NCBI RefSeq assembly: GCF_014876775.1
Contig: NZ_CP062310.1
Location: 496,001-560,000, forward strand
Source of the DNA: Infirmifilum lucidum
Lineage (GTDB): Archaea > Thermoproteota > Thermoprotei > Thermofilales > Thermofilaceae
Length of the DNA: 64,000 nt
Direction of reading: 5' to 3'
Position 1 is the first letter of the stretch; every line of letters begins with the position of its first letter. A model generated the notes under the pieces. It ran no database searches. It was not told the DNA's origin and was given only the letters and a program-made list of their open reading frames with translations. Shown here piece after piece: positions 1 to 64,000 of this stretch. The position numbers and the translations under genes were made by a program.

Positions 1-1395
1 TTCTAGCTCCTCGTACTCTCTAGCATCTATCTCCGCCACCCGTGGATCGCGGCCGAAGTCGACCAGATCCCTTATATCATGCCCGAATAGCCAGCCATTT
101 ACGCCATCGGTTATCAGCTCGACGGCAGCACCGTCCCGGGAGGCAATGGGCACTGTGCCGTTCACGGCTGCCTTCATGAAGCTCGTCCCACTCGCCTCCC
201 AGCCGGAGAAAGGCGTGAAGAGGAGGATGTCTCCTCCGGCCAGGATGACTCTAGCCTTCCCCACGTCGTAGTCGTGGAAGTAAACGACGTTGCTGTACTT
301 TTTCTCGAGCTCCTTGAAGGCCTTCATGAACTGTAGCCCCTCCTTGTCCTCCGGGTGGGCTTTCCCGCCGAGGACGAATACGGCTTCGTCTCTCAGCTCT
401 TCCACCAGCCTGGTGACGAAGTAGGGCCTCTTGTACTTCGTCAACCTCCTAGCCCAGACTATGACTGCTCGATCTTTAATTGCCTGCACGGGCTTCTTGG
501 CGTTTACGAGCCTGGCCAGATCTCCGCGGGCCTCGCTCTTCGAAGAGGAGAAGCTCTCGCTGTTAAGCTCGCCCTTCTCGTACTTCTCCCTGATTCTCCT
601 GTGCATCCACCTCTCGAGGTCGATCCCGTTCGTGACGAACCGGGCTTTCTCGAGTAAATGGGGGATTACGCGCCTCATGATGTCGTAGTGCTTCGCCGAG
701 ACCATTATCACTTCACCTGACATGATGGCTCCGAGAGTCGTGAGCACGACCTTCTCCTCTATCATCTTGTAGCCGAACTCCTTCTCGAAGAAGTCTCTAG
801 GAAATGCAGGGTGCCCCCACGGGCCTGGCGTGTGCACTATTAGCCTGTAGCGCCCGGGTAGTCTCAAGATGAGGGGTAGGAAGGCAGTATACGCTTCCTG
901 GAGGTCGACGTAGCGTATAGACTCGGGATCCAGGACTTCCTTGATATACTCAGCAGAGGCCCTGGCTAGCAGGACGTACTTGAGGAACCTCTCCGGGAGG
1001 TCTTTCTCGATAAAGAGGCGATCCGTGAGGTGTATCGCCCACTCCGGCGCCTGGGGATCGAAGAAGATCACGCTCGCGCTCCCCCTCCTGTACTGCCAGG
1101 CCACTACGCTCGCGCTCTCGCCCTTGAGCTTTAACTCGAGCTCGCAGCACTTTTGGAGCCCTCCGAGGAAGCTCTGTGGTTGCGGCTGGGCCCTGGGGAC
1201 TGGGGTGCCGTCCGCGTCGAAATCGTAGTCGACGTAGCCGCCCCGGTACAGGAGCGTCAGCACGTAGTAGTTCAGCCCGAGCCTAGCGGCTGTGTAGAAC
1301 TTGTCGCCTTCGAGGACGCCAAGCCCGCCGGCATACGTGTACCCTTCATCTAACGCTATTTCGGGCGTGATACTCACAATAGCATCGTCAGACAT
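1..1395 (-). CDS. Alpha-glucan (glycogen/maltodextrin) phosphorylase-like protein, 3' end outside window
   Basis: The 465 codons in view run from an ATG at 1395 and stay open to the window edge, so the C-terminus is missing. The N-terminus has a GGLGVLEGDKFYTA segment, close to the GGLGVLAGD motif of glycogen phosphorylases. Near the cut end is EASGTSFMKAAVNG, matching the EASGTSGMKAALNG phosphate/PLP-site motif of family GT35. These enzymes release glucose-1-phosphate from alpha-1,4-glucan in the cytoplasm. A T-rich TATA-like element (gttttttaa on the minus strand) lies about 25 bases before the ATG, suggesting a leaderless mRNA. The PLP lysine would lie near or beyond the cut. A starch-synthase-type glycosyltransferase is less likely given these motifs. 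Confidence 0.8.
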   Translation of the reverse strand, partial: MSDDAIVSITPEIALDEGYTYAGGLGVLEGDKFYTAARLGLNYYVLTLLYRGGYVDYDFDADGTPVPRAQPQPQSFLGGLQKCCELELKLKGESASVVAWQYRRGSASVIFFDPQAPEWAIHLTDRLFIEKDLPERFLKYVLLARASAEYIKEVLDPESIRYVDLQEAYTAFLPLILRLPGRYRLIVHTPGPWGHPAFPRDFFEKEFGYKMIEEKVVLTTLGAIMSGEVIMVSAKHYDIMRRVIPHLLEKARFVTNGIDLERWMHRRIREKYEKGELNSESFSSSKSEARGDLARLVNAKKPVQAIKDRAVIVWARRLTKYKRPYFVTRLVEELRDEAVFVLGGKAHPEDKEGLQFMKAFKELEKKYSNVVYFHDYDVGKARVILAGGDILLFTPFSGWEASGTSFMKAAVNGTVPIASRDGAAVELITDGVNGWLFGHDIRDLVDFGRDPRVAEIDAREYEELE

Positions 1396-1437
1396 GTGTC
1401 TTAGGATATCTACGAGCCAGTTAAAAAACTTTCAATA

Positions 1438-2163
1438 CTAAGCGCTACTAAGAACTTTTATAATTTCCGCGACCTCTGACATGCTCTTCGCAAAGTAGTC
1501 GGGGGCCACACCGCCATTGTACTCGTGGAACCCCGTGAAGGCCACTGTCTTCATCCCGAAGGCTCTAGCGCCTGCGATATCCCCCTCCTCGTCTCCCACG
1601 AAGACGCTACGGGATGGCGATATCCCTGTCTGGTGTACTATCACCGAAAAGAACTTCGGGTGTGGCTTGCGGAAGCCTATCTCGTTCGAGAAAGCGAGGT
1701 AGTCGAATAGGCCGAGCACCCCTTTCTCCATGAGGAGGATGCGGGCGTGCCTGCCGCTAATGGTGTTAGAGGCTAGTATGACTCTAAAGCCGTGCTCCCG
1801 CGCTGTTCGGATTAACTCGACAGCGCCGGGGGCCAGCTCTAGTTGCGTGACGAAGGGGTGTAGGTAGGCCTCTTCCAGCTCCCGGAGTAGGTCTCCAGTG
1901 GGCTCTATTCCGAGCTTGTCCAGGAGGATTATTGCCTCGCCAATGACGTCTACCTCATGGAGTGTTGTGTTCCTGATTTTGTCGGCAAGCCTCCTCGCGT
2001 CCATATAAGCCTTATACACGGCATCGAAGCTCAACTCATCCTGGTCTAGAGCCCGTAGTATCATCTTGGCCCTCATCAGGTGGTACTCCTCGAGCGGCAG
2101 CCTGGGCCAGAAGAGGGTGCCCCAGAGGTCTAGGAGGAGCCCTCTCTCCACCTCTCGTAGCAC
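1438..2163 (-). CDS. HAD-superfamily hydrolase
   Basis: This 241-residue protein carries the haloacid dehalogenase motifs in order: DLWGT near residue 12 (nucleophile Asp), ILASNT near 131, the motif III lysine in RKPHPKFF, and VGDEEGDIAGA near 190. A helical cap lies between motifs I and II (HAD subfamily IA). Such enzymes are usually phosphatases of small phosphorylated metabolites; the substrate cannot be read from the sequence. It starts inside the 3' end of pheT (34-base overlap) and is probably co-transcribed. A second in-frame GTG at 2151 is preceded by GAGGTG and is an equally good start. Confidence 0.85.
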   Translation of the reverse strand: MLREVERGLLLDLWGTLFWPRLPLEEYHLMRAKMILRALDQDELSFDAVYKAYMDARRLADKIRNTTLHEVDVIGEAIILLDKLGIEPTGDLLRELEEAYLHPFVTQLELAPGAVELIRTAREHGFRVILASNTISGRHARILLMEKGVLGLFDYLAFSNEIGFRKPHPKFFSVIVHQTGISPSRSVFVGDEEGDIAGARAFGMKTVAFTGFHEYNGGVAPDYFAKSMSEVAEIIKVLSSA

Positions 2164-3809
2164 CTCTTGAGAACCTCGAGGTTAAGCTCACCCGCTACCA
2201 CGGGGACTGCTAGGTCGAAGTTCACGAGAACTTGCGGGTGAATCTCCCCTAATATACCGAGTTCGCCGCAGTCTGTGTCTACTCTAGCGGTTCTACCAGC
2301 TATGAAACTCTTGTGCTCCAAGTGTCCGAGCTCGTACCTCACATTGAAGAGCGAGCAGAGAGCTTTTAGAACTGCTAAGCCATCCGTGAGCGTCACGCCT
2401 CTACCCGCTATCGCAAAGGCGAGGTGGCGCTCGTCGCGTGCCCTGTTTTCACGCGAAAGGTCTGGGATCACTACATCGCCTACCTCGAATATCCTCTGCG
2501 GGTAGCCTGCGTGCTTGCTGTTCGATAGAGTCGAGAGTAGCTGGGGCACTATCCACACACGTAGGGCGTGGTACATCTCGTGCCTCGGATTCTCCACTTC
2601 TACTAGTTCCCCGGCTTCCAGGCCCATCTTGGTGAACATGAGCTCTCTGCTCGTCATAATGTAGCTGTTCACCTCCAGGAAGCCCATCCCGACCATTGCC
2701 TCGCGGACAGCCCTGGAGAAAACCTCTAGCCCGTCCTCGCGCCCGGGGTGGAGAGGGGGCATGTACTGCGGCTCTATCCTATCGTAGCCATACGCCATTG
2801 CGACTTCTTCTGCAATGTCCACGGGGTGGAGTATGTCTACCCGGAAGTAGGGGTAAGCCACGAGTAGCTCGCTCCCGCTTTTCTCAGTCGCGTCCATCCG
2901 CATCCTGGCCAGCAGGGACTTTGTCTCGGGTACACCCAGGTCTATCCCGAGCAACCTCTTGTTCAGGGAGACGTCGTAAAGTATCGTCTCCGGGTCGAGC
3001 CTCGGGGAGAGCTCAGATCTGTCCGCGAAGACATTTCTCACATGGTAGATCGTCCCTCCCCTGACGGCCACGGCCGACGTAACTAGGGCTATGACCCTCC
3101 TGCCTGCCTCCGGATCTGTGCTCGTCACGTCGACGAGGATATCCCTTGTGGACTCCGTCACCTTGAAGTCCTCGCTGTTAGTTATTGGCGGGAAGCTAAC
3201 GACTTTACCCGCAGCGTCCAGGATTAACGGGAAGACGCTCTGCCCCTCGAGTAAGTGCCTATAGGCCATCCCCTTCGGGTGCTCGCTGAGCACCTGCAGG
3301 GGGGTCATCTCCACGGTGAAGCCGAGCGGCCTGAACTTCACAGAGTCTGGCCTAACGCCGACGTACCTGATAGGGAACTCTACGCCGTTGAGGTCGTAGA
3401 GCCCTATCGAGACCTTCCTCCTGTCCCTGCCGTAAGTGAGGTGTACCTTCTCTTGGAGCTGCATCAACTGGCGTATCGCCTCGTCGTCTAGCCTGACGCC
3501 CTTCACGACGGCGAAGAACGCGTATGGCCTGTACTCCGGCCCCTCGATTCGGGCTTCGCCGGCTAGGCCCCCGTAGTTGAACCTTGGCAGGCCCTCCTCC
3601 ACCCCCAGAAGCCCCTTTAGGTAGACCGAGAGCAGTTCGGCGGAGTAGAGATCCGGCCTATCGTGCGTAGCCTCGTAGGCGACTCTAGAGTCGCTAATCT
3701 CCTCTACCTCGCACTTCAGCCTTGGTAGTAGATCCTCCAGCTCGCTGGCCGAGAGGCTCCGGCCGACAAGCCTCTCGATGTCCCAAAGACTCACCTCTAC
3801 TACAGGCAT
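2130..3809 (-). CDS. pheT: Phenylalanyl-tRNA synthetase beta subunit
   Basis: At 559 residues this has the length of the archaeal/eukaryal-type PheRS beta chain, much shorter than the bacterial one. It begins VVEVSLWDIERLVG, as in archaeal PheT. It has a B3/B4 editing-type region around residues 85-230 and a B5 segment (VDILHPVDIAEE, AMAYGYDRI) near 325, followed by a catalytic-like core. With PheS it forms the alpha2-beta2 enzyme that charges tRNA-Phe and edits Tyr-tRNA-Phe. It follows pheS after 6 bases on the same strand, so the two subunits form one operon, and a HAD hydrolase gene overlaps its end. Confidence 0.95.
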   Translation of the reverse strand: MPVVEVSLWDIERLVGRSLSASELEDLLPRLKCEVEEISDSRVAYEATHDRPDLYSAELLSVYLKGLLGVEEGLPRFNYGGLAGEARIEGPEYRPYAFFAVVKGVRLDDEAIRQLMQLQEKVHLTYGRDRRKVSIGLYDLNGVEFPIRYVGVRPDSVKFRPLGFTVEMTPLQVLSEHPKGMAYRHLLEGQSVFPLILDAAGKVVSFPPITNSEDFKVTESTRDILVDVTSTDPEAGRRVIALVTSAVAVRGGTIYHVRNVFADRSELSPRLDPETILYDVSLNKRLLGIDLGVPETKSLLARMRMDATEKSGSELLVAYPYFRVDILHPVDIAEEVAMAYGYDRIEPQYMPPLHPGREDGLEVFSRAVREAMVGMGFLEVNSYIMTSRELMFTKMGLEAGELVEVENPRHEMYHALRVWIVPQLLSTLSNSKHAGYPQRIFEVGDVVIPDLSRENRARDERHLAFAIAGRGVTLTDGLAVLKALCSLFNVRYELGHLEHKSFIAGRTARVDTDCGELGILGEIHPQVLVNFDLAVPVVAGELNLEVLKRCYERWREGSS

Positions 3810-3815
3810 CCCGCG

Positions 3816-5369
3816 TCACCTCAGCAGGCTCAGCGGTATAGGCCGGGGAGTACGCCTTATGAATTCGAGATCCTGTGTGAAGAGGAGCCGGATGTCGTCT
3901 ATTCCGAGCACTGCCATGGCTATCCTGTCGATGCCTATACCCCATGCTGCGACGTTTACGTCCTTAACCCCTAGGGCCGAGAGCATCTCCGGGCGGAACA
4001 TCCCACCTGGGAAGACTTCTATCCAGCCCAGTTTCTCGTGCTTTATGAAGCCCTCCACGCTTGGCTCCGTGAAGGGGAAGTAGGCCGGCTTGACCTTGAC
4101 CCTCCCCAGCCCCAGTCTCCTCGCCATTTCGTCGAAGAAGCCAAGGAGGTTTCTGAACGTTACGTGCTGCCCGACGATGATGCCCTCGAGCTGGTAGAAC
4201 TCCATGCTGTGCTTAGCGTCGAGGTTCTCCGGCCTGAACACTCTGTCTAGGGAGAAGCACATGTACTCCCCGGGGCCGCGCTGGTAGAGTGTTCTAGCAG
4301 AGACTGCTGTTGTCTGCGTGCGGAGTATGAGCCTGAGCGCCCTCGAGGGATTCCACTTGTAGCCCCACCCGCGGGATCCTGTGCCGCCCCCGCTCTCATG
4401 GACGGCTGCGATTCTCCTCAGGAGCTCTTCGTCGTGGAAGGAGCCTTGGATACCTCCCTTTACGAAATACGTGTCGTGTATCTCCCTAGCCGGGTGATCC
4501 TGGGCTTGGAAGAGGGCGTCGAAGTTCCACAGCTCGAGCTCTACGTGTGGGCCTTTCATCTCCTCGAAGCCCATCTCTACAAGGATTTCTCTGAGCCAGT
4601 CGAGGAATTCCAGGTACGGGTGCTTGCGGCCGAGGAGCACTCTAGGGGGCTCGGCGCTGAGGTCGAAAGGCTTGAATACGGCCTCCCTCCAGGCGCCGCT
4701 TACTACCAACTCGGGTGTAAGCTCTGTTACCACTCTGGCCTCTAGCACGAGTCCCTTATCCCAGAGCTCTAGTAGACGAGCAGTGGGTCCGGCTCTAAGC
4801 CTGGCGCGTTTCCTTGCCTCTATGAGACCCCGCCTCCTGAGAGCGTTTGCAACATCACTATCAGGCTGGGAGCCCTGGGCGACAAGGCGTAGCGCACTCC
4901 TATTCCTCTCTACGAGCTCTTGGGCCCTGCTAGCATCAACCAGGCTTACAACGCCTGACTTGAACGAGACAGCCTTGGCCGCGGCGAGCTGCATGAGGCC
5001 TAACTCTACCTCGCCCTCAGAAACACCGCTCCTCGCCCCCAGCGCGAGGAGATCGGTCTTCGGGAGCTCGCCTCGGGCTTTGAGGATTCCTAGGACTTTC
5101 TCCTCTGGGAGGCCCTCGGCCAGGCATCTCTCGCCCTCCTTCGTCAAGACGTAGAGCACTTCTTCCGCTCTTTCAACCTCAAGGAGCCCCTTAGCTTTCA
5201 ACTCCTCTAGATCCCGCATTATGTCTTCCCGTCTCACGCCGAGAACGGACGCGAGCACGTCTACATCGTCAACCCCTCTTAGAACCGCTTCGACTAGCCT
5301 CTTCTGCCTCTCTGGGAGAAAAACCTTCTCTAAAATTGGCGCTCCATGGGCACCACGAAGGCTATCCAT
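3816..5369 (-). CDS. pheS: Phenylalanyl-tRNA synthetase alpha subunit
   Basis: The 517-residue protein has N-terminal winged-helix-like domains (about 1-200), as in archaeal/eukaryal PheS, then the class II aminoacyl-tRNA synthetase core. Class II signatures are visible: the QDHPAREIHDTYF segment, motif 2 around FSLDRVFRPENLDAKH, and motif 3 GIGIDRIAM near the C-terminus. It is the catalytic subunit activating phenylalanine. The ATG at 5369 is preceded by AAAGGTGACC, a good archaeal Shine-Dalgarno site, with a TTTAAA-like TATA element just upstream. The promoter region is shared with the divergent cysteine desulfurase gene. Confidence 0.95.
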   Translation of the reverse strand: MDSLRGAHGAPILEKVFLPERQKRLVEAVLRGVDDVDVLASVLGVRREDIMRDLEELKAKGLLEVERAEEVLYVLTKEGERCLAEGLPEEKVLGILKARGELPKTDLLALGARSGVSEGEVELGLMQLAAAKAVSFKSGVVSLVDASRAQELVERNRSALRLVAQGSQPDSDVANALRRRGLIEARKRARLRAGPTARLLELWDKGLVLEARVVTELTPELVVSGAWREAVFKPFDLSAEPPRVLLGRKHPYLEFLDWLREILVEMGFEEMKGPHVELELWNFDALFQAQDHPAREIHDTYFVKGGIQGSFHDEELLRRIAAVHESGGGTGSRGWGYKWNPSRALRLILRTQTTAVSARTLYQRGPGEYMCFSLDRVFRPENLDAKHSMEFYQLEGIIVGQHVTFRNLLGFFDEMARRLGLGRVKVKPAYFPFTEPSVEGFIKHEKLGWIEVFPGGMFRPEMLSALGVKDVNVAAWGIGIDRIAMAVLGIDDIRLLFTQDLEFIRRTPRPIPLSLLR

Positions 5370-5410
5370 ACGGTCACCTTTAAACTTTACTCAGAAGAAC
5401 TGGACATAAT

Positions 5411-5420
5411 GATTTATATT
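5411..5420 (+). promoter_or_regulatory. TATA box for cysteine desulfurase gene
   Basis: The element gatttatatt lies about 40 bases before the TTG start at 5456, which puts transcription start near 5440 and leaves a short leader containing a GGGGAT Shine-Dalgarno-like site. This placement is the reason for preferring the 5456 start. Confidence 0.5.
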
Positions 5421-5455
5421 GTTTGCCCCCGTATATCGGTACCCGGGGATACTAT

Positions 5456-6694
5456 TTGCTAGACCCCTACGAGATCAGGAAAGACTTCCCGATATTCACG
5501 AGGAAGGTTCACGGAAAGACACTCATATACTTCGACAACGCTGCCACGAGCCAGAGGCCGGTACAGGTTATTGAAGCTGTCGACAGCTTCTACAGGAACC
5601 AGAACGCCAACATCGGCAGAAGTGTCCACGAGCTCGCGTTGACTGCAACAGAGGCGTACGAGGCCTCGCGTAAGATAGTCGCCGCGTTCATAGGGGCCAG
5701 GCCGGACGAACTCGTCTTTACGAAGAACGCGACCGAGAGCATAAACCTCGCCGCTTACTCCCTGCTAGTCTCCGGGCACCTCCGCAGCGGGGACGAAGTG
5801 CTCGTCACGCGAATGGAGCACCATAGCAACCTCCTCCCGTGGGTGCGCGTCGCCAGAGTCGCCGGGGCGAGGCTCAGGATCATCGAGGTCAGGGAGGACG
5901 GGACACTCGACCTGGACGACTTCTACAGGAAACTCTCGGATAAGACGAGGGTTCTCGCAGTAACGCACGTGAGCAACGTTACAGGGGTCATTAACCCTGT
6001 TAAGGAGCTCTGTGAAGAAGCCCACAAGCACGGCGCCCTGTGCCTCGTCGACGGAGCCCAGAGCGTGCCGCACATGCACGTGGACGTGGGCAGGATTAAG
6101 CCCGACTTCCTAGCGTTCTCTGGGCATAAGATGCTGGGGCCCATGGGCATCGGAGGGCTGTACGTAACCCGGGAGCTGGCGGAGAAGCTCGAGCCCCCGT
6201 TTCCTGGCGGAGGGGCCATCTCGCTGGTCGGGTGCGGGGTAGATGAATGTAGTGCCGAGTGGCTGCAAGCCCCTCACAAGTTCGAGGCCGGCACCCCTAA
6301 CGTGGCTGGCGCTGTAGGCCTTTCAGCTGCAGTCGAGTACCTGGAGAAACTGGGCATGGAGGACGTCGAGGAGCACGAGAGGAGGCTGACTAAGAAGGCT
6401 CTCGACATTCTGCAGGGGCTCGGGGTGAAGGTGTACGGCCCCCTAGACCCAAGGGAGAGGACTGGAGTTGTCAGCTTCAACGTTGGAAAGCTCACGCCGC
6501 ACGAAGTAGCACAGCTGCTGGACAGCGAGGGAATAGCTGTGAGAAGCGGCCACCACTGCGCCTTACCGCTCATAAAGAGGCTGGGAGCACCCCTCGGGAC
6601 TGTGAGGGCTAGCTTCTACATCTACAACACGCTCGAGGAGCTGGACGTGTTCGAAGAGGCTCTCAGGAAGATACTGGTGGTTGCAGTGGGCTAG
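5456..6694 (+). CDS. sufS: Cysteine desulfurase, SufS/CsdA class
   Basis: This PLP enzyme (about 412 residues from the TTG at 5456) removes sulfur from cysteine to supply Fe-S clusters and thiolated tRNAs. It begins LDPYEIRKDFP, typical of SufS N-termini. It has IYFDNAATSQRP near residue 28, the PLP lysine in SGHKMLGPMG, and the catalytic cysteine in RSGHHCALP near the C-terminus, the arrangement of group II desulfurases. An in-frame TTG at 5423 would add 11 residues but lies very near the TATA box. The stop overlaps the convergent thymidylate synthase gene by 4 bases. No SufBCD genes are next to it. Confidence 0.92.
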   Translation: MLDPYEIRKDFPIFTRKVHGKTLIYFDNAATSQRPVQVIEAVDSFYRNQNANIGRSVHELALTATEAYEASRKIVAAFIGARPDELVFTKNATESINLAAYSLLVSGHLRSGDEVLVTRMEHHSNLLPWVRVARVAGARLRIIEVREDGTLDLDDFYRKLSDKTRVLAVTHVSNVTGVINPVKELCEEAHKHGALCLVDGAQSVPHMHVDVGRIKPDFLAFSGHKMLGPMGIGGLYVTRELAEKLEPPFPGGGAISLVGCGVDECSAEWLQAPHKFEAGTPNVAGAVGLSAAVEYLEKLGMEDVEEHERRLTKKALDILQGLGVKVYGPLDPRERTGVVSFNVGKLTPHEVAQLLDSEGIAVRSGHHCALPLIKRLGAPLGTVRASFYIYNTLEELDVFEEALRKILVVAVG

Positions 6695-8073
6695 ACGGCG
6701 TCCTGTACGTACTCTAGCCCCTTCCTCAAAGCCTCCTCGGCGCGGACTAGCTCTCTGGCCAGGTACGACGCGTGCCTGGGCATTAGAGCGTCGAGGTTAA
6801 CCTGGCCTAGGATCTCCTTGGCGCTGGTGCCGGTGTAGCTCTCGACGAGGACGCCTTCCTGGTCTCTCAGTTCTAGGACTATTCTGCCGCCTTCGAGCCT
6901 TACTATGAAATTGCCCTTGGGGTCCTCTACGAATGCCGCGAAGCCCCTCTTTTCCCGGCTCACGACTTCCTGCGCGCGTAGCCAGTCGTGCTCGTAGACG
7001 TGTAGCGAGGCGCTGAAGACTATTAGGAAGCCGGGCTTCACGCTCCGGCCTGTCCTCTCGGAGAGGAGGCTTGAGACGTGCTCCATTAGCCTCAGTAGGC
7101 CGTAGACGTTGACGGGCCAGCCGGCGTAGGCGTCGTGGCTCCTGAAGTACGCTAGCTGGTTGTACCTGCCCCCTGAGAGGTCTCCCTGAATCGCTACGAG
7201 GCACGGGGGATCCCTGCTCCAGGGGTCTACCTGGAAGTCCCACGTCAAGGCAATAGCCCTCCTAGTGCTAGGCGAGGAGGCAAGTTTAGACACTATGAGC
7301 TCTAGCTGATCCCCGGCCTCCCTGTGCCTGCGTAGCCTCTCGCCGTACGAGTAGCTCGCACCTTCTACACCCCTGATTAGCGACTCCACGTGTCTCTCTA
7401 GCTCGTCCCGTGGGAAGAACTCGCCGAGCCTCTCCGCAGACTTCAGGGCCTTCTCCGCGTAGAGCACAACCTGGGCCCCGAGCAGCTGTTTCTGCATCTC
7501 CCCGTACTCGCTCTCCTTGAGGAAACCCCAGGTCATCACGGCGTCGAGGAGCTTCCCCCAGGCCCTCACGACGTCGTCCTCGACTATGCTCAGGCCCGCC
7601 ACCTGCAAGGGCCAGGAGGAGGCCTTAACCTCCCTTAGTTCGAGGTTTACACGCTGCCTCTTGGCGCCCGGCGAGTAGCTTCTAGCTACGGCCTCTGCAA
7701 GTGCGTTAAAGTCGTTCTTTTTGAAGGCTTCGCGGAGGTCTACGACCTTGACGCTATCTATTATAGGCTTGACCTCCTCGAGGGGCCACATAAGCCTCAG
7801 GCCTTCAGGAACCCTGCCCCTGAAGAGCTCGACGAGCGCCTCCCCGCTCCCCGAGAGGTCTGCCCCGAAAACAATGACCGAGTCTATCTCCGTGTGCTGG
7901 GATAGGGTGTACAGGAGGTAGTTTATCCCGTACCTGGTGTAAAGGGTGCCGACGATGTTAACCTTCGTGTCGACGCCGAGCTCCCTGAGCTTCCCAACTA
8001 CAAGCTCCTTCTTCGTCCATAGGGTGGCCACCGCCACATTGGACTCGGGGTTCAGGACTACAATGTCAGGCAT
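6691..8073 (-). CDS. Thymidylate synthase (ThyA-like) with N-terminal MtrA-like domain
   Basis: The 460-residue protein appears to have two domains. Residues 1 to about 150 resemble the DUF4346/MtrA-like domain found ahead of some archaeal thymidylate synthases. From about 180 on it has a ThyA fold: the nucleophile is Cys291 in DPPCLV (canonical LPPCH), followed by RSHDAYAGWPVN (canonical RSxDxxxGxPFN), whose Arg-Ser-His-Asp and Asn322 match substrate-binding positions. It should methylate dUMP; the folate or methanopterin cofactor is unknown. The His after the catalytic Cys is replaced by Leu. It is downstream of two pilin-like genes on the same strand but has its own TATA-like cttatactc element about 35 bases upstream. 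Confidence 0.75.
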   Translation of the reverse strand: MPDIVVLNPESNVAVATLWTKKELVVGKLRELGVDTKVNIVGTLYTRYGINYLLYTLSQHTEIDSVIVFGADLSGSGEALVELFRGRVPEGLRLMWPLEEVKPIIDSVKVVDLREAFKKNDFNALAEAVARSYSPGAKRQRVNLELREVKASSWPLQVAGLSIVEDDVVRAWGKLLDAVMTWGFLKESEYGEMQKQLLGAQVVLYAEKALKSAERLGEFFPRDELERHVESLIRGVEGASYSYGERLRRHREAGDQLELIVSKLASSPSTRRAIALTWDFQVDPWSRDPPCLVAIQGDLSGGRYNQLAYFRSHDAYAGWPVNVYGLLRLMEHVSSLLSERTGRSVKPGFLIVFSASLHVYEHDWLRAQEVVSREKRGFAAFVEDPKGNFIVRLEGGRIVLELRDQEGVLVESYTGTSAKEILGQVNLDALMPRHASYLARELVRAEEALRKGLEYVQDAV

Positions 8074-8142
8074 GCAGCAGCGTCAAGGTTGAGACTGAAA
8101 GAGAGTATAAGAGGCTAACACTGGAAATATGGGCGGCGAAAG

Positions 8143-10365
8143 TCATCCATAAGAGTAAGTGTCCCCTCCGATGACGACGGGGAACGTCTTCTGAATCACC
8201 GTGCTGCCGCTCGAGTCCAGCACCCTTATAGTGGCGTCCCGCAGAACAGAGCTGTTCAAGACCCACAACCGGGCCACACCCGTCGAGTCAGCGATTGCAC
8301 GTGCAACAGTGTTGCCCGAGAAGTCCACGAGCAGCACGCTCCAGCCCTGCTGTAGCCCAGTTACCGTCACGTACCTGGGGTCTCCAGTGGCGACGACGAC
8401 GTCGTCGAAGAGCGTTGAAGATGACCCGTCCACGGCCAGGCCTATGTATGAGGGCTTCACCACAGAGTCGCTCGCGGAGACTGTAGCCAACTGGTTGCCG
8501 CTGGAGTCATAGAGGACGGCAGTAATAGTGTTCGGCGGGCCTCTCGTAAACACGAGGTAGAGAGTGTACCATGTCCCCGTGTAAGCAGCAGTTGTCGACT
8601 TTAGAGGCCTCCAGTTCCCCGTGAACCTCCATATGTATAGGTAGAGGTAGGAGGTAGATACTGGACTAATAGAGACCTCATAGAAGAACGCCGTAGTGCT
8701 CAGAGAGTCAAGTAAGCCAAAGCCTCTGTACGTGTAATCTACTTTCACATTTCCGAGCTTGACCACAGCGTATATTGTTGCGGGTAGCTGTGTGTTGTTG
8801 GCGAAAATGGAGTCGCCGCCGGGGCCCTGGCTGTTGTCGCTACCGCTTAACGCGTAGCCTCTCCAGCCCCCTGTCGCTGTGCTCCATGTCCCGCCGAGTT
8901 GCGTCCAGCCTGAGGGGAGCGCGCTTGACTCGAAGTCCTCGTATACTATTGCGCTCCGGGACTGGAGGAAGATGTCTCTGGCGATCACCGTGAATGTCTT
9001 CACGTCGTCGTAGTTTCCAGTGGCGAGGTTCTTCACCTTGATTGTCCAGGTGTATGTCCCGCGCGTTGACGGGAGCTTTATAACAACGACTGCCTGTTGG
9101 GGTGTTGCCGGAGGCACTGTCACCTGCGTGCTGTTTACAAGGTTGCCTGACTGGTCGTAGACCTCGACTTGGGCTACACCTGTAGACTGGCCAGTGTTGT
9201 TGACTGTGACTACTAGCCGTTGCTGCGAGGAGACTGCCCCAGTTACTGTCGTGTTGTAGCTCAGTACCACGAATTTAGGTGGCAGCGCGGGTTGGAATAC
9301 AGCTGTCAAGTTTACGAAGCTGGTCACAGTGACGGTTACGGTTTGGCTGGAGGAGTATACGGTTCCGTTCAGGAGCCAGTACTTGAAGGCGTAGCCGGTA
9401 CTGGGGTTCGCCGTGACTGTTACTTGAGAGCCTAGCGGGTACGTGTATGTCCCTGGCGGGGGGTTTGTTGTCCCAGAGCCGGGCGGGTACACAGCTATCA
9501 AGAGAGTACCGGCTGCAGGAGGGGCTGCTCCTCCGAGCAGTCGGGGTGGCGTTGGGCGTAAGATATACACTCTAGTCGACGTGGTGACTCTAACCTCATT
9601 CACCGAGGAGGAGTTCGGCTGCACCGGGATCTGTGGCAGCACTCCGCCGGGCGGGAGCACGGCGTTGAGCGGCATCCTCTTCGCGGCTGTACTGGTGACT
9701 ACCCACAGGCCGTAGAGGGCAGTGTAGCCCGGGCCCCTGTTCACGATCTTGAGGTAGAAGCCTGTAGCGTTGTAGCGCGTGAGGTTTGTCTGGACTCTGT
9801 CAAAGAGGAGCGTGAAGTTCTTGGGATGTAGCACTGAGAGGATGTAGTTTGTGGACGTTACTTGGACGCTTGAAGTCGCGTTTGCTGGCAGGATGTACGC
9901 CGTGTAGAATGCGTAGCTCCCCGAGGAGGTCTTAGTGTAAATTTCCAGGCATATAGTGGCGCTAGGCCTGAGGTACAGACCCTGCGTAAGGTTTACAGTG
10001 TCCAGTGGAACAGACACTGAGACGTTTACCCGGAGCAGGTACCCGCTTGACGTAGCCGTGGGGGTGAGGAGGAGGCCTTTCCCGTCCGGTGCCTCGAGAG
10101 TCCCTGTAGAGACAGAAGTTCCATTGAGAACATTTACCCTAAGCGAGATCGGACTGTTATTGCCACTAACTGATGTTGCATACGTGTCGTTTACTGAGAA
10201 GGTGAGGGCTCCTTCGCCCGCTCTCTGCGCTTGAACCTGGGAGGCTATTGCCTGTAGCTCGGTTTGTGACCTCATGTACTGCACCAGGACTACTGCCGCC
10301 AGCACGAGGACTATCGTGAGGAATACTGCCCCAAGAGCAGACGCCTGCGCCCTACGGGACCACAT
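8143..10365 (-). CDS. Large surface protein with pilin-type signal, InlB-like repeat and CARDB-like domain
   Basis: The 740-residue protein starts RRAQASALGAVFLTIVLVLA, which looks like an archaeal class III signal peptide (Arg-Arg-Ala-Gln, then a hydrophobic helix) cut by a prepilin peptidase. Around residues 285-350 is one InlB-B-type bacterial repeat, with GSQVTVTANPSTGYAF and FVNLTAVFQP. Around 360-460 is a CARDB-like beta-sandwich with VTVNNTGQSTGVAQVEVYD. A laminin-G-like segment follows (about 475-660). Asn-x-Ser/Thr sequons are abundant, suggesting N-glycosylation. It overlaps the upstream small pilin-like gene by 14 bases, so the two are probably made together. I infer an adhesin or a pilus-associated surface protein. 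Confidence 0.7.
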   Translation of the reverse strand: MWSRRAQASALGAVFLTIVLVLAAVVLVQYMRSQTELQAIASQVQAQRAGEGALTFSVNDTYATSVSGNNSPISLRVNVLNGTSVSTGTLEAPDGKGLLLTPTATSSGYLLRVNVSVSVPLDTVNLTQGLYLRPSATICLEIYTKTSSGSYAFYTAYILPANATSSVQVTSTNYILSVLHPKNFTLLFDRVQTNLTRYNATGFYLKIVNRGPGYTALYGLWVVTSTAAKRMPLNAVLPPGGVLPQIPVQPNSSSVNEVRVTTSTRVYILRPTPPRLLGGAAPPAAGTLLIAVYPPGSGTTNPPPGTYTYPLGSQVTVTANPSTGYAFKYWLLNGTVYSSSQTVTVTVTSFVNLTAVFQPALPPKFVVLSYNTTVTGAVSSQQRLVVTVNNTGQSTGVAQVEVYDQSGNLVNSTQVTVPPATPQQAVVVIKLPSTRGTYTWTIKVKNLATGNYDDVKTFTVIARDIFLQSRSAIVYEDFESSALPSGWTQLGGTWSTATGGWRGYALSGSDNSQGPGGDSIFANNTQLPATIYAVVKLGNVKVDYTYRGFGLLDSLSTTAFFYEVSISPVSTSYLYLYIWRFTGNWRPLKSTTAAYTGTWYTLYLVFTRGPPNTITAVLYDSSGNQLATVSASDSVVKPSYIGLAVDGSSSTLFDDVVVATGDPRYVTVTGLQQGWSVLLVDFSGNTVARAIADSTGVARLWVLNSSVLRDATIRVLDSSGSTVIQKTFPVVIGGDTYSYG

Positions 10366-10765
10366 AGTCTCTCGCCTCGAAGCAGTTGGTGTAGGAGCAG
10401 ACTCCCACGTTGTAGGTTCCCTTTGCTGTGAAGCTTGTACATATGCTCTTCGACTGTCCTGCGGGAATCGGGGCGTAACCGCTCCACGCCAAGGTTCCGT
10501 TGAGGTACACTGAGACTATCTCGGAAGAAACATCGCCTGTGTTGGTGACGTGGACGCATATGGTATTTGTACTACTGTTCTTTTCGAGCAACTCCACCAG
10601 GAGGTACTCTCGCAACCCCTTCTCGGAGGCGAGGCGCTCCCTCTCGATCCTCTGCGAAATCTGTTGCCAGGTGGGGTAGAAGAAGTTCCACGCTAGCGCC
10701 CAGAGCGCGACCGCTATGGCCATCAGTAGGAGGGTGGCTACGACTTCCGCCTGGGCAGCGCGCAT
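10352..10765 (-). CDS. Small type IV pilin-like protein
   Basis: The 137-residue protein begins MRAAQAEVVATLLLMAIAVA, a class III signal peptide-like N-terminus with Ala-Ala-Gln before a hydrophobic helix, resembling the start of its downstream neighbour. A coiled-coil-like stretch follows, then a short beta-rich extracellular domain with several cysteines (for example VGVCSYTNC). It is likely a minor pilin or a partner of the 740-residue surface protein, with which it overlaps by 14 bases. The ATG is preceded by GAGGTC. No prepilin peptidase, secretion ATPase or TadC-like protein is encoded nearby. Confidence 0.65.
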   Translation of the reverse strand: MRAAQAEVVATLLLMAIAVALWALAWNFFYPTWQQISQRIERERLASEKGLREYLLVELLEKNSSTNTICVHVTNTGDVSSEIVSVYLNGTLAWSGYAPIPAGQSKSICTSFTAKGTYNVGVCSYTNCFEARDYVVP

Positions 10766-10797
10766 AATAGACCTCTGCGTAATCTCAGCAAGGGCAA

Positions 10798-10806
10798 GTA
10801 TATATT
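10798..10806. promoter_or_regulatory. Possible bidirectional TATA box
   Basis: The near-palindromic gtatatatt sits in the 64-base gap between the divergent pilin-like gene (start 10765) and the aldo-keto reductase (start 10830). It is about 28 bases before the reductase ATG and about 37 before the pilin ATG, so it could serve either direction. No second TATA-like site is obvious in the gap. Confidence 0.45.
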
Positions 10807-10829
10807 GTTACCCGATGGAAGGAACATTG

Positions 10830-11663
10830 ATGGAGAGGAAATTCGTGCCGAAAATGGGGTTAGAAGTTGCAGCCATCGGGATGGGCACGTGGGATATCGG
10901 GGGTGGGTTCTGGACTCCGGATTACACTCGCGACGACGAGTGGGTCGAGGCCTTAAGGTACGGGCTGGAGTTGGGCCTCACACTCATCGACACAGCCGAG
11001 ATGTATGGCGGTGGCCACGCCGAGGAGCTCGTGGGCAGGGCTATCAGGGGTTTTAGCCGGGAGGAGCTCTTCATAGTCTCGAAGGTCTGGCAGACCCACG
11101 CCGCCAGGGATGAGGTCGTCAAGGCCGCTGAGGCTAGCGTCAAGAGGCTTGGGACGTATGTTGACCTCTACCTCATCCACTGGCCCCCAGAGGGCGTAGA
11201 GCTGTGCGAGACAATGAGGGGCTTGGAGGAGGCTGTGGAGAGGGGCTATGCGAGGTTCATCGGGGTAAGCAACTTCGGCGTAGAGCTAATAGAGGAAGCC
11301 AGGAGCTGTCTAAGCCACGTCGACGTCGTGGCCGTGGAGAACAAGTTTAGCCTGCTCGACCGCAGAGACGAGAGCTCTGTTATACCCTATGCCGAGAGGG
11401 AGGGCATGCTCTACCTGGCGTACACGCCCCTCGAGAAGGGTCAGCTGGCTAGAGACCCCTTTCTAGCAAGCATTGGAGCTAAGTACGGCAAGACAGCTGC
11501 GCAAGTCGCGCTCAACTGGCTCTTGGGGTTCAAGCCCGTGGTGCCGATACCGAAAGCCAGCGATAAACGCCACATTAAGGAGAATGCAGGCGCGGCTGGG
11601 TGGAGGCTGAGCGAGGAGGACTGGAGGCTTATATCTGAGAAGTACAGGAGGGTCGTAGTGTAG
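10830..11663 (+). CDS. Aldo/keto reductase
   Basis: This NAD(P)H-dependent oxidoreductase of about 277 residues has the AKR catalytic tetrad: Asp in LIDTAE, Tyr in MYGGG, Lys in IVSKVW, and His in LIHWP. The C-terminal cofactor loop has VVPIPKASDKRH. It is a single-domain TIM barrel that reduces sugar or aldehyde carbonyls; the substrate is unknown. The ATG at 10830 places the start near the transcription start predicted from the TATA box at 10798-10806. An upstream in-frame ATG at 10815 would lie before that point. A small unknown gene follows after 4 bases with a GAGGT site between them. Confidence 0.88.
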   Translation: MERKFVPKMGLEVAAIGMGTWDIGGGFWTPDYTRDDEWVEALRYGLELGLTLIDTAEMYGGGHAEELVGRAIRGFSREELFIVSKVWQTHAARDEVVKAAEASVKRLGTYVDLYLIHWPPEGVELCETMRGLEEAVERGYARFIGVSNFGVELIEEARSCLSHVDVVAVENKFSLLDRRDESSVIPYAEREGMLYLAYTPLEKGQLARDPFLASIGAKYGKTAAQVALNWLLGFKPVVPIPKASDKRHIKENAGAAGWRLSEEDWRLISEKYRRVVV

Positions 11664-11667
11664 AGGT

Positions 11668-11973
11668 ATGAGCCTCCGGGTCTACAGGAACGAGGACGTT
11701 AAGAGGGTTATCGCCTTCATACCGCCAGGGCACAGGCATGTAAGAGTCTTGATTGAGCTACCCGACACTGCCATTGTTCTGCAAGAGGCTGCCGTCACCG
11801 GCATCGTGAGGGCCTACGTGGACGTCGCCACGCACCCAGTACGGAGGGCTGTAGAGCTAGTTTCCCGCAGGCTCAGCGAGAGGAAGACAGGTTACGCCGA
11901 GAGCCAGCTCGTAGAGTCTGGTAGAAGCGAAGAAGAGGTTATAAAAGAACTGGAGAAACTTCTATCTGGGTGA
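11668..11973 (+). CDS. Conserved-looking small protein, unknown function
   Basis: A 101-residue protein that I do not recognise. The first half looks beta-rich (RVLIELPDTAIVLQEAAV) and the second half looks alpha-helical and charged, ending in EEEVIKELEKLL. No cysteines, signal peptide or membrane segment are visible. The start is supported by GAGGT just before the ATG and by the 4-base gap from the aldo-keto reductase, so it is probably co-transcribed. Its end overlaps the convergent ECF ATPase gene by 12 bases. Confidence 0.65.
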   Translation: MSLRVYRNEDVKRVIAFIPPGHRHVRVLIELPDTAIVLQEAAVTGIVRAYVDVATHPVRRAVELVSRRLSERKTGYAESQLVESGRSEEEVIKELEKLLSG

Positions 11974-12777
11974 TGATAAGCCGTGTAGCCTATCCGCTAG
12001 TTCCTCTGCCAGCTTGCTAGGAGTTATTGCCTTGACTCCTAGGCGCCTAGCTACCTGCTGCACGTGAGTTAGCATGAAGCCGTGCGACTCCAGGAAGTCA
12101 GCGTCGCCTAGAACATCGAGCGTGCTGCCGTCCCTTATCACCCTGCCCTTCTCGAGCACGATTATGCGGGAGGCGTAGCGGGCAAGTAGATCCAGGTCGT
12201 GCGTTATCACCACTATAGTCTTGCCGGAGGCGTTTAAGGCATTAAGGGTGTCGAAGAGCATTAAGCTACGCCCATAGTCTAGGCCCGTTGTTGGCTCGTC
12301 TAGCACCAGTGCCCGCGAGCCCATGACCAACACGCTTGCTATTGCCAGGCGGTGTTTCTCGCCGAAGCTGAGTGTCTGGGGCGGCGTGTCTAGTGGCTTG
12401 TTTAGGTCTACTGCTCTAAGAGCCTCCTGCACCCTTTTCTCGATCTCGCTCTCGGGGAAGCCCAGGTTCCTGAGGGCGAAGGCTACTTCGTCTCTCACAG
12501 TCTGGGAGAATATCATCATGTCCGGGTTCTGGAACACGTAGGAGACAATCCTGGCGGCCTCGGACGCCGGTAGGCTCTTTGAGTCTTTTCCGTCTATTAG
12601 AACCCTGCCTCTCGTCGGCTTGAGCAGTGACGTCGCGAGCTTAGCCAGCGTAGTCTTGCCGGCACCGCTGTGGCCTATCACGCCGACAAACTCGCCGCTT
12701 TCTATGCTGAGAGAGACACCCTGTATGGCTCTTACACCTGTAGGGTAGACGAAGTCGACGTCTTCAAACCTAATCAT
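11962..12777 (-). CDS. ECF transporter ATP-binding protein (EcfA-type)
   Basis: An ABC ATPase of about 271 residues with Walker A GHSGAGKTT, Walker B ALVLDEPT, and a signature LSFGEKHRLAIAS that departs slightly from LSGGQ. It pairs with the adjacent ATPase to energise the ECF module. The ATG at 12777 gives a domain-like start (IRFEDVDFVY), overlaps the upstream ATPase by 8 bases, and is preceded by GGGTGTG. An upstream in-frame start at 12801 would only add sequence inside the neighbour. It is the last gene of the S-T-A-A cluster. Confidence 0.88.
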   Translation of the reverse strand: MIRFEDVDFVYPTGVRAIQGVSLSIESGEFVGVIGHSGAGKTTLAKLATSLLKPTRGRVLIDGKDSKSLPASEAARIVSYVFQNPDMMIFSQTVRDEVAFALRNLGFPESEIEKRVQEALRAVDLNKPLDTPPQTLSFGEKHRLAIASVLVMGSRALVLDEPTTGLDYGRSLMLFDTLNALNASGKTIVVITHDLDLLARYASRIIVLEKGRVIRDGSTLDVLGDADFLESHGFMLTHVQQVARRLGVKAITPSKLAEELADRLHGLSSPR

Positions 12778-13627
12778 GGGACACACCCAGGAATTTCTCA
12801 AAATTTCTTAGGCGCACCGGGAAGCCAACGTTTATGCCTCTCCTGTACAACTCATATGCTACCTCGGTTACTCCGGGCGGGCGGACTCCTAGCTTTGTGA
12901 CAGCCGCGATGTCCGAGAAAACATCGTCCGGGGTGCCACCTAGGACTATGCGCCCATCGGCCATTAGATAGACTCTGTCTGCAACGTCCACAGCCCACTC
13001 TACTCTGTGTTCAGCGGCAATAATAGTCAGCCCATACTCCTCCTTGAGAGTCGTTATCGCCTTTAGAACGAGCCTAGTGCCTGTGTGGTCTAGCATTGAC
13101 GTCGGCTCGTCCAGGAGTAGTAGCTTGGGCTTCATCGTCAAGACGCTCGCGATAGCGACTAGTTGCTTCTCGCCTCCTGATAGAGTCTGGGGATCCTTGT
13201 TCTCGTACCCCCTCAACCCGAGGGCGTCGAGAGCCCACTCAACACGGCTTATTACCTCCTCCTTTGGGAGGCCAAGGTTCTCAGGGGCCATTGCGAGCTC
13301 CTCGTACACCGAGCGTGTTATGATCTGTATCTCGGGGTTCTGGTACACGATGCCAACCCTGCCCCTCAGAGCCCTATAGCCCTGCTTAACAGGGTTTATT
13401 CCGTCGATGATAACCTCTCCCTCTACAACCCCCGGGATGACGCCCGGCAGGAGGCCGGCTATGACATTGAGCAGAGTGCTCTTACCGCACCCGCTGGGGC
13501 CCATTAGGACTATCATTTCACCCCTAGACGCCTCTAGCGAGACGTCTTCAACAATCCACTTCTCGGAAGTTACGTACCTTGCGTAGACGTTCTTCAGGCT
13601 CACTACCCTATCAGGCCCAGACCCCAT
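12770..13627 (-). CDS. ECF transporter ATP-binding protein (EcfA-type)
   Basis: An ABC ATPase of about 285 residues with Walker A GPSGCGKST, the signature LSGGEKQLVAIAS, and Walker B LLLLDEPT. Together with the second ATPase and the EcfT gene it forms the energy-coupling module of an ECF importer at the cytoplasmic membrane. The ATG at 13627 is preceded by GGGGTGGT at good spacing and overlaps the end of ecfT by 25 bases. A longer frame reaches 13690 but would run deeper into ecfT. Confidence 0.88.
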   Translation of the reverse strand: MGSGPDRVVSLKNVYARYVTSEKWIVEDVSLEASRGEMIVLMGPSGCGKSTLLNVIAGLLPGVIPGVVEGEVIIDGINPVKQGYRALRGRVGIVYQNPEIQIITRSVYEELAMAPENLGLPKEEVISRVEWALDALGLRGYENKDPQTLSGGEKQLVAIASVLTMKPKLLLLDEPTSMLDHTGTRLVLKAITTLKEEYGLTIIAAEHRVEWAVDVADRVYLMADGRIVLGGTPDDVFSDIAAVTKLGVRPPGVTEVAYELYRRGINVGFPVRLRNFEKFLGVSHD

Positions 13628-14379
13628 GCCGCGACCACCCCGTAAAACACCAGAGACAGTGCCGAGAATACGGTATCGGGCGGTTTCCACGAGGGCTCGA
13701 AGATGTAGGTTTTCCTCCCGTAGCCCGCCCCCCTAGTTGCCAGTACTAGGCTTAGATCCCATATGTCTGAGAGCATCTTGGAGAAGAGCGGCACGATTAT
13801 AGGAATGTGTTTCCTCACCCTGTCAAGTATGCCACCCCTGTCTAAGGCTAGCCCTCTAGCCCTCTGCGCGTCTATGACGTCCCCGGCTGCGCGAACCATT
13901 GTGGGCATAAGGCTTAGGGCTATCACGAACGTAAGTGCCAGTTTGTGGGGGACTTTAAACTTCTCTAGGGTCCACATTAGGAGGTATGGTTTAGTCGAGG
14001 CAAAGAAGACTACAAACGCGAGGATTGGATTAATTATAAGGAAGAACTTGCCGAGTGCCACGAGCAGCCCGACGTCCGTCAGTCTTAGCCAGCCTAGCTC
14101 TAGGAGGATATTCCCCTGGGAGCTGTAGATCCCGGCCCATATCAGCGTAGTCACGAGCAAGAAAACCATGGAGTTGAATATGAGGAGCACTGCTAGGCCT
14201 GAACCTAAACCTGATAGCGAAAGCGCTAGGATCGTCGAAAGGAAAACTGGCAGGCTCTTAAGGCCGTTGAACTGTGTGGCTATAGACGCTACTAGTACGA
14301 GTAAGACCCACAGAAGTTTTGAGCGTGGATCTAAACTGTGCATCAAGGACTTTCTCTCAATATAAAGGCCTGCAAACAT
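13603..14379 (-). CDS. ECF transporter transmembrane protein (EcfT)
   Basis: The 258-residue membrane protein opens with SLMHSLDPRSKLLWV, the usual EcfT start (xxhxlDPRxKl), followed by several hydrophobic helices. In the C-terminal cytoplasmic part are the coupling motifs AQRARGLAL and LATRGAG, the two Ala-Arg-Gly-type sequences that contact the ATPases. It links the substrate-binding S component to the two EcfA subunits. It lies 52 bases after the S-component gene, with GAGGTAG before the ATG, and overlaps the first ATPase. Confidence 0.88.
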   Translation of the reverse strand: MFAGLYIERKSLMHSLDPRSKLLWVLLVLVASIATQFNGLKSLPVFLSTILALSLSGLGSGLAVLLIFNSMVFLLVTTLIWAGIYSSQGNILLELGWLRLTDVGLLVALGKFFLIINPILAFVVFFASTKPYLLMWTLEKFKVPHKLALTFVIALSLMPTMVRAAGDVIDAQRARGLALDRGGILDRVRKHIPIIVPLFSKMLSDIWDLSLVLATRGAGYGRKTYIFEPSWKPPDTVFSALSLVFYGVVAAWGLGLIG

Positions 14380-14431
14380 AAACCGCTACCTCTGTAAGGT
14401 GTTTGTAGTAAAGAAAGGGAGAAAAATATTT

Positions 14432-15283
14432 TTATTGCGGTGCCTTAACCCTGTCCTTCCAGTAGAGGCCTCTGCCTTTAACGAATGGGAATAGCAGCAC
14501 GCCGAGGATTGGCGAGAGAATAGCATTGACTGCAATGTTGTTGCTCAGTATGCTTGGTGCAATTATCCCCCAGATTACGAATAATGGCAAGCCGATCAAG
14601 GCCTGCGTCACGTGAAGCCACCAGCATATATACAGCGCGCTGACAAGTGCTTGAACGATAACGCCCCAGATGTAGAACTCACCTATCGAGGATGTAGTCT
14701 TGAAGCTTTGGTCTTTCACGAACTTATAGGGAATGTACGCAATCAGGAAGTTTCCGACAAAACCTCCAATAGACCCCACGCCGAAGTATCCTGCTAGAAT
14801 GTCTGCTATGAGGTTGCCGAAGGCTGCACCAAGCGCACCGGGTATGCCGAAGAACATCCCGAAGAGGGGGGCAAGGGAGTTCGCGGGTCTAAGCCACGTG
14901 AAACCGGGGACGATAGTTATCGGGGCTGTAGCTGCTAGTAAAGCCCCGTAGACTGCCGCGCTGAGAGCCGCGAGCGCTATGTCGATTACTCCCCAGTCCC
15001 CGATGCCTTGTCCTGTTCTCTTGAGCCCCCTGCCCGTTATTGTAAAGCCCGCCAGCTCCAGGAGAAAAACCGCCGTGCCTATAAGCCACACCACGGCTCC
15101 GACATAGAATACGGCATCTGTAAACTGTGTGAAGAAGCGCGAAATTGGGAAGACACTCCACGGATCCTTGGGGTTCGTGACGACTGCAAGCCAGAACTCG
15201 TATATTATCGCAATGGCGATGATAATGCCGACGAGCACTGCAGCAAAGTACAACGCCTTTCCAGGCGCCTTCTGCTCTGTCAT
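14432..15283 (-). CDS. ECF transporter substrate-specific (S) component, substrate unknown
   Basis: The 283-residue protein has about six hydrophobic helices and the stretch LRPANSLAPLFG, then MFFGIPGALGAAFGNLIADI, typical of ECF S components (integral membrane vitamin or metal binders). It is first in the operon S-T-A-A. The substrate cannot be deduced: no biotin, thiamine, cobalt or queuosine biosynthesis gene is adjacent and no riboswitch-like leader is evident. At 283 residues it is longer than typical S components (about 180-220). A TATA box lies at 15309-15319. Confidence 0.75.
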   Translation of the reverse strand: MTEQKAPGKALYFAAVLVGIIIAIAIIYEFWLAVVTNPKDPWSVFPISRFFTQFTDAVFYVGAVVWLIGTAVFLLELAGFTITGRGLKRTGQGIGDWGVIDIALAALSAAVYGALLAATAPITIVPGFTWLRPANSLAPLFGMFFGIPGALGAAFGNLIADILAGYFGVGSIGGFVGNFLIAYIPYKFVKDQSFKTTSSIGEFYIWGVIVQALVSALYICWWLHVTQALIGLPLFVIWGIIAPSILSNNIAVNAILSPILGVLLFPFVKGRGLYWKDRVKAPQ

Positions 15284-15308
15284 ATGCTTTACAACTAGTC
15301 CAAGAGTA

Positions 15309-15319
15309 GTATATAAACT
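15309..15319 (-). promoter_or_regulatory. TATA box for ECF transporter operon
   Basis: On the minus strand the element reads aagtttatata and is centred about 31 bases before the S-component ATG at 15283, predicting a leader of only a few bases. Confidence 0.5.
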
Positions 15320-15411
15320 TTCTCGGTCATAAATAATGAAGGCATTCCTATAGGGGGAAGTTTGCCTGAGAGGTAGGTAAATTAACGTGGACTACTCTAT
15401 AGTGTTTCGTA

Positions 15412-16635
15412 GTGTATAAGAAGCCTAACCCCAAGCTCTGTACCCAGTGCAAGGGCTCCAGGAGGCTCTGCGGGCTACCGCAGTGCCCCATACTCGTCAA
15501 GCTGAGAGAGCAGTTAAGCCTTAGCAGGCACCTCGGCACGTCTCTTGAATCCCACACCCCTCCCTCAATCCTAGTTGGCGAGTATGGTTACCCATGTGTG
15601 AGAGTGGGGGTCAATCTTCCCGTGGGAGAGGAAGCTCCGGAGCTCTTCGAGAACCCCAGAGAGTGGTGGGGCAGGCTCGGTCTACTGGACATCCTGAGGC
15701 TGAGGGCGCGCCTCGTATACTCGTACGCGAAGTTACCGGTCAAGAGGCTTGGAGGGCGGGTAGTCAACGCCGTGCGGGAGTCCGCCATGTCCTACAAGCC
15801 TGTGGACTCTGAGGCCATCTTTAAGAGGCCCCCGGTGTTTGCGCCGCGCTTCGACCCGCTACTAAAGCCGCTGGGGTTCTCGGGGGAGGCTGAGAGCATA
15901 CGGGTGCTCGGGAACCCCAGTGTTCCGAGGCGTGTAGATAGCCTGGCCCTGGAAAGAGTGAGAGCAGAGAGGGCGATAATTGAGCTTTACCGTGCTGGCT
16001 TTGACGTCTACTATCTCCAGCGCTTACTCTCGGCAGGCGTGCTAGGAGTCGAGAAGAGATTCGTCCCGACGAGGTGGGCTATCACAGCTGTTGACAAAAA
16101 GATTGGCGACTTCCTCCTGGACAGGATACGCGACAGGCCCGAAATCACGGACTACGAGGTCTACCACTCGAACTATATCGGGAACAACTACACACTGGTG
16201 CTGATCCCGGGCCCCTGGAGCATGGAGATGATCGAAGCCTGGCTCCCGGGATCCATGTGGGTGCCAAGCGGAGGAACTGAGATCTACGACATCCACGAGT
16301 GGGAGGATGGCAGGCCGAGCAGGGAAGACGGGGGCTACTACGCTATTCGCGTAGCAGTCCTGGAGAGCCTCGCGGGCCGCGGCAGGCAGGCGGGAGTCCT
16401 CGCAATAAGGGAGATAACCCCGGAGTACTTTGCACCCGTTGGGAACTGGCAGATAAGGGAGAGCGTTAGAAGGGCCCTTAGCGGGAGAGCTGAGAGAGCT
16501 TCAAGCCTCGAGGAGGCATTACAGATTGCCTCGAAGTACCTTCTCATGCCTCTAGACGTCGTAGAGGAGAAGAGCGAGCTCCTGAGGAGGGTTAGGAGGC
16601 AGGCAAGGTTACCTAGCTTCTTGGCTCGAGAGTAG
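15412..16635 (+). CDS. nreA: NreA-type archaeal DNA repair protein
   Basis: The 407-residue protein opens with a zinc-finger-like CTQCKGSRRLCGLPQC and continues with the conserved Nre body (PPSILVGEYGYPCVRVG, FENPREWWG). It ends RQARLPSFLARE, where QARLPSFL fits the PCNA-interacting peptide pattern QxxLxxF. Nre proteins are archaeal and are implicated genetically in repair of DNA damage through PCNA binding; the biochemical activity is not settled as far as I know. The GTG start is about 30 bases after a gtaaatta element, so the mRNA may be leaderless. The end overlaps the convergent CBS regulator by 23 bases. Confidence 0.85.
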   Translation: MYKKPNPKLCTQCKGSRRLCGLPQCPILVKLREQLSLSRHLGTSLESHTPPSILVGEYGYPCVRVGVNLPVGEEAPELFENPREWWGRLGLLDILRLRARLVYSYAKLPVKRLGGRVVNAVRESAMSYKPVDSEAIFKRPPVFAPRFDPLLKPLGFSGEAESIRVLGNPSVPRRVDSLALERVRAERAIIELYRAGFDVYYLQRLLSAGVLGVEKRFVPTRWAITAVDKKIGDFLLDRIRDRPEITDYEVYHSNYIGNNYTLVLIPGPWSMEMIEAWLPGSMWVPSGGTEIYDIHEWEDGRPSREDGGYYAIRVAVLESLAGRGRQAGVLAIREITPEYFAPVGNWQIRESVRRALSGRAERASSLEEALQIASKYLLMPLDVVEEKSELLRRVRRQARLPSFLARE

Positions 16636-17518
16636 TGAGGCTTACCAGCTTGTTGAGCACGTCTGTCCTCGTGACGATCCCCTTAGGCTTCCCTTCCTCG
16701 TCCACGACTACAGCCCTTCCGGTCTTCCTCGAGGCTAGTATCTTCATGATGTCGAGTATGTCGGTGTCCGGCCTTATTACGGGGACGTTCTTCTCCATGT
16801 AGTCCCTAACCCTGGCATCGTGATTGCCGTCGAGGTAGGCTCTAACGATCCGTGAAGCGCCTATGATGCCGCAGAGCCTCTCCTGGCTGTCGACTACCGG
16901 GAGCGCCCGTATATCGTTCTTGAGTAGTAATCTCGCCACACTCGAGAGAGCCTCATCCTCGCGCACTACGATCGGGTTTGGGGTCATGACCTCGGACGCT
17001 GTTATTCTCGGCACGGCCACAAACGTCTCTACGGACAGGAGAACCTCCTTCCTCTTAAAGTCGACGCCCGAGACTATACCTGCAATCATAAGCCTAGTCC
17101 TGGGAGTAGGGCCCACCCTTATCCTCACGCCCTCCCTGAGCTGGTGAATGCTGCCCGTGACTCTAAGAGTTGCCTTGACGCCCGCCGGGTCTGTTAAGCC
17201 GATGAGGTCTAGTTCCAACGCGTATATCCTGCTAGGGTGGTCGTCCACGACTACTTGTAGGGGCTCCCAGAGACGCTCGAGTGCTTGAGGGGCTTTCACG
17301 CACTCCAGCCCCTTCACTGTGGGGACGTAGCCGCCGTTAGGCCCCGTGCGTGCCTCTATCAGGCCTAGTGCCTTCAAGGCGGACATTGAGTTCCTTACAG
17401 TGCCGTCGCTCTTGCCAAGGCGCTCGGCTATCTCAGTGCTCGTGACAGGCCTCTTGTTAGCCTCGTAGAGCTGCACTACGGCGACGAGTAGCTCGTAGAG
17501 GCTCTGCGAAAGCACCAT
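16613..17518 (-). CDS. HTH transcriptional regulator with paired CBS domains
   Basis: The 301-residue protein has an N-terminal winged helix-turn-helix (about residues 1-75, with TSTEIAERLGKSDGTVRNSM). A middle beta-rich linker follows, then two CBS motifs (about 165-290) with MTPNPIVVREDEALSSVA and IRALPVVDSQERLCGIIGAS. CBS pairs bind adenosyl nucleotides, so this is likely an energy- or nucleotide-sensing regulator; its targets are unknown. A cattaatat element about 29 bases upstream suggests a leaderless transcript. Confidence 0.8.
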   Translation of the reverse strand: MVLSQSLYELLVAVVQLYEANKRPVTSTEIAERLGKSDGTVRNSMSALKALGLIEARTGPNGGYVPTVKGLECVKAPQALERLWEPLQVVVDDHPSRIYALELDLIGLTDPAGVKATLRVTGSIHQLREGVRIRVGPTPRTRLMIAGIVSGVDFKRKEVLLSVETFVAVPRITASEVMTPNPIVVREDEALSSVARLLLKNDIRALPVVDSQERLCGIIGASRIVRAYLDGNHDARVRDYMEKNVPVIRPDTDILDIMKILASRKTGRAVVVDEEGKPKGIVTRTDVLNKLVSLTTLEPRS

Positions 17519-17640
17519 ACTCCAGTTTATTCATAACAGCCCATATTAATGCTTGTCCATGAGTCTTACAATACTTCGACAATAGTTTAAGTGGAGGCGG
17601 TGGAAAAGGTTTTTGCCCCCTGGCCCAAGAAGGAAAACGT

Positions 17641-17991
17641 ATGAGCCTTGCGAGGATACGTTATCTCTCGAGACAGTTCAGGAAGAGGTACGGCGTCATC
17701 GGGCGCGTGGCGTCGAGGTACCTCGAGGCAGGGTTAAGCGTCAGGATAAACCACCCGACCAGGCTCGGCCCTGCACACATAATAGCCCATGGAAACGGGC
17801 AGAAACTAGTAGTTGAAGTGTACTACTCATCAAAACCGCTGGAACCCGATACCGTGCAAAGAGTAGCCGAGAAAGCAAAGCTGCTCAGAGCAAAGCCAGT
17901 AGTAGCACTGTACGGAAAGACCCCCGCGACGAAGAGGGCCCTCGAAGTGGCCACCAAGCTAGGCGTGAAGATAAAGAGGATCAGGCCTTGA
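17641..17991 (+). CDS. Small basic protein, possibly nuclease-fold, unknown function
   Basis: A 116-residue basic protein. Its order (helical N-terminus, NHPTRLGPAHIIAHGNGQKL, then the strand LVVEVYYS, a helix and VVALYG) is reminiscent of minimal restriction-endonuclease-like folds such as the archaeal RecB-like or YraN families, but the acidic Asp/Glu-x-Lys active site is not clearly present (VEVYYS lacks the lysine). I cannot name the family with confidence. It sits 43 bases upstream of the tRNA-Tyr gene on the same strand. Confidence 0.6.
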   Translation: MSLARIRYLSRQFRKRYGVIGRVASRYLEAGLSVRINHPTRLGPAHIIAHGNGQKLVVEVYYSSKPLEPDTVQRVAEKAKLLRAKPVVALYGKTPATKRALEVATKLGVKIKRIRP

Positions 17992-18034
17992 AGTGCGAAA
18001 AGCTGATAAACCTCCACGAAATTATTTTCCACGA

Positions 18035-18201
18035 CCCCGGGTAGCGTAGCGGTATCGCGGCCGGCTGTAGGTCGACCCCGCACGGCGACCGGGGCTAACA
18101 GGCCCCTCGTATGAGACCGTGCCAGCCGGCTGGAGACCGGCAGTGGCGGGCCCGCAATGGGCCGTGCGCCAAGGTCCCGGGTTCGAATCCCGGCCCGGGG
18201 A
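18035..18201 (+). tRNA. tRNA-Tyr (GUA) with two putative introns
   Basis: Acceptor strands 18035-18041 (CCCCGGG) and 18194-18200 (CCCGGGG) pair fully. The C1-G72 pair and A73 are the archaeal tRNA-Tyr identity set. The D arm is at 18044-18058. The anticodon stem GCCGG at 18060-18064 pairs with CCGGC at 18137-18141, and the loop reads CUGUAGA after removal of a 65-base intron (18069-18133, or equivalently 18071-18135). A bulge-helix-bulge can be drawn: GTA bulge, GGTC (18070-18073) paired with GACC (18135-18138), and GGA bulge. The T arm is CCGGG-TTCGAAT-CCCGG. A second 30-base insert around 18144-18173 interrupts the variable region; its exact ends are ambiguous because AG is repeated. CCA is not encoded. 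Confidence 0.85.
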
Positions 18202-18207
18202 TTTTTT
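18202..18207 (+). terminator. T-run after tRNA-Tyr
   Basis: Six consecutive T residues directly follow the discriminator base of the tRNA, the usual archaeal termination signal. Confidence 0.5.
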
Positions 18208-18464
18208 GCTAATTAGGTGCTTGGGAGAATGACCACAACTCGGCGCTTTCTCGAATTTTGCCCACCCGTGCGAGACGCTGAAGCCCACCTGCTCTGTGAA
18301 CATCAGTAGCACACTGGCTGGGTTCGTAACCCTGAAAGTTCCAGTCAAGCTGGGTATCTAGGTGGCTTTTTCTCAGCTTGAAGTATTCCATCCTAGTTTT
18401 TTCACCTCAGCTTTCCAGTCTGGAAACAGAAGGGTTTAATAGTGTTCATAGCTCTGTGTCTGTG

Positions 18465-18764
18465 ATGACAATGGCATACATCTGGAGTGCGCACGGGGGT
18501 ATCACGCAACTAGACTGTCCTTGCGGTGACTGGGGGATGATGCCGGGGATTATGACTTGGTGGTGGGTACCGATGGCTTTGCTCTCAGTGGTCTTCTTCG
18601 TGGTCATTCTAATAATCCTGTTCTGGGTTCTGGGCAAGTTATATCCGAGCGGCAGGCAGTCCCACAGCTCGTCAACAGCGCTCGAAGTCCTTAAAGAGCG
18701 GTTAGCTAGGGGCGAGATAACAGAAGAAGAGTATAGGAGGTTGAAGAAGATTCTCGAGGAGTAA
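18465..18764 (+). CDS. Membrane protein with C-terminal SHOCT domain
   Basis: About 99 residues. One transmembrane helix (ALLSVVFFVVILIILFWVL) is followed by a short linker and a SHOCT domain at the C-terminus (LKERLARGEITEEEYRRLKK). SHOCT is a short helical module often found at the ends of membrane proteins and thought to mediate oligomerisation. The N-terminus has a Cys-Pro-Cys and a Trp-rich turn. A gtttaata element about 30 bases before the ATG at 18465 suggests a leaderless mRNA; an upstream in-frame ATG at 18378 precedes that promoter and is unlikely. The function is unknown. Confidence 0.75.
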   Translation: MTMAYIWSAHGGITQLDCPCGDWGMMPGIMTWWWVPMALLSVVFFVVILIILFWVLGKLYPSGRQSHSSSTALEVLKERLARGEITEEEYRRLKKILEE

Positions 18765-18789
18765 TGAGTAATTTAATTTTTCTGTTTGG

Positions 18790-19530
18790 TTAGAGTAGAT
18801 CTATACCGCATTTTAACTGTTCTAGCCATCTGAGAGCTTTTTGGACGTTTTCCCTCCCTCTGATTATCGCACCGTGTTGTGGGACTATAGCCTCTACGTC
18901 CAGCCCTCTCACTCTGTTCAGCCAAGCCTGGATTGCCTTGTTGCCTGCCATGTACCTCCTGTGGAAAGGCTCCATGTACTGGACGTGCGCCTCGAAGTCC
19001 GCGACGAAGTCATAGTCCTGGCTCTCGGGCGTCAGGGAGGCAAATAAGTCGCCTGAGAAGAGCACTCTGGAGCAGGGGTCGTATATCTGGAAGTTTCCGG
19101 GGGAGTGGAGGAAGTGTGCGGGGACGAGTTTAAGGGTGCAGGCTCCTAGGGCTAGCTCGGCGCCGCTGTCCGGCACTGAGTAGAACCTCTCTGAGGGGTT
19201 TGTCTCTGCTGGGAACAGGTGTGGTATGAAGCGCGCCCAGACCTCTGGCAGGACGATTTTAGCGTTGGGCAGTGCCGTGTACCAGCTCGCCGCTGCTCCG
19301 ACGATGTCAGGATCCTGGTGGGAGAAGAAGACGTACTTTATCTTGGGGGCTGGCACGACGAGCGAGATTTCGGAGACGAGCTTCGGGAACACGACGCGCC
19401 CGGAGGGGTCTGCCAGCAGGCCTTCACCCGAGTCGGCTATTACAAGCTGGTTGGCCTGTACGTAGCCCCTAGGCGTGAAGCCTCTGAAAACAACGACCTT
19501 ATGCTTTTCATCAGTGTACAGCGGTATCAT
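18790..19530 (-). CDS. ODP-type metallo-beta-lactamase-fold protein (FprA-like diiron domain)
   Basis: The 246-residue protein matches the diiron domain of flavodiiron proteins without the flavodoxin part. Candidate metal ligands are His71-x-Asp73-x-Asp75 (HQDPD), His139 or His142 (AHFLHSPGNF), Asp161 (FSGDLF) and His219 (PQHG). The HxDxD form, in place of HxHxDH, marks the ODP (oxygen-binding diiron protein) group. A likely role is oxygen or NO sensing or reduction in an anaerobe. With no fused flavodoxin, an external electron donor would be needed. A TATA box at 19553-19560 predicts a leaderless mRNA. Confidence 0.75.
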   Translation of the reverse strand: MIPLYTDEKHKVVVFRGFTPRGYVQANQLVIADSGEGLLADPSGRVVFPKLVSEISLVVPAPKIKYVFFSHQDPDIVGAAASWYTALPNAKIVLPEVWARFIPHLFPAETNPSERFYSVPDSGAELALGACTLKLVPAHFLHSPGNFQIYDPCSRVLFSGDLFASLTPESQDYDFVADFEAHVQYMEPFHRRYMAGNKAIQAWLNRVRGLDVEAIVPQHGAIIRGRENVQKALRWLEQLKCGIDLL

Positions 19531-19552
19531 TGGCCAGTAAATCCACTTATCC

Positions 19553-19560
19553 TTTATAAA
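19553..19560 (-). promoter_or_regulatory. TATA box for ODP-type protein gene
   Basis: tttataaa is centred about 27 bases before the ATG at 19530 on the minus strand, which fits leaderless transcription. Confidence 0.5.
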
Positions 19561-19691
19561 CTATGCCTCGTGGCCTTCTAGGAAATTAAACCCTTGCCCT
19601 CTGGTGTTCTTGTCTTGACCCTTGCCTTGGCGCTGGTTTATGCGCATCTGTTTACAGAATATTATTTATTTTTCTGGTGGAATCTTTAAAT

Positions 19692-21101
19692 GTGCGTTTG
19701 AAAGAGCACCCTGTACTGGAGTTCAGGCGGGGTAGACCCGTCTACTTCAGGTTCAATGGAGGGATTGTAGAGGGCTACGAGGGCGAGAGTGTCCTCGCGG
19801 CTCTCTGGGCTAGCGGCGTCAGGAGCGTGAAGAGAGGCGCGCCCCTGCAGGGCCCTTACTGCATGATCGGCTACTGCTCCGGTTGCATGGCTAGGGTCGA
19901 TGGGCGCCCGCACGTGCGTACATGCCTAGAGCCCGTCAGAGGCGGGTTAGTGGTGGAGGAGGAGGAGCAGGGCCTTCCCCCCGTGGCTCCGGCGAGCGCT
20001 GTAGAGGAGGGGCCCGAGAGAGTAGACACTGACGTGATAGTCGTCGGTAGCGGCCCTGCAGGGCTCTCGGCGGCTATAGCTGCTGCTGAGAGTGGTTTGA
20101 AGGTCGACGTGTTCGAGAGACACTTCAAGCCCGGCGGGCAGCTCCTGAAGCAGACGCACAAGTTCTTCGGGTCGGGGGAGCTCTTCGGGGGGCTTAGAGG
20201 CTTCCAGATAGCTGAAAGACTTATCTCCCGCGCCGAGTCACTTGGCGTCAACATCCATACCCGGGCTAGCGTGATCGGGTGGTTTAGGGAGGGCGTTTTT
20301 GCCGTCGTGAAGGACGGGAGGCTCGTCCTAGTCAAGCCGAGGGCAGTCATAGTCTCCACGGGAGCGGTTGAGAGGTTTCTAGCATTCCCTGGGAACACTC
20401 TGCCGGGCGTCATGGGGGCTGGCGCGGCCCAGACTCTCATGAACGAGTACGGAGTGAAGCCGGGGGAGAGAGCTGTCGTTGTGGGCGCCGGGAATGTTGG
20501 CTTGATAGTGTCCTACCAGTTGCTCCAGGCCGGGGTGGAGGTTCTCGCAGTAGTGGAGATTATGAGGGAGATCGGCGGGTGGCTCGTACACGCCGCGAAG
20601 CTTAGGCGGTACGGTGTCCCGATACTGACGCATCATACTGTGGTGAGGGCAGAGGGCAGGGAGAGAGTGGAGAAAGTCGTTGTCGCCGAGCTCGACGACA
20701 AGATGCAGCCCATCCAGGGGACTGAGAAGGTCTTTAGCGCTGACCTACTACTCCTAGCTGTTGGGCTCACGCCAGAGGCTAGGCTCCTCGCGGAGATGGG
20801 TGCGAAGATGATTTGGTCGAGCGAGTTAGGGGGGTACGTGCCGTACAGGACAAGGTACATGGAGACGAGCATACCGGGCGTCTACGTGGCTGGCGACGCA
20901 TCGGGCATAGAGGAGGCGACTACGGCAATCCTCACTGGCCGGATCGCAGGGTACTCAGCGGCAATCAGGCTACTGGGCATGCGCGAGGACATCGTTTCGA
21001 GACGCGAGGAAGCTATTAGGATGCTCCAGGAGACGAGGGGTACGCCGTTCTCCGCGAAGGTGGTAAGGGGGCTAGAGAGGGTGGTGGTTAGTGGGGTATA
21101 G
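19692..21101 (+). CDS. pdhA: FAD/NAD(P)-dependent dehydrogenase alpha subunit with N-terminal [2Fe-2S] domain (PdhA-like)
   Basis: About 469 residues. The N-terminal 90 form a Fer2_4-type [2Fe-2S] domain with the cysteine pattern in GPYCMIGYCSGC followed by another cysteine in RTCLEP. A two-dinucleotide-binding flavoprotein follows, with GSGPAGLSAA (FAD) and GAGNVGLIVS (second nucleotide). This is the architecture of the sarcosine oxidase alpha N-half, HcnA/B-type proteins, and the alpha subunit of archaeal dye-linked L-proline dehydrogenase. The GTG at 19692 lies at the transcription start predicted from a tttattttt box near 19668; an earlier in-frame GTG at 19677 would be upstream of it. 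It is the first gene of a four-gene overlapping operon. Confidence 0.8.
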   Translation: MRLKEHPVLEFRRGRPVYFRFNGGIVEGYEGESVLAALWASGVRSVKRGAPLQGPYCMIGYCSGCMARVDGRPHVRTCLEPVRGGLVVEEEEQGLPPVAPASAVEEGPERVDTDVIVVGSGPAGLSAAIAAAESGLKVDVFERHFKPGGQLLKQTHKFFGSGELFGGLRGFQIAERLISRAESLGVNIHTRASVIGWFREGVFAVVKDGRLVLVKPRAVIVSTGAVERFLAFPGNTLPGVMGAGAAQTLMNEYGVKPGERAVVVGAGNVGLIVSYQLLQAGVEVLAVVEIMREIGGWLVHAAKLRRYGVPILTHHTVVRAEGRERVEKVVVAELDDKMQPIQGTEKVFSADLLLLAVGLTPEARLLAEMGAKMIWSSELGGYVPYRTRYMETSIPGVYVAGDASGIEEATTAILTGRIAGYSAAIRLLGMREDIVSRREEAIRMLQETRGTPFSAKVVRGLERVVVSGV

Positions 21102-21567
21102 GTCTAGGGGGTACGTCGAGTACGAGGAACTGGTTAAAGCCGGTTTTGTGCCTCCGGGAGAAGTCTTCGAGGGCAGGGTTGTGGCGGTAACCGAGTGCAT
21201 CGAGGAAATACCGTGTAACGTCTGCCAGTCCCTATGCCCAGTCAAGGCGATTGAGGTCGAGGGGCTTAGGGGTAGGCCGAGAATTGACTGGTCGAAGTGC
21301 ATTGGCTGTGGTGTTTGCGTCGGTGGGTGCCCCGGCCAGGCGATGTTCCTCGTGGGCAGGGATAGCAATGGGTACGTTGTCGGCTTGCCTTACGAGTTCC
21401 TGCCGAGGCCCAGGAGAGGTGACGTCGTCGAGCTCCTGAACCGGAGAGGAGAGCCTGTGGGCAGGGGTGAGGTACTACGGGTCTTCGAGATGAACAAGAC
21501 TTTAGTCGTGTACGTGAGAGTTCCGGGTGAGCTGTTATGGGAGGTGAGGAGCATACGGGTGAAGTGA
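21091..21567 (+). CDS. pdhF: Ferredoxin-like subunit with two 4Fe-4S motifs (PdhF-like)
   Basis: The 158-residue protein has two iron-sulfur motifs: CNVCQSLCP with a preceding cysteine in TECIEE, and the canonical CIGCGVCVGGCP. The C-terminal half is beta-rich without cysteines. It overlaps the alpha subunit by 11 bases. In Thermococcales the dye-linked proline dehydrogenase operon has the order pdhA-F-X-B, and this gene has the position and motifs of pdhF. It would carry electrons between the flavin subunits or out to an acceptor. The symbol is by operon analogy; the substrate of the complex is not proved. Confidence 0.75.
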   Translation: MGYRSRGYVEYEELVKAGFVPPGEVFEGRVVAVTECIEEIPCNVCQSLCPVKAIEVEGLRGRPRIDWSKCIGCGVCVGGCPGQAMFLVGRDSNGYVVGLPYEFLPRPRRGDVVELLNRRGEPVGRGEVLRVFEMNKTLVVYVRVPGELLWEVRSIRVK

Positions 21568-21836
21568 AGGCCTACATCTGCATGTGCGAGAAAGTGGCCG
21601 TGGAGGACGTTGACAGGGCCCTGGAGGAGGGCATAACGGATCTGGAGTCCCTCAAGAGGAAATTACGCGTCGGCATGGGCCCCTGCCAGGGCAGGTTCTG
21701 CATACCCATCCTGATATCGTACGTGGGCCGGAGGCTCGGCGTTCCTCCAGAGAAACTCGCCTACCCCACTGTTAGGCCACCGCTCGAGCCTGTCCCTGCT
21801 AGGGTCTTCCTCCAGGTGAGGGGGCGTGAAATATAG
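21537..21836 (+). CDS. pdhX: BFD-like [2Fe-2S] subunit (PdhX-like)
   Basis: The 99-residue protein has the bacterioferritin-associated-ferredoxin pattern: Cys-x-Cys in ICMCEKV and Cys-x4-Cys in GPCQGRFC, with a helix-turn-helix fold between them. It fits the small third gene of pdhAFXB operons and the matching internal domain of heterotetrameric sarcosine oxidase. The ATG at 21537 has a GGGTGA site 7 bases before it and overlaps the ferredoxin gene by 31 bases. A GTG at 21564 is an alternative start, giving MKAYICMC. Confidence 0.78.
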   Translation: MGGEEHTGEVKAYICMCEKVAVEDVDRALEEGITDLESLKRKLRVGMGPCQGRFCIPILISYVGRRLGVPPEKLAYPTVRPPLEPVPARVFLQVRGREI

Positions 21837-22959
21837 CGTCGTAATAGTGGGCGGCGGGATAACAGGGCTCTCGGTCGCCTACAGCCTGGCTCTCAGGGGG
21901 GTCGAGGGGATAGCCGTGATCGAGAGGAACTACCTGGGCTCGGGCTCTACGTTCAGGTGCGCTGGGGGCATTAGGGCAAGCTTTACGAGCCGCGAGCACA
22001 TAGTCCTGATGAGGAGGAGCATAGAGCTTTGGGGCAAGCTCGCGGAGGATCTTGGAGTGAAGTACTCGAGGAGCGGATACTTGTGGCTCTCCTCAACCGA
22101 GAAGGGTCTCGAGAAGCTCAAGAGCTACATGAGGATACACAACGAGAATGGTGTCCCGACGCGGCTCGTAGACGAGAGTTTCATACGGGAGGTAGCGCCA
22201 TACGTTAGCACTGAGAGACTCGTGGGGGCTCTCTTCGACCCTCTAGCAGGCAAGGCGAGCCCCTTCGACACCGTATACAAGCTGTACTCGGCCTCGCGTA
22301 GACTGGGCGTCGAGATCAGGGTAGGGGAGAGCGCCGTGAGAGTAGAAGTTAGTAACAGTGCAGTGGAAGGCGTGCAGACAGATAGAGGCTATCTAAGCGC
22401 AGAGACGGTTGTCCTAGCTACTGGGCCATATATCAACGAGCTCTTAGAGCCTCTAGGCGTCAACCCTCACGTCTCCCCCGTCCCCCACCACGCTGCTATA
22501 ACAGAAGAATTCGGGAGGCTCTTCGACCCGCTGATAATAGACTTCGAGAGCGGCGCCTATGCAGTTCAGACTTTCCACGGAAACGTCCTGATGGGCGTTG
22601 AGATCCCCGAGGAGCCATTCTCGCCGCTAGATGTGAAGCTGGAGTTCCTCTGGAAGGTGGTTAGAGAGTGGTCCAAGTGGCTCCCCTGGCTACCCGACGT
22701 GAACATACTCAGGTACTGGCCCGGCTACTACGAGGTCACGCCCGACCACCACCCCATACTGGGACCCGTCGACGCCTTCCAAGGGCTATACGTCGCGTCT
22801 GGGTTCAGCGGCCACGGTTTCATGATGGGGCCTGTAGTCGGTGAGGTCATGGCAGACTGGATAGTGAAAGGCAGGCCCGGGATACCGGAGGCCAAGAACC
22901 TGACCCTGGATAGGTTTGAGCGCGGGGAGCTAATACACGAGCTCGCCGTGATAGGCTAG
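21826..22959 (+). CDS. pdhB: FAD-dependent amino-acid dehydrogenase, DAO family (PdhB-like)
   Basis: The 377-residue flavoprotein starts with the dinucleotide-binding motif VVIVGGGITGLSVAYSLA and has the DAO-family C-terminal segment GFSGHGFMMGP. It matches the beta subunit of archaeal dye-linked L-proline dehydrogenase, sarcosine oxidase beta and glycine oxidase, which oxidise secondary or small amino acids using bound FAD. It overlaps pdhX by 11 bases and closes the operon. Proline is the first substrate to consider given gene order; sarcosine or another imino acid is possible. Confidence 0.78.
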   Translation: MKYSVVIVGGGITGLSVAYSLALRGVEGIAVIERNYLGSGSTFRCAGGIRASFTSREHIVLMRRSIELWGKLAEDLGVKYSRSGYLWLSSTEKGLEKLKSYMRIHNENGVPTRLVDESFIREVAPYVSTERLVGALFDPLAGKASPFDTVYKLYSASRRLGVEIRVGESAVRVEVSNSAVEGVQTDRGYLSAETVVLATGPYINELLEPLGVNPHVSPVPHHAAITEEFGRLFDPLIIDFESGAYAVQTFHGNVLMGVEIPEEPFSPLDVKLEFLWKVVREWSKWLPWLPDVNILRYWPGYYEVTPDHHPILGPVDAFQGLYVASGFSGHGFMMGPVVGEVMADWIVKGRPGIPEAKNLTLDRFERGELIHELAVIG

Positions 22960-23005
22960 GCAATCTTTTTATTCCAAGCTCTCCCCATTTCAGGGGGCAC
23001 TTGTA

Positions 23006-23956
23006 ATGAGAGCTACTCTGCTCTACAAGCTCTACCTCATAGCAAGGGCTAAGCTAGAGGGAAGGAGGATCGCCCTCGTCGACGAGGGAGACCCAGACGG
23101 CATCGTGAGTGGGGCCCTCTTCAGGATGAAGTACCCAGACGGTGTAGTCGTCCTGGCCTACCCCACAGAGGCCCAGAAGAGTGTGCTAATAAGGTCTGTT
23201 AAGTGGGACTTCGTAGCAGACCTCCCGTGCCCCGGGAGAGCAGTGCTCCGAGCTGACCACCACCTAACCAACCCACCCTGTGCCGAGAGAGAGTTCTACG
23301 ACCCTAGCGCCCCCGCGTCGGCTGTTCTGGCGCTAAAAGCTCTAGAGCTGGACGGCAACGCTGCAGCCTCGAAGCTCGCCAGCCTCGCCGTCGAGACTGA
23401 TACCGCAAACATCGTATCCCAGGAAGCTATGGAGTTAGAAGCAGCGGTTAAAGGCGCTGACTACCGCGGAAAGCTCTACCTAATAGCCCTCCTAGCCGCT
23501 AGAGGCCTAGAGGCCCTGAAAGATGAGAGAATTAGGGGCTTCATCGAGAGGTACGGCAAGAGCAGGGGCAAGACGGAGGAAGTAGCTAAAGCCCTAAGCC
23601 CGCCCCCTAGAGAGGCTATCGTGATATTCACGAGGGACGAGAGGATAGCCTACAGGTACCTAACAATACTGTTAGAAAAAGCTGGAGCTGAGTTCACGTT
23701 TGTACTGGTGCCGAAGGGCTTCTTCAAGTACAGGGTGTACGTAGGGGCCAGGCCCTCCTCTAAGTACAACGCCGCGAGCATAGCCTCGAGGCTCGGCGGC
23801 GGGGGGCACAAGTACGCGGCTGGCGCTACCTTCAGGGCGCTCGGCATCAAGGGCGCGTTGGAGAAGGTTCTGCCCGTCCTGAAAGAAGAGCTCAACAGCA
23901 ACGAGATAGAGGCCGTTGTCGTGAGCAACGGCAACATGAGGAAGAGTATACTCTAG
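23006..23956 (+). CDS. DHH-DHHA1 phosphoesterase-like protein
   Basis: The 316-residue protein has the DHH-family metal motifs in DEGDPDGIVSG (near residue 27) and RADHH (near 88), and ends with the DHHA1 substrate motif GGGGHKYAAG. Relatives include archaeal RecJ/Cdc45-like and NrnA-type phosphoesterases that cleave small nucleotides or single-stranded nucleic acid. The first motif is altered from the usual HxDxDG to a Glu-Gly-Asp-x-Asp form, so activity may be changed. It is followed after 6 bases by a P-loop protein gene on the same strand, suggesting a joint function. Confidence 0.75.
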   Translation: MRATLLYKLYLIARAKLEGRRIALVDEGDPDGIVSGALFRMKYPDGVVVLAYPTEAQKSVLIRSVKWDFVADLPCPGRAVLRADHHLTNPPCAEREFYDPSAPASAVLALKALELDGNAAASKLASLAVETDTANIVSQEAMELEAAVKGADYRGKLYLIALLAARGLEALKDERIRGFIERYGKSRGKTEEVAKALSPPPREAIVIFTRDERIAYRYLTILLEKAGAEFTFVLVPKGFFKYRVYVGARPSSKYNAASIASRLGGGGHKYAAGATFRALGIKGALEKVLPVLKEELNSNEIEAVVVSNGNMRKSIL

Positions 23957-23962
23957 CCGGCC

Positions 23963-24859
23963 ATGCCCGCCATCTACGTCACGGGCCTCCTGCCCGACTC
24001 CCGCGGCAAGACCTCCCTCGCGATGCTCCTCGCCAAGTCGCTAGCCGACGTCGGCGTCCCGGCATCTTTCTCGAAGCCCGTAGCGATAGTGGACACGGCA
24101 ACCGACCACGAGCTAGTGCCAGACTGGCTTGAGAGCGGTGCACTCTACCCTAGAGAGTGGGTTGTAGCTAGGGAGGCAGGGTTCAAGTGGAGGCTCGAGG
24201 ACGTTAACCCGCTGCTCCTGCTCACCGCCCCCTTCGACATAAGCCTGTTTTTCCGCGAGAGCGTCCCCTCCGCGCTGCTTGCCTACGAGGAGGATCTGGC
24301 GAGGAGGACTGCCCTGGCGCGGGCTTACAGACCCGCTGGCGAGAGCTACTCGATGGACGTGGTGTTGAACGCGTGGGCCCTTAAACGGAGGGTTCTGCTC
24401 GTGAATGACCGGCTCATTAAAAGAGCTTCCAGCCACTCAGGGAGGATTCTCGAGACGGAGAGCCTGGAGACGTTCAGGGGGATTATTGTTGGCGCGATGA
24501 GGGATTCCGTGGAACTTGCTCTCAAAAATCTCAAGAGGAAAAGTGTAGCTCAGGTGCTAGAGGGGGTCTCGGACTGGCTCTTCGCGGGCCTCAAGTGCGA
24601 GCTCGTGGTAGCCGTGTACAGGGGCCAAGCCGCACTCTTTGACGGCGTAAAGGTTGCCCGTGCACTCGAAGTAGTGTCGCACGGGGCGGCCTACGAGAGG
24701 TTTAGAGCAGTACTGAGCCTCGTATCGCCGTTTGACGTCGTGAAGTTCACACCGCCGCTGCCCGGCGAGAGCCTAGAGAGCGCTGTTGAGAAAAATAGCG
24801 AGTTAGAGCAAAAAATAACGGATTACTTGGTAGAGAAAAACGTCAAGCCTGGTGGCTAG
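23963..24859 (+). CDS. Predicted P-loop ATPase/GTPase of unknown function
   Basis: The 298-residue protein has an atypical P-loop near the N-terminus (TGLLPDSRGKTSLAML), resembling the switch-type P-loop of dethiobiotin-synthetase-like or uncharacterised archaeal ATPases. No membrane segment or cysteine cluster is visible. It starts 6 bases after the DHH gene and probably shares its mRNA. Its stop overlaps the convergent acetyltransferase by 4 bases. I can assign no substrate. Confidence 0.65.
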   Translation: MPAIYVTGLLPDSRGKTSLAMLLAKSLADVGVPASFSKPVAIVDTATDHELVPDWLESGALYPREWVVAREAGFKWRLEDVNPLLLLTAPFDISLFFRESVPSALLAYEEDLARRTALARAYRPAGESYSMDVVLNAWALKRRVLLVNDRLIKRASSHSGRILETESLETFRGIIVGAMRDSVELALKNLKRKSVAQVLEGVSDWLFAGLKCELVVAVYRGQAALFDGVKVARALEVVSHGAAYERFRAVLSLVSPFDVVKFTPPLPGESLESAVEKNSELEQKITDYLVEKNVKPGG

Positions 24860-25353
24860 AGTTTCTTAACCATAATTACGTCGTCCTCGTAGGCCGAGAG
24901 AGCTTCCACAAGATCCCAGTAGACCCTGTCCCTCTCTCTGAAGAGGCTATAGCCCAAGCTACTGAAAAGACCCTGTGAAGCCTTGTTGCTTTCCACAGTG
25001 CTGGCGGCACTGTACATGCACCTCTCGCGCCGGAAGAACTCCTCGGCTTCCAGCACGAGCCTCTTGCCGATGCCCATGCCCCTGTACTCCTTCTTCACCG
25101 CAAGGAAGTACACGACGCCCACTTTCCCGTAGCCGTCCACGCGAGTGGTGTAGACCTCAGCGACTCCGGCCATCCTCCCGTTCACCTCGGCTACGAGGAC
25201 TAGCGTCTCGTCCATGTCTCTTATAGCCCAGTACCTGTAAGAGCCCGTGAAGGACTCTCTAAGTATCTTTACGACGGCCGATCTGTCGTTAAGCGTTGCG
25301 GGGCGTACTCTAACTTGTAAAAGACTACTACTATCTTCCTCCAGAGCCTCCAT
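24856..25353 (-). CDS. GNAT-family N-acetyltransferase
   Basis: The 165-residue protein carries the GNAT fold: VRPATLNDRSAVVKI at the start, the strand VGVVYFLAVKKEYRGMGIGK with the acetyl-CoA pyrophosphate loop (R/Q-x-x-G-x-G/A form in RGMGIG), then a helix and SLGYSLFRERDRVYW. RimI-like enzymes of this length acetylate protein N-termini or small amines. It follows the M28 peptidase gene after 10 bases on the same strand. Confidence 0.85.
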   Translation of the reverse strand: MEALEEDSSSLLQVRVRPATLNDRSAVVKILRESFTGSYRYWAIRDMDETLVLVAEVNGRMAGVAEVYTTRVDGYGKVGVVYFLAVKKEYRGMGIGKRLVLEAEEFFRRERCMYSAASTVESNKASQGLFSSLGYSLFRERDRVYWDLVEALSAYEDDVIMVKKL

Positions 25354-25363
25354 GCTTACACGC

Positions 25364-27130
25364 TCATTTCTTTAGAGCTTGTATTCTCTCCAAAAGGGTG
25401 TTTATATCCTTTTCTACTATCCTCTCCAGCGTGTGGTATAGTTCTTTTAGGAAAGCAGGCGAGTCCAGCACTCTACCGTAGAAGACGGGTTCCACCGACG
25501 GTAGTGTTGCCTCGAGCCCCGCTATTCTCCTAAGACCCTTCATTCTTCGAATCTCTGAAACGCTCCTAGCCCCAGCCAGGATCTCGGAAAGAAGCACGAT
25601 GTCGTCGATCGCGTCCGTGAAGAGCGGGTAGTATACCTCGCTGTCCCTGAATACTCTGTCGTACCTGCCCCAGAACATTGGGCCCGTAAGGGCACGCCTG
25701 AGGAACCTGGCGTCCCCCTCGTCCTCCACCCTGAGGCCCGAGACTACGTCTATCGCCCGCTGAGCAGAGGGGAGGTGGGCGACTCTCTCGAGCTTTGCCA
25801 CTATACTCCTGGTCAGCTCGCTGTACTTGAACATATGCCACCTCCTTGCCTTGAACTCCAGCGCGACTCTCTCCAGAGCACTCGTGGCTTTCCCAACTCC
25901 CTCCCAGTTGACAATAGAGGGCGTGTCGAGGTCTGTGTGGTACACGGGCAGTATTTCGGGGAATGTATGCGTAGTTGATGAGGGGACGCCCTTCAACGTG
26001 AAGCTGAAGCTGTCGAATATCACCTGGTCGGGGCATACCCTCGCTTCACCACCCAGAACCTCCGCTATGCCTGCTTGCACGTCGGGTGTCGACGCGGACA
26101 CGCGTATTTCTGCTCCGCCCAGCGTATCAACGTTGAAGAGCGCACCGAAGCTCTCGAGGAGCCCGCTCCTCTCCAAGTAGTCTGCAAAGCTCCTCGACCC
26201 CCATATCCAGTACCAGGGGCTGTACCCCGGAGCTCCGGACTCCTCGGAGCCGAAGAAGATATAACCTGCACTCTCGCGGAGCCGTTCCGCTAGTAGCATG
26301 ACTATGCCCACGCCGAGCACGTCATCTGTGAAGCCGGCAAGCCACTTGTCTATGTGTGCGGAGAAGACAGGGCCATCTAGGGGGCCTGCATAGACCACTC
26401 TGCTCTTTGAGAAGTGATTAGCGATCGTCTCCACTTTCACTGATACCTTCTTGCCCTCCCGGCTCAGCTTCGAGATCCTCATGCCGTCTTCGAGGCTCAC
26501 GGCCACTGCCGGGATTGGAGGAGGAGTCCCCTCCTCGAAGCGGTAGTCAGTGTTTAGAGTCAGAACCATCCTCCGCACGCGGCTTGGGTAGATGTCCATG
26601 AATATGACTGCTTCAGCGCCAAACCTGACTGCCTGTACGTACTGCCATACGGCCTCGTCGACTTTCTCGTAGAACCTAGCTAGGACGATTTTACCAGAGA
26701 CTTTGCTTGGAGCCCATTCCTCCTCGAGGATTTTCTCATCCATGTATACGACTTCGCCCTCAGCCTCTCCGGAGAGGGTGTAGGGGAGGGCTACACCCCT
26801 GAACTTCAAGTTCCCGGAACTGACTTCTACGTAGCGCTCCTCCCATGAGAGGGCCTCGAACTCGTACACCCCAGTCTCCAGGCCGAGCGACTCAAGAAAG
26901 CCGCGGAGTCTCTCCGCAAGCATTTTCTCGCCGGGCGAGCCGGCCACCACATCGTTCAGTGGTATATCTGAAACAAGCTGTGCTACTCTTTTGACGCTGC
27001 TCACAAAGGTAGAAGCGAGGTATCTGTGATAAACGTGTTGGGGCTCTAGCGCCTCATAGGCTAACCTAATATCCCTCCCTTCACTATTGTTCTCTGATGA
27101 AGAGCATAGCCGACAAATTGAGGGCAGCAC
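25364..27130 (-). CDS. M28-family metallopeptidase with PA-like domain
   Basis: About 588 residues. A PA-like insert (about 120-240, with KVSGKIVLARF and AVIFMD) is followed by the M28 zinc aminopeptidase-like core: SAHIDKWLAGFTDD (His and Asp ligands), FFGSEESG (catalytic and ligand Glu), NVDTLGG, and a C-terminal helical region. No signal peptide is visible, so it probably acts in the cytoplasm. The N-terminus is uncertain: the only standard start is the GTG at 27130, which overlaps the divergent 27097 gene, while a strong GGGAGGGAT site lies just before an ATT codon at about 27071. It pairs with the GNAT gene downstream. Confidence 0.75.
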   Translation of the reverse strand: MLPSICRLCSSSENNSEGRDIRLAYEALEPQHVYHRYLASTFVSSVKRVAQLVSDIPLNDVVAGSPGEKMLAERLRGFLESLGLETGVYEFEALSWEERYVEVSSGNLKFRGVALPYTLSGEAEGEVVYMDEKILEEEWAPSKVSGKIVLARFYEKVDEAVWQYVQAVRFGAEAVIFMDIYPSRVRRMVLTLNTDYRFEEGTPPPIPAVAVSLEDGMRISKLSREGKKVSVKVETIANHFSKSRVVYAGPLDGPVFSAHIDKWLAGFTDDVLGVGIVMLLAERLRESAGYIFFGSEESGAPGYSPWYWIWGSRSFADYLERSGLLESFGALFNVDTLGGAEIRVSASTPDVQAGIAEVLGGEARVCPDQVIFDSFSFTLKGVPSSTTHTFPEILPVYHTDLDTPSIVNWEGVGKATSALERVALEFKARRWHMFKYSELTRSIVAKLERVAHLPSAQRAIDVVSGLRVEDEGDARFLRRALTGPMFWGRYDRVFRDSEVYYPLFTDAIDDIVLLSEILAGARSVSEIRRMKGLRRIAGLEATLPSVEPVFYGRVLDSPAFLKELYHTLERIVEKDINTLLERIQALKK

Positions 27131-27285
27131 TTGATAACATTGACGACGCTATCAGCCTGCTCCGCGAAGCCGCCAGGGAGGACAAGAGACTCGCCGCAGC
27201 CTTAGAGGACACGATATACTACCTTGAGGAGGCAGGAGAGGCCTTGAACAGCATACTTGAGAGGGAGTACTCGTCAGGGGAGTAG
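27097..27285 (+). CDS. Small helical protein, unknown function
   Basis: A 62-residue, mostly alpha-helical, charged protein (IADKLRAALDNIDDAI, then REDKRLAAALEDTIYYLEEA) with a heptad-like pattern suggesting a helical hairpin or coiled coil. No similarity was recognised. Its start overlaps the 5' end of the divergent peptidase gene by up to 34 bases if the peptidase uses its distal GTG. Confidence 0.5.
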   Translation: MKSIADKLRAALDNIDDAISLLREAAREDKRLAAALEDTIYYLEEAGEALNSILEREYSSGE

Positions 27286-27293
27286 AGGAACAA

Positions 27294-27563
27294 TTAACCT
27301 TGAGTGTTTTTCTCACTCTTAACCGAGCCCGAAAAAAGGATGTACGTTGCTATAATCATCGCGAGCGCCATTGCGATACTAGCTAGGACTACTAGGAGGG
27401 GGTTCTGGCCATACCCGAAGCACAGAGGAAACGGGCCTATAAAGACGCACCCCCCTATTCCCACCAGCTGTGTAGCTGACCCGAGTATTGCCAGGACTAT
27501 TCCGGCCATGATAAGCATGACCCCGAGAAGCACCACTAGAGCTCCAATCTCCTCCGCTCTCAC
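27294..27563 (-). CDS. DUF131-like small membrane protein
   Basis: An 89-residue protein with three hydrophobic segments, including VGIGGCVFIGPFPLCFGYG. This recalls the GGVVLIGPIPIVFG pattern of the archaeal DUF131 (TIGR00304) family. It is a diverged paralogue of the adjacent upstream gene and overlaps it by 4 bases. The function of the family is unknown. Confidence 0.65.
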   Translation of the reverse strand: MRAEEIGALVVLLGVMLIMAGIVLAILGSATQLVGIGGCVFIGPFPLCFGYGQNPLLVVLASIAMALAMIIATYILFSGSVKSEKNTQG

Positions 27564-27817
27564 CTAAACCACCCCGCTGTAACGAAGTAGAGAGCGAACG
27601 TGAGGATTGTGAGTACTAGTGCTAAGACAATGAGCCACTTTGTTACCTGGACGTCGGAGCCGACAATTATGGGGATAGGCCCTATGAGTAATACGACCCC
27701 ACCCCTCACCTCGCCTTTACCCCTTGCAATAGCCGAGCCTAGTATGAACAGGAAGCCAACAATCAGGACAACAATTCCGAGTAAGATGACCAGTATTGCC
27801 AGTGACACGTGATGCAT
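27560..27817 (-). CDS. DUF131-family small membrane protein
   Basis: About 85 residues from the ATG at 27817. Two transmembrane helices flank GGVVLLIGPIPIIVGSD, the hallmark of archaeal DUF131 proteins. An in-frame start at 27865 would add a charged, non-conserved N-terminus lying inside the divergent YkgJ-like gene. The second gene of the pair encodes a diverged copy. Confidence 0.75.
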   Translation of the reverse strand: MHHVSLAILVILLGIVVLIVGFLFILGSAIARGKGEVRGGVVLLIGPIPIIVGSDVQVTKWLIVLALVLTILTFALYFVTAGWFR

Positions 27818-27853
27818 ATATTTGTCCCGAGGTTTAAACTCTTCGGAGGCAGC

Positions 27854-28303
27854 TTGTTCGAACATGCCAAGTGCCTCTCCTGTGGCTTGTGTTGCCGCAA
27901 TACAGAGATGGTCTTGACCGCCGGCGACATCGAGAGGCTCGAGAGGCTAGGCTTCAGCAGGGAGGCATTCGTAGAGCTTAGAGGCAGGCTGCCACGCTTG
28001 AGAAACGTGAACGGCTACTGCGTCTTTTACGACAGGCGCACTGGCAGGTGTACAGTCTATAACTACAGGCCTTCCGGTTGCCGTGTCTACCCCCTAGTCT
28101 TCGACGAGGAGAGAGGCGTGGCCTTCGACCCAGAATGCCCTCTCGTAGGCGAGTTCGCCTCCAGGCGGGAAGACATCAAGCGTGCTCTCGGCGAGCTCAA
28201 GAGAGTTCTTAAGGAGCTCGAAACGAGCCACGGGTATAGAGTTAAGTGGAGGCTGTTCTACAGGAGTGCCCGCCGCCTTGAGGGCCTTGAGACGGTTAAG
28301 TAG
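27854..28303 (+). CDS. YkgJ-family cysteine-cluster protein
   Basis: About 149 residues. Cys7, Cys10, Cys13 and Cys14 (CLSCGLCC) form the metal-binding motif of the YkgJ/UPF0153 family, with further cysteines in NGYCVFYDRRTGRCTVYNYR and SGCRVYPLV. These proteins probably bind zinc or an Fe-S cluster; their role is unclear. The TTG at 27854 is chosen because GGAGG lies 4 bases before it and a catatattt box lies about 35 bases upstream. In-frame ATGs at 27809-27815 would precede that promoter. Confidence 0.75.
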   Translation: MFEHAKCLSCGLCCRNTEMVLTAGDIERLERLGFSREAFVELRGRLPRLRNVNGYCVFYDRRTGRCTVYNYRPSGCRVYPLVFDEERGVAFDPECPLVGEFASRREDIKRALGELKRVLKELETSHGYRVKWRLFYRSARRLEGLETVK

Positions 28304-28312
28304 AAGGGGCTC

Positions 28313-31012
28313 CTAAGTCGCTGCTCTTGTCGACTCGCGCTTCATGAGATCTGCTACGCGTCTCATTACCTGCTCGTGGAACCTTGCGATGAGAGCGCGC
28401 TTGTCCTCCATGAGTACAACGTCGCTAAGCCCCTCTAGTACTATATTGTACGCAAAGGGGCTCGGCGTGTCCAGTAGGGGTGTCTCCACGACTCTCACCT
28501 CGCCTCTGTGGATTTTCTCGAGCACCTCGCGGGCATGGTGTACGTCCATGTAGTCCTCTAGGATTTCCCTGTACGTCTCCTTGAGTATCGGGAAGTCCTC
28601 CCACCTCTTGACCACCTTGAGTAGCGTTGAGGCACTCATCTGCTGCTTCTCGACGCTTATCTCGTGGCCCTTGTAATTCCTCAGAACCATGAGGCCCCGT
28701 GTCGCGACGTGGCGGAAGCGCCTCCTCATGAGCTCCGTGTTGAAGATCGCCTTCTTGAGTATCTCTTCGAGCTCTTCGGGCTTCACGTCTTTCAGCGTCA
28801 CTTGCGGCTCGACACCACGCGGGTATACCAGGGCGAAGCCGTTGTCGTGGAGCGCTATGCCTATGTTCGCCCCCGCCTTCTTGGTGGCGAGGTAGGCGAG
28901 AGCGTGGCTCAGGGCGTCATTAGTCCTCCTGCCCACGAGCGTGTGGAACACGTGGTGTATTCTGCCCTGCTCGTCCAGCCACTTCTCGACGAGAATAACC
29001 CTGTCGCTCGGGTACTCTCTTATCCCCAGTGACCGGAGGAAGTAGAACATCTCCAGGAAGTACCCTATTATCGCCTCGGCCGAGTTGTCGTCGACTTTGC
29101 ACTCGCGCTTCAGGTACTCCCTAATCTCCTCGGGATCCTTTCCCGATTCTATCCAGCGGAACATCTGCCCCCTGAACTCTGCTATCTTGAGCGCAAGGTC
29201 GTAGCTGAGGGGTAGCATTTCGCTGAACCACGCGGGTATCGTCGGCTTCTGCTCGAAGGCGGGCTTCACGAACGCCACCATCCCGTCGCTCTTCACGAAC
29301 TCGTAGACCTTGCCCCCGAGTACGAACCTGTCGCCCGGGAACAGCCTCTCCAGGAACTCCTCCTCGATGTTGCCCACGTACTTCCTGTCAAGGGTGAGCA
29401 CCTTAACGCTGACTTCATCGGGGATTGTTCCGACGTTGAGGGCATAGATAACCCTCGCGTATTTCCCCCTCCTCCCAAAGACCCCCTCCTCTGGGTCGAA
29501 CCATATCTTCCCGTACACCTTGTAGCTCTCAAGCTCGCTGTAGCCCCCCGAGAGGTACTTCAGCACGTTGATAAAGTCCTCGTAGGGTAGCTCGTGGAAG
29601 CTGTAGCTCCTCCTTATGATCCTGTAGGCGTCTTCGACTCTCATCTTGCTCTCAATGGCCATCCCCACGACGTGCTGTGCCAGCACGTCTAGCGGGTTGC
29701 GCGGTATGTGAATCTTGTCCAAGTGGTGCCTGTAGGCCTCTCTAACCATTATCGCGACCTCCACGAGGTCGTCGCGATCAACGCAGACCATGACCCCCTT
29801 GCTTGTCTCGTGGAGCCTGTGCCCGCTACGCCCAATCCTCTGTAGGCACCTGGTCACTGACTTCGGCGACCCCACTTGTGCTACGACGTCTATGTAGCCA
29901 ATGTCTATGCCCAGTTCCAGGCTCGTGCTACTCACGATGGCCTTGAGCTCGCCTCCCTTCAGCTTCTCCTCCACGTCCAGCCTAACGCCGCGCGACAGGC
30001 TACTGTGGTGTGCTGCTATGGAGTCCTCAGGTATGCCGCCCTTCTTCCTGGCGAGCATTTTAAGGTGGAAGACTACTCTCTCTGTCCCGCTACGCGTGTT
30101 CGTGAATATCAGGGTTGTCCTGTGCTTCTTCACAACGTCGAAGAGAAGGTCGTACATCGCCTGCGTCACTTCCTGCGCGGGGGTGTGTATCAAGTCCGAC
30201 ACTGGCGAAACGACCCTGATGCTCTTCCTCTTGGCGTACCTGGCGTCCACGATCACGCACTCCCTGGGCGTTCCATCGTCATTGTAACCAACGAGGAAGC
30301 GCGCGACTTCCTCAAGGGGGTTGATCGTGGCTGAAAGGCCTATCCTCACGAACTCCCTACCTGTAAGCTCGCGCAGTCTCTCGAGCGACAGAGAGAGGTG
30401 GGATCCGCGCTTGCTCTCGGCCAGGCTGTGCACCTCGTCTACTATGACCCACCTGACGGTTCTGAGCTTCTCCCTGAACTTGGGTGCGACCAGGATTATC
30501 GCGAGCGTCTCCGGCGTCGTGATGAGGATGTGCGGAGGCTTCCTCAGCATGTTCTGCCTCTGCGTCGTTGTCGTGTCTCCAGTCCTGACGACGTGCCTTA
30601 TCTCCGGGATCTCGAGGCCCTTAGACTCCGCAAGCTCCCGTATCTCACTGAGCGGCTCCTCCAGGTTCCTGTAAATATCGTTGTTGAGCGCCCTCAAAGG
30701 GGAGACGTAGAGGACGTAGACTGTGTCTTCGAGCTCGCCCCTCTGTGCCATGTCGAATAGTTCGCTCAAGGCTATTAGGAAGGCCGTCAGAGTCTTCCCC
30801 GTGCCTGTAGGGCTCGAGACCAGAACGTTCCTCCCCTCGTGTATGGGGATTAGCGCCAGCCTCTGCGGGGGCGTTAGGTCTCTGAACTTCCTGTCAAACC
30901 ACTCAGCGACGAGAGAGTTCAGTACCCTGAGTACCTCCTCCTTAGTGTACTCCCTAGTGGCGTAGACTAAGCCCTCTCTACCAGACACTGTAGACCTCTT
31001 AGAAAAACCCAC
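28313..31012 (-). CDS. lhr: Lhr-type superfamily 2 DNA helicase
   Basis: The 899-residue helicase has motif I SSPTGTGKT (near residue 65), motif Ia VSPLRALNND, motif II DEVH, motif III GLSATI, and motif VI QRIGRSGHRL. An Lhr-type winged-helix and C-terminal region follow. Lhr enzymes are 3'-5' helicases that unwind forks and RNA-DNA hybrids and are linked to recombination repair. The C-terminal extension of bacterial Lhr is absent, as usual for archaeal Lhr-core. It is divergent from hjc-TIP49, and the GTG start touches a 17-base repeat (31011-31027). Confidence 0.92.
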   Translation of the reverse strand: MGFSKRSTVSGREGLVYATREYTKEEVLRVLNSLVAEWFDRKFRDLTPPQRLALIPIHEGRNVLVSSPTGTGKTLTAFLIALSELFDMAQRGELEDTVYVLYVSPLRALNNDIYRNLEEPLSEIRELAESKGLEIPEIRHVVRTGDTTTTQRQNMLRKPPHILITTPETLAIILVAPKFREKLRTVRWVIVDEVHSLAESKRGSHLSLSLERLRELTGREFVRIGLSATINPLEEVARFLVGYNDDGTPRECVIVDARYAKRKSIRVVSPVSDLIHTPAQEVTQAMYDLLFDVVKKHRTTLIFTNTRSGTERVVFHLKMLARKKGGIPEDSIAAHHSSLSRGVRLDVEEKLKGGELKAIVSSTSLELGIDIGYIDVVAQVGSPKSVTRCLQRIGRSGHRLHETSKGVMVCVDRDDLVEVAIMVREAYRHHLDKIHIPRNPLDVLAQHVVGMAIESKMRVEDAYRIIRRSYSFHELPYEDFINVLKYLSGGYSELESYKVYGKIWFDPEEGVFGRRGKYARVIYALNVGTIPDEVSVKVLTLDRKYVGNIEEEFLERLFPGDRFVLGGKVYEFVKSDGMVAFVKPAFEQKPTIPAWFSEMLPLSYDLALKIAEFRGQMFRWIESGKDPEEIREYLKRECKVDDNSAEAIIGYFLEMFYFLRSLGIREYPSDRVILVEKWLDEQGRIHHVFHTLVGRRTNDALSHALAYLATKKAGANIGIALHDNGFALVYPRGVEPQVTLKDVKPEELEEILKKAIFNTELMRRRFRHVATRGLMVLRNYKGHEISVEKQQMSASTLLKVVKRWEDFPILKETYREILEDYMDVHHAREVLEKIHRGEVRVVETPLLDTPSPFAYNIVLEGLSDVVLMEDKRALIARFHEQVMRRVADLMKRESTRAAT

Positions 31013-31027
31013 CTTAAAAACAATTGT
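31011..31027. repeat. 17-base exact repeat, copy 1 (upstream edge of lhr)
   Basis: ACCTTAAAAACAATTGT occurs here and again at 35240-35256. It contains the perfect palindrome ACAATTGT. Here it abuts the lhr start, read in reverse relative to that gene. Confidence 0.6.
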
Positions 31028-31152
31028 TCAGGTTTGGGAAAAGGTAGGAACTACAAGGTCTAGAGGGGGCCAGGAGAGTCAGCTACCCCAGGATAGCGGC
31101 CACCAGTCGCGCTTGCATGACTCTCATCATCCAGTGAATACGTCTGCATGGG

Positions 31153-31163
31153 TATTTTTAAAA
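31153..31163 (+). promoter_or_regulatory. TATA box for hjc
   Basis: tatttttaaaa is centred about 32 bases before the hjc ATG at 31190, predicting an almost leaderless hjc-TIP49 transcript. It also argues against the in-frame ATG at 31148. Confidence 0.5.
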
Positions 31164-31189
31164 GGTTTCGCGGTGTAACACTAGGGAGT

Positions 31190-31609
31190 ATGGCTAGCAG
31201 TGTCGTAGCACGGCGCAGGAACGCGTTTAACGTCGAGCGTAGGCTCGTGAAGCTACTCTCGGCGAACAAAGAAAACCACGTCTTCCGCGTCCCCGTCAGC
31301 GGCGTAGGCGAGAACTTCCCGGACGTCTTCATGGTGAACAACCTAGAGGACAGGATTGTAGCCTTCGAGGTTAAAGTAACGTCGGGTAAGAAGATTAAGG
31401 TTAAGGGGTTCCAGGTCTCGAAGCTCTACCGCTTCCTAGAGGCCTTCAAGAAGTACTCGAAGAGGGAGGCTGTCCTAGCCGTATGGTTCTCCAGGGAGCA
31501 AAAGTGGGTCTTCAAGAGGGTGGACGGCTTGTTCAGCGAGGACATGGTCGTCCGCGCGGATGACGCGAGCGACTGGGAGCCGAACGTGAAGATGAGAAGA
31601 AAAGCTTAA
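31190..31609 (+). CDS. hjc: Holliday junction resolvase Hjc
   Basis: The 139-residue protein has the archaeal Hjc order: a basic N-terminus (ARRRNAFNVERRLV, with Glu16), FRVPVSG, Asp45 in FPDVF, and Glu60-x-Lys62 in AFEVKV, followed by the KxxQ-like helix region. These residues form the nuclease active site that cuts four-way junctions symmetrically. It is the first gene of a pair with a TIP49-like ATPase 26 bases downstream, and is divergent from lhr. Confidence 0.92.
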   Translation: MASSVVARRRNAFNVERRLVKLLSANKENHVFRVPVSGVGENFPDVFMVNNLEDRIVAFEVKVTSGKKIKVKGFQVSKLYRFLEAFKKYSKREAVLAVWFSREQKWVFKRVDGLFSEDMVVRADDASDWEPNVKMRRKA

Positions 31610-31635
31610 ATTATCGCTTCTAAAAAAACTTTTCG

Positions 31636-32961
31636 ATGAGCGCGGTTACTGAGCGCGTTGGAACCCACAGCCACATAAAGGGGCTGGGCGTCAGGAACGG
31701 AGAGGTTCTGCCCGTAGGGGACGGGCTCGTAGGACAGGTGGAGGCCAGGAAAGCCGCGTGGCTTGTCGTCCAGCTGATAAAAGCCGGGAAGATGGCTGGG
31801 CGGGCGATTTTGCTCGTCGGGCCACCTGGTACCGGCAAGACAGCGATCGCCGTCGCTATAGCCCGTGAGCTGGGGGCTGAGACGCCGTTCATGGCCCTGT
31901 CGGGTAGCGAGATCTACTCTGCCGAGCTCAAGAAGACGGAGGTTCTAATGCAGGCCATGAGGAAGTCTATAGGCGTGAGGATAAGGGAGAGAAGATGGGT
32001 GTACGAGGGGGTTCTGGAGAAGATGGACGTGCGCTACGACAGACACCCGCTAAACCCGTACACACAAGTGCCCGTTGGCGGTACGATAACGCTCAAGACA
32101 GATAGGGAGACACGGACATTACGGGTCGACTCCAACATCATATACCAGATTCTCTCGAAGGGCATTAGCGAGGGGGACGTTATATGGATCGACGAGGAGA
32201 CAGGCCGCGTCTCGCGCGCAGGCAGGGCTAAGGGCTACGGGGATTACGACGTCAGGCCTCGCGACCTAGTCGAGATCCCGACGGGGCCGATATACAAGGA
32301 GAAGGAGTTCGTCTATACACTGACTCTACACGACCTCGACGAGATGGAGAGCAAGAGCGAGAGCATTCTGTCAATATTCTTTGGGGCTCCCTCAGCGAAG
32401 GAGATTCCTCCCGATGTCAGAGCAAGAGTCGACAAGACGGTTAAGGAGTGGGTTGAGACGAAGAGAGCGGAGCTCATCCCCGGGGTTCTCTTCATCGACG
32501 ATGCGCACATGCTGGATATAGAGGCGTATAGCTTCCTCTCGAGGGCTATGGAGAGCGAGCTGAGCCCTATAATAATCCTCGCCACAAACAGAGGCTTCAC
32601 GAAGATCAGGGGGACTGACGTAGAGGCGCCGCATGGAATGCCGCTAGACCTCCTGGACAGGCTACTGATAATTAGGACTAGGCCGTACACGCCGGACGAG
32701 ATACGCGAGATCGTTAAGATTAGGGCTCATGAAGAAGGCGTGGAGCTCGAGCCAGAAGCCTTGGAGGAGCTCGTTAAGCTCGGGAGCGAGAAGAGCCTGC
32801 GCTACGCGACGCAGTTGCTGGCTCCGGCCAGGCTCCTGGCAATGCAGAGAAGCCGCAGCAGGGTCACTAAAGAGGACGTAGCAGAGGTCTCACAACTCTT
32901 TATAAGCACAAAGGAATCCTCAAGCTACCTGAGAGAACTCGAGGAAAAACTGCTCAAGTAG
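31636..32961 (+). CDS. TIP49/RuvB-like AAA+ ATPase
   Basis: The 441-residue ATPase has Walker A GPPGTGKT at 62-69 and Walker B LFIDDAH near 285-291 (DDAH where most RuvBL proteins have DEVH). The RuvBL-type oligonucleotide-binding insert lies between them (about 120-270), followed by a helical lid with sensor residues. Also visible are the start HSHIKGLGV and MALSGSEIYSAELKKTE, both characteristic of RuvBL1/RuvBL2. Eukaryotic homologues act as hexamers in chromatin remodelling and R2TP; archaeal copies are uncommon and poorly characterised. It lies 26 bases after hjc on the same strand. Confidence 0.9.
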   Translation: MSAVTERVGTHSHIKGLGVRNGEVLPVGDGLVGQVEARKAAWLVVQLIKAGKMAGRAILLVGPPGTGKTAIAVAIARELGAETPFMALSGSEIYSAELKKTEVLMQAMRKSIGVRIRERRWVYEGVLEKMDVRYDRHPLNPYTQVPVGGTITLKTDRETRTLRVDSNIIYQILSKGISEGDVIWIDEETGRVSRAGRAKGYGDYDVRPRDLVEIPTGPIYKEKEFVYTLTLHDLDEMESKSESILSIFFGAPSAKEIPPDVRARVDKTVKEWVETKRAELIPGVLFIDDAHMLDIEAYSFLSRAMESELSPIIILATNRGFTKIRGTDVEAPHGMPLDLLDRLLIIRTRPYTPDEIREIVKIRAHEEGVELEPEALEELVKLGSEKSLRYATQLLAPARLLAMQRSRSRVTKEDVAEVSQLFISTKESSSYLRELEEKLLK

Positions 32962-33394
32962 CCTTCTGTTTCAGGGAGGCAACAACGCTCAGGATTTCCT
33001 TTCTGAACGCTGCTAGTGTCAGCAAAGCTACGAGTTGACCTAGATCTAGCGTTGGCGGGCTGTTGCCCACGGTGTAGGCCAGGGGTATGAGAGATACGCG
33101 AGTGCGGAGCGAGAGTATATAGAGGAACCAGTAGTGAAAGGTTATGAAGGAAACTGCAGAGCCCAGGAAGACCTCTTTGAGCCAGTACCGCTTGTCGCTG
33201 TAGAAGGCCCCGCTCAGGAGCCACAGTATTATCGAGACTATAGCCCCCCGCCACGGCACGTACCACACGAATGCTGGCGGCACGAGGTAGGCGCTGAGAA
33301 AGTTTTCAAGCGGAAATGCCGTCAGCAGTGAGGCTATAAGCGCCGGTGCTACTACTAGGGTAAAGTCCTTCAGGAAGTCTCTCATCGTACTCAC
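32954..33394 (-). CDS. Integral membrane protein of unknown function
   Basis: A 146-residue protein with about four hydrophobic helices (VVAPALIASLLTAF, FVWYVPWRGAIVSIILWLL, and others) and no recognisable motif. It is the third gene of an operon with the metallo-beta-lactamase-fold protein and the site-2 protease, 3 bases after the protease. The stop overlaps the convergent TIP49 gene by 8 bases. Confidence 0.65.
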   Translation of the reverse strand: MSTMRDFLKDFTLVVAPALIASLLTAFPLENFLSAYLVPPAFVWYVPWRGAIVSIILWLLSGAFYSDKRYWLKEVFLGSAVSFITFHYWFLYILSLRTRVSLIPLAYTVGNSPPTLDLGQLVALLTLAAFRKEILSVVASLKQKAT

Positions 33395-33397
33395 AGC

Positions 33398-34543
33398 CTA
33401 AGGAAAGCGCAGCAAACCATATATGTTTGTCGAGAGGAAGATGTTCAGCGCTACTAGGAAAATAGTGTAGGCTGTCGTAGCTACGGTCACAGTCCTAGCT
33501 TTTGACTGGCCTAGAAGCTTCTCTACGATCGCTCTGAAAATCCTCCCGCCGTCTAGGGGGACTATTGGCAGCATGTTTATCACCGCCACACTCGATGTGA
33601 CGATGAGACCCCACGACACGATGTTATAGACATCCTCGTTGCTCACTGACTGCTGTATTTGGATCCCGAGGAATCCTCTGGAACTGTTTTCAGGCCTGGG
33701 AGCCAGGGTGATGGAGACGTTCAGTTTTACGCTGTTTCGCAGGATAGTGAGAGTAACTGTATCGCCGGGTCGGTGCTTCGCCATGAGCCTTGAGAAGTCT
33801 TCTAGTGTGGGAGCCCTGACACCGTTAACGCTCAGAATAACGTCCCCTGGCTTTAACACGCCCTCAGCAGGGTACCCTGGCAGTGTGCCTGTTACACGTA
33901 CCCCTAGCGGCTGGACGAGGAGGAGTGCTAAGAGCAGGAGAAAAAGGAAGGTTAGTATGTTGGCCACGCTCCCGGACGAGAGGACTCTCAGCTTCGTCTT
34001 CAGCCCAGCCTTCTCGAGATGCTCCTCGTCTATCTCCGCAAACCCACCCGGAAATACCACGGCCAGGAAAAGCCCCGTCGACTTCAGCGGTATGCCCTCC
34101 GCGCTAGCGGTCAGGGCGTGCGCGAGCTCGTGGGGTACTATTGCGAGGAAGACGGCAAGGAGGAAGTAGGGTAGCACGTCTACTCCAACGTTTAATCCGG
34201 GGACTATTGGAGACACGGGGGAAGCGGCCTCAGGTTCTGAGAAGAAGCTCAGGAGGTTTGCGTGGAAGAAGTAGAGGCCATACACCATTAGAGCGAAGCC
34301 CGCGAAGGCCGATAGATCCCCGAAGAGCTTTACTGCTCTCAGGTGCTTGCTGGCGAAGCCTCTAATGGTGTCATTGAATTTCTCGGTTCTGAATATTAGA
34401 ACGCCTCCCTCGAGCTTCAGGCCAAGCCTCTCCGCGGTTTTCGGCTTCCGCCGTTGTACCAGTAAGGCAACGGTATAGACTGCTAGGATTGACATGATAA
34501 GGAGCAAGTTGCCGTCAAAACTCGATATCTGCCTGTACTCCAC
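33398..34543 (-). CDS. Site-2 protease (M50) with PDZ domain
   Basis: The 381-residue membrane protein has the zinc protease motif HELAH (His138, Glu139, His142) in a transmembrane helix. It has an inserted PDZ domain (about 205-290, with GVLKPGDVILSVNG), and a C-terminal membrane helix with NMLPIVPLDGG that supplies the third ligand (Asp). This is the S2P/RseP layout: intramembrane cleavage of a regulatory or signal-remnant protein. The gene overlaps the end of an upstream metallo-beta-lactamase-fold gene by 29 bases. No anti-sigma-like substrate is visible. Confidence 0.9.
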   Translation of the reverse strand: MEYRQISSFDGNLLLIMSILAVYTVALLVQRRKPKTAERLGLKLEGGVLIFRTEKFNDTIRGFASKHLRAVKLFGDLSAFAGFALMVYGLYFFHANLLSFFSEPEAASPVSPIVPGLNVGVDVLPYFLLAVFLAIVPHELAHALTASAEGIPLKSTGLFLAVVFPGGFAEIDEEHLEKAGLKTKLRVLSSGSVANILTFLFLLLLALLLVQPLGVRVTGTLPGYPAEGVLKPGDVILSVNGVRAPTLEDFSRLMAKHRPGDTVTLTILRNSVKLNVSITLAPRPENSSRGFLGIQIQQSVSNEDVYNIVSWGLIVTSSVAVINMLPIVPLDGGRIFRAIVEKLLGQSKARTVTVATTAYTIFLVALNIFLSTNIYGLLRFP

Positions 34544-35207
34544 AGCCGCTTACCTCGTAGCCGAAATCGTAGCTATTAAACCTCTCTAATATTGTTTTCC
34601 TGGCCTCCATGCTCGTGGAGTGGAGCGGGAGTGCGAGTTTTAAGCCGCGTTGGGCGAGCCTCCTCACGAAGGCAAGGTTGAAGACGTCTCTAGTGGAGAT
34701 ATTGAGGCCCCCGATGAGCCCCCACACCCTACCGAGGCCGAGTAGTCTAGCGCCGAAAGTCCTCTTCAATCCGTGTACGCTGCACCCCACCACAACCAGC
34801 CACCCCTTGGGGGTCTTCAAGGCGAGCCCTTGCTCGTTCCAGTACGAGTCGCCCACAAGCACGTAAACGTCTGAGAGGCCCTGTAGCTGGGACATTGGCC
34901 TACCTGCGCGCGCTACGGGAGGCGGGGGGAGTACCCGTGGGGTTGTGGGGAAGCTGTTCCGGAGGGCTCCAATATGGTGGAAGTGGTGGAGGCTCCCGAA
35001 TATGATGTCGGGTTCTAGCTCGACCCCCAGTGTCTCGGAGTTCTTCAGTAGCACAGAGCTGTATGGTCCCGTGTCGAAGAGGATCTTCTTGGTAACGCCC
35101 CCCTCGTATTCTAGCGAGAGAAGGATCGAGAGCCCGTGTAGCGGTAAGACACCCTCTACGGCTGGAATATCGTCTACCAGCACGTCTATGTGTACGCGGG
35201 CTATCAC
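34515..35207 (-). CDS. Metallo-beta-lactamase-fold protein with degenerate metal site
   Basis: The 230-residue protein resembles the MBL subgroup that includes archaeal dihydropterin-ribofuranosylaminobenzene phosphate synthases: LHGLSILLSLEYEG and LFDTGPYSSVLLKN early, and VVVGCSVHGL later. The usual HxHxDHxG motif reads HHFHHIG, so the catalytic Asp is missing and the metal site may be altered or lost. It is the first gene of a three-gene operon with a site-2 protease. The GTG start overlaps no other gene. The function is unknown. Confidence 0.7.
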   Translation of the reverse strand: MIARVHIDVLVDDIPAVEGVLPLHGLSILLSLEYEGGVTKKILFDTGPYSSVLLKNSETLGVELEPDIIFGSLHHFHHIGALRNSFPTTPRVLPPPPVARAGRPMSQLQGLSDVYVLVGDSYWNEQGLALKTPKGWLVVVGCSVHGLKRTFGARLLGLGRVWGLIGGLNISTRDVFNLAFVRRLAQRGLKLALPLHSTSMEARKTILERFNSYDFGYEVSGCGVQADIEF

Positions 35208-35239
35208 ATGACCGCCGCTAAAGCTTATCAGACTTCAAG

Positions 35240-35256
35240 ACCTTAAAAACAATTGT
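35240..35256. repeat. 17-base exact repeat, copy 2 (upstream of DEAD/H helicase)
   Basis: Identical to 31011-31027. Here it runs straight into the GTG start of the second helicase and lies in the divergent promoter region with the metallo-beta-lactamase-fold gene. Confidence 0.6.
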
Positions 35257-37492
35257 GGCGTATAGGGACGAGATACTTGAAGCGGTGCGTAACGACGGCG
35301 GCCACAAGGTCGTTTACGTCTACTACGAGGAGGCGCGCGAGCCGGAGCCAGGCCCTCTCGTCGAGGAGGTTATCAGGGAAGGAGTGCTTGTGGAGGCCTT
35401 AAAGAGCCGGGGGATAGCTAGGCTCTACAAGTTCCAGGCCGAGGCCATCAGGAAGGTGAGGGACGGGAGAAATGTCTTCATTGTTGCCGGAACAGGTGTC
35501 GGGAAAACAGAGGCATTCATGCTCCCAATACTCGAGAGACTCCTGACGAACGCTTCGGAGGTAGCCGTCCTCATCTACCCTACCAAGGCACTCGCCCGGG
35601 ATCAGTTGGACAGGATAGACTGGTACATTGGGAGAGTTTTTGGCTTCAGAGTTGGAGTCTTCGACGGCGATACGCCTGAGGAGGAGCGCAGGAGGATACT
35701 ACTCTACCCCCCACGTGTACTGGTGACGAACCCAGACATGCTCCACTTATCTATGCACTCTAGCACGGGTTACAAGGATCTATTCGCTAGGGCCAAATAC
35801 GTCGTCCTTGACGACGCGCACGTTTACAGTGGGGTCTTCGGGTCGCACGTCTACTACGTCCTGAGGAGGTTTAAGCGCCTCCTGCGCGAGAAGCCACTGT
35901 TTATAGGCGCCTCTGCCACCGTCGGCAATCCCTCGGAGTTCGCTGAGAAGCTCTTCGGAGAGGAGGCAGAGGTGATCGATGCTGGCAGAACCAGGAAGGC
36001 TCCTGTCTTCCACGTCATGCTGTCCCCGAGAACCCGGTCGCGCTCCTCCGAGGTTCTCTGGCTCTTGAAGAAGCTGTCAGAGAGGGGTCTAAAGACCATA
36101 GTGTTTGTCGACAGCCATCGGTTAGCTGAGAGCTTGGCCATACAGGCCTACAACGTGGGCGTGAGGGCTGCAGTCCACAGGGCCGGGCTACTACCAGAAG
36201 AGAGAAAGCGCATCGAGAGGACTGTTAAAGCTGGCGAGCTCGACGCCGTAATAGCCACCCCTACCCTCGAGCTCGGAATAGACATCGGGGATCTTGACGC
36301 CGCTATACTCTACGGGGTACCGCCTACCTTCTCTAAGTACCTGCAGCGGGCTGGGCGGGTCGGCAGGAGGCACAGGACTGGCTACGTGTTCCTGGTTCTG
36401 GGAAATGATCCCATAAGCGCTTACTACGAGAGAAACCCGGAAGACTTCTTTGGGCAGGCCCCGGATCCCGTGTTCCTGGAGCCAGAGAACTACGAGGTAG
36501 TGAAGATCCACTTGGTAGCAATGGCAGCTGACGCTCCCCTCCGGCTCTCGGAGCTGTCTCAGTGGGAACGCCTACAAGCGGAGGAGCTCCTACGGCAGGG
36601 CTACCTCAGGGTCTCCGGCTCGGGGCTCCTCGTGCCGACAAGGCTCGGCATGAGGTTCCTCAGAGAGCACGATAACCTAAGGGGTGTTGGCGACCAAGTC
36701 AAGATTGTCAACGAGGGAGGTAGAGTCATAGGGTACAGAGAGAAGCAGATGGCTATCAAGGAGCTATTCCCGGGAGCAATCTATCTCCATGGAGGTAGGA
36801 GTTACCTCTCCTTAAGGTTTGAGGGGGAGAGAGCTGTAGTTAAGCCTTTACCCTCTAGGACGCCACCCGTAACCACCTCTCCGCTGTTCTACACGGTTCC
36901 GGAGGAGGGCAGCGTCCACTTCGAGCGAGAGGTCATGGGCGTCAGAGTTTCATATCTCGACTTGACGGTCACAGACGTCGTCTACGGCTATGTCACAAAG
37001 ACGTTCCCCGAGGGGCAGGTGATAAACCAGAGGCTCCTCGAGTCAGGGTTGCAGTACAAGTTCAAGACTAGGGGCCTGCTCCTGGAATTCCAGCCTAGAG
37101 CCGAGTGGAGCGAGGTGCAAAACGCCGAGGCATTCCACGCAGTCGAGCACGCCCTGATATACGCAGGGCAACTCGTCCTCGGAGCGTCGCCAACAGACAT
37201 GGGCGGCATAAGTTTCCCGTCGGGCCACATCTTCATATACGATAGCTTCCCCGGCGGGTCTGGAGTCACGAAAGCTCTCTACTACAAGCTTGAGCATGCC
37301 TTGAGGAAAGCCTTCGACATCGTGTCCCGTTGCACATGCGAAGACGGGTGTCCGAGGTGCATATTCTCCCCGTACTGTGGAAACAACAACAAAATCCTCT
37401 CGAGAAGGAGAGCCGAAAGAGTGCTGGGAGAAGTCATGGCTCTAAAACTCAAAGCCGCTCGCCTAGAGAGGAGCGGTAGGCCCCTCGTGTGA
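35255..37492 (+). CDS. DEAD/H-box helicase with MrfA/Hrq1-like cysteine domain
   Basis: The 745-residue helicase has Walker A AGTGVGKT at about 79-85, motif Ia YPTKALARDQ, motif II LDDAH, motif III GASATV, and motif VI QRAGRVGRRH. The C-terminus carries a DUF1998-type zinc cluster: CTCEDGCPRC then YCGNNNKILSRR. That combination is found in MrfA and Hrq1, which are 3'-5' helicases in repair of interstrand and other bulky lesions. The N-terminal region is shorter than in Hrq1. GTG start; the 17-base repeat precedes it directly. Confidence 0.88.
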   Translation: MAYRDEILEAVRNDGGHKVVYVYYEEAREPEPGPLVEEVIREGVLVEALKSRGIARLYKFQAEAIRKVRDGRNVFIVAGTGVGKTEAFMLPILERLLTNASEVAVLIYPTKALARDQLDRIDWYIGRVFGFRVGVFDGDTPEEERRRILLYPPRVLVTNPDMLHLSMHSSTGYKDLFARAKYVVLDDAHVYSGVFGSHVYYVLRRFKRLLREKPLFIGASATVGNPSEFAEKLFGEEAEVIDAGRTRKAPVFHVMLSPRTRSRSSEVLWLLKKLSERGLKTIVFVDSHRLAESLAIQAYNVGVRAAVHRAGLLPEERKRIERTVKAGELDAVIATPTLELGIDIGDLDAAILYGVPPTFSKYLQRAGRVGRRHRTGYVFLVLGNDPISAYYERNPEDFFGQAPDPVFLEPENYEVVKIHLVAMAADAPLRLSELSQWERLQAEELLRQGYLRVSGSGLLVPTRLGMRFLREHDNLRGVGDQVKIVNEGGRVIGYREKQMAIKELFPGAIYLHGGRSYLSLRFEGERAVVKPLPSRTPPVTTSPLFYTVPEEGSVHFEREVMGVRVSYLDLTVTDVVYGYVTKTFPEGQVINQRLLESGLQYKFKTRGLLLEFQPRAEWSEVQNAEAFHAVEHALIYAGQLVLGASPTDMGGISFPSGHIFIYDSFPGGSGVTKALYYKLEHALRKAFDIVSRCTCEDGCPRCIFSPYCGNNNKILSRRRAERVLGEVMALKLKAARLERSGRPLV

Positions 37493-38063
37493 CGGAGAAG
37501 ACGTATACAGTGTCACCGAGACCCCTGCCCCTAGCAAGCACTACTCCTGGTGGATTGGGCCTTCTCCCAGAGGCTAGATCGCTCATTGTATACAGGACGG
37601 CACGCCCCCTCCGAGTCGCCCTGTAGCAGTCCCTAACCATTTTCGTTAAGACTTCGAGACCTGACCCTCCTGCTATTGCAAGGTCTCTAGGGTCTCCTGG
37701 GCCGTAGCGCAGGAAAGGCGGGTTCGTAACACAAACATCGACGGCTTCCTCCCTAATGCAGCTCCCGGAGTCGCAGTTAACGAAGTCTACGAGCCCATAG
37801 AGGCCGTTGGCGAGCGCGTTGAGCCTGGCTGCCTTGAGGCAGTTGAGTGAGATGTCCGTGGCGACAGCATATACCCCCATCCGCGCCAGGAACAGTGTAA
37901 GGGCTCCTGCACCGCAACCTATCTCAGCAGCACGCCCAACAATAGTCTGTCTCCTGAGTACTTCTGCCAAGAGCCGAGTGCTGACTGTTCCCGAAGGCGG
38001 AAAGCACGCTGGGGGCACGAGCACTCTGAGGCCCTCGAAGATTTGGCTCTTTCCGCGTGTCAT
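37449..38063 (-). CDS. HemK/PrmC-type SAM-dependent methyltransferase
   Basis: About 204 residues from the ATG at 38063. The SAM-binding motif AEIGCGAGALTLFLA and the NPPF tetrapeptide (VCVTNPPFLRYGP) mark the HemK/PrmC/Mtq2 class that methylates glutamine in release factors or, in relatives, nucleic acid bases. The protein is the short archaeal form without an N-terminal domain, as in Mtq2. The longer in-frame start at 38147 would overlap the divergent asnS gene. It overlaps the convergent helicase end by 44 bases. Confidence 0.8.
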   Translation of the reverse strand: MTRGKSQIFEGLRVLVPPACFPPSGTVSTRLLAEVLRRQTIVGRAAEIGCGAGALTLFLARMGVYAVATDISLNCLKAARLNALANGLYGLVDFVNCDSGSCIREEAVDVCVTNPPFLRYGPGDPRDLAIAGGSGLEVLTKMVRDCYRATRRGRAVLYTMSDLASGRRPNPPGVVLARGRGLGDTVYVFSVTRGAYRSSLGERL

Positions 38064-38121
38064 GTATAGTCTTAGCAAAGTTTTTGTAATTAGAGTGAAT
38101 AGGCTTTCCCTGATAAGGCTC

Positions 38122-39417
38122 ATGACGGCCACGAACCCCATACCCATAAGAGAGGCTTTAAAGCTTCAGCCCGGCCAGGAGGTCAAGGTCAGGGGCTGGG
38201 TCTACCGCAGGAGGGATCTCGGGGACAAGGCCTTCGTCGTCGTTAGAGACTCGACGGGCATAATACAGTCAGTCTTCACGCCGGAGTCAAAGAGCCACAG
38301 CGAGGCCAGACGCGTCACCGTGGAGAGCTCAGTTATCGTCTCTGGTAAGCTCAGGGAGGATCCGCGTGCCCCCGGCGGCAAGGAAATCCAGGGAGAGGAA
38401 TTAGTGATCGTCGGGCTAGCTGAGAACTTCCCGATAAGGAGGGATGTCTCGAGAGAATTCCTCCTGGACGTGCGCCACCTCGCGGTGAGGTCTAGGAAAA
38501 TGACAGCCGTGCTGAAGATCAGGCACACTGCTTTCGGCGCTCTCCACGAGTGGTTCCGCGAGAACGGTTACTATGAGGTTCAGTGCCCGATGTTCGTCTC
38601 TGCGGCCGTTGAGGGAGGGGCCACCCTCTTCCCAGTGAAGTACGTTGACGAGTCGACAGTGTACTTGACCCAGTCGTCCCAGTTCTACCTGGAGGCGCTT
38701 ATCTACAGCCTCGAGAAAGTATACACTGTGGCCCCGTCCTTCAGGGCTGAGAAGTCGAGGACGAGGAGGCACTTGACGGAGTTCTGGCATGCCGAGGCGG
38801 AGGCGGCGTGGGTTGGCCTCGACGGGATACTTAGGGTAGAGGAGGAGCTCGTCTCGCACATCGTCAGGGGGGTTCTCGAGAGAAACCGGGAGGAGCTGGC
38901 ACTGCTGGGTCGCGACACAGAGAAGCTGGAGCTCGTCGAGCCCCCCTTTCCGCGTATCAGCTATGACAAGGCGATTGAAATACTCCAGAGTAGAGGCCTG
39001 AACATCTCGTGGGGCGACGACCTGGGAGCCGACGAGGAGAGAGTCCTGACGATGGAGTTTGACAAGCCCTTCTTCCTCTACGGCTTCCCGGAGAAGGTCA
39101 AGGCGTTCTACCACAAGAACGACCCCTCGCGGCCGGAGGTCACGCTCTCAGCCGACTTACTCGCTCCTGAGGGCTACGGGGAGATAATCGGCGGGGGCGA
39201 GAGGATAGAGAGGCTGGACGAGCTTGTAGCCAAGATTAAGAGGTTTGGGCTTAACCCCGAGGACTACAGGTGGTACCTGGACTTGAGGAAGTATGGTACT
39301 GTGCCTCACGCTGGGTTTGGGCTCGGAATGGATAGGCTTGTGATGTGGATTGCTGGGCTTGAGCACATTGTAGATTCCCTCCCATTCCCGCGAACTGTAG
39401 CGAGAACATACCCCTAG
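38122..39417 (+). CDS. asnS: Asparaginyl-tRNA synthetase
   Basis: The 431-residue class IIb synthetase has an OB-fold anticodon domain (KVRGWVYRRRDLGDKAFVVV) then class II motifs: motif 2 FRAEKSRTRRHLTEFWHAE and motif 3 GFGLGMDRLVMW. The RTRRHLTEFW sequence favours AsnRS over archaeal AspRS (which has TTRHLNE). The ATG at 38122 gives the expected short N-terminus; upstream in-frame ATGs would enter the divergent methyltransferase gene. It charges tRNA-Asn directly, so an Asn-forming GatCAB route may not be needed for this amino acid. Confidence 0.9.
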   Translation: MTATNPIPIREALKLQPGQEVKVRGWVYRRRDLGDKAFVVVRDSTGIIQSVFTPESKSHSEARRVTVESSVIVSGKLREDPRAPGGKEIQGEELVIVGLAENFPIRRDVSREFLLDVRHLAVRSRKMTAVLKIRHTAFGALHEWFRENGYYEVQCPMFVSAAVEGGATLFPVKYVDESTVYLTQSSQFYLEALIYSLEKVYTVAPSFRAEKSRTRRHLTEFWHAEAEAAWVGLDGILRVEEELVSHIVRGVLERNREELALLGRDTEKLELVEPPFPRISYDKAIEILQSRGLNISWGDDLGADEERVLTMEFDKPFFLYGFPEKVKAFYHKNDPSRPEVTLSADLLAPEGYGEIIGGGERIERLDELVAKIKRFGLNPEDYRWYLDLRKYGTVPHAGFGLGMDRLVMWIAGLEHIVDSLPFPRTVARTYP

Positions 39418-39436
39418 CCTGCAACCTGCAAGAAAG

Positions 39437-39446
39437 TAATTTAAAC
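39437..39446 (+). promoter_or_regulatory. TATA box for feoAB operon
   Basis: taatttaaac lies about 36 bases before the feoA ATG. No DtxR-type operator could be recognised between it and the start. Confidence 0.45.
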
Positions 39447-39477
39447 AGCGCCGTGGTGCTCACTTCAGTGTCATGAT

Positions 39478-39717
39478 ATGACGGCGTCAAACATTATACC
39501 TCTATCCCTTGCGAGGCCAGGTTCTCTAGTCCGGATTATCCACGTACAGGGCGGTAGAGGAGCTTTTAAGCGCCTTTTCGAGCTCGGAATAATACCTGGC
39601 GAGACAGTAAGAGTAGTGTTCAACGACGCTGGTCCTGTTGTCGTTGAGAGAGGGGGTACTCGCTTCGCCATAGGGAGGGGGCTCGCGGCTAAGATCCTCG
39701 TAGAGGTGGTTGGATGA
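39478..39717 (+). CDS. feoA: Ferrous iron transport protein A
   Basis: The 79-residue protein is an SH3-like FeoA domain: IPLSLARPGSLVRIIHVQGG, then KRLFELGIIPGETVRVV and the C-terminal RFAIGRGLAAKILVEV. FeoA is a cytoplasmic partner that modulates FeoB. It overlaps feoB by 4 bases (ATGA), so expression is coupled. Confidence 0.92.
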   Translation: MTASNIIPLSLARPGSLVRIIHVQGGRGAFKRLFELGIIPGETVRVVFNDAGPVVVERGGTRFAIGRGLAAKILVEVVG

Positions 39718-41798
39718 AGGAAATTAGAGTCGCGCTGGCGGGACCTCCTAATGTTGGGAAGAGCACTCTGTTCAATATGCTCGTGGGAGCTAACAGATTT
39801 GTGGGGAACTGGCCCGGCAAGACTGTAGACAAGTACGAGGGTTTCTTCGAGCACATGGAGTATAGTATAAGGGTCGTTGATCTGCCCGGAACTTATAGCC
39901 TCAACGCACAGACTGAGGAGGAGGCCATAGCACGCGACTATATTATAACTGAGAAGCCGGACGTCGTAGTTGTTCTCGTGGATGCTGTCTCCCTCGAGAC
40001 GACGCTCTACTTAGCTGTGCAGGTGCTGGAGCTTTACGACAGAGTTGTTATTGCAGTAAACAAGATAGATGCCGCGCTGAAGAGAGGTATTCATATCAGC
40101 ACTGAAAAGCTTAGCAGAAAGCTTGGAGTACCTGTCGTTGGGATTTCTGCTCTCAGGAGGGAGGGGCTCCACGACCTCGTCGACACAATAATCCGCGTAG
40201 CCGAGGGGCTAGAGACTGTCAGGAGGCTTAAGCTGGACTACAAGGGGCTCGACTACTACGCACGCGAGATAGAGCATGCCATCAAGGGATGCCCGAAGAT
40301 AAGTGAGTACCCGCTAGAGTGGAGCTCGATGAGGCTCCTAGAGGGAGACGCAGAGCTGGAGCGCACTCTGCAACACTACTGTGCCGATGCCTTAGGGCTT
40401 GTAGAGGCCACTCGGAGAAGAGTCGAGGAGGGGCTCGGCTCGCCGCCGTCACTACTAGCCGCGAGTGTGAGGTACTCCTTCATAGATGGAGTCGTCGCTG
40501 AGAGCGTGACGACTACAGGGGTTGTTAAACGCGAAGTCACCGAGAGGCTAGACAAGATCTTACTGCACCCTGTCGCCGGCCCCCTGACGAACCTCGGGAT
40601 AATACTGTCTGTTCTCATAGTGACGCTCACGGTGAACACGGGATTCCCTATAAAACAACTGCTCGAGTTAACTGGTAATTCAGAGCTAGCACAGGTTTTC
40701 GAGAAATACACGATCTCGGGACTATTCTCGTCCCTATTCGACTCGCTCAGCAACGTCCTCGCGGAGTATCTCTCAGGGATTAGGCTCCCGGCGTTTCTCG
40801 TATCCCTGATAGTAGACGGAGTTATAGGAGGGGTGGGGGCTGTACTCACTTTCCTCCCGTTAGTCTTCATAGTCTCCGCGGCTTTCGGCTTCTTAGAAGA
40901 CACTGGTGTGATGGCGCGCATAGCCACAGCAAACCACAGTATTATGCGCAGGGTGGGGCTCTCGGGAAAATCCCTAATGCCCCTCCTCCTCGGCTTTGGT
41001 TGCAACGTACCCGCAATAATGGGTACGAAAATCCTCGAAACAGATCGCGAGAAACTAATAGCCTCGCTCATCGCGCCGCTGATACCATGCCAGGCTAGAC
41101 TCGTAGTGCTCTTGATACTTATCTCAGCCCTCCCGGCTACACCGATGGCGAAAGTAGTGGCCCTGGTATCCACCTACGCCTACTCGCTCCTCCTAGTAGC
41201 TGTTGTCGCCAGAGTAGCCTCAACGTTCCTCTCCCACGGGGAAAAGCCGGAGCTCGTGCTGGAGCTACCTCCTTACCATAGGCCAAGCCTGAGAGTAATA
41301 TGGTGGTTCGCCTGGGACAGCACGCTCCACTTCCTTAAAAAAGCGGGGGGCATCATATTAGGGCTCTCCGTAGTGGTGTGGCTGTTACTACACTTGGGGC
41401 CAGACGGATTCACCGAGGACATCTCTTCCTCGATCGCTAAAGCAATAGGCGAGGCCCTGACCCCCTTAACTGCAGTGATGGGAATCCCCCACTGGCAGGT
41501 TGCACTAGCTCTCCTCACGGGGTTTGTCGCAAAGGAGACCGTCGCCTCGACGCTAACAGTTATTACCGGGACGGTAGACCCTGTCGAGGCCGTTCAGAAA
41601 CTAGCTTTAACGCCGGCACAGATTGCCAGCTTGATAATTTTCATTACACTCTACACCCCGTGCCTGGCAACAGTGGCTACTTTCCACACGCAGTTCCGCA
41701 GGTACAAGCTAACCATACTGCTAATCGCATACGAATTTGCAATAGCTACAGTCTCCGCAGTAATCGTTTATCAGGCACTTAACCTAATGGGATTCTGA
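39714..41798 (+). CDS. feoB: Ferrous iron transport protein B
   Basis: The 694-residue protein has the N-terminal G domain: G1 AGPPNVGKST (near residue 9), G2 in GNWPGKTVDK, G3 DLPGTYSL and G4 NKID. A helical GDI-like region follows, then a polytopic membrane domain with GFGCNVPAIMGTK and ETVASTLTVI, the two conserved gate-like segments. It imports Fe(II) across the cytoplasmic membrane. The upstream start ATG overlaps feoA and its TGA overlaps the radical-SAM gene start, so all three are in one operon. Confidence 0.95.
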   Translation: MKEIRVALAGPPNVGKSTLFNMLVGANRFVGNWPGKTVDKYEGFFEHMEYSIRVVDLPGTYSLNAQTEEEAIARDYIITEKPDVVVVLVDAVSLETTLYLAVQVLELYDRVVIAVNKIDAALKRGIHISTEKLSRKLGVPVVGISALRREGLHDLVDTIIRVAEGLETVRRLKLDYKGLDYYAREIEHAIKGCPKISEYPLEWSSMRLLEGDAELERTLQHYCADALGLVEATRRRVEEGLGSPPSLLAASVRYSFIDGVVAESVTTTGVVKREVTERLDKILLHPVAGPLTNLGIILSVLIVTLTVNTGFPIKQLLELTGNSELAQVFEKYTISGLFSSLFDSLSNVLAEYLSGIRLPAFLVSLIVDGVIGGVGAVLTFLPLVFIVSAAFGFLEDTGVMARIATANHSIMRRVGLSGKSLMPLLLGFGCNVPAIMGTKILETDREKLIASLIAPLIPCQARLVVLLILISALPATPMAKVVALVSTYAYSLLLVAVVARVASTFLSHGEKPELVLELPPYHRPSLRVIWWFAWDSTLHFLKKAGGIILGLSVVVWLLLHLGPDGFTEDISSSIAKAIGEALTPLTAVMGIPHWQVALALLTGFVAKETVASTLTVITGTVDPVEAVQKLALTPAQIASLIIFITLYTPCLATVATFHTQFRRYKLTILLIAYEFAIATVSAVIVYQALNLMGF

Positions 41799-42580
41799 TG
41801 GACACTGTCTGGATTGGTGGCTGGAAGGAGAATAGCCTAGTGGATGTCTTGGAAAACGTGAGCTTCACAGTATGGTTCTCCTTCTGCAACTTCCGCTGCC
41901 CTTGGTGTGCAAACTCCAGACTGGCGCGGGGACTCGAGAAGAGGGCCGTTGCCTTCGACGACATTATCGAAGAAGTGAAGAAGGCAGCACCCTTCGCAGA
42001 CTATTTCCACGTGACAGGTGGCGAGCCGACACTGCAGTATCGCGTCCTGACGAGACTCTTATCACGCGTTAGGGAGGAGACCGGTCTAAAGCTCAGCTTT
42101 GATACTAACGCGAGCATCCCAGAGGCCATCAGATACATCACGAGTGGTGTTGACGTTGACCACATTGCAGTAGACATAAAGGCTCCCCTCTCGAAGCCCG
42201 AACTCTATGCTAGAGTAGTAGGGCTACAGGAGAGGTTCGGGAGGAGTATCGTTGAGAGAGTAAAGGAAGGGATAAAAGCTTCGACTGACGTGAGAGACTT
42301 CCTAGAGCTCAGGACGCTAATGGTTCCCGGCCTTCTGGGGGTTGAGGACATAGTTCAGATTGCCCGGGAAATACGGGGGATGGATCTCGGTTCAGCACCC
42401 CGTATTGTGTATGTTGTCCAGCAGTTCATACCGTATGAAGGCGTTCCTTCGGAATACAGAAAAACGCCAAAGACCCCACGTGAACAGGTAATTATGGCTG
42501 CTAGACTAGCAGCAGAAGAACTTAAAGGCTTCTCCGAAGTCTACTACAGAACGATAGAGGACGGTAGCCGGAGGATATAG
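41798..42580 (+). CDS. Radical SAM protein, PflA/NrdG-like activase
   Basis: The 260-residue protein has the radical SAM cluster Cys30-x3-Cys34-x2-Cys37 (CNFRCPWC), the GGEPT motif, and the lead WIGGWKENSLVDV typical of glycyl-radical-activating enzymes for anaerobic ribonucleotide reductase or formate lyase-like proteins. Its start is the A of the feoB stop overlap (ATGA), so it is translated in the iron-uptake operon. No glycyl-radical enzyme is encoded in view, so the target is unknown; other radical SAM roles remain possible. Confidence 0.82.
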   Translation: MDTVWIGGWKENSLVDVLENVSFTVWFSFCNFRCPWCANSRLARGLEKRAVAFDDIIEEVKKAAPFADYFHVTGGEPTLQYRVLTRLLSRVREETGLKLSFDTNASIPEAIRYITSGVDVDHIAVDIKAPLSKPELYARVVGLQERFGRSIVERVKEGIKASTDVRDFLELRTLMVPGLLGVEDIVQIAREIRGMDLGSAPRIVYVVQQFIPYEGVPSEYRKTPKTPREQVIMAARLAAEELKGFSEVYYRTIEDGSRRI

Positions 42581-42822
42581 GAAGATATATTACTCCCCTT
42601 CCTTTCTAGCTGCCTTCCGGGCGGGGCTCTTATCACAGCACGGGAGACTAGAAAGAGAGGGACTAGAAGAGTCTGTTATGCATTCTTCTATAGCGACGTC
42701 GTCATTTACATAAGCAGGGCTCCCAGGGTCAGGAGAGCGGGGATAACTCTTAACAAGGCAGCGACCGGCTGCCCAGTTCTAGAACATTTACTGGCTTTAG
42801 TCGAATTCCATCTCCACTACGG
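42581..42822. other. Gap between convergent genes, nothing recognised
   Basis: These 242 bases lie between the ends of the radical-SAM gene and the convergent MFS-DUF47 gene. I found no convincing reading frame, tRNA, strong hairpin or repeat. A small gatatatta box near 42583-42591 lies immediately after the radical-SAM stop. Confidence 0.4.
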
Positions 42823-44673
42823 CTACATCGCCTTAATCCTTTCCGGTGGGATTGCGGCATGCTTGTAAGCAATAATCCTTATTATGTCGGCGGCGTCCTG
42901 GAAATCGTCCGAGGACAGTTCTATCAAGTTTACAGCCTCCATAACGTTGAGCGCGGACATGAGGTCGACTTTCCCTTCCTCGACCAGCCTCTTAACCTCT
43001 TGTAAGACCTCAGACCTTAGCGCATCGACTCTCCTCTCGCCGGCGTCGATCTCCGTAGTTATGTTTACGGCGTAGGCTGGCGAGAGCCGGAGCATGTGCA
43101 GATTGTCTATCAGCTTCTTCGAGAGCCTCTCCGTCTCTTCGACCATCTCTACTATCACTGGCTCAAGCCTCCTAAGCTCTGATCCATACTTGACCCACAG
43201 CAGTCTCTCGTTACACTCTATCACAGCCCCGGCAACCCTATCGATCTCCTCTACTAGACGTTCAAAGTCCATCCTGCTCGAGACAGGCAGCAAACCGGAC
43301 CATATCCGCCACATGAGCTCCCTTTTTATTCTGTCCGCCTTCCTCTCGAGATCCTTTATCTTGGCCGCCTTAGTCTGAACCTCCTCGACCCTTCCCTCGA
43401 ATATGTCCTTGATGAGTTCTTTTTGGATAGACAGGATTTCGCCTATCGTCTCGAGGTGTTTAATCACCAAGTCGAAGAAGGGCCATGTTGGCCTTGTCTC
43501 CCTGAAGAACACAGAGTAGAATGCTGCTGTTACAGCTAGTAGCGTCCCGGTGTTTACAAATACTGACGAGTAGCTACCCTGGGACTGTTGTAGCATTAGG
43601 CTCCCAAGGATAGCTCCAGTCGCGTATCCGGAGTCCCTCGCAAGCCTATAGAAGCCTACCGCGATATCCCGCACAGCAGGGGGGCTCATATCCGAGATGG
43701 GCGCTGGAAGTACAGGGTAGTACATTGCGTAGCTTATCCCTAGGGCAAGCGCTACCAGGAGAATTTCGGGAAATGACCTGGTGCTGGGTAGCGCTATCAG
43801 CATGAAAGCCATGACCATGAGACCTAGTGTTGACACGAGCCTCCTTCCAGCCCTGTCAGAGTACGAAGACCAGAAGGGCATAGTTGCAGACCACACGACA
43901 AGCAGGAGTGACTGTGCATAGCCCGCGTAATAGACGTCGAGTCCCCTACTGAGAACATAGAGCGGCATCACACCCCACACTATGCTGTCGGCTACTTTGG
44001 ACATGTGTGCGGCTATGAGTGCAGAAAGAGTGCTCGGGTTCGTAACGATGATTCTGAGGGCACCCTTCGGCTTTGGAGCCGCAGAGAACCTCCTGCGGTC
44101 AGCCTCGGAGTAAGCCTTAGTTTCGAGAGACGAGAGAGCCACGAGCACGGCTAGGCCTGAGGACAGGGCTATATATACTAGTGTCTCGTAGGGCCCAAAA
44201 GCGTTCCACACCCAGCCGCCGACATAGGCCCCCAGCGCGTAGCCAAAGTAGCAGGCGCTCTCAATGTAACCGAACGTCAGCGAGGATCTCTCTAGGCCGA
44301 GGATGTCTCCTATAGCTATCGCCGACGTTGCGAAAACTATGCCCTCCCCCACGCCGACGAGGACGTTCCCCAAGACAAAATTCAGTGGGGGCTTGAGCAG
44401 GAGTATCACCAACGTGCCTGAGAAATATGCCAGAGTACCTGCTATTAGAGATGCCCTCCTGCCGCTCCTGTGCGAGATAAAGCCGGCGGCCAGGTCGAAT
44501 GTTGCCTTGAAGACGCCGAAAGAAAGTATTGGAAGCAGTGCCGGCAGGCTACCCAAGGCTTCGCGCGTGGCAACAGTGAGTATTGTACGCTGGACTCCTG
44601 TGGCGCTACCAACGAGCACTTCCACAGTGAGTATTAGCACGAGGGCGAGGGTCTCCTTGCGCAAGAACAGCAC
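42823..44673 (-). CDS. Major facilitator superfamily transporter fused to DUF47/PhoU-like domain
   Basis: The 616-residue protein has two parts. Residues 1 to about 400 form an MFS transporter with 12 hydrophobic helices and the loop GFISHRSGRRASLIAGTL (the A-loop) and a second copy SYSDRAGRRLVSTLG. Residues about 405-616 are helical and soluble, with AKIKDLERKADRIKRELM and SSDDFQDAADIIRIIAYKH, matching the DUF47/PhoU-divergent family that regulates phosphate (Pit) transport. The fusion suggests a phosphate or metal transporter with a built-in regulator; this is inference. The GTG start is 28 bases after a strong TATA box. Confidence 0.82.
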   Translation of the reverse strand: MLFLRKETLALVLILTVEVLVGSATGVQRTILTVATREALGSLPALLPILSFGVFKATFDLAAGFISHRSGRRASLIAGTLAYFSGTLVILLLKPPLNFVLGNVLVGVGEGIVFATSAIAIGDILGLERSSLTFGYIESACYFGYALGAYVGGWVWNAFGPYETLVYIALSSGLAVLVALSSLETKAYSEADRRRFSAAPKPKGALRIIVTNPSTLSALIAAHMSKVADSIVWGVMPLYVLSRGLDVYYAGYAQSLLLVVWSATMPFWSSYSDRAGRRLVSTLGLMVMAFMLIALPSTRSFPEILLVALALGISYAMYYPVLPAPISDMSPPAVRDIAVGFYRLARDSGYATGAILGSLMLQQSQGSYSSVFVNTGTLLAVTAAFYSVFFRETRPTWPFFDLVIKHLETIGEILSIQKELIKDIFEGRVEEVQTKAAKIKDLERKADRIKRELMWRIWSGLLPVSSRMDFERLVEEIDRVAGAVIECNERLLWVKYGSELRRLEPVIVEMVEETERLSKKLIDNLHMLRLSPAYAVNITTEIDAGERRVDALRSEVLQEVKRLVEEGKVDLMSALNVMEAVNLIELSSDDFQDAADIIRIIAYKHAAIPPERIKAM

Positions 44674-44694
44674 CTAGTCTTACTCCTAGAGGGA

Positions 44695-44707
44695 ACTATA
44701 TAAAATT
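44695..44707 (-). promoter_or_regulatory. TATA box for MFS-DUF47 gene
   Basis: On the minus strand it reads aattttatatagt, centred 28 bases before the GTG at 44673, consistent with a leaderless mRNA. Confidence 0.55.
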
Positions 44708-44805
44708 ATTTTTATTTAGGTTCTATATAGCTATTTATTTTGGGCCACAGATATATACGGGGGAACTTTTTTAACTCGGAAAAAGCTGGATAAACCGGTG
44801 GAATA

Positions 44806-45870
44806 GTGGCTGTCCAGGAGAGGCTTGATGTGCAACGCTACCTCAGGGCAGGATACAGGCTCGTCGGGAAGCATAGCGCAGTCGCGATATGTAGGTGGAC
44901 GAGGGCGGCCTTAAGGGGCGAGCGCCTCTGCTATAAAAGCTGGTACGGCATCCAGAGCCATAGGTGCGTGCAGATGACGCCTGTCCTAAATTTCTGCGAC
45001 TTCTCCTGTAGGTTCTGCTGGAGGATGCACCAGCCCGGCAGGTTTAAGATCCCTGTCGGCTGGCGTTGGGACGGGCCGGACGAGATCATAGACGGCTCCA
45101 TAATTGCCCAGAGGCTCCTGTTAGTAGGCTTCAAGGGCAATCCCCAGGTATCTCGCGAGCGCTTCCTGGAAGCGATGTTTCCAAGGCACTTTACTATGAG
45201 CCTAGACGGCGAGCCAACGCTATACCCCTTGCTCCCCGAGCTCATCAAGAGGGTCAAGGAGAGGAACATGACAGCATTCCTAGTCACAAATGGCTCCATA
45301 CCCGTTAGGCTGGAACAGCTCGTCAAGAAGGACGCCCAACCCACGAACCTTTACGTCAGCGTTTATGGCCCCAGCGAGGAGGTTTTCAACTACACGGCTG
45401 ACCCCAGAGTCCCGCGGGCTTGGGAGATGGTTCAGCGTAGCCTAGAGCTACTGGATAAGTTCAACGAGAGCAGGACTGTCATAAGGTTCACGATGGTTAA
45501 AGGGCTGAATATGGTCGACCCAGAGGGGTACGCTTCCCTCGTCAAGCTCGGGAACCCCATGTTCGTCGAGCTGAAGGGCTACACGTGGGTTGGCGAGAGC
45601 CAGAAGAGACTACCGATCACAGCCATGCCGACGCAAGAAGAGATCCTCAAATTCGCGGGAGAAATCTCGAAGCTGACGGGCTACCAGGTTAAGCTAACCG
45701 ACGAGAAGAGCCGAGTAGTCCTACTCGTCAGGGACGAAGACGCTTGGGAGAGGAACCTCAAGATGAGAGAGGAGTGGTTCAAGACCGTTGAAAAGCTCGA
45801 CGAGCAGTGGAAGAAGAAAGTCCAGGACTTCGCGATGGAGGAACACGGCTACAGGATGCTAGTCTATTAA
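44806..45870 (+). CDS. taw1: 4-demethylwyosine synthase (Taw1/TYW1 homologue)
   Basis: The 354-residue radical SAM enzyme has Cys64-x3-Cys68-x2-Cys71 (CDFSCRFCW) and upstream cysteines at 29, 42 and 54 that bind the second Fe-S cluster. MSLDGEPTLYP is the SAM-binding GGEP-like motif. It condenses pyruvate carbons onto methylguanosine-37 of tRNA-Phe to start wyosine synthesis. The length matches archaeal Taw1 without the flavodoxin domain of eukaryotic TYW1. GTG start with GGTGG a few bases upstream. Confidence 0.92.
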   Translation: MAVQERLDVQRYLRAGYRLVGKHSAVAICRWTRAALRGERLCYKSWYGIQSHRCVQMTPVLNFCDFSCRFCWRMHQPGRFKIPVGWRWDGPDEIIDGSIIAQRLLLVGFKGNPQVSRERFLEAMFPRHFTMSLDGEPTLYPLLPELIKRVKERNMTAFLVTNGSIPVRLEQLVKKDAQPTNLYVSVYGPSEEVFNYTADPRVPRAWEMVQRSLELLDKFNESRTVIRFTMVKGLNMVDPEGYASLVKLGNPMFVELKGYTWVGESQKRLPITAMPTQEEILKFAGEISKLTGYQVKLTDEKSRVVLLVRDEDAWERNLKMREEWFKTVEKLDEQWKKKVQDFAMEEHGYRMLVY

Positions 45871-46194
45871 TCTACCCTAGCGATCCCCACTTTCAGCGGA
45901 GCCTCAAGACCATAGCAGGAGGGCCTGCAGTCTGGCAGTGGCCCTGGCAAACCGGGTACTGAAAGGAGTCCGGTGTCGACACGGTTGTCGATAGCAAGGC
46001 CGGAACCTTGGAATAGGTGCTGCGATATGATCTCGCTAGTATGCCTAGGAGGGGGAGAAGTGGGGAAGAGGGGCGCCGGCCGCCCTGGGCCCGTAGCCCC
46101 TGCACGTGGCGTTGAAGACGGACGGTACCGGCAGTGACGAAGGCTCTGCCCAGAGGCAGCCAGAAAAGAGGAAACTATGCCGAGCAAGAGTATT
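45871..46194. ncRNA. Noncoding, GC-rich, hairpin-forming stretch (candidate RNA, strand unclear)
   Basis: No convincing protein is encoded in these 324 bases between taw1 and htpX. Several local hairpins can be drawn: AAGG-CCGGAA-CCTT near 45995, GGGCG-CCGGC-CGCCC near 46070, and TGCC-CAGA-GGCA flanked by GGC/GCC near 46142-46162. The size is that of archaeal SRP or RNase P RNA, but I could not find the GGAA/AGCAG motif of SRP domain IV, the Alu motif, or the GGAAAGTC and ACAGAA motifs of RNase P in a sensible order. It is left as an unidentified structured region. Confidence 0.35.
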
Positions 46195-46236
46195 GTTTTT
46201 AAGCCCCTGTATAACAGAAGTCTCTGGTGGTAGAGC

Positions 46237-47196
46237 TTGGCGCTCGAGGATCTTAAGCTCTCAATGATACTGACTCTAGCCTTCATCTTCGGGTTAACGA
46301 CTCTAGCTTTCGTGTTCCTGCTTGACGCCCTAGGCCTAGCCTCGCCCCTTGTTGCACTCATTCTGGCACTAATATTTAACGTCGGGCAGTGGCTTGTCTC
46401 GCCTTACCTCGTTGAGTTCTTCTACCACGTCAGGGAGCTACCGTACCACGAGGCGCCTCACGTCCACCAAGCACTGGAAGAGGTCGTGTCCAAAAGCGGC
46501 TTGCGCGAGAAGCCCAAGCTAATGATCGCAGAAGTCCCATACCCTAACGCCTTTGCCTACGGGTCTCCGCTGACGGGCAACAGGGTTGCCGTGACCCGCG
46601 GGCTCCTAGAGGCCTTGAACAAAGACGAGATAGCGGGCGTACTGGGGCACGAGGTCGGGCACATTGTCCACAGAGACGTTCAGGTAATGACTCTCGTGTC
46701 TGTCTTGCCGGCATTCTTTTACATCCTTGGCAGGATGTTCCTCTACTCCAAAGATGGTGGGGATAGAGACAGGAGCGGCGCTATCGCGCTGGGCTTCCTG
46801 AGCCTGTTGATATATTTCATCCTCAGCCTGGCGAACCTCCACCTAAGCAGGATACGGGAGTACTACGCAGACTACCACAGCGTGAAGACGGCACCGTCGC
46901 CGCGCGCCGGGGCTGCTCGGCTCATGTCCGCGCTGGCCAAGATCGTGAACTACACCGGGAGGCTGAAGGCGGAAGGCGCTGAAGTTCGCGTCGCGGGATT
47001 CAAGGAGCTCTTCATCGCTGACCCAGACAGCGCCGTGGAGGACATGGAGGCGCTAGAGGGCTACCGGCTTGCCAAGAAGATTGCTGAGGGGAAGGTGACC
47101 CTTGCCGACAGAATACTGGAACTGTTCTCCACTCACCCGAACATCGTAGAGAGGTTGAGGAGATTAGAGGAGCTTGGGCGCTACGAGAAACTTTAA
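46237..47196 (+). CDS. htpX: Membrane zinc metalloprotease HtpX
   Basis: The 319-residue membrane protein has two N-terminal hydrophobic helices, the zinc motif GHEVGH (His138, Glu139, His142), and the downstream glutamate ligand in REYYADYHSV, as in HtpX/M48B. It degrades misfolded membrane proteins on the cytoplasmic side. The TTG start is preceded by GGTGG and follows a tttttaagc TATA-like box (46195-46203) by about 35 bases. Confidence 0.92.
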   Translation: MALEDLKLSMILTLAFIFGLTTLAFVFLLDALGLASPLVALILALIFNVGQWLVSPYLVEFFYHVRELPYHEAPHVHQALEEVVSKSGLREKPKLMIAEVPYPNAFAYGSPLTGNRVAVTRGLLEALNKDEIAGVLGHEVGHIVHRDVQVMTLVSVLPAFFYILGRMFLYSKDGGDRDRSGAIALGFLSLLIYFILSLANLHLSRIREYYADYHSVKTAPSPRAGAARLMSALAKIVNYTGRLKAEGAEVRVAGFKELFIADPDSAVEDMEALEGYRLAKKIAEGKVTLADRILELFSTHPNIVERLRRLEELGRYEKL

Positions 47197-47222
47197 ACTT
47201 ATCCCTTTTTCCTCCTAGTCTT

Positions 47223-47951
47223 GTGGAGGATATAGCAGAAGCTTTACGCGAGTCTATTAAACGGAGAGAGACTGTAATTCTTGTCGGAGAGTGTGAAATA
47301 GAGTATAAGGGTAGGGCTTCTTCAAAGCTTGGACGCGGTGAAAGGATAGTCATTATAAAGAGGGATGGCTCCCTCTTGGTTCACAGGCCTACAGGCGTTA
47401 ACCCTGTAAACTATCAGCCTGAAAGCAGTCTAGTAAACGTCTACTCCGAGGAAGATAGGCTCGTTATAAGATCTCTAAGGCCCAGGCCCGGAGAAGAACT
47501 GACTATAAAGGTGTACCGGATCTTGGGGCTACACACGTACAGAATTGAGGACAATGCACAGTTCGAGATGTGGGGCGACGAGGAGGATATTAAGAAGGCG
47601 ATAATGGTTAACCCGAAGGAACTCCTGGGCGAGGACTTGAATCCACTAGAGGAGGAAATGCGCATTAGTACAGCTGGGTATGCCGACTTAATATTAGTAG
47701 ATAGTAGTGGGAATTACGTTGTAGTGGAGGTTAAGAGGGAGACTGCAAGCGTGGACGCAGTCTATCAGCTCAAAAGGTATGTCGATAGGCTACGGAGGGA
47801 GATCAATCCCAGAGTACGGGGCATTCTTGTAGCCCAGGGCATAACTAGGTCTGCTGCAGTAGCATTGGAGAAGGAGGGCTTGGAGTTTAGACGTATTAAC
47901 ATGAGGAAGGTCTACGAAGTTTTAAAAGGAGGGCTTACTGGCTTTCTTTGA
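47223..47951 (+). CDS. nucS: Endonuclease NucS/EndoMS
   Basis: The 242-residue protein has an N-terminal beta-rich DNA-binding domain (about 1-115) and a C-terminal RecB-like nuclease with Asp155 (AGYADLILVD), Glu169-x-Lys171 (VVVEVKRE), and Gln182 (YQLKRYV). NucS cuts mismatched or branched DNA and interacts with PCNA in archaea. The protein ends in LKGGLTGFL; a PCNA-box-like tail is possible but not a clear match. GTG start about 28 bases after a ctttaaact box; it overlaps the Cas4-like gene at its 3' end by 17 bases. Confidence 0.92.
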   Translation: MEDIAEALRESIKRRETVILVGECEIEYKGRASSKLGRGERIVIIKRDGSLLVHRPTGVNPVNYQPESSLVNVYSEEDRLVIRSLRPRPGEELTIKVYRILGLHTYRIEDNAQFEMWGDEEDIKKAIMVNPKELLGEDLNPLEEEMRISTAGYADLILVDSSGNYVVVEVKRETASVDAVYQLKRYVDRLRREINPRVRGILVAQGITRSAAVALEKEGLEFRRINMRKVYEVLKGGLTGFL

Positions 47952-48564
47952 TGGCAGGGCACGAGTCGCGGAACTCACAGTAGTCACAGAGCCACCCTTT
48001 CTCTGGATTCGGTGGAGTACCCTGTTTTAGAGAGCCGCTCAGCCTTATTGCACGCTCTAGGAGACGCTTTATCCTGTCCTCGTCTCTCGACACCGGGAAG
48101 GCTCTCACTTGCCCAGTCGTTTTGGAGACGTAGACAATGAAACCCCTTGCGCGATCTGCGAGCCAGAAATATAACTGCATTTGGTCGACGTGGTGGTCTC
48201 TGGGCTCCTTGGGTATCGAACTTGCTGTTTTAAATTCAAAAATAGTTTCACCGGCTATCCTGTCCACTCTCCCCCTAATCTTCACGCCCTGAAATTCTTT
48301 CTCGAAGCTCTTCTCGCCCTCCCCGAGCGGGAACTGGCTGTTTATGAGGAAGTGGACGTCGTCGCCGAGGAGGAGTATGACCACTTTCTCGTCTGGTAGT
48401 GGGCCGCCCATGGCGCGAATATACCAAGACCTCCTAAGGCATCCTGTGAGCTCAGTTACATAAATTACGTCTGGGGGTGCAGTCCACGGGCCCCTGTCCT
48501 TCTCGTATGCCGTGCGGAGAGACCTGTAGACTATCCTCTCGACGTCTTGAGCCGTGAGGGACAT
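47935..48564 (-). CDS. Cas4-like RecB-family nuclease with Fe-S cluster
   Basis: The 209-residue protein has the Cas4/AddB-type layout: Cys42 (LTGCLRRSW) and three C-terminal cysteines Cys193, Cys196 and Cys202 (WLCDYCEFRDSC) for a 4Fe-4S cluster. Between them is the RecB nuclease core His71, Asp101 (GRVDRI), Glu110-x-Lys112 (IFEFKTA) and Gln130. Such proteins are 5'-3' exonucleases. No CRISPR array or other cas gene is in the window, so this is likely a stand-alone Cas4-like repair nuclease. It converges with nucS. Confidence 0.82.
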   Translation of the reverse strand: MSLTAQDVERIVYRSLRTAYEKDRGPWTAPPDVIYVTELTGCLRRSWYIRAMGGPLPDEKVVILLLGDDVHFLINSQFPLGEGEKSFEKEFQGVKIRGRVDRIAGETIFEFKTASSIPKEPRDHHVDQMQLYFWLADRARGFIVYVSKTTGQVRAFPVSRDEDRIKRLLERAIRLSGSLKQGTPPNPEKGWLCDYCEFRDSCPAIKESQ

Positions 48565-48628
48565 ATCCTGCTAATTCTTGCACGTTACTGTAATAAAAAA
48601 GGTGTTGGCAGGTAATATGGGGGTTTAA

Positions 48629-49321
48629 TTGCCTCTAGCTTACACTATTTTTGACGTGAGGGAGAATATCTTGGCAGAAGAAGTTTTCGAGAGGCTTAGT
48701 GGCTTCTACTTAATGAAGGGCAATTTGGAGATCCTGGGGCGCAGTTACGCCTTGGGGGTTAGGATAACCGACCTTGAGAGCTCTGGGAGATGCGTCAGTG
48801 GGACATACGAGGAGGCTACCCCTTACACGCTTACCACAAACGAGGAGACGATAAGGGTTCCGAGGCTCTTGCGGGTAGCCTTCCACTTCGTGTGGGTTAA
48901 GCGCGGGATATTTCTGCTCGTGGCTTCCGGCAAGAAGAGAAGTCTTAGAGTCTCCTCTACGCTCTCTGAGGCCATTTTCGGCAAGCCGGACATGATATCG
49001 CCTGTTTACATCCCTCCCCAGAGGCTCCGCGAGTTATATAGCGAAAACGCCGAGCCAAGGCAGGTCGTCTTCACTGGTTTACGGGAGGTTGCAGGAGTAG
49101 ACACTGTCGTCCTCTACGGAAAACCTCTCTCGCAGAGCTCGCTACTTAGGAGGTACATGCAAGTAGGGCAGGAGAGGTATGCCGTCTATCGGAATGAGAA
49201 GGGGCTCTTCGGGGTCTCAGCAGGCGGCCTCGTCATCGCCTTTTCGAGGATCGACGACGAAGAGTTTAGAAATTATATTGTTGAGAAGATACTGCCAGTA
49301 GTCGAGCCTGTGCCAGTGTAG
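48629..49321 (+). CDS. Protein of unknown function
   Basis: A 230-residue protein that I do not recognise. It is predicted to be mixed alpha/beta, with no membrane segment, no cysteine cluster and no nucleotide-binding loop. One stretch, FHFVWVKRGIFLLVASGKKR, looks like paired strands. The TTG start follows GGGGG and lies about 30 bases after the AT-run at 48590-48600 that also precedes the divergent Cas4-like gene, so the two share a promoter region and may be co-regulated. Confidence 0.6.
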   Translation: MPLAYTIFDVRENILAEEVFERLSGFYLMKGNLEILGRSYALGVRITDLESSGRCVSGTYEEATPYTLTTNEETIRVPRLLRVAFHFVWVKRGIFLLVASGKKRSLRVSSTLSEAIFGKPDMISPVYIPPQRLRELYSENAEPRQVVFTGLREVAGVDTVVLYGKPLSQSSLLRRYMQVGQERYAVYRNEKGLFGVSAGGLVIAFSRIDDEEFRNYIVEKILPVVEPVPV

Positions 49322-49347
49322 CCTTTTCAGGAGAGGGGCAAGCTAAG

Positions 49348-50196
49348 CTACTTGAACCTCTTGAGCGCTCTTGACAGGTCAACGGGCTTCGGGGTTCTCC
49401 GGGCAGGCGGGGGGTTCATGGCGTGGCTGAACGCCTCCTCGAACGTGGGTGCCTGGGTTTTGTAGAAGATGCCTATAGGTATTCTGCCGTCCTGGAGCAT
49501 GGCAAGCCTGAGCGCACTCTCCAGATCTGAGGGGTCGTGCCCGGCTTCCTCGAGTTTATACACTTTTTCGCGTAGCATCTGGTAAGTGTTAAAGAAAGTT
49601 ACGCACGGCTGTAGGACGTCTATAAAGGCAAAGCCCTTGTGCTGTATGCCGGCCTTTATCAGCTCCTTCAGGTGCTCTACGTCCCCGCTGAAGCCCCTGG
49701 CTACAAACGTCGCCCCGCTGGCGAGGGCTAGTAATACAGGGTTCAGCGGTTGCTCGGGGTTGCCGAAGGGGGTTGACTTTGTCTTTACGCCTCTAGGCGT
49801 TGTAGGGGTAACCTGGCCTGTAGTCAGGCCGAAGACCATGTTGTTGTGAACTATAAATGTCAGGTCTACGTTCCGCCTAGCCGCGTGCGGCAGGTGTCCC
49901 AAGCCTATAGCGTACGCATCTCCGTCACCCGCGTGCCCTATCACAGTTAATTCTGGGTTTGCGAGCTTTATCCCCGTGGCGAGCGGGAGAACTCTACCGT
50001 GTATGGTGTGGAAGGCGTTCGTACGCATGTAGTCGCTCATGCGGCCGTGGCAGCCTATCCCAGTCACGATCACCACCTCCTCCGGCTTTAGTTTCAGCTC
50101 TGCCAGGGCCTTCCTCAGAGCGAGTAGTATCCCGAAGTTGCCGCACCCAGGGCACCAGACAGGCCTCCTACCGGTATCATAGACCTCTATACTCAC
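49348..50196 (-). CDS. korB: 2-oxoacid:ferredoxin oxidoreductase, beta subunit
   Basis: The 282-residue TPP-binding subunit starts with RRPVWCPGCGNFG (the conserved CPGCG motif) and has the thiamine-diphosphate-binding GHAGDGDAYAIG and MVFGLTTGQ. It forms the active site with the alpha subunit, decarboxylating 2-oxoacids to acyl-CoA and reduced ferredoxin. The start overlaps the stop of the alpha gene (GTGA). The exact substrate class (2-oxoglutarate, pyruvate or branched-chain) cannot be told from sequence alone; the symbol is generic. Confidence 0.9.
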   Translation of the reverse strand: MSIEVYDTGRRPVWCPGCGNFGILLALRKALAELKLKPEEVVIVTGIGCHGRMSDYMRTNAFHTIHGRVLPLATGIKLANPELTVIGHAGDGDAYAIGLGHLPHAARRNVDLTFIVHNNMVFGLTTGQVTPTTPRGVKTKSTPFGNPEQPLNPVLLALASGATFVARGFSGDVEHLKELIKAGIQHKGFAFIDVLQPCVTFFNTYQMLREKVYKLEEAGHDPSDLESALRLAMLQDGRIPIGIFYKTQAPTFEEAFSHAMNPPPARRTPKPVDLSRALKRFK

Positions 50197-51896
50197 TTAG
50201 CCCACCCCTTCTCCCGAAGGAAGTTTTCAATTTCCTCTGCCACAAACTGCCTGCCGTCGTACTTGCCGAGGAAACCGTCTGGCTCGATCAGGAGTTTCTC
50301 ACGAATGAGAGAAACCAGCTGTCCTGTCATATTGTTCTCGACAACCACGAATTGCTTCCCCGAGAGCTCCCGGCGCAGGCTTTCAACAGGGAAGGGCTCT
50401 AGCCACAGTACCTGCACAACCTCCACGTCCCGAACATTCTTTAAGGCCTCTAGCACAGGCATCTTGGTAGACCCCCATGTCACAACTACCCGGTCACCGC
50501 TGCCGTACGTTTTAACGCCTTCAGCCTCTGCCAAGGCTCTAAGCTTGGAGAGCTTCCTGAACCTCTTCTCCTGCATGGCCTTGACGACTCTTGGATCAAT
50601 ACTGCCCTGCCCGTACTCGTCGTGTTCGCTCGTGTTTGCATAGACTAAAGCCCCCCTAGTGCCTGGCAGGGCCATCGGCGAGACACCATCCTCTGTTATC
50701 TTGTACCGCGCGTATCCTGCATCAACCTCGCCGAGAATGACAGAACCGCTACTTGGAGTTAACTTCGGAAATTCTTCTACAGTCCAGTAGCTCTCCCCGA
50801 GGAACTTGTCGGAGAGGATTATGACAGGTATCTGGAAGATCCACGCTATCTCCATGGCCTTGAAACTTAGCAGAAACGCCTCGTAGGGGTCACCGGGGGC
50901 TAGCACGACCCTGGGGAACTCGCCCTGAGATGCGTGTATAACAAACCTCAGATCGCCCTGCGCAGTATGAGTGGGTAGCCCAGTGCTTGGGCCGGGCCTC
51001 TGGACATTGACAATGACTATTGGTGTCTCCGTCATAGCGGCTTGCCCCAGCGCCTCCACCATGAGTGAGAAGCCTCCCCCACTCGTCGCCACCATAGAGC
51101 GCGCGCCGGCGTACGCCGCGCCTATAGCCATGTTTATCGCCGCCAGCTCGCTCTCGGGCTGGAAAACTACTAGGTTGTACTCGCGCTGGATCTCTGCCAG
51201 GAAGTGGAGTATTGGGGAGGCGGGAGTCATGGGGTACGCCGTGAAGAACGTCATGCCTCCAGCGAGCGCGCCCAGAGCCGTAGCGGAGTTGCCGTCAATT
51301 AGCAGTTTCCCCCTGTTATCCTCGCGGCGCTCCAAGTGTGGGAACTCTCCCCCCTTGAGCTTTACGCCGAGATCGTATCCCCTCCTGGCTAAGTCGATGT
51401 TGAGTCTAGCAATCTCTTCCTTGGCCGCGAACTGGTCGCGTATGACGCCGGCCAAGACTTCATGGGATGCTCTGAGAATCCCGAACACGACGCCAGACGC
51501 GAGGGTGTTGAGAGCCACAGGTGGGCCTCCTAGCTCCTTCAGGATTTGTCTGAGGGGAAGGGACTTGACACGGTGGTCACTAATAGCCCCGCAGTCGGCT
51601 TCGTCGCATATCACAAGGCCGCGGGCGCTCAGCTCATTCAGATGTACTCCGACAGAGCTCTTGTCAAGGGCTACTACTATGTCGATGCTCCTCCTGTGGG
51701 AGTAGATGTACTCGTCGGGGGAGCTCCTCACGAGAGCCCACTGATGGCCGCCGCGAATAAGGGAGGGGTACTCGTTCGTTATGAAGACGTTGTGCCCGTG
51801 CCGGAGTAATGTCTTCCCTATAACCATGCTCGTGGCGAAAACTCCGGCGCCAGCGGGTCCTGCGACGAGCACCGAGATAGGCCATCCTCTACTCAC
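50193..51896 (-). CDS. korA: 2-oxoacid:ferredoxin oxidoreductase, gamma-alpha fused subunit
   Basis: The 567-residue protein combines the gamma domain (about 1-190, starting PISVLVAGPAGAGVFATSMV) with the alpha subunit, which has the conserved YPMTPASP (the YPITP motif that closes the active site). This fused gamma-alpha plus beta arrangement is typical of archaeal 2-oxoacid:ferredoxin oxidoreductases. The GTG at 51896 begins just before the gamma domain and lies about 37 bases from a TATA box. An in-frame extension to 52166 shows no domain and is not used. Confidence 0.9.
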   Translation of the reverse strand: MSRGWPISVLVAGPAGAGVFATSMVIGKTLLRHGHNVFITNEYPSLIRGGHQWALVRSSPDEYIYSHRRSIDIVVALDKSSVGVHLNELSARGLVICDEADCGAISDHRVKSLPLRQILKELGGPPVALNTLASGVVFGILRASHEVLAGVIRDQFAAKEEIARLNIDLARRGYDLGVKLKGGEFPHLERREDNRGKLLIDGNSATALGALAGGMTFFTAYPMTPASPILHFLAEIQREYNLVVFQPESELAAINMAIGAAYAGARSMVATSGGGFSLMVEALGQAAMTETPIVIVNVQRPGPSTGLPTHTAQGDLRFVIHASQGEFPRVVLAPGDPYEAFLLSFKAMEIAWIFQIPVIILSDKFLGESYWTVEEFPKLTPSSGSVILGEVDAGYARYKITEDGVSPMALPGTRGALVYANTSEHDEYGQGSIDPRVVKAMQEKRFRKLSKLRALAEAEGVKTYGSGDRVVVTWGSTKMPVLEALKNVRDVEVVQVLWLEPFPVESLRRELSGKQFVVVENNMTGQLVSLIREKLLIEPDGFLGKYDGRQFVAEEIENFLREKGWAK

Positions 51897-51928
51897 GACA
51901 CACCAGGGTTTAACTATGTAAAAAACCC

Positions 51929-51937
51929 TATAAATTT
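51929..51937. promoter_or_regulatory. TATA box in divergent korA/DUF123 region
   Basis: tataaattt reads aaatttata on the other strand. It is about 30 bases before the DUF123 ATG at 51963 and about 37 bases before the korA GTG at 51896, so it can fit either gene. Confidence 0.45.
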
Positions 51938-51962
51938 GTTGCAATGTTTTATAATAGTGTCC

Positions 51963-52442
51963 ATGAGCGGGAAACATTGCCGCAGGGTGAGGGGTATCTA
52001 CGCTATGTTGATAGAAATTAAGTTCCCCCTGAGATTCGAGTTTAGGAAAAGAGAAGTCGTGCTTGCTCCAGGCTTGTACGTCTACGTCGGTTCCGCCAAG
52101 GGGGCTGGGGGCATAAGAGCTAGAGTCGCAAGGCACCGGAGAAAGGACAAGAAAGTCAGGTGGCACGTCGACCTTGTCACGGTATCACCCCATGCACGCG
52201 TCTCGGGTGCCGTGTGTGCCAAAACAGCAGAGCCGGAGTGCATCCTGGTACCCCTGCTAGAGGAGGCGGGATTTAGCCACGTGATAAAGGGCTTTGGTGC
52301 GAGTGACTGCAAGAGAGGATGTGCTTCCCACTTCCTGCGGTACGAGGGAGTAGGGAAGTGTAGCGACGCACTCCTAGAAGTTTTTCGGGAGGCAGGCTTA
52401 GAGCCTCTAAGCCTAGAGCTCGAGCCTGCTCAGCATTCCTAG
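51963..52442 (+). CDS. DUF123 (GIY-YIG-like) protein
   Basis: The roughly 159-residue protein matches DUF123: RGIYAMLIEIKFPL, then GLYVYVGSAKGAGGIRARVARHRR and KVRWHVDL, a layout resembling GIY-YIG nucleases (Gly-x-Tyr and Tyr-Val-Gly). DUF123 is found fused to or near endonuclease III in some archaea, hinting at a DNA-repair role. An in-frame GTG at 51987 and ATG at 52005 are alternative starts. The stop overlaps the convergent phosphoribosyltransferase by 30 bases. Confidence 0.75.
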   Translation: MSGKHCRRVRGIYAMLIEIKFPLRFEFRKREVVLAPGLYVYVGSAKGAGGIRARVARHRRKDKKVRWHVDLVTVSPHARVSGAVCAKTAEPECILVPLLEEAGFSHVIKGFGASDCKRGCASHFLRYEGVGKCSDALLEVFREAGLEPLSLELEPAQHS

Positions 52443-53669
52443 AACTTTCCGCCGCACCTCCTTAGGCTCAGGCGGCTTTCTTAGCAACTCACCGCCCTCG
52501 ATGTACGTCTCCAGGAGTGACTCCATGTCGCCGCCACACACTGGACACTTAGGCGGGGCTTCCTCCAGCAGCGTCACGACGTCTACCAGGCATTTACTGC
52601 ACCTGTAGACCTGCTTTCTCCCGGAGAGCTTCCCCCTCTTCGCTATAGACACCCACTCTCCGTCCTTGTAGACCGCGGTTATGTCCATTGCAAAGTCTAT
52701 TGGCGGCGCCGTGGAAATCGCGGCTCCCACACCAAACGCGTCTGCACCGGCCTTTATGAGCGAAGGTATCTTGTACTCGTCGATGCCCCCAGACACAACG
52801 ACCTTCACGCCTCCAAAGCCCCTAGCCCTGAGCTTCCACTTGACCTCTCTCACTATCTCCTCGAGGCTCCCCCTCCTCGAGCCGGGAGTGTCCAACCTGA
52901 CGCCCCACAGCCTAGAGCCCAATACCTCGGCGGCTAGGAGGGACTCCTCTACCTCGTCGAGGAACGTGTCAGCGAGGACTATTCGAAGTACATCTTCCTC
53001 GACAGTCTCGTCGAAAGCTCTCCAGGCGAGCGTGTGATCCCCCTTAAGCGCCTTGAAGAGTACCATTAAGCTGTGGGGCATTGTGCCCGTTGCTCTTATG
53101 CCTAGAGCCTGAGCCCCCAGGACTGCCGAGACACCGTCAGCCCCGCCGATGTACGCGTAGTACTCTATGAACGGTGCTAGGGCGGGATGTTGCCGCCTGG
53201 CCCCGAAGGAGAGGACAATCTTGTCCCCGGCAGCTTTCTTCACTCGGGCGGCTTTCGTCGCGATGCCCGAGGCCGAGGCAAGGAAGCCCAGGATCGGCGT
53301 CTCTAGCTCGAGGAACTCGCCGTAGGGGCCTTCTATGGTCATTACGGGGACTCTATTCCCGTGGAAGTCCGAGGGCGTGAAGATTTCGCCCTCGGGCATT
53401 GACCGCACGGTGACTTTCCTGCCCTTCAGGAGCTTTAGGGCTTCGCGGAGGCCCGCGAAAACTGCCCACTTGTAGCCGTCTGGGAGCTTGCTCGCAGTTA
53501 TCTCTGCGTGTACTACGGCGTCTATGAGGCCGTACTTCTGCAGGATGCGCCTAGTCCGCGTGAAGTAAACGTCTGTCGTGAGCCCGGCTGAGACCTCGTC
53601 AAACGTGGCGAAAATAAACCTCTCATCCCAGCTCTCCATGTTGCCAACCTCTAGGTACTGACCGCTCAT
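52413..53669 (-). CDS. Nicotinate phosphoribosyltransferase with C-terminal zinc ribbon
   Basis: The 418-residue enzyme of NAD salvage joins nicotinate to PRPP. It has the NAPRTase core: FDEVSAGLTTDVYFTRT at the start, the His in DFHGNR, DGVSAVLGAQALGI, LDTPGSRRG, and VSGGIDEYKI with GADAFGVGAAI for phosphate binding. It ends in a CSKC...CPVC zinc ribbon (CSKCLVD and PPKCPVCGG), seen in the archaeal form. The ATG at 53669 leaves a 5' region that also holds a candidate small RNA. Confidence 0.88.
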   Translation of the reverse strand: MSGQYLEVGNMESWDERFIFATFDEVSAGLTTDVYFTRTRRILQKYGLIDAVVHAEITASKLPDGYKWAVFAGLREALKLLKGRKVTVRSMPEGEIFTPSDFHGNRVPVMTIEGPYGEFLELETPILGFLASASGIATKAARVKKAAGDKIVLSFGARRQHPALAPFIEYYAYIGGADGVSAVLGAQALGIRATGTMPHSLMVLFKALKGDHTLAWRAFDETVEEDVLRIVLADTFLDEVEESLLAAEVLGSRLWGVRLDTPGSRRGSLEEIVREVKWKLRARGFGGVKVVVSGGIDEYKIPSLIKAGADAFGVGAAISTAPPIDFAMDITAVYKDGEWVSIAKRGKLSGRKQVYRCSKCLVDVVTLLEEAPPKCPVCGGDMESLLETYIEGGELLRKPPEPKEVRRKVLGMLSRLEL

Positions 53670-53699
53670 AGAATTAAAGCATTTCCTTGAGACCTGCTA

Positions 53700-53845
53700 G
53701 AGAGCTTGCCTGGCTACTGACCGCCGGAAACCCTTCCTGGCTACCACGGCACCGTGAGCCAGGCCCGGGGGCCAGGAAAGAAGAGCTTCTCCTCGGAGCT
53801 GTCCTGACTCAGCGTCTGCCCAGAGAATCCTCAATCCTGACCCTG
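53700..53845 (+). ncRNA. Candidate structured small RNA (possibly H/ACA-like)
   Basis: There is no reading frame, but there is strong structure. An outer stem pairs 53705-53714 with 53771-53780 (CCTGGC/GCCAGG plus flanking pairs, one mismatch). Inside is a second stem, CCTGGCT (53736-53742) with AGCCAGG (53757-53763), then CACG-GCAC-CGTG. The two stems are separated by unequal internal loops (about 21 and 7 bases), loosely like a pseudouridylation pocket, but no clear ACA follows. A gaattaaagc box at 53671-53680 lies about 25 bases upstream and a T-rich run follows at 53846-53852. Confidence 0.35.
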
Positions 53846-54115
53846 TTATTTTCGTGCTTGAGAATGATCCAGAGCTTTGTTTGCAAGTACTTCACTGTTC
53901 ACGTATAACTGTAGCTTCCTAGAGTGCCTAACCTCCACGACTAACCCGACGCGCTCTAGGATGACGAGGTGCCCCGTCAGCGAGCCTATGCTTATTCCGA
54001 GCTCTCTTGCGAGCTGGCGCACACTAAGCCCCGGCTTTTCAAGTAGGTGGGCCACTATCCTCCTACGCAGTGGGTGTTCTAGGGCCTCCCGCAACGTCAG
54101 CACCTTGTCGGGCAT
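53846..54115 (-). CDS. ArsR-like winged-helix transcription factor
   Basis: The 89-residue protein is a minimal winged helix: EALEHPLRRRIVAHLLEK, GLSVRQLARELGISIGSLTGHLVILERVGLV, then the wing RHSRKLQLYVN. It matches ArsR/HTH_20-type archaeal regulators without a separate ligand domain. It has no metal-binding cysteines, so the signal it senses is unknown. It lies between a candidate small RNA and tRNA-Gly. Confidence 0.85.
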   Translation of the reverse strand: MPDKVLTLREALEHPLRRRIVAHLLEKPGLSVRQLARELGISIGSLTGHLVILERVGLVVEVRHSRKLQLYVNSEVLANKALDHSQARK

Positions 54116-54239
54116 GTATCTCGACGGCTTATAAGGTAAAACATGTAGATAAACTCTCCGTAAGAACTCACTACTTTTTGGTTAGAAAAGTCTCCCGCAG
54201 GGGAGGAAAACGCCGGAGAGTTTTCACCGCCGAAAAATA

Positions 54240-54313
54240 TGCGGCCGCCGGGATTTGAACCCGGGATCTGCGGCGTGGCAGGCCGCCATCCTACCAGACT
54301 AGACTACGGCCGC
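54240..54313 (-). tRNA. tRNA-Gly (GCC)
   Basis: A complete, intronless 74-base tRNA. The acceptor stem GCGGCCG pairs with CGGCCGC, followed by A73. The anticodon stem GCGGC/GCCGC holds the loop CTGCCAC with anticodon GCC. The T arm is CCGGG-TTCAAAT-CCCGG. CCA is not encoded. Confidence 0.97.
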
Positions 54314-54368
54314 TACAGGTATACTCGCCCCGGGGGCTTTAAATTTTTCCCTTGTAGGCAAAGGCCTT

Positions 54369-55106
54369 CTACTTCGCCTGTAGCCCTTGCTTCAGCATGC
54401 CTGCTAGCTTTGAGGGCTCTTCGGTGTAGAGCCTGATTCTCTGCTTTACAGTTGTACCCATGTATGTCTGCACTAGGTGCACTTCCACGAACTTCCTCCT
54501 GCTGTCGGTCACTACGGTCCCCTTGATTGGGAATTTCACCGGGATGCTGTCGTCGACTACGATCCCCTTGGTGGTGACAAGGTACTTGGTGGCTATCCTG
54601 AGCGCTCCTGTCTTTGCCTGAAGGCGCCGCGTGTACAGCCCTGTTACCAGCGAGAAGGCGTAGAACGTTCCGTACATTGCGAGGAAGGAATAGAAAGTGG
54701 CTGTCTTCTGGTCTTGTGCCAGCATGTGGCCTACGCTGTCGAAAAAGCCACGCAGGGACGGTACGGAAACTATGAGTATGAACACTATCATAGAGGCGAG
54801 GGGAACTAGGCTTACCTTTGCCTGAGCGGCGAGCTCGCTCCGGGTTCTTTCCATGTCTCTCTCCCTCAGCTTCAGAACCTCTTGGGGGTCGGCTTCAAAC
54901 ACTTTCTCGCCGCCTTTAACTTCCTCTAGATCCCTGAGCATGCTCCTCGCTTGGCGTCCAGTTACCAAGAATATTATACCCATGAAAGCTAAGAAGTAGA
55001 GCATGAAGAATAGCCAGGTCTTGTCAGGGTAGTTGGCGTTCATATACGCGAAGAGCACCATTAGTACAAGCCCCAGGAGGTATTGAACCATGAGCGTGAG
55101 TCTCAT
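54369..55106 (-). CDS. Membrane protein, possibly DUF2208
   Basis: The 245-residue protein has two N-terminal helices (LLGLVLMVLFAYM, MLYFLAFMGIIFLV), a charged linker (about 50-90), and two more helices near 100 and 140. The C-terminal soluble part (about 165-245) is beta-rich, starting ALRIATKYLVTTKGIVVDD. It recalls the crenarchaeal DUF2208 family, but I cannot confirm the match. The function is unknown. Confidence 0.6.
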   Translation of the reverse strand: MRLTLMVQYLLGLVLMVLFAYMNANYPDKTWLFFMLYFLAFMGIIFLVTGRQARSMLRDLEEVKGGEKVFEADPQEVLKLRERDMERTRSELAAQAKVSLVPLASMIVFILIVSVPSLRGFFDSVGHMLAQDQKTATFYSFLAMYGTFYAFSLVTGLYTRRLQAKTGALRIATKYLVTTKGIVVDDSIPVKFPIKGTVVTDSRRKFVEVHLVQTYMGTTVKQRIRLYTEEPSKLAGMLKQGLQAK

Positions 55107-55165
55107 ACACCCTCCCTACCCATACAGGACACATGTTTTTATAGTTTAGCCATCTTTATTCCCCC

Positions 55166-55612
55166 GTGAAGCGGGGGGAGGCATTCGCGGTGTTTGCCCT
55201 AAGTTGGGCTATTGCCGCTACAGTTATTGTAGCAGCGCTAAGCCTTAAACTGTTTTCAATTAAAAGCGAGCTCGACAATATTAGGAGAGACCTAGCGCTA
55301 CTCGCTGACACTATTAATACAAAGATAGGCGCGATATCCTATATCAACTTCTGCGTGGAGAGCAGGTACTCAAGGAGTTGCTTCAACGCAACCCCTATAT
55401 ACGAGGGCGAGCCAGCCCTGCTAGCAGTCTCTATGTTTAGCGACGTCACAGTGGGCTTCAGGAACAACACCCTGGCTATAGTCTCTGTAACCGGATACCC
55501 AGATTGCAGGAATTGGGCTCTAGTGGCCATATCCGGCTCGTCCTTCCGCATGACAACGCCTCTAGACCCCATCTACGCTGGAGAAACTTTAATCTTGAAG
55601 TGTAGGGATTAG
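55166..55612 (+). CDS. Membrane-anchored extracellular protein, unknown function
   Basis: A 148-residue protein with an N-terminal transmembrane helix (FALSWAIAATVIVAALSLKL), a short helical stalk, and a beta-rich outer domain. It has four or more cysteines (NFCVESRYSRSC, GYPDC, LILKC) that could form disulfides outside the cell. It is followed after 6 bases by another secreted-type protein on the same strand. No family was recognised. Confidence 0.6.
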   Translation: MKRGEAFAVFALSWAIAATVIVAALSLKLFSIKSELDNIRRDLALLADTINTKIGAISYINFCVESRYSRSCFNATPIYEGEPALLAVSMFSDVTVGFRNNTLAIVSVTGYPDCRNWALVAISGSSFRMTTPLDPIYAGETLILKCRD

Positions 55613-55618
55613 CCTCTT

Positions 55619-56161
55619 GTGCGTCGAGAGATAGTGCTGTTAACATTACTGGTATTGCCTTCTGTTTTGGCAATGGTGGTTCTACAACCTCAAACCAAGC
55701 TAGAACACCAGAGAGGCCCCCTGCTAATGATATACCCAGTGCCTCCCGAGCTCAATCTGGGAGTCGGCGGGACTGGCACTGTAAGAGTCTGGATTCGCAA
55801 TTACGGGGATCAGCCCGCTATCAACTCTACTCTCTATGTCCACGGAAGCAGGGACGTCAACATGACGGCCGACGGGATTCACTGGGGGAGTAACTTGACG
55901 GTGAAAGTTGGGGTGGTGCCGCAGGGGAAAGACGTCGTCCAGGTGCTCTTCGTCAGGCTGAACAGCGCCAGGAATGCGAGCGTTACCTTGATTCTGATCT
56001 CGGATAATGCCGATCCCGCTGTTGCATACTTCAGCGTCTATTACTTGAAGCCTGGTGGAGGTGAGTACACGGAGTACGTACCGTGGGTTCTCGCAATACT
56101 AGGGGCCGGCCTTGCACTCCTCCTAGTGGTAAAGATCAGGCCTTCCAGGAAAAACGCCTAA
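55619..56161 (+). CDS. Secreted, C-terminally membrane-anchored beta-sandwich protein
   Basis: The 180-residue protein has a signal peptide (REIVLLTLLVLPSVLAMVV), a CARDB/NEW3-like beta-sandwich with NLGVGGTGTVRVWIRNYGDQ and Asn-x-Ser/Thr sequons, and a C-terminal transmembrane helix (WVLAILGAGLALLLVV) ending in a basic tail. It looks like a type I cell-surface protein. GTG start, 6 bases after the upstream membrane-anchored gene; the two probably form a surface pair. Confidence 0.65.
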   Translation: MRREIVLLTLLVLPSVLAMVVLQPQTKLEHQRGPLLMIYPVPPELNLGVGGTGTVRVWIRNYGDQPAINSTLYVHGSRDVNMTADGIHWGSNLTVKVGVVPQGKDVVQVLFVRLNSARNASVTLILISDNADPAVAYFSVYYLKPGGGEYTEYVPWVLAILGAGLALLLVVKIRPSRKNA

Positions 56162-56192
56162 AGGGAGCTGCAAAAAGGCCTCGATAAAACGC

Positions 56193-56348
56193 TTAAAATT
56201 CTTCCTCTTCCTCTTCTTCCCAGCCCTCCTCTTCCTCCTCTTCTTCTAGGAATTCCTCCTCCTCGCCGAAGTCCTCCCACTCCTCCTCTTCTTCCTCGAA
56301 CTCTTCCTCCCACTCCTCCTCTTCTTCGTTTATAGTGTATGGGTTCAT
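56193..56348 (-). CDS. Glutamate-rich 51-residue microprotein
   Basis: The frame runs from ATG at 56348 to TAA at 56193. The product starts MNPYTIN and then consists almost entirely of Glu (33 of 51 residues) punctuated by Trp13, Phe17, Trp24, Phe27, Phe33, Trp43 and Phe51. It is preceded by GGTGAC 5 bases before the ATG and by an aataaata box about 34 bases upstream, so expression signals are good. Both GAA and GAG codons are used in a mixed pattern, unlike a simple trinucleotide repeat. It has no known family that I recognise. Such a peptide could bind cations or basic proteins; that is speculation. Confidence 0.7.
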   Translation of the reverse strand: MNPYTINEEEEEWEEEFEEEEEEWEDFGEEEEFLEEEEEEEGWEEEEEEEF

Positions 56349-56441
56349 GGTCTGTCACCGTCAACCGCAAGTAACCTGTATTTATTCCTATCGGTAGGAG
56401 AAAAGTTCATTAGGAATCCCCCAAAAGAGATTTAGGTGTGA

Positions 56442-56774
56442 GTGTTTTTGGATAGAGAGCCTGTAATCGAGTTTGTAGTTGAGGACAAGGACATCCTCGA
56501 GGCCTTGAAGAGGTTCGGGGTTACTCGCCTGGCCATCTTAAACTCTGACGCCGTTATATACAGGTACCCCGAACACGCCGATGTCACGGATCTTAAGGCG
56601 CTTGTTAGTTCCGCTCTCGCGATAATAGGGGGGACTGAGCCTTGGCTTGCTCTCAAGCGGGACTCCAGGAGTATAGTTATTTTCAAGACGAGTGACAGGG
56701 TATTTGTTATTGAGGGTGAAATTAACCTGGCAGACTACGATGCAGTGGTGATGCTCTCACGCCTCCTGTTGTGA
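56442..56774 (+). CDS. Small protein, possibly Roadblock/LC7-like
   Basis: A 110-residue protein with the alternation helix-strand-strand-helix-strand-strand: EDKDILEALKRFGV, RLAILNSDAVIYRY, a long helix LKALVSSALAIIGG, then RSIVIFKTSDRVFVIEGEI. This pattern resembles Roadblock/LC7 proteins that partner small GTPases, but no such GTPase is adjacent. The start is a GTG at 56442 preceded by AGGTGTGA. Confidence 0.55.
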   Translation: MFLDREPVIEFVVEDKDILEALKRFGVTRLAILNSDAVIYRYPEHADVTDLKALVSSALAIIGGTEPWLALKRDSRSIVIFKTSDRVFVIEGEINLADYDAVVMLSRLLL

Positions 56775-56882
56775 CGCCAGTCAGATGCGACGGTTTCCGG
56801 TCACCGTTCCCAGCTTTTTACCGTCATCATTCACAGTAGTTACGACGTGGCGCTTTAATAGTTTTAACCCAACCTCCTAGGT

Positions 56883-57842
56883 GTGAAGTACGCCATAGCC
56901 GTGGACATAGGGGCGACCAACACGCGCGTCGCCCTTGGGAATAGCGAGGGAGAGCTCCTCGGGGTTGAAACTTTCAGGACATGGGACTTCCCCGACCCCG
57001 TCAAGTACATCGAGAAAATAGCCCGCATAATCTCCAGCCTCCGAGAGAAGTTCAAAGTGGACATCTACGGGATAGGCGTGGGTACTCCGGGCCCCCTCGA
57101 CGTGGCCAAAGGAGAGGTCTTAGCGTCACCTAACATGCCCTTCAAGAGGCTCGAGGTCGTGAGGCTTCTCAAGGAGTTCGTGGACATGCCTGTCGCCTTT
57201 GCAAACGATGCTGTAGCGGCTGCCGTTGGCGAGAAGTTCTGGGGCGATGGGGCTGGAGTTGAGGATCTAGTGTACGTCACTATTAGCACGGGTATAGGGG
57301 GAGGTGTGTACGTTGACGGCTCGCTGCTACTGGGGAAGGACGGGAACGCCCACGAGATAGGACACGTTGTCGTCGATTCACAGGAAAGGCTCGTGTGCGG
57401 TTGTGGAGGAAGAGGGCACTGGGAAGCCTACAGTTCGGGGAGCGGGATACCCAGGTTCACCAAGTTCCTCGCAGAGAGAGACAGCAGTCTTGCTGAGGAG
57501 TCACAGCTCGCGAGAAAGAGCAGGATCGAGGCGCGCGACGTATTCGAGGCCTATAGGGCTGGCGACAAGCTCGCCCGGGCCGTCATTTTAGAGGTGAAGA
57601 AGTTCAATGCGTACGGGTTTGCGGCGATCACGAACTACTATGACCCAGAGCTCATAACTGTTGGTGGCTCTGTAGCCTTGAACAACGCCGACATAGTTCT
57701 TAGCGGATTAGAGGGGGACGTGAGGCAGTACGCTATAAACAGGGTGCCACGGATAAAACTCACGAGGCTCGGAGCCAACGTTGGGTTGATGGGGGCTCTG
57801 GCCCTCGGGCTCGGCTTCGAAAAAAAGATCCCGCTCCGATGA
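56883..57842 (+). CDS. ROK-family sugar kinase (glucokinase-like)
   Basis: The 319-residue kinase has the ROK ATP motif VDIGATNTRVALG, the phosphate-2 motif STGIGGG, the catalytic Asp in ANDAVAAAVG, and a zinc motif EIGHVVVDSQ, CGCGGRGHWEAY in which the third cysteine of the bacterial form is His. Archaeal ROK enzymes of this size are broad-specificity ATP glucokinases. It would feed glucose into glycolysis next to the glucan phosphorylase route at the start of the window. The GTG start follows a ctttaatag box by about 28 bases. Confidence 0.87.
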   Translation: MKYAIAVDIGATNTRVALGNSEGELLGVETFRTWDFPDPVKYIEKIARIISSLREKFKVDIYGIGVGTPGPLDVAKGEVLASPNMPFKRLEVVRLLKEFVDMPVAFANDAVAAAVGEKFWGDGAGVEDLVYVTISTGIGGGVYVDGSLLLGKDGNAHEIGHVVVDSQERLVCGCGGRGHWEAYSSGSGIPRFTKFLAERDSSLAEESQLARKSRIEARDVFEAYRAGDKLARAVILEVKKFNAYGFAAITNYYDPELITVGGSVALNNADIVLSGLEGDVRQYAINRVPRIKLTRLGANVGLMGALALGLGFEKKIPLR

Positions 57843-57864
57843 GGGCAATCGCGTAGTTGGGGCC

Positions 57865-59295
57865 TCAACTCCTGAGGGGCCTGAGTACCCAGCGCGTCTT
57901 GTCTTTCTCATCCATTAGTACTACACCGAGCTCGCCGAGCTTCGCCCTAATGTAATCGCTGAGCTCCCAGTTCCGCTGGCCCCGGAGGATGCTCCTTACT
58001 TCTACTAGGAGGTTGATTAGTTCGTCTACCGGCACGAGTTGTTGTGGTGGTTCGTGGAGGACGTCGTCGAGAACCCCGAGAACAGCATTAAACTCCTCCA
58101 AGAGCTTATATGCCTTAAGGACTGTAGTGTACGACGGGTTCGTCGAAATCTGCGAGTAGATCAGAGACACAAGCCTCATGACGGAAGCAAAGGCCGCACT
58201 CGCATTAAAGTCTTGATCCATGCTCTCGTAGAAGTCCCTCCTTATCCTCGACATCTCCTCCAGCACCATCAACTCGCTGTCTGTCAAGCGGCCAGTGGGC
58301 TCGGCTTCGCGGGATAGCCTGTAAACGAGTTGCGCCGCTCCGCGAAGCCTCTGGAGGTTAGCTTGAGCCTGCTGTAGGGCCTCGTCACTAAAACTCAGCA
58401 CTGTCCTGTAGTGTGCACTTGCAAGCCACAGCCTGACGGCCAGGGGGTCGTACGTGTTGAACAAGTCCTTTAGGGGCACAATGTTCTTCAGGCTCTTACT
58501 CATCTTCTCCCCGCCTACCTGGAGCATCCCTGTGTGCATCCAGTACTTTACCCAGGGCCTCTCACCGAAAAGAGACTCGCTCTGAGCCCTTTCATTCTCG
58601 TGGTGTGGGAATATCAAGTCGGATCCTCCACCGTGTATGTCGAACCTGCTCCCAAGGTAGCGGGACGACATAACGCTACACTCTATGTGCCAGCCCGGCC
58701 TTCCAGGGCCCCAGGGCGACTCCCAGTAAGGCTCTCCGGGCTTCCGGGCCTTCCACAGCGCGAAGTCGTAGGGGTTCTTCTTCTCTGTGGCGAACTCTTC
58801 CTGGCTCCACATCCTCTTGTCCAGCCTTCCGCTGAGCCTGCCGTAGTCCTCGTACGTGCCGACATCGAAGTACACGCTGCCGCTCGGGGCTACGTATGCA
58901 TGCCCCTTATCGATGAGTTTCTGTATGAAGTCTATTATCTCGCCTATGTGCTCGGTTACTCGTGGGTGCACGTCCACGAACACGCGGAGTTTCCTCAGGG
59001 AATCCACGTAGTCCCTAGTATACTCGTCCGCTATCTCCCTCCAATCCCTGCCTTCCTCCCTGGCTCTATTAATTATCTTGTCGTCGATGTCAGTAATGTT
59101 CTGGACGTGGACGACGTCGTACCCCCTAAGCCTCAAGTAGCGCTTAATCACGTCGAACGCGACGTACGTGCGGGCATGCCCAACATGGGAGAAGTCATAA
59201 ACCGTCGGCCCGCACACATACATGAGAACTCTTCCAGGCGTCACTGGCTCGAATACTTCAATGCTCCTAGTCAACGTATTGTATACCTGTAACAC
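57865..59295 (-). CDS. cysS: Cysteinyl-tRNA synthetase
   Basis: The 476-residue class I synthetase has the zinc cysteine and HIGH motif in [17 protein letters not shown], the second zinc region HIECSVMSS and [15 protein letters not shown], and the KMSKS motif EKMSKSLKN. The anticodon-binding helices follow. It charges tRNA-Cys directly, so the SepRS route is not needed. The gene starts with GTG, divergent from the next gene, whose start is 125 bases away. Confidence 0.95.
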
Positions 59296-59419
59296 AATAC
59301 GCCTTCACCGCCTACTAGCGTCTCTTACCCATTCGTACTCCCTCTGTGCGGCTATATTTAAGCTTTCCCCCGTTTTACAGGAGAACAATTTAATACTTCT
59401 ACCGTGTAGCCAGGGGTGT

Positions 59420-60199
59420 ATGGAGTGTATAGAGTACGTAGAATCTTCTCGGCTGGGGTTGGAGGGATCCTACGTGGTTGTCAAGGACGCAGATCTCCCC
59501 GTGAAATTACCCGGGGAGTCCTACGAGGCTAAGAGCATTAACATCTTCGAGCTAGACAGCATCCACCGCGAGATAGATAATCAGCCACACACGGGCGTCG
59601 TAGGTCTGGGAGGGTTCAACGCCGTGAACGCGGCTAAGATGCTCTCAGTAAGGCGCTTGAAAAAGGGAGGGCTCAAGCAATCCCTCTTCGAGAACCCAAG
59701 CCCTTCTCGCCCGCTTGTGCTCATCCCGACGAAACCCTCTTTTTGCACAGACGTCACGCCGCTCACAGTAGTATACGACCCGAGCGTCCCCGTGTACAAC
59801 CTCCAGTATATTAAGCCCCAAAAGGTGGTAATACCCCTCGACTTGTACAGTGCAGGCTTCGAGGCAGAGAGGAGCGTTCTAAGCATGCTGAACCCTAGCC
59901 TGGGTAGAGCTTCGGTTGAGGAGTACTTGGAGTTCTGCAGGGAGCGAGCACCAGTAGGGTTAAGCCCAGAGTTCATCCTCGCGCTGACAGTGTCGGCTCT
60001 AGTTGGTGTTAGCCTCGAAGACGCGCTCAGGACGGTTACAGCTCCTGCTGGTGCTGAAGCGGCCAGATTAGCTATGTGGAGAAAGCTCGACCACTTCGTC
60101 GAGCACTCGTGGTCGTTCTACAGGAGGTTCCTCGTCTACTGGGGCATAGAGTCGCGTAGCGAGCTCTACGACAGGTACTCTACGCTGTTCTCCTTATGA
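59420..60199 (+). CDS. Diverged, shortened relative of the glycerol-1-phosphate/dehydroquinate/Fe-ADH superfamily (tentative)
   Basis: A 259-residue protein. Two segments recall the superfamily: GVVGLGGFNAVNAAKML (like GGGSVIDVAK, the nucleotide loop) and LVLIPTKPSFCTDVTPLTVV (like VPTTAGTGSEVTP), followed by IKPQKVVIPLDLYSAG (like P-x-x-v-i-D-p). Members usually have 330-400 residues and Asp/His metal ligands after this point; those are not evident here, so it may be inactive or changed in function. The ATG at 59420 is preceded by AGGGGTG. Its end overlaps the ABC ATPase by 20 bases. Confidence 0.55.
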   Translation: MECIEYVESSRLGLEGSYVVVKDADLPVKLPGESYEAKSINIFELDSIHREIDNQPHTGVVGLGGFNAVNAAKMLSVRRLKKGGLKQSLFENPSPSRPLVLIPTKPSFCTDVTPLTVVYDPSVPVYNLQYIKPQKVVIPLDLYSAGFEAERSVLSMLNPSLGRASVEEYLEFCRERAPVGLSPEFILALTVSALVGVSLEDALRTVTAPAGAEAARLAMWRKLDHFVEHSWSFYRRFLVYWGIESRSELYDRYSTLFSL

Positions 60200-60923
60200 G
60201 CTTCAGGAATTGGCGGGTTCGCACTGTGGAGGGGTTCTCCAACACGGTTCTGGCGTCGCCCTCCTCGACTATCCTCCCGTCCTCCATTATTATAACGCGG
60301 TCAGCTATGTCCCGCGTGAAGTCGAGCTCGTGCGTGACTACGAGCATTGCTATGCCCCGTTTGGCAACCTCCCGTAGCGTGTCTAGGACTTCGGCCTTGA
60401 GCTCGGGGTCGAGCGCAGACGTGGGCTCGTCTAGTAGCAAGAGTATCGGATCCATGGCTAGTGCTCTAGCTATGGCCACGCGCTGTTGCTGGCCGCCGCT
60501 TAGCTGGAGCGGGTACTTCTCCTCGAGCCCTCTTAGCCCGAGCTGTGCTAGGATTTCCCGGGCCTTCTTCTCCGCATCCTCCCTGCTGTAGCCCTTCACT
60601 ATTCTAAGGGGGAGGGTGATGTTATCTATAACCTTCATGTGGGGGAATAGGTTATAGCTCTGGAACACGAAGCCTGTTTTAGCTCTAGCAGCCCTAACGT
60701 CGACCTGGCCCGAGGTTATCTCTTCGCCGTCGAGGTATATCCTGCCGCGGGATGGCTTAACCAGGAGAACTGCCGTCTTCAGAAGCGTGCTTTTGCCACT
60801 CCCGCTGGGACCCATTATGACGACTTTCTCGCCACTATGCACTTTCAGGGAGACCCCCTTTACAACCTCTGTCCCCTCGTAGCCCGCCCAGACGTCGAGC
60901 ATCTCTAGTACTACTTCCCCCAT
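60180..60923 (-). CDS. Polar amino-acid ABC transporter ATPase (GlnQ/HisP-like)
   Basis: A 247-residue ABC ATPase with Walker A GPSGSGKST, the signature LSGGQQQRVAIARALA and Walker B LLLLDEPTSALDPE, typical of the PAAT family. It is last in the operon order binding protein, permease, ATPase. The ATG at 60923 is 1 base after the permease stop and gives a proper domain start (GEVVLEMLDVWAGYEG); a longer frame to 60980 would overlap the permease. Confidence 0.9.
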   Translation of the reverse strand: MGEVVLEMLDVWAGYEGTEVVKGVSLKVHSGEKVVIMGPSGSGKSTLLKTAVLLVKPSRGRIYLDGEEITSGQVDVRAARAKTGFVFQSYNLFPHMKVIDNITLPLRIVKGYSREDAEKKAREILAQLGLRGLEEKYPLQLSGGQQQRVAIARALAMDPILLLLDEPTSALDPELKAEVLDTLREVAKRGIAMLVVTHELDFTRDIADRVIIMEDGRIVEEGDARTVLENPSTVRTRQFLKLIRRTA

Positions 60924-60924
60924 T

Positions 60925-61599
60925 TCAGGCACCCGTATAGCCGGGTATTCTGAGCTTCTTCTCGAGAATTCTCGAAGCATGGGAGAACGCGTAGCAGACC
61001 GCGAAGTACAGTACTGCTACGATAATGTAGGCCTCGAAGGCCCTGTACGTGTAGGCGGCAACGTACTGCCCGCGCCGAGTGAGTTCCACAATTCCTATGA
61101 CAGCCGCCAGCGAGCTCTCCTTGACCACCGTGACGAACTCGTTAACAAGGGAGGGTATCGAGATCCTCAAGGCCTGCGGCAGGATAACATACCGGAAAAC
61201 CTGAGACCCCGAGAACCCGAGTGATTCTGCCGCGAGGATCTGGCTATCCGGGATCCCTTTCACAGCCGACCTGAAGATCTCGGCCTGGTATGCTCCGCTG
61301 TTCAGTCCCAGCGCCAGCACGCTGGCCGTGAATGCGTCCAACTTGACGCCAATCGACGGGAGCCCGAAATATAGTACGAAGAGCTGGACGAGCAGGGGCG
61401 TCCCCCTTATAGGCTCGACGTATGCTCTAGCTACTGGTCGTAGGGGGGAGAGTGATAGGCTAAGCATGAACGCCCCGAGGACAAGCCCAATGGAGAACGA
61501 TAATAGGGAGATTTCGAGCGTCGTGAGCAGGCCTGACGCTATGAACGGTGTGTATTCCAATAGGAATGTTGTAAAATCCACGCTCTGTACCCCCTGCAC
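60925..61599 (-). CDS. Polar amino-acid ABC transporter permease
   Basis: The 224-residue protein has an HisM-type membrane domain: SGLLTTLEISLLSFSIGLVLG, PIRGTPLLVQLFVLYFGLP, and the EAA loop AAESLGFSGSQVFRYVILPQALR that docks on the ATPase. A single permease gene is present, so it is expected to act as a homodimer. It is co-directional with the binding-protein gene 46 bases upstream. Confidence 0.92.
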   Translation of the reverse strand: MQGVQSVDFTTFLLEYTPFIASGLLTTLEISLLSFSIGLVLGAFMLSLSLSPLRPVARAYVEPIRGTPLLVQLFVLYFGLPSIGVKLDAFTASVLALGLNSGAYQAEIFRSAVKGIPDSQILAAESLGFSGSQVFRYVILPQALRISIPSLVNEFVTVVKESSLAAVIGIVELTRRGQYVAAYTYRAFEAYIIVAVLYFAVCYAFSHASRILEKKLRIPGYTGA

Positions 61600-61645
61600 A
61601 CAGAAAGGCTAAATTTAAAAATCTTGTTAAATAAACCCCTTTGAT

Positions 61646-62485
61646 TTAACTGCCTCCAAGCCACTTCAGGGTCTCGTTCAGGAATATTTGATCCATCTCT
61701 CCGGAGTTTATGAGATCCTCTATTACCTTGTCTACTAAAATCTTCAAGTCACCGGCCCCCTTTGGTAGGGCTACAGCCGCCCCGGCAGTGGGCTTGCCCA
61801 CTACGAATGCTATCTTAAATTCAGGGTACTTTGTGACGAGAGCAGCCGCTATCTTCTCGCCGATAATTATGGCGTCAACGTCGCCCCGCTGAAGAACCAT
61901 GACCATGTCCGGGTAGACCTTGTCGTAAGTCTTTATCTCGGCCTTCCCCTTAAGGTTCTGGTTAGCGTAATCCTCCTGGATGGTGCCGAGCTGCACTCCA
62001 ACCTTCTTGCCGTAGAGATCCTCCAGCTTGGAGATCTGGGCATTCTTCAGCGTCACTACTACACCCTTGCTCGCGAAGTAGTACGGGAAGGAGAAGTCCA
62101 CGACTTTCTCTCGCTCAGAGGTCGGCGTAATGTCTGCTATGGCCATATCGATGTTCCCGTTTTTAACGGCCTCTATCAATGCCGAGAACTGCATGTCTTT
62201 GATCTCTAGCGAGACACCTAGGGCCTTGGCAATCCTCTTTGCAATCTCGATGTCTATCCCAGCGAAGTTTCCGTTCTTGTCTACGTACTCGAACGGAGGC
62301 CAGTCTGCTGATGTCCCTACTACCAGTTTTCCGCGAGCCTTTATCTTGTCGATATAGCTTGCCTGTTGCGTTGTAGCCCCATGCCATAGGGGGTATCCTA
62401 GCCCGATGCCGAGTAAAAGTCCTATGATGAAGACGGCGGCAAGTGCTATTTTGTTTATTTTATTTGCCTGGGTCTGCATAAGCAT
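61646..62485 (-). CDS. Polar amino-acid ABC transporter substrate-binding protein
   Basis: The 279-residue protein has an N-terminal membrane anchor (IALAAVFIIGLLLGIGLGY) and then the SBP-3 fold: KLVVGTSADWPPFEYVDKNG, FAGIDIEIAKRIAKALG and MAIADITPTSEREKVVDFS, which binds the alpha-amino and carboxyl groups of the amino acid. No lipobox cysteine is evident, so the uncleaved helix may tether it to the membrane. The ATG is preceded by GGGGGTG. Confidence 0.9.
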   Translation of the reverse strand: MLMQTQANKINKIALAAVFIIGLLLGIGLGYPLWHGATTQQASYIDKIKARGKLVVGTSADWPPFEYVDKNGNFAGIDIEIAKRIAKALGVSLEIKDMQFSALIEAVKNGNIDMAIADITPTSEREKVVDFSFPYYFASKGVVVTLKNAQISKLEDLYGKKVGVQLGTIQEDYANQNLKGKAEIKTYDKVYPDMVMVLQRGDVDAIIIGEKIAAALVTKYPEFKIAFVVGKPTAGAAVALPKGAGDLKILVDKVIEDLINSGEMDQIFLNETLKWLGGS

Positions 62486-62606
62486 TTTTTGCTACACCCC
62501 CTTTAAAAACATTTTCATTTAGTAACTATTTTTCAATCTATTAAAATAATTGATATTTTAGCTTTTCCTAGAAAAGCATAAAAAGCCTTTCCAGTGCTAA
62601 CCTCAG

Positions 62607-63281
62607 ATGCCTAGAGATAATGTGGTAAAGTACGTCAAGCTAGCTCTGATCTCGAAGCCTTACATACTTGAGTCGATGAAGCTTGGCATCGTGAACTACT
62701 CTGCGCTGGCAAGGATGCTACACGGGGAGGTCGAGAGGCTCTCTGGTAGAAAACTCACGCAGACAGCAGTGAAGATGGCGGTGCTCAGGGCCTCGAAGGA
62801 GCTCATGGACGAGGGCGCTGGCGCCAGGAAGCTCGCCCTCGCGCTCGTCGGCAGCGAGATTAAGGTCGTAGACAACCTGTGCGTTCTATCGATAGACCCT
62901 GGGAAAACCTCCAGCGTTCTAAACTTGCTTCGAGAGACGTTGCCGAAGAACAGGTACCTCCAGCTCGTCCAGGGCGTTAGTGCTACGACTATAATCGGCG
63001 ATGAGGAGTTTCTCGGAGAAATCTATAACTCCCTGGAGAGGAGAGACGTTAAGCAGTTCTTGAGAAGGCAGTCCGCGATCATATTGACCGGTTCCCCTGA
63101 GATACTCACGACGCCGGGTGTAGTCTCGGTGGTATCCATGGCTCTCTCAGTTAGGGGGATTAATCTGACGGAAGTTGTATCAAGCTATAGGGATCTTATA
63201 TTTGTCCTAGGTTCCGACGAGGCCCCAAGGGCATACAATATAGTTAGAGACCTTGTCATAAGCTTGAAGTCTCTCCTTTAG
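62607..63281 (+). CDS. ACT-domain-like regulatory protein (tentative)
   Basis: The 224-residue protein has an N-terminal helical region (about 1-75, with SALARMLHGEVERLSGRKLTQ), possibly a DNA-binding type, and a C-terminal half with two ACT-like repeats: an INLTEVVSSYRDLIFVLGSD segment recalls ACT effector domains. No catalytic residues are seen, so I infer a regulator of amino-acid metabolism. An ataaaaag box about 25 bases upstream fits a leaderless start at the ATG. It is convergent with the Mrp ATPase (26-base overlap) and divergent from the amino-acid importer, which might be its target. Confidence 0.6.
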   Translation: MPRDNVVKYVKLALISKPYILESMKLGIVNYSALARMLHGEVERLSGRKLTQTAVKMAVLRASKELMDEGAGARKLALALVGSEIKVVDNLCVLSIDPGKTSSVLNLLRETLPKNRYLQLVQGVSATTIIGDEEFLGEIYNSLERRDVKQFLRRQSAIILTGSPEILTTPGVVSVVSMALSVRGINLTEVVSSYRDLIFVLGSDEAPRAYNIVRDLVISLKSLL

Positions 63282-64000
63282 GCCTAGGACTAGCCTTGAG
63301 AATCTCGGCTACTTTGTCTGCCAGGTCGAGCAGGCTACGCGAAGCCTCGCTCTCCGGGTATGCTAGGACGAACGGCACACCGTTTTCCACGGACTCGTTT
63401 ATCCGGGGGTCTATCGGGATGTCTGCTAGGACTCTCACGCCCGTTTCCTCTACTAGGCGCGACGTGCCAGCCTGGCCGAAGATGTAGTGCCTGGTGCCGC
63501 AGACGGGGCAAGTGAAGTGGCTCATGTTATTGACGATGCCGAGTAGTGAGACGTTGAGCTGTTTGCAGAAGGTTATGGCCTTCTTAACAATTATTCTCGT
63601 GAGGTCGCTTGGTGTAGTTACGACGATAGCCCCGCTTAGATCCTTGATCAGCTGGGCAATCGTGAGGGGCTCGTCGCCTGTTCCAGGGGGCAGGTCTACG
63701 AGAAGGAAGTCGAGCGGGCTCCAAGCAACCATTGACAGTAGCTCGCGTATGAAACCGGTCTTGAGGGGGCCGCGCCAGATGAGGGCTGTTTCCTCGTCGG
63801 GTAGCATTAGATCCGCCGATACAACCCGAACACCCCCAACACCCACAATGGGCAGTAGACCGGCCGGCCCAGCGTACATCGCCTGGCCATGAACCCCGAA
63901 CATTTTGGGTATTGACGGCCCGTGGACGTCGGCGTCGAGAACCCCCACCTCGAACCCCTTACTCGCTAGAGCCGCCGCCAGGTTAGCTGTTATAAAACTC
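63256..64000 (-). CDS. Mrp/NBP35-family iron-sulfur cluster carrier ATPase, 5' end outside window
   Basis: The visible 248 residues begin just after the P-loop (FITANLAAALASKGFEVG matches the helix following GKGGVGKS). They include VGVLDADVHGPSIP, DFLLVDLPPGTGDE (Walker B-like), ANNMS-like IVNNMSHFTCPVC (cysteine pair for the bridging cluster), and VLADIPIDP. This is the ApbC/Mrp deviant P-loop ATPase that transfers Fe-S clusters. The start lies beyond 64000. Its product would act with SufS-type cysteine desulfurase elsewhere in the window. Confidence 0.93.
   Translation of the reverse strand, partial: SFITANLAAALASKGFEVGVLDADVHGPSIPKMFGVHGQAMYAGPAGLLPIVGVGGVRVVSADLMLPDEETALIWRGPLKTGFIRELLSMVAWSPLDFLLVDLPPGTGDEPLTIAQLIKDLSGAIVVTTPSDLTRIIVKKAITFCKQLNVSLLGIVNNMSHFTCPVCGTRHYIFGQAGTSRLVEETGVRVLADIPIDPRINESVENGVPFVLAYPESEASRSLLDLADKVAEILKASPRPKGETSSL

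Follow-up and report, generated by a model that had tools for sequence, protein, structure and literature searches.

The 65-nt intron at position 37/38 of the tRNA-Tyr(GUA) gene described here is probably an H/ACA-like guide embedded in the pre-tRNA, placing the U35 of its own molecule for pseudouridylation before splicing. The gene lies at 18035-18201 (+ strand) of the window, the 64,000-nt stretch of DNA that was analysed, and carries, besides this intron (intron 1), an insert of 30 nt within its variable region (intron 2; Table 1). Intron 1 is H/ACA-like in layout, and because it has neither a lower stem nor an ACA box, it is not a member of that class by the full definition. In the proposed modification fold, CAGCCGGC near the intron end would pair with exon positions 27-34 and a mini-hairpin would start at G37, leaving U35-A36 unpaired beneath the kink-turn stem like the target U-N in an H/ACA pocket. 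Modification would fall to the H/ACA machinery, with Cbf5 and with L7Ae bound to the kink-turn. A second, splicing fold would restore the anticodon stem (27-31/39-43), pair positions 32-35 with 18130-18133 as a bulge-helix-bulge (BHB), and allow removal of the intron. The guide helix and the BHB fold use the same exon bases and are mutually exclusive, so that modification would precede splicing. From sequence comparison we infer that the proteins bind, that U35 becomes pseudouridine, that the guide acts in cis and not in trans, and that modification comes first; the case for cis action comes from the mini-hairpin, a weak element in this species.

Table 1. Features of the tRNA-Tyr locus, in window coordinates.
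Feature	Coordinates	Strand	Basis or remark
tRNA promoter-like motif GCGAAAAGCTGATAAA	17995-18010	+	Sequence; usual distance to gene
Exon 1, tRNA positions 1-37	18035-18070	+	Cloverleaf by hand; alignment with relatives
Putative target segment, positions 27-34, GCCGGCUG	18060-18067	+	Perfect 8-nt complement of 18123-18130; covariation
U35-A36, proposed modified U and unpaired N at junction	18068-18069	+	Unpaired by both flanking helices; inferred target
Mini-hairpin, G37 to nucleotide abutting GA stem (putative 5' guide in cis)	18070-18079	+	Weak here: G37-C79, G-C
Intron 1, 65 nt, position 37/38	18071-18135	+	BHB; comparison with relatives
GA stem, 5' strand GCACGGC	18080-18086	+	97.4% of cells paired; covariation
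Kink-turn GA, unbulged strand	18087-18088	+	Sequence comparison of introns
Apical stem-loop, C89-G109 closing pair, GGGGC/GCCCC	18089-18109	+	Closing pair standard in 30/34
Kink-turn 3-nt loop UAU and GA	18110-18114	+	Sequence comparison of introns
GA stem, 3' strand, the 8 nt that separate UGA from the guide	18115-18122	+	8-nt spacing in set
Putative 3' guide CAGCCGGC, complementary to 27-34	18123-18130	+	Pairing; covariation
BHB strand pairing with 32-35 in splicing fold	18130-18133	+	3/4 pairs here
Exon 2, positions 38-45	18136-18143	+	Anticodon stem CCGGC; comparison with relatives
Intron 2, 30 nt, variable region, about 45/46	18144-18173	+	Comparison with relatives; BHB weak
Exon 3, positions 46-73	18174-18201	+	T arm, acceptor strand, discriminator A

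Identity and Setting of the tRNA-Tyr Gene

The acceptor stem CCCCGGG/CCCGGGG (18035-18041/18194-18200) contains the pair C1-G72 and is followed by a discriminator A at 18201, the T arm (18177-18193) reads CCGGG-UUCGAAU-CCCGG, and the anticodon stem GCCGG/CCGGC holds the anticodon GUA at 18067-18069. This cloverleaf, together with comparison with relatives, bears out the sequence-only reading of the locus as a tRNA-Tyr gene with two introns. With a tRNA-Tyr half-gene model, the locus was the sole tRNA-Tyr match in the 1.63-Mb assembly of this Thermofilum-like archaeon. Both ARAGORN and Rfam missed the gene, Rfam likewise returned nothing on it at a relaxed threshold, and blast with the whole gene matched mostly T arms. 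The gene is collinear, in contrast to the permuted gene of T. pendens, whose published coordinate (892,743; PMC3218864) falls on the homologous gene.

The promoter-like motif GCGAAAAGCTGATAAA also lies 5' of two other tRNA genes of the same genome (L185, L186). A 116-aa ORF with no Pfam match (17641-17991, + strand) is found just 5' of the tRNA-Tyr gene, and the neighboring genes encode an Nre protein (15412-16635), an HTH-CBS regulator (16613-17518, - strand) and an ODP-family protein of the beta-lactamase fold (18790-19530, - strand).

Shifting the junction of intron 1 by as much as 2 nt leaves the product unchanged. The junction of intron 2 may slide by 1 nt, and its cut was placed by comparison only: a relative without a variable-region insert (L071) reads CCGGC-AGGTC-CCGGG, and mature positions 44-48 were here taken as AGGTC. 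At intron 2, no convincing four-pair BHB helix was found. When relatives were compared for both introns, as had been suggested, intron 1 recurred in 19 families, and intron 2, absent in L071 and replaced by a different insert in L072, was not conserved. Other inserts were seen among relatives. Four loci (L075, L077, L078, L082) have another insert immediately 3' of the intron; it contains brief repeats of the strand of the anticodon stem (GAAACCG...GAAACCGG in L075) and resembles one more intron, located in the 3' anticodon stem. The tRNA-Tyr at L105:1501-1632 has an extra insert of ~30 nt in the D arm.

The Proposed Guide Helix

The complement of positions 27-34 follows directly on the upper stem and pairs perfectly up to G34, directly 5' of U35, which is the arrangement of the 3' guide in archaeal H/ACA RNAs. 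Its register can be fixed by the kink-turn stem alone, as the 8 nt starting 8 nt after UGA, and in this register the intron segment formed a mean of 6.78 of 8 pairs with positions 27-34 (49 distinct introns, 19 families), compared with means of 1.1-4.4 pairs at 16 other offsets in the same introns. When introns were aligned without guide pairs, 94.4% of cells in the guide helix were paired, as opposed to at most 49% when the strand was slid by 1-3 columns. Positions 27-29 were paired in 108 of 147 cells (e.g., GCC/GGC, CCC/GGG, and CUC/GAG), where the shuffled maximum was 105, in a test that, like our other shuffle tests and covariation counts, ignores relatedness. Position 27 was seen as C-G, G-C and U-A, and position 28 as C-G and U-A; the sequence of the helix is otherwise largely invariant, and most of its covariation comes from these two positions. 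The covariance model, which recovered the intron in many families of the phylum, was built from six relatives using D-arm and upper-stem pairs and no guide pairs, and all six training sequences carry CAGCC, which helps to find similar introns.

In ViennaRNA calculations on this pre-tRNA, the helix between positions 27-34 and the intron had a probability of 0.76-0.99 per pair at 80°C, and was favored over the anticodon stem even at 80-90°C. Across the set, energy models favored the guide helix in 19 of 51 cases and the GA stem in 31 of 51. The probability of the GA stem here was at most 0.21, with other pairing of the region preferred, a low value that we attribute to the existence of this alternative pairing and to energy models that lack terms for the kink-turn or for stabilization by L7Ae.

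The Kink-Turn Stem and the Mini-Hairpin

At the tRNA-Tyr loci of relatives, G37 is followed by a common layout, consisting of a short hairpin, a stem, GA, an apical hairpin, a 3-nt loop, a second GA completing the kink-turn, 8 nt of stem, CAGCC or a similar sequence, and the 3' splice site. The GA stem ends exactly where the guide starts (UGA plus 8 nt). It is 97.4% paired, with a covariation score of 0.94 against 0.25 after shuffling, and among 34 introns with the strict GA...UGA form, the closing pair after the exact 3-nt loop was paired in 30, as C-G, G-C, U-A, A-U, or U-G. Tandem G-A pairs of the kind expected for the kink-turn of an H/ACA RNA are present here (C86-GA-C89 / G109-UAU-GA). 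In productive folds of archaeal guides, the GA stem between pocket and kink-turn measures 10 bp when the second G-A pair is included in the count (PMC4652768); here the 3' strand is 10 nt, with 9 pairs and one bulge. The 5' strand is one nucleotide short in this genome and one nucleotide is bulged opposite, a form of GA stem also described in PMC4652768; 8 pairs and two G-A pairs without a bulge are found in several families (L084, L087, L096, L111, and L112).

Other parts of the H/ACA class are missing at this intron. No lower stem of 7-9 bp was found, and the ACA (ANA) box is absent at 14-16 nt from the GA stem, where 18137-18139 reads CCG; an AGA is located at 18134-18136, 11 nt from the stem. 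A box C/D guide of the tRNA-Trp type was ruled out, as neither RUGAUGA nor CUGA occurs within 18071-18135.

On the other side of the target, the segment that links G37 to the GA stem ends in C, opposite G37, in 35 of 36 distinct cases. A Watson-Crick pair forms the second step of the resulting mini-hairpin in 31 of 36, where shuffling gave a mean of 12.3 and at most 23. The mini-hairpin also covaries with the base of the intron beside the invariant G37. In this window the mini-hairpin, a candidate counterpart of the 5' guide that in H/ACA RNAs pairs with bases 3' of the target U-N, comprises only 2 bp. The guide helix and mini-hairpin leave U35-A36 as the sole unpaired nucleotides of the target strand at a three-way junction, and it is at such a junction that archaeal H/ACA guides hold the target U-N (PMC4652768).

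Alternatively, the same H/ACA-like guide might act in trans, with the excised intron, linear or circular, modifying other pre-tRNA-Tyr molecules or mature tRNA-Tyr. The intron would retain its complete guide region after excision, and action in trans is reported for the guide in the tRNA-Trp intron of H. volcanii (PMC11408192). Against this, the mini-hairpin connects exon G37 with the nucleotide next to the GA stem and covaries with the base beside G37, a pattern that makes most sense before splicing, and the excised intron here has no 5' guide against mature positions 37-40 abutting the GA stem. We consider action in trans unlikely.

The Proposed Splicing Fold and Candidate Enzymes

The precursor can form a canonical 37/38 BHB with a 5-bp outer helix and 3 of 4 central pairs, and a BHB with at least 3 of 4 central pairs was found in 46 of 48 related introns. 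The intron strand that pairs with positions 32-35, just 5' of the 3' splice site, is usually GCAG or a variant. This BHB takes the place of the one drawn previously from GGTC (18070-18073) and GACC (18135-18138), a pairing that leaves no flanking helices.

The assembly encodes Cbf5, and also a TruD/aPus7 homologue with the catalytic KD, which could make pseudouridine 35 without a guide. An argument for the guide from the absence of aPus7 fails accordingly. In P. abyssi, aPus7 is reported to be blocked by the change A36G. The TruD residue after KD is T here, is K or R in solved homologues, and varies among relatives; it is basic in families f12 and f18, both of which have the intron module, so this residue decides nothing.

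It is also conceivable that intron 1 is an ordinary 37/38 intron, in which the complementarity tunes the splicing fold or the intron end is a duplicated 3' strand of the anticodon stem, while TruD/aPus7 makes pseudouridine 35, perhaps in an intron-dependent manner like eukaryotic Pus7. The encoded TruD with its catalytic Asp kept, the BHB pairing in 46 of 48 introns, and the usual basic residue in module-bearing f12 and f18 are consistent with this view, as is the identity of the guide CCGGC with the strand 39-43, which also follows from the pairing of both with positions 27-31. Such an intron would leave unexplained the kink-turn, the fixed 8-nt spacing between UGA and guide, the end of the helix at G34, and the mini-hairpin, and the helix between 27-34 and the guide excludes the BHB fold and would be no help to splicing. 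We regard this explanation as quite unlikely, and an H/ACA-like guide acting on its own precursor as the preferred one.

The Near-Copy of the Anticodon Arm

The 5' exon end (18060-18070, GCCGGCTGTAG) and the intron end (18125-18135, GCCGGCTGGAG) are identical at 10 of 11 bases, and the repeat described in the sequence-only reading was thus recovered at its exact coordinates and with the same sequences. A repeat of such quality was found in 0.11% of shuffled introns, indicating that it does not arise by chance. It had been taken as a possible trace of intron insertion or movement, an interpretation that comparison does not sustain: a direct copy (at least 9/11) is present in 3 of 48 related introns, and the reverse complement (at least 7/8 pairs) in 32 of 48. 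The reverse complement is also kept in species with a non-palindromic anticodon stem and no direct repeat. In family f44, where the stem CUCGG is non-palindromic and the guide is CGGCCGAG, the direct repeat is gone and the complement stays. The guide looks like the exon because GCCGGC is palindromic, so that the reverse complement of the stem resembles the stem. By this comparison, the near-copy appears to be a by-product of complementarity to the palindrome GCCGGC, and neither a conserved feature nor an insertion trace. An assembly error behind the repeat was ruled out, since the intron is conserved in 19 families.

As had been stated, the gene keeps GUA, and GGA would result were splicing shifted into the repeat. 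Splicing to a tRNA with GGA was ruled out by C1-G72, A73 and a separate tRNA-Ser(GGA) gene at ~957,048 of the assembly, which makes a GGA reading of this locus unneeded; the characters of a tRNA-Ser(GGA), with its class II variable arm, are not found here, given C1-G72, A73, and the 5-nt variable loop in L071. It is hardly credible that the near-copy records the insertion or mobility of an intron, or serves alternative splicing to the GGA (Ser) anticodon, despite the 10/11 identity and its rarity in shuffled introns, in view of the few direct copies among related introns, the fit of C1-G72 and A73 to Tyr, the separate Ser(GGA) gene, and a BHB that gives 37/38.

Distribution Among Archaea

The intron design was found in 19 families of the phylum (49 distinct introns). 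It was seen, in some cases in weaker form, in Thermoproteia families f1, f2, f4, f5, f7, f8, f10, f11, and f12 and in families f16, f18, f37, f39, f41, f43, f44, f46, f55, f58, and f66 of other classes, and was not found at the tRNA-Tyr loci of relatives in f9, f13, f17, f22, f23, and others. A pattern scan of named genomes added Methanomethylicota, Culexarchaeum, many Woesearchaeota, and one Helarchaeota (Asgard) record. The 38 archaeal tRNA-Tyr genes with the pattern had a mean of 6.8 of 8 guide pairs, compared with 4.7 of 8 for 25 chance matches in bacteria, the CAG being fixed by the scan pattern in both. Judged by eye, the Helarchaeota intron has 8 pairs and two G-A pairs. Loci with the layout in Woesearchaeota and Helarchaeota are L204, L209, L211, L214, L216, L227, L233, L236, L238, L246, L250, and L260. 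The occurrence in these two groups could reflect either great age or horizontal transfer of the element.

In Pyrobaculum-like tRNA-Tyr introns, CAGCC directly follows the 5' splice site (UGUAG-N-CAGCC) and precedes a GC-rich hairpin (L140-L145, L099, L102, L109, and L110 in f9 and f13; L117, L120, and L132 in f59). The hairpin has GACA or AACA at the start of its loop in f9 and f13. From its sequence, the form in f9, f13, and f59 appears to be a different arrangement using the same complementarity to positions 30-34. An intact tRNA-Tyr with the intron described here was not found in relatives G002 and G003 (same genus), G008, G010, and G013, where extra introns or permutation may hide the gene.

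A broader proposal, extending over Thermoproteota, Methanomethylicota, Woesearchaeota, and at least one Asgard archaeon, is that tRNA-Tyr introns across archaea would be cis-acting H/ACA guides, with obligatory modification of U35 before refolding into the BHB, and that the trans guide of Sulfolobales would be a derived form that moved out of the intron. We see the chances for and against this generalization as evenly balanced.

Discussion

If the proposed role of intron 1 is correct, it would provide a function for a widespread archaeal tRNA intron and a reason for its retention. Guide and target would be combined in one molecule, with a built-in switch ordering modification and splicing, and the intron would be the H/ACA counterpart of the C/D intron of tRNA-Trp. 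The present gene also serves as an example of a tRNA-Tyr gene that escapes ARAGORN and Rfam.

In the available parts of the open-licence literature, we found no paper that describes a tRNA-Tyr intron as carrying an H/ACA guide. In S. solfataricus, a guide RNA directs H/ACA modification of U35 in tRNA-Tyr (PMC4652768; PMC7991803). According to these papers, the trans-acting H/ACA guide sRNA Sso1 serves U35 of pre-tRNA-Tyr in Sulfolobales and Aeropyrum (Muller et al., 2009, cited therein). Intron 1 resembles Sso1, as far as it is described there, in the target nucleotide, in a kink-turn stem with the guide immediately after it, and in the proposed enzyme. Sso1 differs in being a guide RNA of fold type 10/5/9 with a lower stem, whereas here the putative guide lies inside the intron of its own target and has no lower stem or ACA box. 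The Pyrobaculum H/ACA-like sRNAs sR203-sR210, as described in PMC4652768, also have an absent or truncated lower stem, and in some of them a nucleotide bulges out one pair beneath the tandem G-A, as in the window; they are treated there as separate guide RNAs and examined chiefly for rRNA targets, unlike the intron-embedded candidate with its tRNA target.

Introns linked to modification of their own tRNA are known. The box C/D guide in the pre-tRNA-Trp intron of Haloferax and Pyrococcus (PMC4090602; PMC6313347; PMC11408192) directs 2'-O-methylation through its C/D boxes, whereas intron 1 has no C/D boxes and carries its kink-turn in an H/ACA-type stem. In eukaryotes, the tRNA-Tyr intron is linked to pseudouridine 35 before splicing, as proposed here, but Pus7 is a protein-only enzyme that uses no guide RNA (PMC11408192). 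The tRNA-Tyr(GUA) of T. pendens has a 37/38 intron that is homologous to intron 1 and shares its kink-turn, mini-hairpin, and putative guide (CAGCCGGA vs UCCGGCUG), in a gene that, unlike the present one, is permuted at 59/60; the accessible text of the report on that gene mentions its intron and no guide in it (Chan et al., 2011; PMC3218864).
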